From Deltaproteobacteria bacterium (GTDB taxonomy: Bacteria; Desulfobacterota; Binatia; DP-6): 14,886 nt of DNA. Position numbers and translations under genes: made by a program. Below the pieces are notes generated by a model that saw only the letters and a list, made by a program, of their open reading frames with translations, was not told the origin of the DNA and did not search any database. The DNA lies in the NCBI GenBank assembly GCA_005879245.1, contig VBLA01000223.1, positions 1-14,886 on the forward strand. Reading direction: 5' to 3'. Positions 1 to 14,886 of this stretch are shown here, one piece after another (positions within the stretch are counted from its first letter, which is position 1; the number at the start of each line of letters is the position of its first letter).

Positions 1-1
1 T

Positions 2-331
2 GAGCTTGGCCTAGCGGTAAGTTTGAGCCTCCAGCAGAAGCACGAATGGGCCGCGTTCGAGTGCGTGCCCTACCGGCTGACCCGATCGCTGTCCGACCTG
101 AACGGCTACGACCAGTACACGCACCGAGGCATGCCAGCGGGCGCCGTCGAAGCGGTCGCAGACCTCTTCCACGACTTGCCGTCGCCGCCGAAGCGCGATC
201 CCGACGAACTGATGGAAGTATACCGGCTCATTCAGCGCTTCCGGCGCGCGAAGCTCCCCAGGGACGTGTTTACTGCACGGTCGTTCGCCAAGCTGGTTGT
301 GGCGGCGCGTGAGGCGGTCCAAGTCGGCTGA
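2..331 (+). CDS. C-terminal part of an unrecognised protein (5' end outside window)
   Basis: The frame is open from the left edge to a TGA at 329-331, giving about 109 residues. A TTG at 23 could serve as a start, but no ribosome-binding site precedes it and the frame continues upstream, so I read it as the 3' end of a longer gene. The fragment looks soluble and mixed-charge. It has one cysteine, no membrane segment, a Pro/Asp-rich linker around residues 60-70 and a basic helical tail. I do not recognise a family. Third codon positions are G/C-rich but include more GAA, GTA, ATT, TTT and ACT codons than genes further right, which hints at a different origin. The antisense frame over the same bases is also open, but its codon pattern is worse. 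That this is a real gene is fairly likely; its function is unknown. Confidence 0.55.
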   Translation, partial: ELGLAVSLSLQQKHEWAAFECVPYRLTRSLSDLNGYDQYTHRGMPAGAVEAVADLFHDLPSPPKRDPDELMEVYRLIQRFRRAKLPRDVFTARSFAKLVVAAREAVQVG

Positions 332-732
332 GCGCGGGCTTCGCCCTGGGGGGCACCTACAGGGTCACCTTGAGCATCGAAACGGGCATAAACGACCCGA
401 TGTCACGATGAGCAACCGTGCGTGCTAAGTCCGCACGGCGTCCCGCATTCACCCCGATTCGCCGCGTCAATCCTGCGGTTCCTCGTCGCGTTTGTTCGGA
501 CTCATAATCCCTAGGTCCGCGGTTCGACTCCGTGCGCCGTCAGAGGGTCTGGCTCGGCAAGGGGTACAGGTGCGGGCAGTTCCCGTCGCGCGCTCGCAGA
601 CGATGGTGGCGTAGCGCACGCTCGTGCTGACGCCGATCTGGTCGAAGACGCGCCGCCGAGAGGGATGCGACCTGAGGCTACCCCGAGCGAAGCGAGTCAA
701 TAGCGGCGAGAGACCCGATGTGACTCCATGGT
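332..732. other. Gene-poor spacer with a tRNA-like fragment
   Basis: This stretch lies between the left-edge partial gene and the end of the RND permease, which points toward it from the right. I see no convincing coding sequence. A 77-codon minus-strand frame (467-700) exists, but it reads through the tRNA-like segment and has poor codon use. Part of the spacer, about 350-440, is less GC-rich than the rest of the window. The one structured element I can support is the tRNA 3'-half-like sequence at about 496-541, listed separately. No terminator with a T-tract is visible downstream of the permease gene. Confidence 0.6.
496..541 (+). other. tRNA 3'-half-like remnant, CAT anticodon (possible att site)
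   Basis: The sequence has a seven-base anticodon-loop match CTCATAA at 501-507. It is followed by a variable region and a good T-arm: stem 518-522 pairs with 530-534, with one G-T wobble, around the loop TTCGACT at 523-529. This matches the 3' half of elongator tRNA-Met or tRNA-Ile(CAT). The anticodon stem is imperfect: only three of its five pairs form. I find no D-arm or matching acceptor 5' strand at the right distance upstream. It is therefore not a functional tRNA gene as it stands. Tyrosine recombinases of integrative elements often use the anticodon-to-T-arm portion of tRNA genes as attachment sites, so a relict att site is a reasonable reading, though no integrase is visible here. Confidence 0.5.
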
Positions 733-3700
733 CTATGCCGACTCGACCTGCTGCGGTGCTCCCCTGAGCCCAGCCGCCGAGTGTCGCCGGATGAGAAAGT
801 ACGCCACGGGAGTCGCAACCAGCGCCAGCAGCACCGAGATCGCGAGACCACCCATGACGGCGATGGCGAGCGGCCGGAGCATCTGTGCGCCGGAGCCGAT
901 CCCGAGGGCCAGAGGCAACATCCCGAGCGCGGCGGCAAGCGAGGTCATGAGGACCGGCCGGAGTCGCCGCTGCCCCGAGAGCACCAACGCATCGGCGAGC
1001 GACCGGCCGGCCTGCTCGAACTGCTCGACGGAGTCGAGCAGCAGAATCCCGTTCTTCGCGACGATGCCGACGCCGATGATCGCGCCCAGGAACGAGATGA
1101 TGTTGAACGCGGTATGCGTCAGGGCGAGGGCCGCGAAGACGCCGAAGAGGGAGAGGAGCGCCCCCCAGACAATCGCAAGCGGCTGCGCGAACCGGCCGAA
1201 CTCGGCGAGCAGGATGGTGAACACCAGGACCACGGCCAAGACGAGGACGAAGAGGAGATTACGAAACGCCTCCTGCTGCTGCTTGTAGAAGCCGCCGTAC
1301 TCGATACTCGTGCCAGGCGGCAGGACGACCTGATCGCCCACCTTTCGGCGGATCTCCGCGACCGCGCTGCCGAGGTCGCGGTGCGAGAGGCGGGCCTGGA
1401 CGGCGATCGACTGCCGAAGATCCTCGCGGCGGATCTCCGTCTGACCGGTCTCATACTGGAGGGCGCCGAGACGATCGAGCGTGAGCAGCGTTCCCGAGGG
1501 CGGCTTGAGGAGGAGCTGGCTCAGGCGCCCGACGCCGTCGGCGTGGTCGGCTTCCGCGCGAACCCGGATGTTGATCGGGCGGTCCCCCCGGAGAACAAAA
1601 GAAGCCACGTCGCCGAGAATCGCGGTGTTGGCGAGGCGGGCGACCTGGTCCACGTCCAGGCCGGCGCGAGCGGCAGCGACCGGATCGACCCGCAGGGTGA
1701 GGGCTGGGCCCGTCACGACCACCCCGTCGAAGACGTCGACCACGCCGTCCACGTGCTCCATCACGCTGGCGATCTCCCTGGCCTTCGTCTCCAGCACGGC
1801 CTTATCCGAGGAGAAGACCTTCACCTCGATTGGGGCGGGCGACCAGGTGAGGTCACCGATCAGATCGTTGAGGATGCCGGCGAACTCGACGTGGAGAACG
1901 GGTTGCGAGGCGTGAATCTTGCTCCTGATCTCGTCCGTGATCTCCTCCACGGCTCGCCGACGATCGCCCCTCAGCTTGACGAGGAAATCGCCGGTATTGG
2001 GCTCGCTGATGGCGAGCGCGAGGCGTGCCCCCGTCCGCCGGGAATAGCTCTCGATCTCCGGGGTCTCCTTCAGGATCTCCTCCACCTGCAGGAGGGTGCG
2101 GTTGGTCTCGGTGAGTGACGTACCCGGCGGCGTGAAGTAGTCGAGCACGAAGGCTCCCTCGTCCTGGTCGGGCAGGAAGCCGGTCTCCGCCATGCGATAG
2201 AGCACCAGGACGGCGCCGAGCACGGCCGCGGAGACGCCGAACGTGAGCCAGGGGCGTTCCAGGGCACGCCGAACGGCATGCTCGTACGCCTGGAGAAGCC
2301 GCGCCATCGCCGGACCGTCTCCCGCCGCCCGATGCGCGTCTCCGGTGGCTTTCAGGAAGCGCATCGCCAGGGTGGGGGTCACGGCGAGCGCGAGGACGAG
2401 CGACGTGAGCAGAGCGGTCACCATGGTGAGCGCGAGCGAGCGGAAGAACACACCCGGCACCCCGTCGAGGAATGCGAGTGGGATGAAGACCACCACGGGC
2501 GTGAGCGTCGAGCCGAGGAGCGGGAGGCCGATCTCGCGAATCGCCTCCCGAACTGCGTCAACGGAGCTCGCGCCGCTCACACGCTTCGTATGGATGTTCT
2601 CGATCACCACGATCGCATCATCGATGACGAGGCCGATGGCCGCCGCGATCCCCCCGAGCGTCATCAGGTTGAAGCGCAAGTGAAGTGGCTTCATCGCGGC
2701 GATGGTGATCAGCACGGTCAGCGGGATCACCAGGACGGCCACCGCCGCCAGCCTGACGTCCTTCAAGAACGCGACCATGATGCCGATCGAGAGCATGAGC
2801 CCGAACACGATGCATTCCCAGACCGAACGAGCCGACTCGCGCACCAGGATCGACTGGTCGTAGAAGGGCGCGAGCTTCATGTCGCGCGGCAGGATCGTGC
2901 GGAGCGCGTCGAGCTCCTTGTCCACGCCGGCCGCCACCTCGACCGTGCTCGCGTCCGTCTGGCTCCGAATGTTGAGGAGCACGGCGTTGACGCCCTCCGA
3001 GGTCACGATGTTGAAACGCGGGGCGCCCCCGCGCTCGACCCGGGCGACGTCGCGGAGGAAGATCGGGGCGCGCATCGGCCCCAGCCCCACGACGGTCGCG
3101 GCAATGTCGTCGGCCGAGGCGAGTCGCCCGCTCACGAGCGCCAGGTACAGCTGGTGATTCTCCTCCAGCATGCCCGCGGGCGCGACGAGGTTGGTCGCGC
3201 GCAGCCGGTCCACCAGGTCGGCCAGCGTGAGCCCCCCGGCGGCGAGCTTGGCGGGGTCGGCGACCACGTGGAATTCGGGCTCGCGGCCGCCGACGAGATC
3301 CACGCGGGCGACGCCCTTCACGCGCGCCAGGCGCGGCTTGATCACGTAGCGCGCCGTCTCCCAGACGTCGGCGATGTCCCGGTCCGGTGCCGTGAGGCTG
3401 ATCCCGATGATCGGAAAGGCGGAGAAGGTGAGCCGCCAGACCTGGAGGCTCGCGGTCGTGGGGATCTGCCCGGCGAGCTGGGCGAGCCGCCCCTGGACGA
3501 ACATCAACGACTGGATCATGTCGACCTTCCAGTCGAAGAAGACGTTGATCTCCGCCGAACCCCGGCTGGTCGCCGAGCGGATCGACTCGACTCCCGGGAT
3601 GTCGTTCATGGCCTCCTCGATCGGGCGGGTGATCGTGGCCATCATCTGGTCGGCCGGCATCACGCCGCTGTCGACCAGGATCACCACCCGCGGGAAGGCC

Positions 3701-3825
3701 GTCTGGGGGAAGACCGAGGTGGGCAGCGTGAAGGCCGTGTAGATGCCCGCTGTGGCCAAGGCGAGGGTCACGAACTCGACCGTCCGCGCGTTCCGCATGA
3801 CGAAGCGGGAAAACTGGTCCAGCAC
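733..3825 (-). CDS. RND-family efflux permease (AcrB/MexB-like inner-membrane pump)
   Basis: Proton-driven inner-membrane component of a tripartite efflux pump, moving substrates from periplasm or membrane to the outside. I place the start at the GTG at 3825, ten bases after the adaptor stop, giving 1030 residues, the usual RND length. The frame stays open further upstream, but that part overlaps the adaptor gene and is not RND-like. TM1 is near residues 15-35, a large porter domain follows, TM2-6 lie around 330-510, a second porter domain follows, and TM8-12 lie near 850-1015. TM4 carries the paired aspartates in GLVIDDAIVV (D402, D403) and TM10 the lysine in GIVAKNG (K924). These are the drug/hydrophobe-type (HAE) proton-relay residues of AcrB. 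It is the last gene of a channel-adaptor-permease operon. Substrate cannot be read from sequence. Confidence 0.93.
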   Translation of the reverse strand: MLDQFSRFVMRNARTVEFVTLALATAGIYTAFTLPTSVFPQTAFPRVVILVDSGVMPADQMMATITRPIEEAMNDIPGVESIRSATSRGSAEINVFFDWKVDMIQSLMFVQGRLAQLAGQIPTTASLQVWRLTFSAFPIIGISLTAPDRDIADVWETARYVIKPRLARVKGVARVDLVGGREPEFHVVADPAKLAAGGLTLADLVDRLRATNLVAPAGMLEENHQLYLALVSGRLASADDIAATVVGLGPMRAPIFLRDVARVERGGAPRFNIVTSEGVNAVLLNIRSQTDASTVEVAAGVDKELDALRTILPRDMKLAPFYDQSILVRESARSVWECIVFGLMLSIGIMVAFLKDVRLAAVAVLVIPLTVLITIAAMKPLHLRFNLMTLGGIAAAIGLVIDDAIVVIENIHTKRVSGASSVDAVREAIREIGLPLLGSTLTPVVVFIPLAFLDGVPGVFFRSLALTMVTALLTSLVLALAVTPTLAMRFLKATGDAHRAAGDGPAMARLLQAYEHAVRRALERPWLTFGVSAAVLGAVLVLYRMAETGFLPDQDEGAFVLDYFTPPGTSLTETNRTLLQVEEILKETPEIESYSRRTGARLALAISEPNTGDFLVKLRGDRRRAVEEITDEIRSKIHASQPVLHVEFAGILNDLIGDLTWSPAPIEVKVFSSDKAVLETKAREIASVMEHVDGVVDVFDGVVVTGPALTLRVDPVAAARAGLDVDQVARLANTAILGDVASFVLRGDRPINIRVRAEADHADGVGRLSQLLLKPPSGTLLTLDRLGALQYETGQTEIRREDLRQSIAVQARLSHRDLGSAVAEIRRKVGDQVVLPPGTSIEYGGFYKQQQEAFRNLLFVLVLAVVLVFTILLAEFGRFAQPLAIVWGALLSLFGVFAALALTHTAFNIISFLGAIIGVGIVAKNGILLLDSVEQFEQAGRSLADALVLSGQRRLRPVLMTSLAAALGMLPLALGIGSGAQMLRPLAIAVMGGLAISVLLALVATPVAYFLIRRHSAAGLRGAPQQVESA

Positions 3826-3835
3826 GTCGGAAGTC

Positions 3836-4939
3836 CTACTCCAGGCGGACCTTCGTCCCGTCGGCGAGACCGTAGCTCCCCTCGGAGACGACACGATTCC
3901 CATCCTCGAGGCCCTGGACGATCTCGACGCGGTCCCCCTCGCGAATCCCCGTCGTCACTTCCTTGACGTGGGCGACGGAGTCTCCGTCGACCACGGCGAC
4001 CGTGCCCTTGCGCCCGGTCTCCGCGAACGTGACGGCGGAGACCGGCACCACCAGCGCCGCGTCGTGCCGGGCGGCGACGATGCGCGCCCGGCAGAGCATC
4101 CCCGGACGCACCGCGCGAGCCGCGTTGGCCATGGCGACGCGGACGGTCGCCGTGCCGCTGCCCGGATCGAGCGCCGGCGCGATCAGCCTGATCTCCCCGA
4201 TCCGGTCGGCGTCGTCTGGACCAGGACAGTCGATTTCCGCCTCCTCGCCCACGTGGAGGCGAGCCAGCTCCGATGCGGGCACCACGCAGGACAGATCGAG
4301 ATGGGCCATCGGCGCGACGGTGAAGAGGACGGTTTCGGGCTGAACGTACTGTCCAGGGGATACCAGCCGGTGGAGCAGAGTCCCCTGAACCGGACTCCGC
4401 ACGACGGACCGGTCCTCCTGTAGCCGAGCGACCCGCAGGGTGGCCCGCGCGCGGGCCAGAGTCTGTGCGGCTTCCGTGTGGCCCGCCTCCGCCTCGGCCG
4501 CCTCCTTGGCCGCAACGATTCCCCGCGCAAAGAGACTCTTCGCCCGTGCCAGCTTCTTCCGATTGAGCTCCTCGTCGGCCTGGGCCCGGCCGACTTCGGC
4601 TTCCGCCTCCCTGGCCTCCTCCCGGAGGACGGAGGCGTCGATCTCGAGCACGGCCTCGGACGCCGCGACCTCTTCTCCCTCGTCCTTGAGTACGTTGACG
4701 ACCGTCCCCGTCACCTGGGCCGCAACCTGCGCCTCCGCCCCAAGGGAGGGGCCAACCGTCCCAGCTGTCTCCACGAGCTCACGGACTGTCTGCCGTTCGA
4801 CCGAAGCCGTGTGCACGAGCACCACGAGATCGGCCCCGTGCTCCGCTTCGGTCCCGGACGCTGAGTGCCTGCACCCCAGCGCGGAGAGCAGCCCCACCAG
4901 GAGGACGAGCGCGCCGCTAGTCCGGAGCCGGGCCATCAT
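3836..4939 (-). CDS. RND periplasmic adaptor (HlyD/membrane fusion protein), lipoprotein
   Basis: This protein bridges the RND permease and the outer-membrane channel in the periplasm. The 367 residues begin with a lipoprotein signal peptide ending in the lipobox ALGC (Cys23), so it should be lipid-anchored to the inner membrane. The first half of the lipoyl-like domain is at about residues 70-100 and contains GTVVNVLKDEGEEV. A charged alpha-helical hairpin follows at about 102-175, then the second lipoyl half (RSPVQGTLLHRLVSPGQYV, 181-199), then beta-barrel and membrane-proximal domains to the end. The ATG codons at 4939 and 4936 both lie inside the end of the channel gene (23-base overlap), consistent with translational coupling. 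The permease follows after a ten-base gap. Family membership is clear; the substrate is not. Confidence 0.92.
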   Translation of the reverse strand: MMARLRTSGALVLLVGLLSALGCRHSASGTEAEHGADLVVLVHTASVERQTVRELVETAGTVGPSLGAEAQVAAQVTGTVVNVLKDEGEEVAASEAVLEIDASVLREEAREAEAEVGRAQADEELNRKKLARAKSLFARGIVAAKEAAEAEAGHTEAAQTLARARATLRVARLQEDRSVVRSPVQGTLLHRLVSPGQYVQPETVLFTVAPMAHLDLSCVVPASELARLHVGEEAEIDCPGPDDADRIGEIRLIAPALDPGSGTATVRVAMANAARAVRPGMLCRARIVAARHDAALVVPVSAVTFAETGRKGTVAVVDGDSVAHVKEVTTGIREGDRVEIVQGLEDGNRVVSEGSYGLADGTKVRLE

Positions 4940-6048
4940 TCAATTCCACGCCTGCCTCCCGCTCAAGGTCCGCGAGTGCCCGCTCGAGGTCGAAAAGCGC
5001 CCGGGCATAGCCGAGCTGGACCTCCCTCTCGCTCCGCAGCGCGTCGATGAAGTTGAGGATGCCCACCGCGCCCTCGCGATAGCTGTCCCGGTAGAGCTCA
5101 CGAACCTCGCTCGCGGAGGGGACGAGGGAGCCAGAGTACAGCTTCACCTGCGCGTCGGCAGCTTGCACGCGGGCGAACGATGAGGAGAGCGATGTGCTCA
5201 CGCGCTGCCGCAGCGCCTCGCGTTCGCGCGACAGCATCTCGAGCGCGGCCCTCGCCTGCGACTGCTCCGCGCCCTTTCGATTGAACAGGGGCATCGTCAG
5301 GCCGAGACTGAACTGTGGGCCTACCGAGAAGTCGGGATCATCGAACTCGGCGCCCGCCCCCGCCGTCAGGTCCGGCACCCACCCGGTTCGCGCGAGCCGG
5401 AGCCGTGACTCCTCGACGGCGACGCGCTGCCTCAACTCGCGAGCGTCCCGCCCTTCGCCAAGCGCGCGCTCGACCAGGCGTACGACATCGGGGAGCGGCG
5501 GCCGCTCCTCGAGGTGACCCGCGAGCACGATCGGCGCCTCCCTTTCGCGGCCGAGATCGAGGTTCAGCTCGCCGCGTGCGATGTCGACCTCGCTCGAGAG
5601 CGTCCCCAGCGTGGCCTCGGCGCGCCCCGCGCTGAGCCGCGCTTGCTTGACCTCCAGCTCCGGTGTGTCCCCGTGCTCGAAGCGCGCGCGCGTCAGCTCG
5701 AGCAGCTCCCGATCATTCTGTAGCTCGAGACGGCCGATCTCCTCGGCGCGAAGCGCGAAGAGGAGACCGTAGTAGTGCACGCGCACATCGTGGCGAAGCT
5801 GCTGGATCACGCCCTCGACGCCGAGATCGACGAGCCCGAGCTCGCCACGCGCGACCGCGATGGCAGCGCTCCGCCGTCCCCAGAACGGGAGCGTCTCCTT
5901 GACCAGGGTTCGAGCGGAGCGCGATGTCGAGAGCATCGGAAAGGGTCAACGCCGGATCGGCGGCTGAAGCCTGAGCGGCCCCCGTCCACACGCAAATGAC
6001 AAGGACGAGTCCCCATCGCATCGGTTGATGAGCGTGAGACGGAGTCAT
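4917..6048 (-). pseudogene. TolC/CzcC-family outer-membrane channel, frameshifted with apparent internal deletion
   Basis: This is the outer-membrane channel of the efflux system, first gene of the operon. One frame from ATG 6048 (alternative ATG 6021) encodes a signal peptide (RWGLVLVICVWTGAAQASA) and the typical TolC-family beginning LTLSDALDIALRSNP, ending near 5905. The rest of the family pattern resumes in a different frame from about 5906 (LVKETLPFWGRR) and runs through the long coiled-coil halves to a TAG at 4917-4919. In intact relatives, a helix and a linker of roughly 40-50 residues normally separate these two motifs, so bases are missing and the frame has shifted. The larger frame alone (339 residues from ATG 5936) lacks a signal peptide and could not be exported. 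Either the gene is inactivated or the sequence is misassembled here. Confidence 0.8.
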
Positions 6049-6537
6049 CCATCCTAGCGAGCAGCGACTGTGCACGACCCGACGATCGAAGGACCAGGAA
6101 CATTGACGCCGGGGGACGGAGAGCAGGATGAAGCCGAGGAGGGTCGCAGCGATGTGCACCGAGCGGCCCCACGGCTACCTCCACACTGTGCCAAGGAACC
6201 ATCCACGGTCGAAACAATAACTCAGGGCCCGTGAAAGCACGATGAAGGGTGCATGCGAGCGTCCCCCCACGGTGGGCCCGTCGCGACCGACCCGGCGACC
6301 CGCGAACGCCGGCGAGCAGCGAAATGCCCCCGTGGCCGCCTCCGGCGGGTCTCGCGTCGGTGGGCCTCCCGCCAAGACCGTGACGCAGCGGCGCGATTGA
6401 AGACTCCGGACGCCACGGGGCGTGCACGGGCTCCCTGCATTTCACCCGCGACCTTCCTGCTCCCGGCTGTCGCGAGCGCGTGGCACTGCCGTTGCTCCCG
6501 ACCGCGCCGCTTGGCGGCATTTCCGTGGAGGTCCCTG
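6049..6537. other. Divergent intergenic region between the efflux operon and the cysteine-repeat gene
   Basis: Several open frames cross this 489-bp stretch on both strands, but none shows family motifs, a good ribosome-binding site or the codon bias of its neighbours. It must hold the promoters for the leftward efflux operon and the rightward cysteine-repeat gene. A slightly AT-richer patch around 6190-6250 is the likeliest promoter area, but I cannot define convincing -35/-10 pairs. A small hairpin (GCCGC-TTG-GCGGC, 6506-6518) sits in the probable leader of the rightward gene, just before its ribosome-binding site. No divergent regulator gene (TetR, MarR or LysR) is present. Confidence 0.5.
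6527..6532 (+). promoter_or_regulatory. Ribosome-binding site deciding the start at 6538
   Basis: GGAGGT lies five bases before the ATG at 6538. It picks this codon over the upstream in-frame start at 6253, which would add 95 residues of low-complexity arginine-rich sequence in front of the signal peptide. Confidence 0.8.
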
Positions 6538-8283
6538 ATGCGCGCTGTCCGTCTGTCGATCGCGTTCTCTCTCGCCCTGCTGGTCACGGCTCTATGCGCC
6601 GGCGCCACCGAGACCGGCCCGGGTGGCAAGGCGGTCGACCCCTGTCTGCACACCTGCCAGACGGAGGCGGAGCAGGTCTACCATGCCTGCACGGAGCATG
6701 GAGGCAGCCCTGCGGATTGCTTGAACACGGCAAAGCAGGCGCTCAGCGCCTGCCGTGATGCTCACTGCACCGCTCCCGGTGGCGGCGGCCCCGGCGACGG
6801 TGGGGGCGGGACGACCAGCAGCGGCGACGGCTCGTGTCGAGAGCAATGCGGCAAGACGGTGTACGCGGGCTTTCAGGGCTGCGTCGCCGCGGGCAGTAGT
6901 GAGGATATCTGTCGGGCGCAGGCGCGGGAGGCGTTCACGCAATGCCTCGCGGACAACCACTGCGCGACGCCGCCCAGCTGCGCCGACCGCTGCGCCGCGC
7001 TGGCCGGCAAGGTGAACGACGGCTGCCTCGCACTCGGCAACTCGGCCGACCAGTGCACGGCGGCTGCCCAGGCGGTCGACACCCGCTGCACGGCCGATCT
7101 CTGCACCGACGGCGCGACGAGCTGCGAGGATCGCTGCACGACGTTCGGCAACGACGTCTTCGCCGGCTGCCTCTCCGACGCTGGAGCCACGTCGGACGTC
7201 TGTACCGGGCGCGCCGACGAGGCACGCGCACAATGCCTCGCGCTCGTGTGCAACGCGACCCCGGAGCCGACCTGCCCGGATCGGTGCGCGTCGCTCGGCA
7301 GCGAGGCGAAGACCAAGTGCCTCGCCGAGAGCCACCCGGAGGACGTCTGCACCGCTCTGGCGGACGACCTCGCGAACCACTGCAAGGACGAGCACTGCAC
7401 CGACCCGACTCCCACCTGTGAGGACACCTGCAAGGCCCAGGCGATCACGGGCTTCCAGACGTGCATGACGACGACTGCCGACGAGGCGACGTGCAGGACC
7501 CAGGCGGAGGCGGCCTTCACGCAGTGCATGACGGACACCTGCGGCGGCCCCGACGCCGACTGTCCGACCCGCTGCGCCACCATGGGCGATTCGCTGAAGG
7601 ACGCGTGCACCGCGGCGGGCGGAGACCCGGATCTTTGCGCAGCACGCGCGGCCGAGGCAGTCCGTCACTGCATCGACGAGCACTGCGACGGCACCGAGCC
7701 TCCACCGCCCACCTGTGCGGGCCTCTGCGAACAGCACGCCGAGGAGGATGCGCGACGCTGCGTGGCAAGCGGGGGCGACGAGGCGACGTGCAAGAGCGGA
7801 GCGGCAGACGAGTTCGCCGGCTGCGTGACACTGCATTGCGAACCGCCGGCGAGCTGCACCGATCGCTGCGCCGCCAAGGCGAGCGCGCTGCAGGCGCGCT
7901 GCCTCAAGAAAGGCGGCAGCGCCGACCGCTGCGCGACCCTGGCGCCGGCGGTCGAGAGCGCGTGCGGCGCCAACCACTGCGCGCCGCCACCGCCCGACAC
8001 GTGCACGACCAACTGCGAATCGCAGGCGAGGGACGCCGCGCAGAGCTGCCTCGATGCCGGTACAGACGTCGCCGAGTGCCAGTCGCTCGGCCAGCAGACG
8101 CTCGATCAGTGTCAGGCGGGTTGCGGCACCTCCACGGCGGAGACCTGCATGGAAGTGTGCGAGAGCAAGGCCCACGCGAAGCACGAGCGGCTCATGGCGC
8201 GGGGGCGGAGTGAGGCCGTCGCCACACGCATGGCGCAGGACACCTTCCGCCGTTGCGTGCAGTTCGGCGGCTGCAGCAACTGA
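6538..8283 (+). CDS. Exported protein of eleven six-cysteine alpha-hairpin-like repeats
   Basis: The 581-residue protein starts with a signal peptide (MRAVRLSIAFSLALLVTALC, then AGA, likely signal peptidase I) and ends GGCSN. The mature part is almost wholly eleven tandem units of about 48 residues from Cys36. Each unit follows C-x3-C-x10-C-x9-C-x10-C-x4-C, with at most one residue of variation. A Gly-rich linker follows unit 1, and short Pro/Thr/Gly linkers join the others. The middle x9 segment usually contains Gly-Gly or Gly-Ser followed by a helix-capping Ser/Asp-x-x-Glu/Asp. The flanking segments are Ala/Gln/Glu-rich and look helical. Unit 11 lacks cysteines 3 and 4. That gives 64 cysteines in the mature chain, an even number. 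I do not recognise a named family; a secreted or surface disulfide-rich scaffold is inferred, and no catalytic motif is visible. It is preceded by a strong ribosome-binding site. Confidence 0.85.
   Translation: MRAVRLSIAFSLALLVTALCAGATETGPGGKAVDPCLHTCQTEAEQVYHACTEHGGSPADCLNTAKQALSACRDAHCTAPGGGGPGDGGGGTTSSGDGSCREQCGKTVYAGFQGCVAAGSSEDICRAQAREAFTQCLADNHCATPPSCADRCAALAGKVNDGCLALGNSADQCTAAAQAVDTRCTADLCTDGATSCEDRCTTFGNDVFAGCLSDAGATSDVCTGRADEARAQCLALVCNATPEPTCPDRCASLGSEAKTKCLAESHPEDVCTALADDLANHCKDEHCTDPTPTCEDTCKAQAITGFQTCMTTTADEATCRTQAEAAFTQCMTDTCGGPDADCPTRCATMGDSLKDACTAAGGDPDLCAARAAEAVRHCIDEHCDGTEPPPPTCAGLCEQHAEEDARRCVASGGDEATCKSGAADEFAGCVTLHCEPPASCTDRCAAKASALQARCLKKGGSADRCATLAPAVESACGANHCAPPPPDTCTTNCESQARDAAQSCLDAGTDVAECQSLGQQTLDQCQAGCGTSTAETCMEVCESKAHAKHERLMARGRSEAVATRMAQDTFRRCVQFGGCSN
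6643..8274 (+). repeat. Eleven tandem ~48-aa (about 144-bp) cysteine repeats
   Basis: Units begin at the first Cys of motifs such as CLHTC, CREQC, CADRC, CEDRC, CPDRC, CEDTC, CPTRC, CAGLC, CTDRC, CTTNC and CMEVC. They are diverged at protein level (shared mainly at Cys, some Asp-Arg, Gly and Ala positions), so the array is old rather than a recent DNA-level expansion. The repeats sit wholly inside the coding sequence. Confidence 0.88.
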
Positions 8284-8305
8284 CCCACGGCGCACGGTGG
8301 GGGTC
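8284..8305 (+). terminator. Possible weak hairpin after the cysteine-repeat gene
   Basis: Directly after the stop codon, CCCAC (8284-8288) can pair with GTGGG (8297-8301) around an eight-base loop. There is no T-tract. It may slow transcription or shield the mRNA 3' end, but this is weak evidence. Confidence 0.2.
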
Positions 8306-8353
8306 GACAGCCAGGGATGACATCGTGGTAGGATCGTCGCGGAGATCCGGGCG

Positions 8354-8734
8354 GTGCCGCTGCAGCTCGACCACCTCATCCTCGCGGTGAACGACCCGAA
8401 GAAGAGCGTCGATTTCTACACTCGTGTCCTCGGTTTCACCTCCGAGGGGCAGCGCGAGCCCTTCTCCGTCGTGCGCGTCACGCCCGACCTCGTCCTGCAG
8501 CTCGCGCCCTGGGGCACCAAGGGAGGCGAGCACCTGGCGTTCGCGATGACCCGCGGCGAGTTCGAGGACGTCTTCGGTCGGGTGCGGGCGGCCGGGATCG
8601 CGTACGGTGACGGGTTCGACTCCGTCGGCAACATGCGCGGCCCGGGAGAGGCGTCGGGTGCGAAGGGCGCGAGCAAGTCGGTGTACTTCTTCGATCCGAG
8701 CCAGCACCTGATCGAGATCACGTACTACGGCTAG
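8354..8734 (+). CDS. VOC-superfamily protein (glyoxalase/dioxygenase fold)
   Basis: A 126-residue single VOC domain made of two beta-alpha-beta-beta-beta modules. The N-terminal motif is LDHLILAVNDPKKSVDFYTR, with FYTRVLGF completing the first helix-turn, and the C-terminal motif is YFFDPSQHLIEITYYG. The usual metal-binding positions are present: His7, His60 (in GEHLAF) and Glu121 (in IEI). It is probably an active metalloenzyme of the glyoxalase I / fosfomycin-resistance / extradiol dioxygenase superfamily, but the reaction cannot be told from the sequence. The start is a GTG at 8354 with GGAG nine bases upstream. No signal peptide is visible, so it should be cytoplasmic, unlike both neighbours. 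It lies 70 bases after the cysteine-repeat gene and may share its transcript. Confidence 0.9.
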   Translation: MPLQLDHLILAVNDPKKSVDFYTRVLGFTSEGQREPFSVVRVTPDLVLQLAPWGTKGGEHLAFAMTRGEFEDVFGRVRAAGIAYGDGFDSVGNMRGPGEASGAKGASKSVYFFDPSQHLIEITYYG

Positions 8735-8744
8735 GGCAGGTCGC

Positions 8745-8760
8745 GCGCCGCTTGCGGCGC
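8745..8760 (+). terminator. Hairpin downstream of the VOC gene, terminator-like
   Basis: GCGCCG (8745-8750) pairs perfectly with CGGCGC (8755-8760) around the loop CTTG, ten bases after the VOC stop. No T-tract follows, so intrinsic termination is uncertain. The position and strength still make it a candidate transcript end. Confidence 0.35.
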
Positions 8761-8932
8761 ATGTGACCGAAATGACCACCCGTGCGGCCGTTCGTCGCCG
8801 GAGGAGCGGCGCCCCCAAGTCCCCGAAGCTGCTCGACGCGCGACGTCGGGCGCACCGCGTGCACTGTGCATGATGCGATGACACCAGGCGTCTCCGCGCC
8901 CTGCACGCCGGTTGCATGTACTCCGTCCCCAA

Positions 8933-9937
8933 ATGCTGAACGTCTCGCAGTGGCGACGGATGCCGTTCGTGTTCCGTGTGCTCGTGCTCGCGGCACTCCT
9001 CCTGCGAGTCTCCGCGACGGCCGCGCGCGCGTACGACTGCCGCGGCTCGTTCTTCGGGTGCAGCCACAAGGGACAGAAGCTCCACAAGCAGCTCGTCCGC
9101 CAGTGCCAGGGCGTCTGTCGCACGTACTACGACCGCTGCACCACCGCCTTCAACAAGGGACGGATTCGCACGCGCTGCTGGAAGGACATGGTGGCCACCT
9201 GCCTCACCGCGGGCGGCACCTGCTCCTACACCTGCGACGACGCGAACCCGTGCCCCACGGGCAAGCAGTGCGTCGACGGGCAGTGCATCCTCGACCCGCC
9301 GGACCGCTGCGGCGGGGGCGTCTGCCCGGCCGACTACCCCAACTGCGGCCCCGACGGGCGCTGTTGGACGAAGCCCTGCGCCGACCTCTGCGGTGCCGGC
9401 TGCTGCGGCGGGAGTTTCCCGATCTGCGGCGGTGACGGGCTCTGCCATCCGCCCGATGCGTGTGGCGACGGGACCTGCCCGGCCGACTACCCGCACTGCG
9501 GCACCGACGGCCGCTGCTGGTCCAGGGCGTGCGACAACCTCTGCGGCGCCGACAACTGCTGCGGCGGTGACCATCCCATCTGCAAGAGCGACGGGCTCTG
9601 CTATCCCGATGGTCCCACGGGTGGGGGTGGCGGCGTGCCGACCGACCTCCCGCCGGGGAACTACACGGTCTCCATGTGCGTCAGCGGGTACGTGTCGCTG
9701 CCCTGTCAGGTGGTGGGGTCGATCCCGTTCCACGGCGTCGCGCTGTTCCAGACCGCGCTCAACACGGTGATCAACCAGTGGCTGGCCGCCACCGCCGGCC
9801 TGCCCGACTGCACGCGCGGCGCCACCACCTACTCGCCGTACGACGGCTCGAGCTTCACCGTCACCTTCTCGGTCACGTGCAGCTCGCCCGCCGGCTCGGT
9901 CTCCGAGACCGTCAACATCACGGTCCAGCACACTTAG
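8933..9937 (+). CDS. Exported cysteine-rich mosaic protein with tandem CxxDGxC repeats
   Basis: I take ATG 8933 (334 residues); ATG 8960 is an equally possible start, and neither has a good ribosome-binding site. The signal peptide is MPFVFRVLVLAALLLRVSA with a TAARA cleavage region before YDC. Four parts follow. First is a basic N-terminal segment with C-x3-C-x6-C-x12-C-x7-C-x6-C. Second is a short CPTGKQCVDGQC element. Third are two 51-residue tandem repeats, each with CPADYPxCGxDGRCW then CCGGxxPICxxDGLC. Last, after a GGGGG linker, is a Thr/Ser/Val-rich tail of about 100 residues that looks like a beta-sandwich. No catalytic motif is visible. A surface, adhesive or binding role is inference. 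It resembles the 6538 gene only in being exported and cysteine-rich and in its C-x3-C opening module. Confidence 0.8.
   Translation: MLNVSQWRRMPFVFRVLVLAALLLRVSATAARAYDCRGSFFGCSHKGQKLHKQLVRQCQGVCRTYYDRCTTAFNKGRIRTRCWKDMVATCLTAGGTCSYTCDDANPCPTGKQCVDGQCILDPPDRCGGGVCPADYPNCGPDGRCWTKPCADLCGAGCCGGSFPICGGDGLCHPPDACGDGTCPADYPHCGTDGRCWSRACDNLCGADNCCGGDHPICKSDGLCYPDGPTGGGGGVPTDLPPGNYTVSMCVSGYVSLPCQVVGSIPFHGVALFQTALNTVINQWLAATAGLPDCTRGATTYSPYDGSSFTVTFSVTCSSPAGSVSETVNITVQHT
9308..9610 (+). repeat. Two tandem 51-aa (153-bp) cysteine-rich repeats
   Basis: Copy one starts at 9308 and copy two at 9461. Each contains two subunits of the pattern C-x4-P-x-C-x2-D-G-x-C, so four related knots occur in a row. 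Bases around CCGGCCGACTAC are conserved between copies, suggesting a more recent duplication than the array in the 6538 gene. Confidence 0.85.
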
Positions 9938-10001
9938 AGCGCCGAACGCTTCCGTCGATCGAGGACGGCGGCGTGGCGGCGCGAATCGAAGCGGAGACGG
10001 C

Positions 10002-10026
10002 GCCTGCGCGCCCGCGGACCGCAGGC
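10002..10026. terminator. Hairpin between convergent genes, possible bidirectional terminator
   Basis: GCCTGCG (10002-10008) pairs with CGCAGGC (10020-10026) around an 11-base GC-rich loop. It lies four bases beyond the stop of the leftward ABC exporter gene and about 65 bases past the rightward mosaic gene. There is no T-run on either side, so this is only a candidate. Confidence 0.35.
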
Positions 10027-10030
10027 CGAT

Positions 10031-11678
10031 CTAGATCGCCTCCAGCTCCACCTCGAGCGCCTGCTGGCGGAAGAGGTCAGGATACACCCGCCCGCGCGCG
10101 AGCAGCGACTCGTGGTCGCCCACCTCCGCGATCGCCCCGTCGTCGAGCACGACGATCAGGTCCGCTTCCTTCACCGTCGTGATGCGATGGGCGACCAGGA
10201 TGGTCGTCCGCTCGCGAAAGAACTCGCGTAGGCGATCGAGCATCTCGCGCTCCGTCGCCGCGTCGACGCTCGAGAGCGCATCGTCCAGCACCACGACCTG
10301 CGGGGCGCGGACGAGCACGCGCGCCAAGGCGACGCGCTGCTTCTGTCCGCCGGAGAGGGTCACGCCGCGCTCGCCGACGATGGTCTCGAGGCCGGCCGGC
10401 ATCTCGGCCAGGTCGCGCGTCAGGCCGGCGGCGCGCACCGCCCACTCGACGCGCTCCCGCCCGTCGCCGTCGAGCGCGAAGGCGACGTTCTCGCGAATCG
10501 TCCCGGAGAAGAGAAACGGATCCTGCTGCACGAGCCCCACCTGACGGCGGAGCCACGGGAGCGGAAGCGAGCGGACGTCGCGGCCGTCGAGGCAGACGCT
10601 TCCCGCCTCGACGTCGAAGAGCCGCGGCAGGAGCTGGACCAGGGCCGTCTTGCCGGCGCCGGTGCGTCCCACGATCGCGATGGTGCGGCCGGCGGGGACG
10701 ACGAGGTCGATGTCCTTCAGCACCGGCGGCCCGTCGGGCCGCCCCGGGTAGCGGAAGGTCACGCCCCGGAGGGCGACCTCGCCGCGCAGGGACTCGATCG
10801 GCCGCGCCCCGGGCGGGCTCGTGATCGCCGGCGCCACCAGGAAGAGCTCGTTCAGGCGCTGCATCGCCGCGCGGCCGCGCTGGAGCACGGAGAGCATCCA
10901 GCCGAGCGCCGCCGTCGGCCAGGCGAGGAGGTGCAGATACGCGATGAAGGCGACCAGGTCGCCGATCGAGAGATGACCGGCGACCACGCGGCGCCCGCCG
11001 TACCAGAGCACGACGAGCATGCCCACGCCGCCGACCGTGCTCATCACCGGGACGATGAAGCCCCGGAGCCGCGCGAGGCGGAGGTTGTGCTCCTGGAAGC
11101 GCGCGTTCGCTTCGCCGAAGAGCCGAGTCTCGTATGCCTGGCTGGCGTACGCCTTGACGACGTGGATGCCGGAGAGTGTCTGCTGCACGCGGGTGGAGAG
11201 CTCGGCAAGGCCCTCCTGCACCCGGAGCGTGCGCTCCATCAGCAGCCGGCTGGTCCGCTTCACGATGAGGAAGGCCATCGGGTAGACGGCGAGCGCGGCG
11301 ACCGTCAGGCGCGCGTCGATCGAGAGCCACCAGCCGGGACATGAGGTCCCCGGTGTGGCGTTGCTGGTAGAAGGCGAGCGGTAGCGTCTCGAGGTGGGCG
11401 AAGAGGTCGTTCCGGAGCTCGTACTCGATGTCGCGCCCGACGTTGAAGATGACGAAGCGGGAGAAGGTCCGCACCACGCCGCCCACCACGGCGATGACGA
11501 CGACGAGGCCGAGGTAGCGGGCGAGCTGCCGGGGCCCGGCGCCGGCCGCGATCCCGTCGACCGCCTGCTTGTAGAGGCAGGGGATCGTCATGCTGAGGGT
11601 GGTCGCCGCGACCAGGCAGGCGATGCCGCCCAGGTAGCGGAGGCGGTGGCGGCGGAGGTAGCCCCAGAGGCGCGACAT
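10031..11678 (-). pseudogene. ABC exporter half-transporter (MdlA/MsbA-like), frameshifted with apparent internal deletion
   Basis: Fused membrane and ATPase domains of a type IV ABC exporter. From ATG 11678, about 117 codons give TM1-2 and the family motif HTGDLMSRL (ending near 11330). The expected continuation appears only in another frame from about 11329 (WLSIDARLTVAALAVYP) and runs to the stop at 10031-10033. In relatives, a stretch including the NDV-type segment and the start of TM3 separates these motifs. About 35-45 residues are therefore missing and the frame has shifted. The ATPase half looks intact: Walker A GRTGAGKT (about 10646-10669), Q-loop QQDPFLFSG, signature LSGGQKQR, Walker B VVVLDDALSSVD and H-loop VAHRIT. 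The residue after the Walker B Asp is Asp rather than the catalytic Glu, as in MdlA-like and heterodimeric exporters. No partner half-transporter is adjacent. Substrate is unknown. Confidence 0.82.
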
Positions 11679-11974
11679 CGAACCCGGGACTCTAGCGACG
11701 GGCGGCGACCTGACGCAACGGCACGCGCTTCGCCGAGCGGGCCGGCAGGCGCCATGGCGCGCGCGGACTCACGTGCGACTGCCTGCCGAGGGCCGGCGCT
11801 CACTATTTTGACGCGACGGGTACGGCGCTGCGCAGCGCGTTCGGCCGGAGCCGCATGCGGGCCGCGTGGAGGCGACGGCGACAGCACGAAGAAACTGCCG
11901 CGACCGAGGCGTTCCGCCACCGGCACGCGCCCTGCTTCACGCAGCCCCGGGCAACGGACGGGCGGGAGGCGCGG
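11679..11974. other. Divergent spacer between the ABC exporter and ACP genes
   Basis: This 296-bp spacer must contain the promoters of both flanking genes. The only AT-rich patch is around 11806-11816 (ACTATTTTGAC), which contains a TTGACG that could be a rightward -35. I see no matching -10 at 17 bases, so I do not call a promoter. In-frame codons upstream of the ACP start are rich in Arg and His and show no conserved domain. Confidence 0.4.
11964..11969 (+). promoter_or_regulatory. Ribosome-binding site deciding the ACP start at 11975
   Basis: GGGAGG lies five bases before ATG 11975. It favours this start over the in-frame upstream ATG at 11855, which would add 40 residues without domain similarity, and over the later ATG at 11990. 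Confidence 0.75.
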
Positions 11975-12571
11975 ATGAACGACCGGCGGATGTCCGGGGG
12001 GCTTGAGGCGGCGGGTGCTGTGCGACGCGAACCGAGCGTGAAACCGGGAGCCGAGCATGGCTTCGTCGAGCGGGCTGTGCGCCGGCTGGTCGCGGAGAGT
12101 CTCGGCGTCGACGGCGACGAGCTCTCGCTCGACGTGTCCCTCGTCGACGACCTGGCCGCCGACTCGCTCGATCTGCTCGAGGTCGGGCTCACGCTCGAGG
12201 CCGACTTCGGCCTCTCGATTCCGGAGCAGACCCTCGCGCGCGTGCGCACGTACGGCGACCTCGTCGACACCGTGCTCACGCTCGTGCGGGTGCGCCGTGA
12301 ACGGCAGATCGGCGAGCCGGTTCTCGTCGCGGCCCGCGTGGTGCCCGCCCGGGGCGGCGCGATCGAGCGCGCCGGCTGGCTCACTCCCTACGTGGCGCAG
12401 TCGATCGGCGAAGATGCCCGTCGGGCAGGGCAGGGGGCGCGCCTCGAGCTCGGCGTCGGCTCCGGCACCAGCGACGCCCACCTGGCACGCGTCGTCGAGC
12501 AGTTCGCCTGGCTCTCCGCCCACGGCATCGACGTGAAGGTCTCGCGCAAGCCCGGCGCCGAGGCCGCCTGA
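11975..12571 (+). CDS. Acyl carrier protein with a ~85-residue C-terminal extension
   Basis: The 198-residue protein has a typical carrier domain at about residues 28-107. The phosphopantetheine site is Ser64 in AADSLDLLE, followed by an acidic recognition helix (EADFGLSIPEQ) and the final YGDLVDTVLTLV helix. After modification by a 4'-phosphopantetheinyl transferase it should carry acyl chains as thioesters in fatty-acid-type chemistry. Standard ACPs end at about 80 residues. Here an extra segment of about 85 residues follows, containing LTPYVAQSIGEDARR and LELGVGSGTSDAHLARVV, which look like a small alpha/beta module that I do not recognise. No fatty-acid or polyketide synthesis genes are adjacent, so its pathway is open. 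The start is set by a strong ribosome-binding site. The carrier domain is clear; the role of the tail is unknown. Confidence 0.87.
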   Translation: MNDRRMSGGLEAAGAVRREPSVKPGAEHGFVERAVRRLVAESLGVDGDELSLDVSLVDDLAADSLDLLEVGLTLEADFGLSIPEQTLARVRTYGDLVDTVLTLVRVRRERQIGEPVLVAARVVPARGGAIERAGWLTPYVAQSIGEDARRAGQGARLELGVGSGTSDAHLARVVEQFAWLSAHGIDVKVSRKPGAEAA

Positions 12572-12580
12572 CGCACGCGC

Positions 12581-12603
12581 CGCGGGCGATCCCGGGGCCC
12601 GCG
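12581..12603 (+). terminator. Hairpin downstream of the ACP gene, terminator-like
   Basis: CGCGGGC (12581-12587) pairs with GCCCGCG (12597-12603) around a nine-base loop, ten bases after the ACP stop and 33 bases before the tilS start. No T-tract follows. It could separate the ACP and tilS transcripts only partly, or act on mRNA stability. Confidence 0.35.
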
Positions 12604-12635
12604 CACCGGGCGCGCGTCGGGTATAGGATGGGCCC

Positions 12636-14012
12636 GTGCCCGGAGAACGGCCAGCGCTCGTCCGCAAGCTGGCGACCGCGCTCGACGGTCCCGGCGCCCC
12701 GCGCGCCGGCGAGCACCTCCTCGTTGCCGTCTCGGGCGGCCCCGACTCGACCGCCCTGCTCGTGGCGCTCGCTGAGCTCGCGTCGACCCTCCGTCTCGCC
12801 GTCACGGCGGCCCACGTGGACCACGGGCTCCGCGGGGCGGAGGGTGCCGCCGAGGCGGCTCGGGTCGGCGTCCTCGCCGGGCGCCTCGGTGTGCCGTTCG
12901 TCTCGCGCGCCGTCGCCCTCGCCCCTGGCCCCGGGCTCGAGGCGCGCGCGCGCCGTGCGCGGTATGGCGCCCTCGCCGCGATGGCGGCCGAGGCGCGCGC
13001 GACGCGCATCGTGACCGCCCACACGCAGGATGACCAGGTCGAGACCCTCCTCCAGCGGCTCCTCCGCGGTACCGGACGTCGCGGGCTCGGAGGCATGCGC
13101 CCGGTCCGCGGTGCGCTCTTCCGGCCGCTCCTCGCCGTCACCCGCACCGACGTGCGGCGGTTCCTCGCCGAGCGGAACCTCCCGTTCGCCATCGACCGGA
13201 CCAATGCCGACCTCCGCCACACGCGCAACCGGATCCGCCGCCTCGTCGTGCCGTTCCTGCGCGCGGAGTTCAATCCGCGTCTCGACGGCGCCCTCGCCGC
13301 GCTGGCCGAGCGACTACGCGACGAGGACGACTTCCTCGACGCCGTGGCGGCCGCGCGGGCCGCGACGTTCGCCCGAGGCGCCGCGCTCGGCACCGCGATC
13401 GTCGACGAGCCGCGGGCACTCGCCCGACGGATCGTGCGCGCCTGGCTCGAGCGGGAGGCGCGATGCAGCGTCACCGCGCTCCACGTCGAGCGCGTCCTTC
13501 AGCTCGCGGCCGGAGACCGCCCCGGCGCGGTCGCGGTACCCGGACCGGCCCGCGTCGTCCGCGAGGGAGACGTCCTCGTCCGCCGCCCGGGACGCCAGGC
13601 CACGCCGGCGACGCTGCTCCGCGCGATCGCGCCCGGCGAGACCATCGTGCATCCCGCCGGCGCCTGGCGCATTTCTCTCTCCCGGCCACGCGCCCGGCAG
13701 ACGAACGAGGAACGACCTGCCAACCGCCGCCATGCCCTCTTCGACGCCGAGGTCCTGGCCGGAGCACTCGCCGTTCGCTCTCCCCGCGCCGGCGACCGCG
13801 TCCACCTCCTGCACGGCGGCACGCGGAAGCTCCAGGACATCCTCGTCGACGCCAAGGTCCCCCGCGAGCAGCGCCCCGCCGTCCCGGTCCTCGTGGCCGA
13901 CGACGACATCCTCTGGGTCGCCGGCCTCGCCCGCGGTCGCAGCGCCCCCATCAGCCCAGCCACCCGCCACATCATCGAAGCGGTGCTCGACGCTCCAGAA
14001 ACGGTGTGTTAG
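12636..14012 (+). CDS. tilS: tRNA(Ile)-lysidine synthase TilS
   Basis: An essential cytoplasmic enzyme that uses ATP to attach lysine to C34 of tRNA-Ile(CAT), making lysidine so that the tRNA reads AUA and is charged with isoleucine. The 458 residues show the PP-loop ATPase motif SGGPDS (33-38) and HVDHGLRG (60-67). They also show the tRNA/ATP motif TAHTQDDQVETLLQRLLRGT (127-146) and the DRTN...RNRIRR pair (187-202). The C-terminal TilS domain carries KLQDILVDAKVPREQRPAVP and ILWVAGLARG, so this is a full-length long-form TilS. The start is a GTG at 12636; an AGGATGGG stretch upstream could serve as the ribosome-binding site. ftsH follows after 36 bases, the tilS-ftsH order seen in many bacteria, so both are probably co-transcribed. 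No sign of damage. Confidence 0.96.
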   Translation: MPGERPALVRKLATALDGPGAPRAGEHLLVAVSGGPDSTALLVALAELASTLRLAVTAAHVDHGLRGAEGAAEAARVGVLAGRLGVPFVSRAVALAPGPGLEARARRARYGALAAMAAEARATRIVTAHTQDDQVETLLQRLLRGTGRRGLGGMRPVRGALFRPLLAVTRTDVRRFLAERNLPFAIDRTNADLRHTRNRIRRLVVPFLRAEFNPRLDGALAALAERLRDEDDFLDAVAAARAATFARGAALGTAIVDEPRALARRIVRAWLEREARCSVTALHVERVLQLAAGDRPGAVAVPGPARVVREGDVLVRRPGRQATPATLLRAIAPGETIVHPAGAWRISLSRPRARQTNEERPANRRHALFDAEVLAGALAVRSPRAGDRVHLLHGGTRKLQDILVDAKVPREQRPAVPVLVADDDILWVAGLARGRSAPISPATRHIIEAVLDAPETVC

Positions 14013-14048
14013 CATGCTTGACAACGTTCCCGTGTCCGTGGTGTGTGC

Positions 14049-14886
<838 letters not shown>

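Follow-up and report, generated by a model that had tools for sequence, protein, structure and literature searches.

The gene and its probable export signal

What kind of protein is a bacterial chain of 581 residues of which 65 (11%) are cysteines, and what might it do? Its gene lies at positions 6538..8283 on the + strand, stop codon included, of the window, by which we mean the whole stretch of 14,886 nucleotides that was analysed. The start is backed by alignment with relatives, and a GGAGG ribosome-binding site (6527..6531, +), read directly from the DNA, stands 6 bases 5' of the ATG. An artefact or a wrong reading frame was considered and rejected, since the cysteines are kept in relatives at 36-47% identity. 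By inspection, residues 1-23 (6538..6606, +) form a signal peptide, probably cleaved after AGA, in which we saw neither a twin-arginine motif nor a lipobox; the aligned starts of relatives, likewise inspected, have the same kind of N-terminus. We infer from these N-termini that the protein is exported via a Sec-type signal peptide, in keeping with the preliminary description of this locus, which had proposed export. One cysteine resides in the signal peptide, while the other 64, an even number, all lie within eleven units of the mature chain.

Ten regular units and a deviating last one

The cysteine array had been placed at 6643..8274, and these limits are exact, position 6643 being the first base of Cys36 and position 8274 the last base of Cys579. 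The preliminary description further took the array to consist of eleven equal units, each with six cysteines at relative positions 0, 4, 15, 25, 36 and 41 (C1 to C6). Ten units do have six cysteines, but unit 11 is without C3 and C4, and the array is thus one of ten plus one; the spacing is exact in seven of the eleven units, while units 2, 4, 10 and 11 deviate. All units lie on the + strand. The exact spacing occurs in unit 1 (6643..6768), unit 3 (6979..7104), unit 5 (7273..7398), unit 6 (7417..7542), unit 7 (7561..7686), unit 8 (7714..7839) and unit 9 (7855..7980; net charge +3). C6 is found at 42 in unit 2 (6835..6963) and at 40 in unit 10 (8002..8124), and unit 4 (7123..7251) has one additional loop residue that moves its last three cysteines to 26, 37 and 42. 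In the terminal unit 11 (8146..8274), which is basic, C1, C2, C5 and C6 are present, while positions 15 and 25 are not occupied by cysteine. A 22-residue Gly-rich linker (6769..6834, +) follows unit 1; the later linkers are 5-9 residues long and most contain Pro.

Composition does not lead one to expect such regularity: where the mature chain has ten regular units, the mean over 20,000 shuffled versions was 0.00005, and one shuffle contained a single unit. Among 98 units found by pattern in 11 family proteins, the spacing is exact in 72 and C6 lies at 40 in 17. The Gly that had been noted in the central nine-residue turn is likewise a family trait, present at loop position 19 in 83 of 98 regular units (a set that includes a twelfth protein). 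The profile of the unit also has an internal echo of 21 residues: a shift of 21 scores 1.10 over all columns and 0.30 without the cysteines, while the next best shifts score 0.26 and -0.27, respectively. Thus, the two helices of a unit resemble each other. Some relatives carry additional cysteines. In G004 (L004 / L020), units 2-3 have two extra cysteines in mid-unit and two in the next linker, that is, gained in pairs; an odd additional cysteine sits in one loop of G024 and G031.

A family found in one bacterial class

A profile search matched 12 of 148 genomes of the class, and after removal of G111, whose match is a DUF3604 protein, members of the hairpin-array family were found in 11 of the 148, the window's genome included. 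A protein search gave a match in 10 of 58 related genomes, again counting the window's genome. The profile of the single unit matched 26 of 143 genomes at E<=0.01. The best E among the 15 of these genomes that lie beyond the 11 carriers is 9.1e-6; 13 of them have, at the locus, a long open reading frame that contains one C-x10-C-x9-C piece, whereas G041 and G092 show no convincing gene there. When 395 genomes were drawn evenly from the phylum, two matched at E<=1e-5 (G000 and G012), both belonging to this class. Relatives outside the phylum were sought with two peptide patterns, which would miss members like G112; over 84,980 species genomes these returned 148 stretches and 6 confirmed loci, all in metagenome-assembled genomes titled Deltaproteobacteria. 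Viral and plasmid sets were scanned as well. A viral gene was rejected (3 pattern-matching stretches in viral contigs, 0 confirmed), as was a plasmid gene (no match in the plasmid scan). By these sequence searches, the family is found in a single class of little-studied bacteria.

Several loci met in these searches have a different make-up. The long open reading frames L068-L075 and L078-L082 contain a conserved C-x10-C-x9-C piece resembling half a hairpin unit, and one, L045 (which coincides in position with L074), was confirmed as DUF3604. At L056 / L051 (G037:C99), a 523-residue protein with a signal-like N-terminus carries one full six-cysteine hairpin at its N-terminus and then a hairpin without C3 and C4 and with a shorter middle, followed by nearly 400 residues without a Pfam or PDB match. 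The family gene at L022 (G002:C277) appears split over two frames, with its N-terminal part in another frame.

Predicted fold

The preliminary description had proposed antiparallel helical hairpins, and structure prediction agrees. With 14 aligned three-unit stretches as input, AlphaFold gave units 7-9 a mean pLDDT of 91.0 and folded every unit into a pair of helices, which in the first span residues 2-18 and 23-42; the final helix of the third unit is interrupted at residue 126. The full chain, modelled from 7 sequences at a mean pLDDT of 76.4, shows 22 helices besides the signal peptide, a pair for each of the eleven units, including helices 537-554 and 559-576 in unit 11. A helix-turn-helix is thus predicted in every unit, in both models for units 7-9.

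It had also been proposed that the hairpins pack into a rod or solenoid, and it is possible that they form a rigid rod or superhelix as in the Sel1-like Hcp proteins. Tandem helical hairpins on linkers of 5-9 residues (the first excepted) would suit such a structure, and stapled hairpins do stack as a solenoid in Csep1 and HcpB/HcpC, according to the part of the source available (PMC12904459). However, the three-unit model has a pTM of 0.43 and the full-chain model one of 0.26, values that leave a rod or solenoid unsupported, and the Gly-rich linker after unit 1, with pLDDT below 50 at residues 79-98, argues against continuous packing. Since the low pTM may itself stem from shallow alignments (14 and 7 sequences), there is room for packing between units, and we regard the solenoid as unlikely rather than as refuted. 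Within these models, the hairpin is predicted with confidence and the arrangement of hairpins is not. We favour a chain in which units on short linkers would behave as beads with a degree of independence and would not form a single rigid rod.

Three probable nested staples

How would six cysteines pair within such a hairpin? The preliminary description had named nested links, C1-C6, C2-C5 and C3-C4, and two lines of evidence make this connectivity probable. First, all six inter-helix pairings were scored on a rigid ideal antiparallel two-helix model. The nested pairing costs 0.00 with C6 at 40 and 6.8 with C6 at 41; for the second-best pairing the cost is 15 or 46, and for each of the remaining four it is at least 290. 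Random nested triples fit as well in 2 of 200 cases for C6 at 40 and in 18 of 200 (9%) for C6 at 41. The conserved positions pair with sums near 40: C0-C40/41, C4-C36, A8-[AV]32, [AV]11-A29 and C15-C25. Second, in 11 of 12 proteins the terminal unit lacks C3 and C4 jointly while keeping C1, C2, C5 and C6; the twelfth, G112, has no such terminal unit. This joint absence is independent of the geometry, although the proteins are related and it may reflect a single event.

It is conceivable that the hairpins have another disulfide pattern or that links run between units. The commonest spacing, with C6 at 41, strains the ideal model (CB-CB distances of 5.6, 5.2 and 3.8 A), and residue covariation gives no enrichment along i+j=40 and so no signal for the nested register. 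Yet the remaining inter-helix pairings fit much worse, C3 and C4 are absent together, and nested links are known from the alpha-hairpinin EcAMP1 (PMC7191063) and from CHCHD1 (PMC12114033), as far as the available portions of these sources go, which makes another pattern very unlikely. The helix-hairpin fold with nested staples is, we believe, very probably right. In each of units 1-10 (41-43 residues), three nested disulfides would close an antiparallel alpha-hairpin whose positions between the staples are taken by Ala and small hydrophobic residues, and the last unit would be stapled by C1-C6 and C2-C5 only. The disulfide rule is testable, and the last unit, with one staple fewer, would provide a natural control.

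The genome that harbours the window encodes a second secreted cysteine-rich protein (L091, G000:C236, 149-739, +), in which a CX10C-X9-CX10C hairpin follows a Thr-rich stretch. This hairpin is without C1 and C6, and further cysteines nearby weaken it as evidence for nesting. Relatives of L091 occur in 5 of 5 same-family genomes with the long array, that of the window included, in 0 of 2 same-family genomes without it, and in none of the five searched carriers from family f7.

An oxidation route for the array is plausible. DsbA-like proteins score above the cut-off at three places in the window's genome, and VKOR is present in 8 of 10 other carriers, although VKOR is widespread in the class at large (44 of 56 relatives). 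Neither VKOR nor DsbB was found in the window's genome, which is 81% complete and in 590 contigs, nor was DsbB found in the 10 carriers.

Comparison with known stapled hairpins

No described family had been recognised for this repeat, and the database searches bear this out, since Pfam, NCBIfam, PHROG and PDB sequences gave no convincing match. The whole 581-residue protein matches 0 Pfam families at E<=10 (HMMER filters drop weak matches), and five relatives yield one sub-threshold match only (E 0.23). When 75 single units were scanned at E<=1, weak matches were scattered over 12 families, CHCH not among them; the commonest, thionin (PF00321), is weak and partial (6 of 75 units, best E 0.0034 among the 75 scanned). 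The thionin helix-turn-helix (1orl) has a local C-x9-C turn with Gly that resembles C3-C4, at a PDB E of 0.19. NCBIfam returned one chance match (E 2.5) and PHROGs none; among PDB sequences, the best E was 0.53 with the protein and 0.055 with the unit profile as query. Nor did we find a description of the family in the open-licence PMC literature.

Likeness exists in concept. Plant alpha-hairpinins are defined by a CX3C motif. Here, from C5 to C6, at least 72 of 98 units read CX4C and 17 read CX3C, and full units have six cysteines rather than four with two disulfides; the antiparallel helix hairpin, in contrast, is predicted in every unit. The precursors of EcAMP1, Sm-AMP-X and Tk-AMP-X share with the present protein a signal peptide, tandem cysteine-stapled antiparallel hairpins (up to 12 motifs), linkers and nested disulfides, which are predicted here and, as two per hairpin, close the solved EcAMP1 (PMC7191063, as far as that text is available). 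They differ in that their hairpins have two staples, not three, and shorter helices, and in that their products are cut out; no Pfam match suggests a relation in sequence.

The proposed likeness to the mitochondrial CHCH (twin CX9C) fold holds for the inner geometry: two helices, each with a cysteine pair about three turns apart, and nested disulfides, which are probable here (PMC12114033, available part). However, the stretch from C2 to C5 reads CX10C-X9-CX10C in 92 of 98 units and not as two CX9C halves. CX10C halves do occur in COA6 and COX6B1 (same source), and what distinguishes the bacterial units is that both halves are CX10C, with an extra outer C1-C6 pair, at least eight units per chain and predicted Sec-type export. 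Among bacteria, the nearest parallel is with Helicobacter HcpB/HcpC (Sel1-like) and Campylobacter Csep1, which are tandem alpha-alpha hairpins, each with an internal disulfide (a probable one in our case), but with one disulfide per hairpin and a packed solenoid (PMC12904459, available part); no Sel1 match appeared among the Pfam results for the protein or its units. The general description of SCREPs, secreted proteins with tandem cysteine-rich domains, also fits a signal peptide seen by inspection and ten regular six-cysteine units, although, in the part of the source available, SCREPs are a descriptive class framed around venom peptides and not a sequence family (PMC6262176). By the tests made, the protein resembles known systems in concept and is a member of none. 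As far as these partial sources show, stapled alpha-hairpin arrays are already known from plants (two staples) and from Helicobacter and Campylobacter (one disulfide), and the three-staple type would be a variant.

Differentiated units and a possible role

If the hairpins are beads, are they interchangeable? Units in the same register were compared with 7 of the 11 other proteins. They are 0.37 (G006) and 0.35 (G004) identical, versus 0.17 for other units, in the two proteins from the same family as the window's genome, and 0.26-0.28 versus 0.17-0.19 in four more distant ones; for G112 the means are 0.15 and 0.14. Unit by unit, the closest counterpart lies in the same register in 7 of 11 cases (G006), 7 of 10 (G004), 3-4 of 9-11 (the four distant proteins) and 1 of 9 (G112). 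The greater likeness of same-register units indicates that the array is old within the group and that its beads have partly separate identities, as would be more natural for a scaffold or a binder with several sites than for a plain spacer. Charge is distributed unevenly as well: the terminal unit has a net charge of +2 to +8 in 11 of 11 proteins, while most other units are acidic, the exception being G012a, with 6 of 9 full units basic.

It could be that the chain is a polyprotein precursor, as in plants, whose linkers are cut by proteases to free single stapled hairpins as inhibitor or antimicrobial peptides. The general architecture, a signal peptide followed by tandem hairpins, is the same as in the plant precursors (PMC7191063, available part). 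However, the linkers examined have no repeated dibasic site, 9 of the 11 units of the 581-residue protein are net acidic and 2 basic, and unit order is kept between genera of its own family, which free peptides would not need. A precursor is therefore rather improbable.

Copper storage proteins bind Cu(I) through reduced cysteines. By analogy, reduced cysteines might line the hairpins and bind Cu(I) or a similar thiophilic metal, as a store or buffer, an idea encouraged by the 11% cysteine and by the divergent neighbours of the gene, an RND pump with a CusB/HlyD-type fusion protein and an outer-membrane efflux protein. Yet these pump genes did not turn up in the stretches surrounding other family members, Pfam gave no convincing match and none to a copper storage protein (Csp) family, the signal peptide has no visible twin-arginine motif, and disulfides would better account for the nested spacing and for C3 and C4 being absent together. 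Thus, a metal store beside an RND pump was rejected as first choice; we consider it distinctly improbable, a shade more so than a precursor. A function read from an operon was rejected too, because not one of the window's eight other genes is conserved across 19 stretches surrounding relatives (the ABC rows look like generic ATPase matches). These stretches are short and come partly from the same genomes, and no more specific function can be assigned on this basis. G024 and G031, of the same genus, share some neighbour genes.

A more appealing scenario is that the exported, oxidised multi-domain protein serves outside the cytoplasm as a scaffold or multi-site binder resistant to proteases and stress, in which differentiated beads would each touch a partner and the basic terminal bead would act as a docking or anchoring module. 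This role, guessed from conservation and charge, is tentative and falls somewhat short of an even chance. The explanation as a whole, exported oxidised beads with nested staples acting as a multi-site scaffold, is the one we favour and hold to be reasonably probable. About evenly balanced, to our mind, is the broader proposal that the triple-stapled alpha-hairpin with its Cys/Ala interface is a new bacterial fold module, independent of plant alpha-hairpinins and mitochondrial CHCH proteins and used in one class as a multi-site scaffold, in exported arrays of 8-10 specialised beads that are usually closed by a basic two-staple bead. If true, it would add to bacteria a very stable, easily parsed repeat module and supply a further case of stapled hairpins beside those of plants and mitochondria, to which Pfam reveals no sequence relation. 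Designers of disulfide repeat proteins could also take the hairpin unit as a ready template.

Other genes of the window deserve a brief remark. At 8912-9937 (+), a cysteine-rich protein with a signal-like N-terminus carries repeated CGxGxCPADYPxCGxDGRCW motifs; it is without a Pfam match and was not found near other family members. The outer-membrane efflux gene (4917-6159, -) and an ABC exporter gene (10031-11678, -) each appear split over two frames, perhaps through a frameshift or an assembly error.
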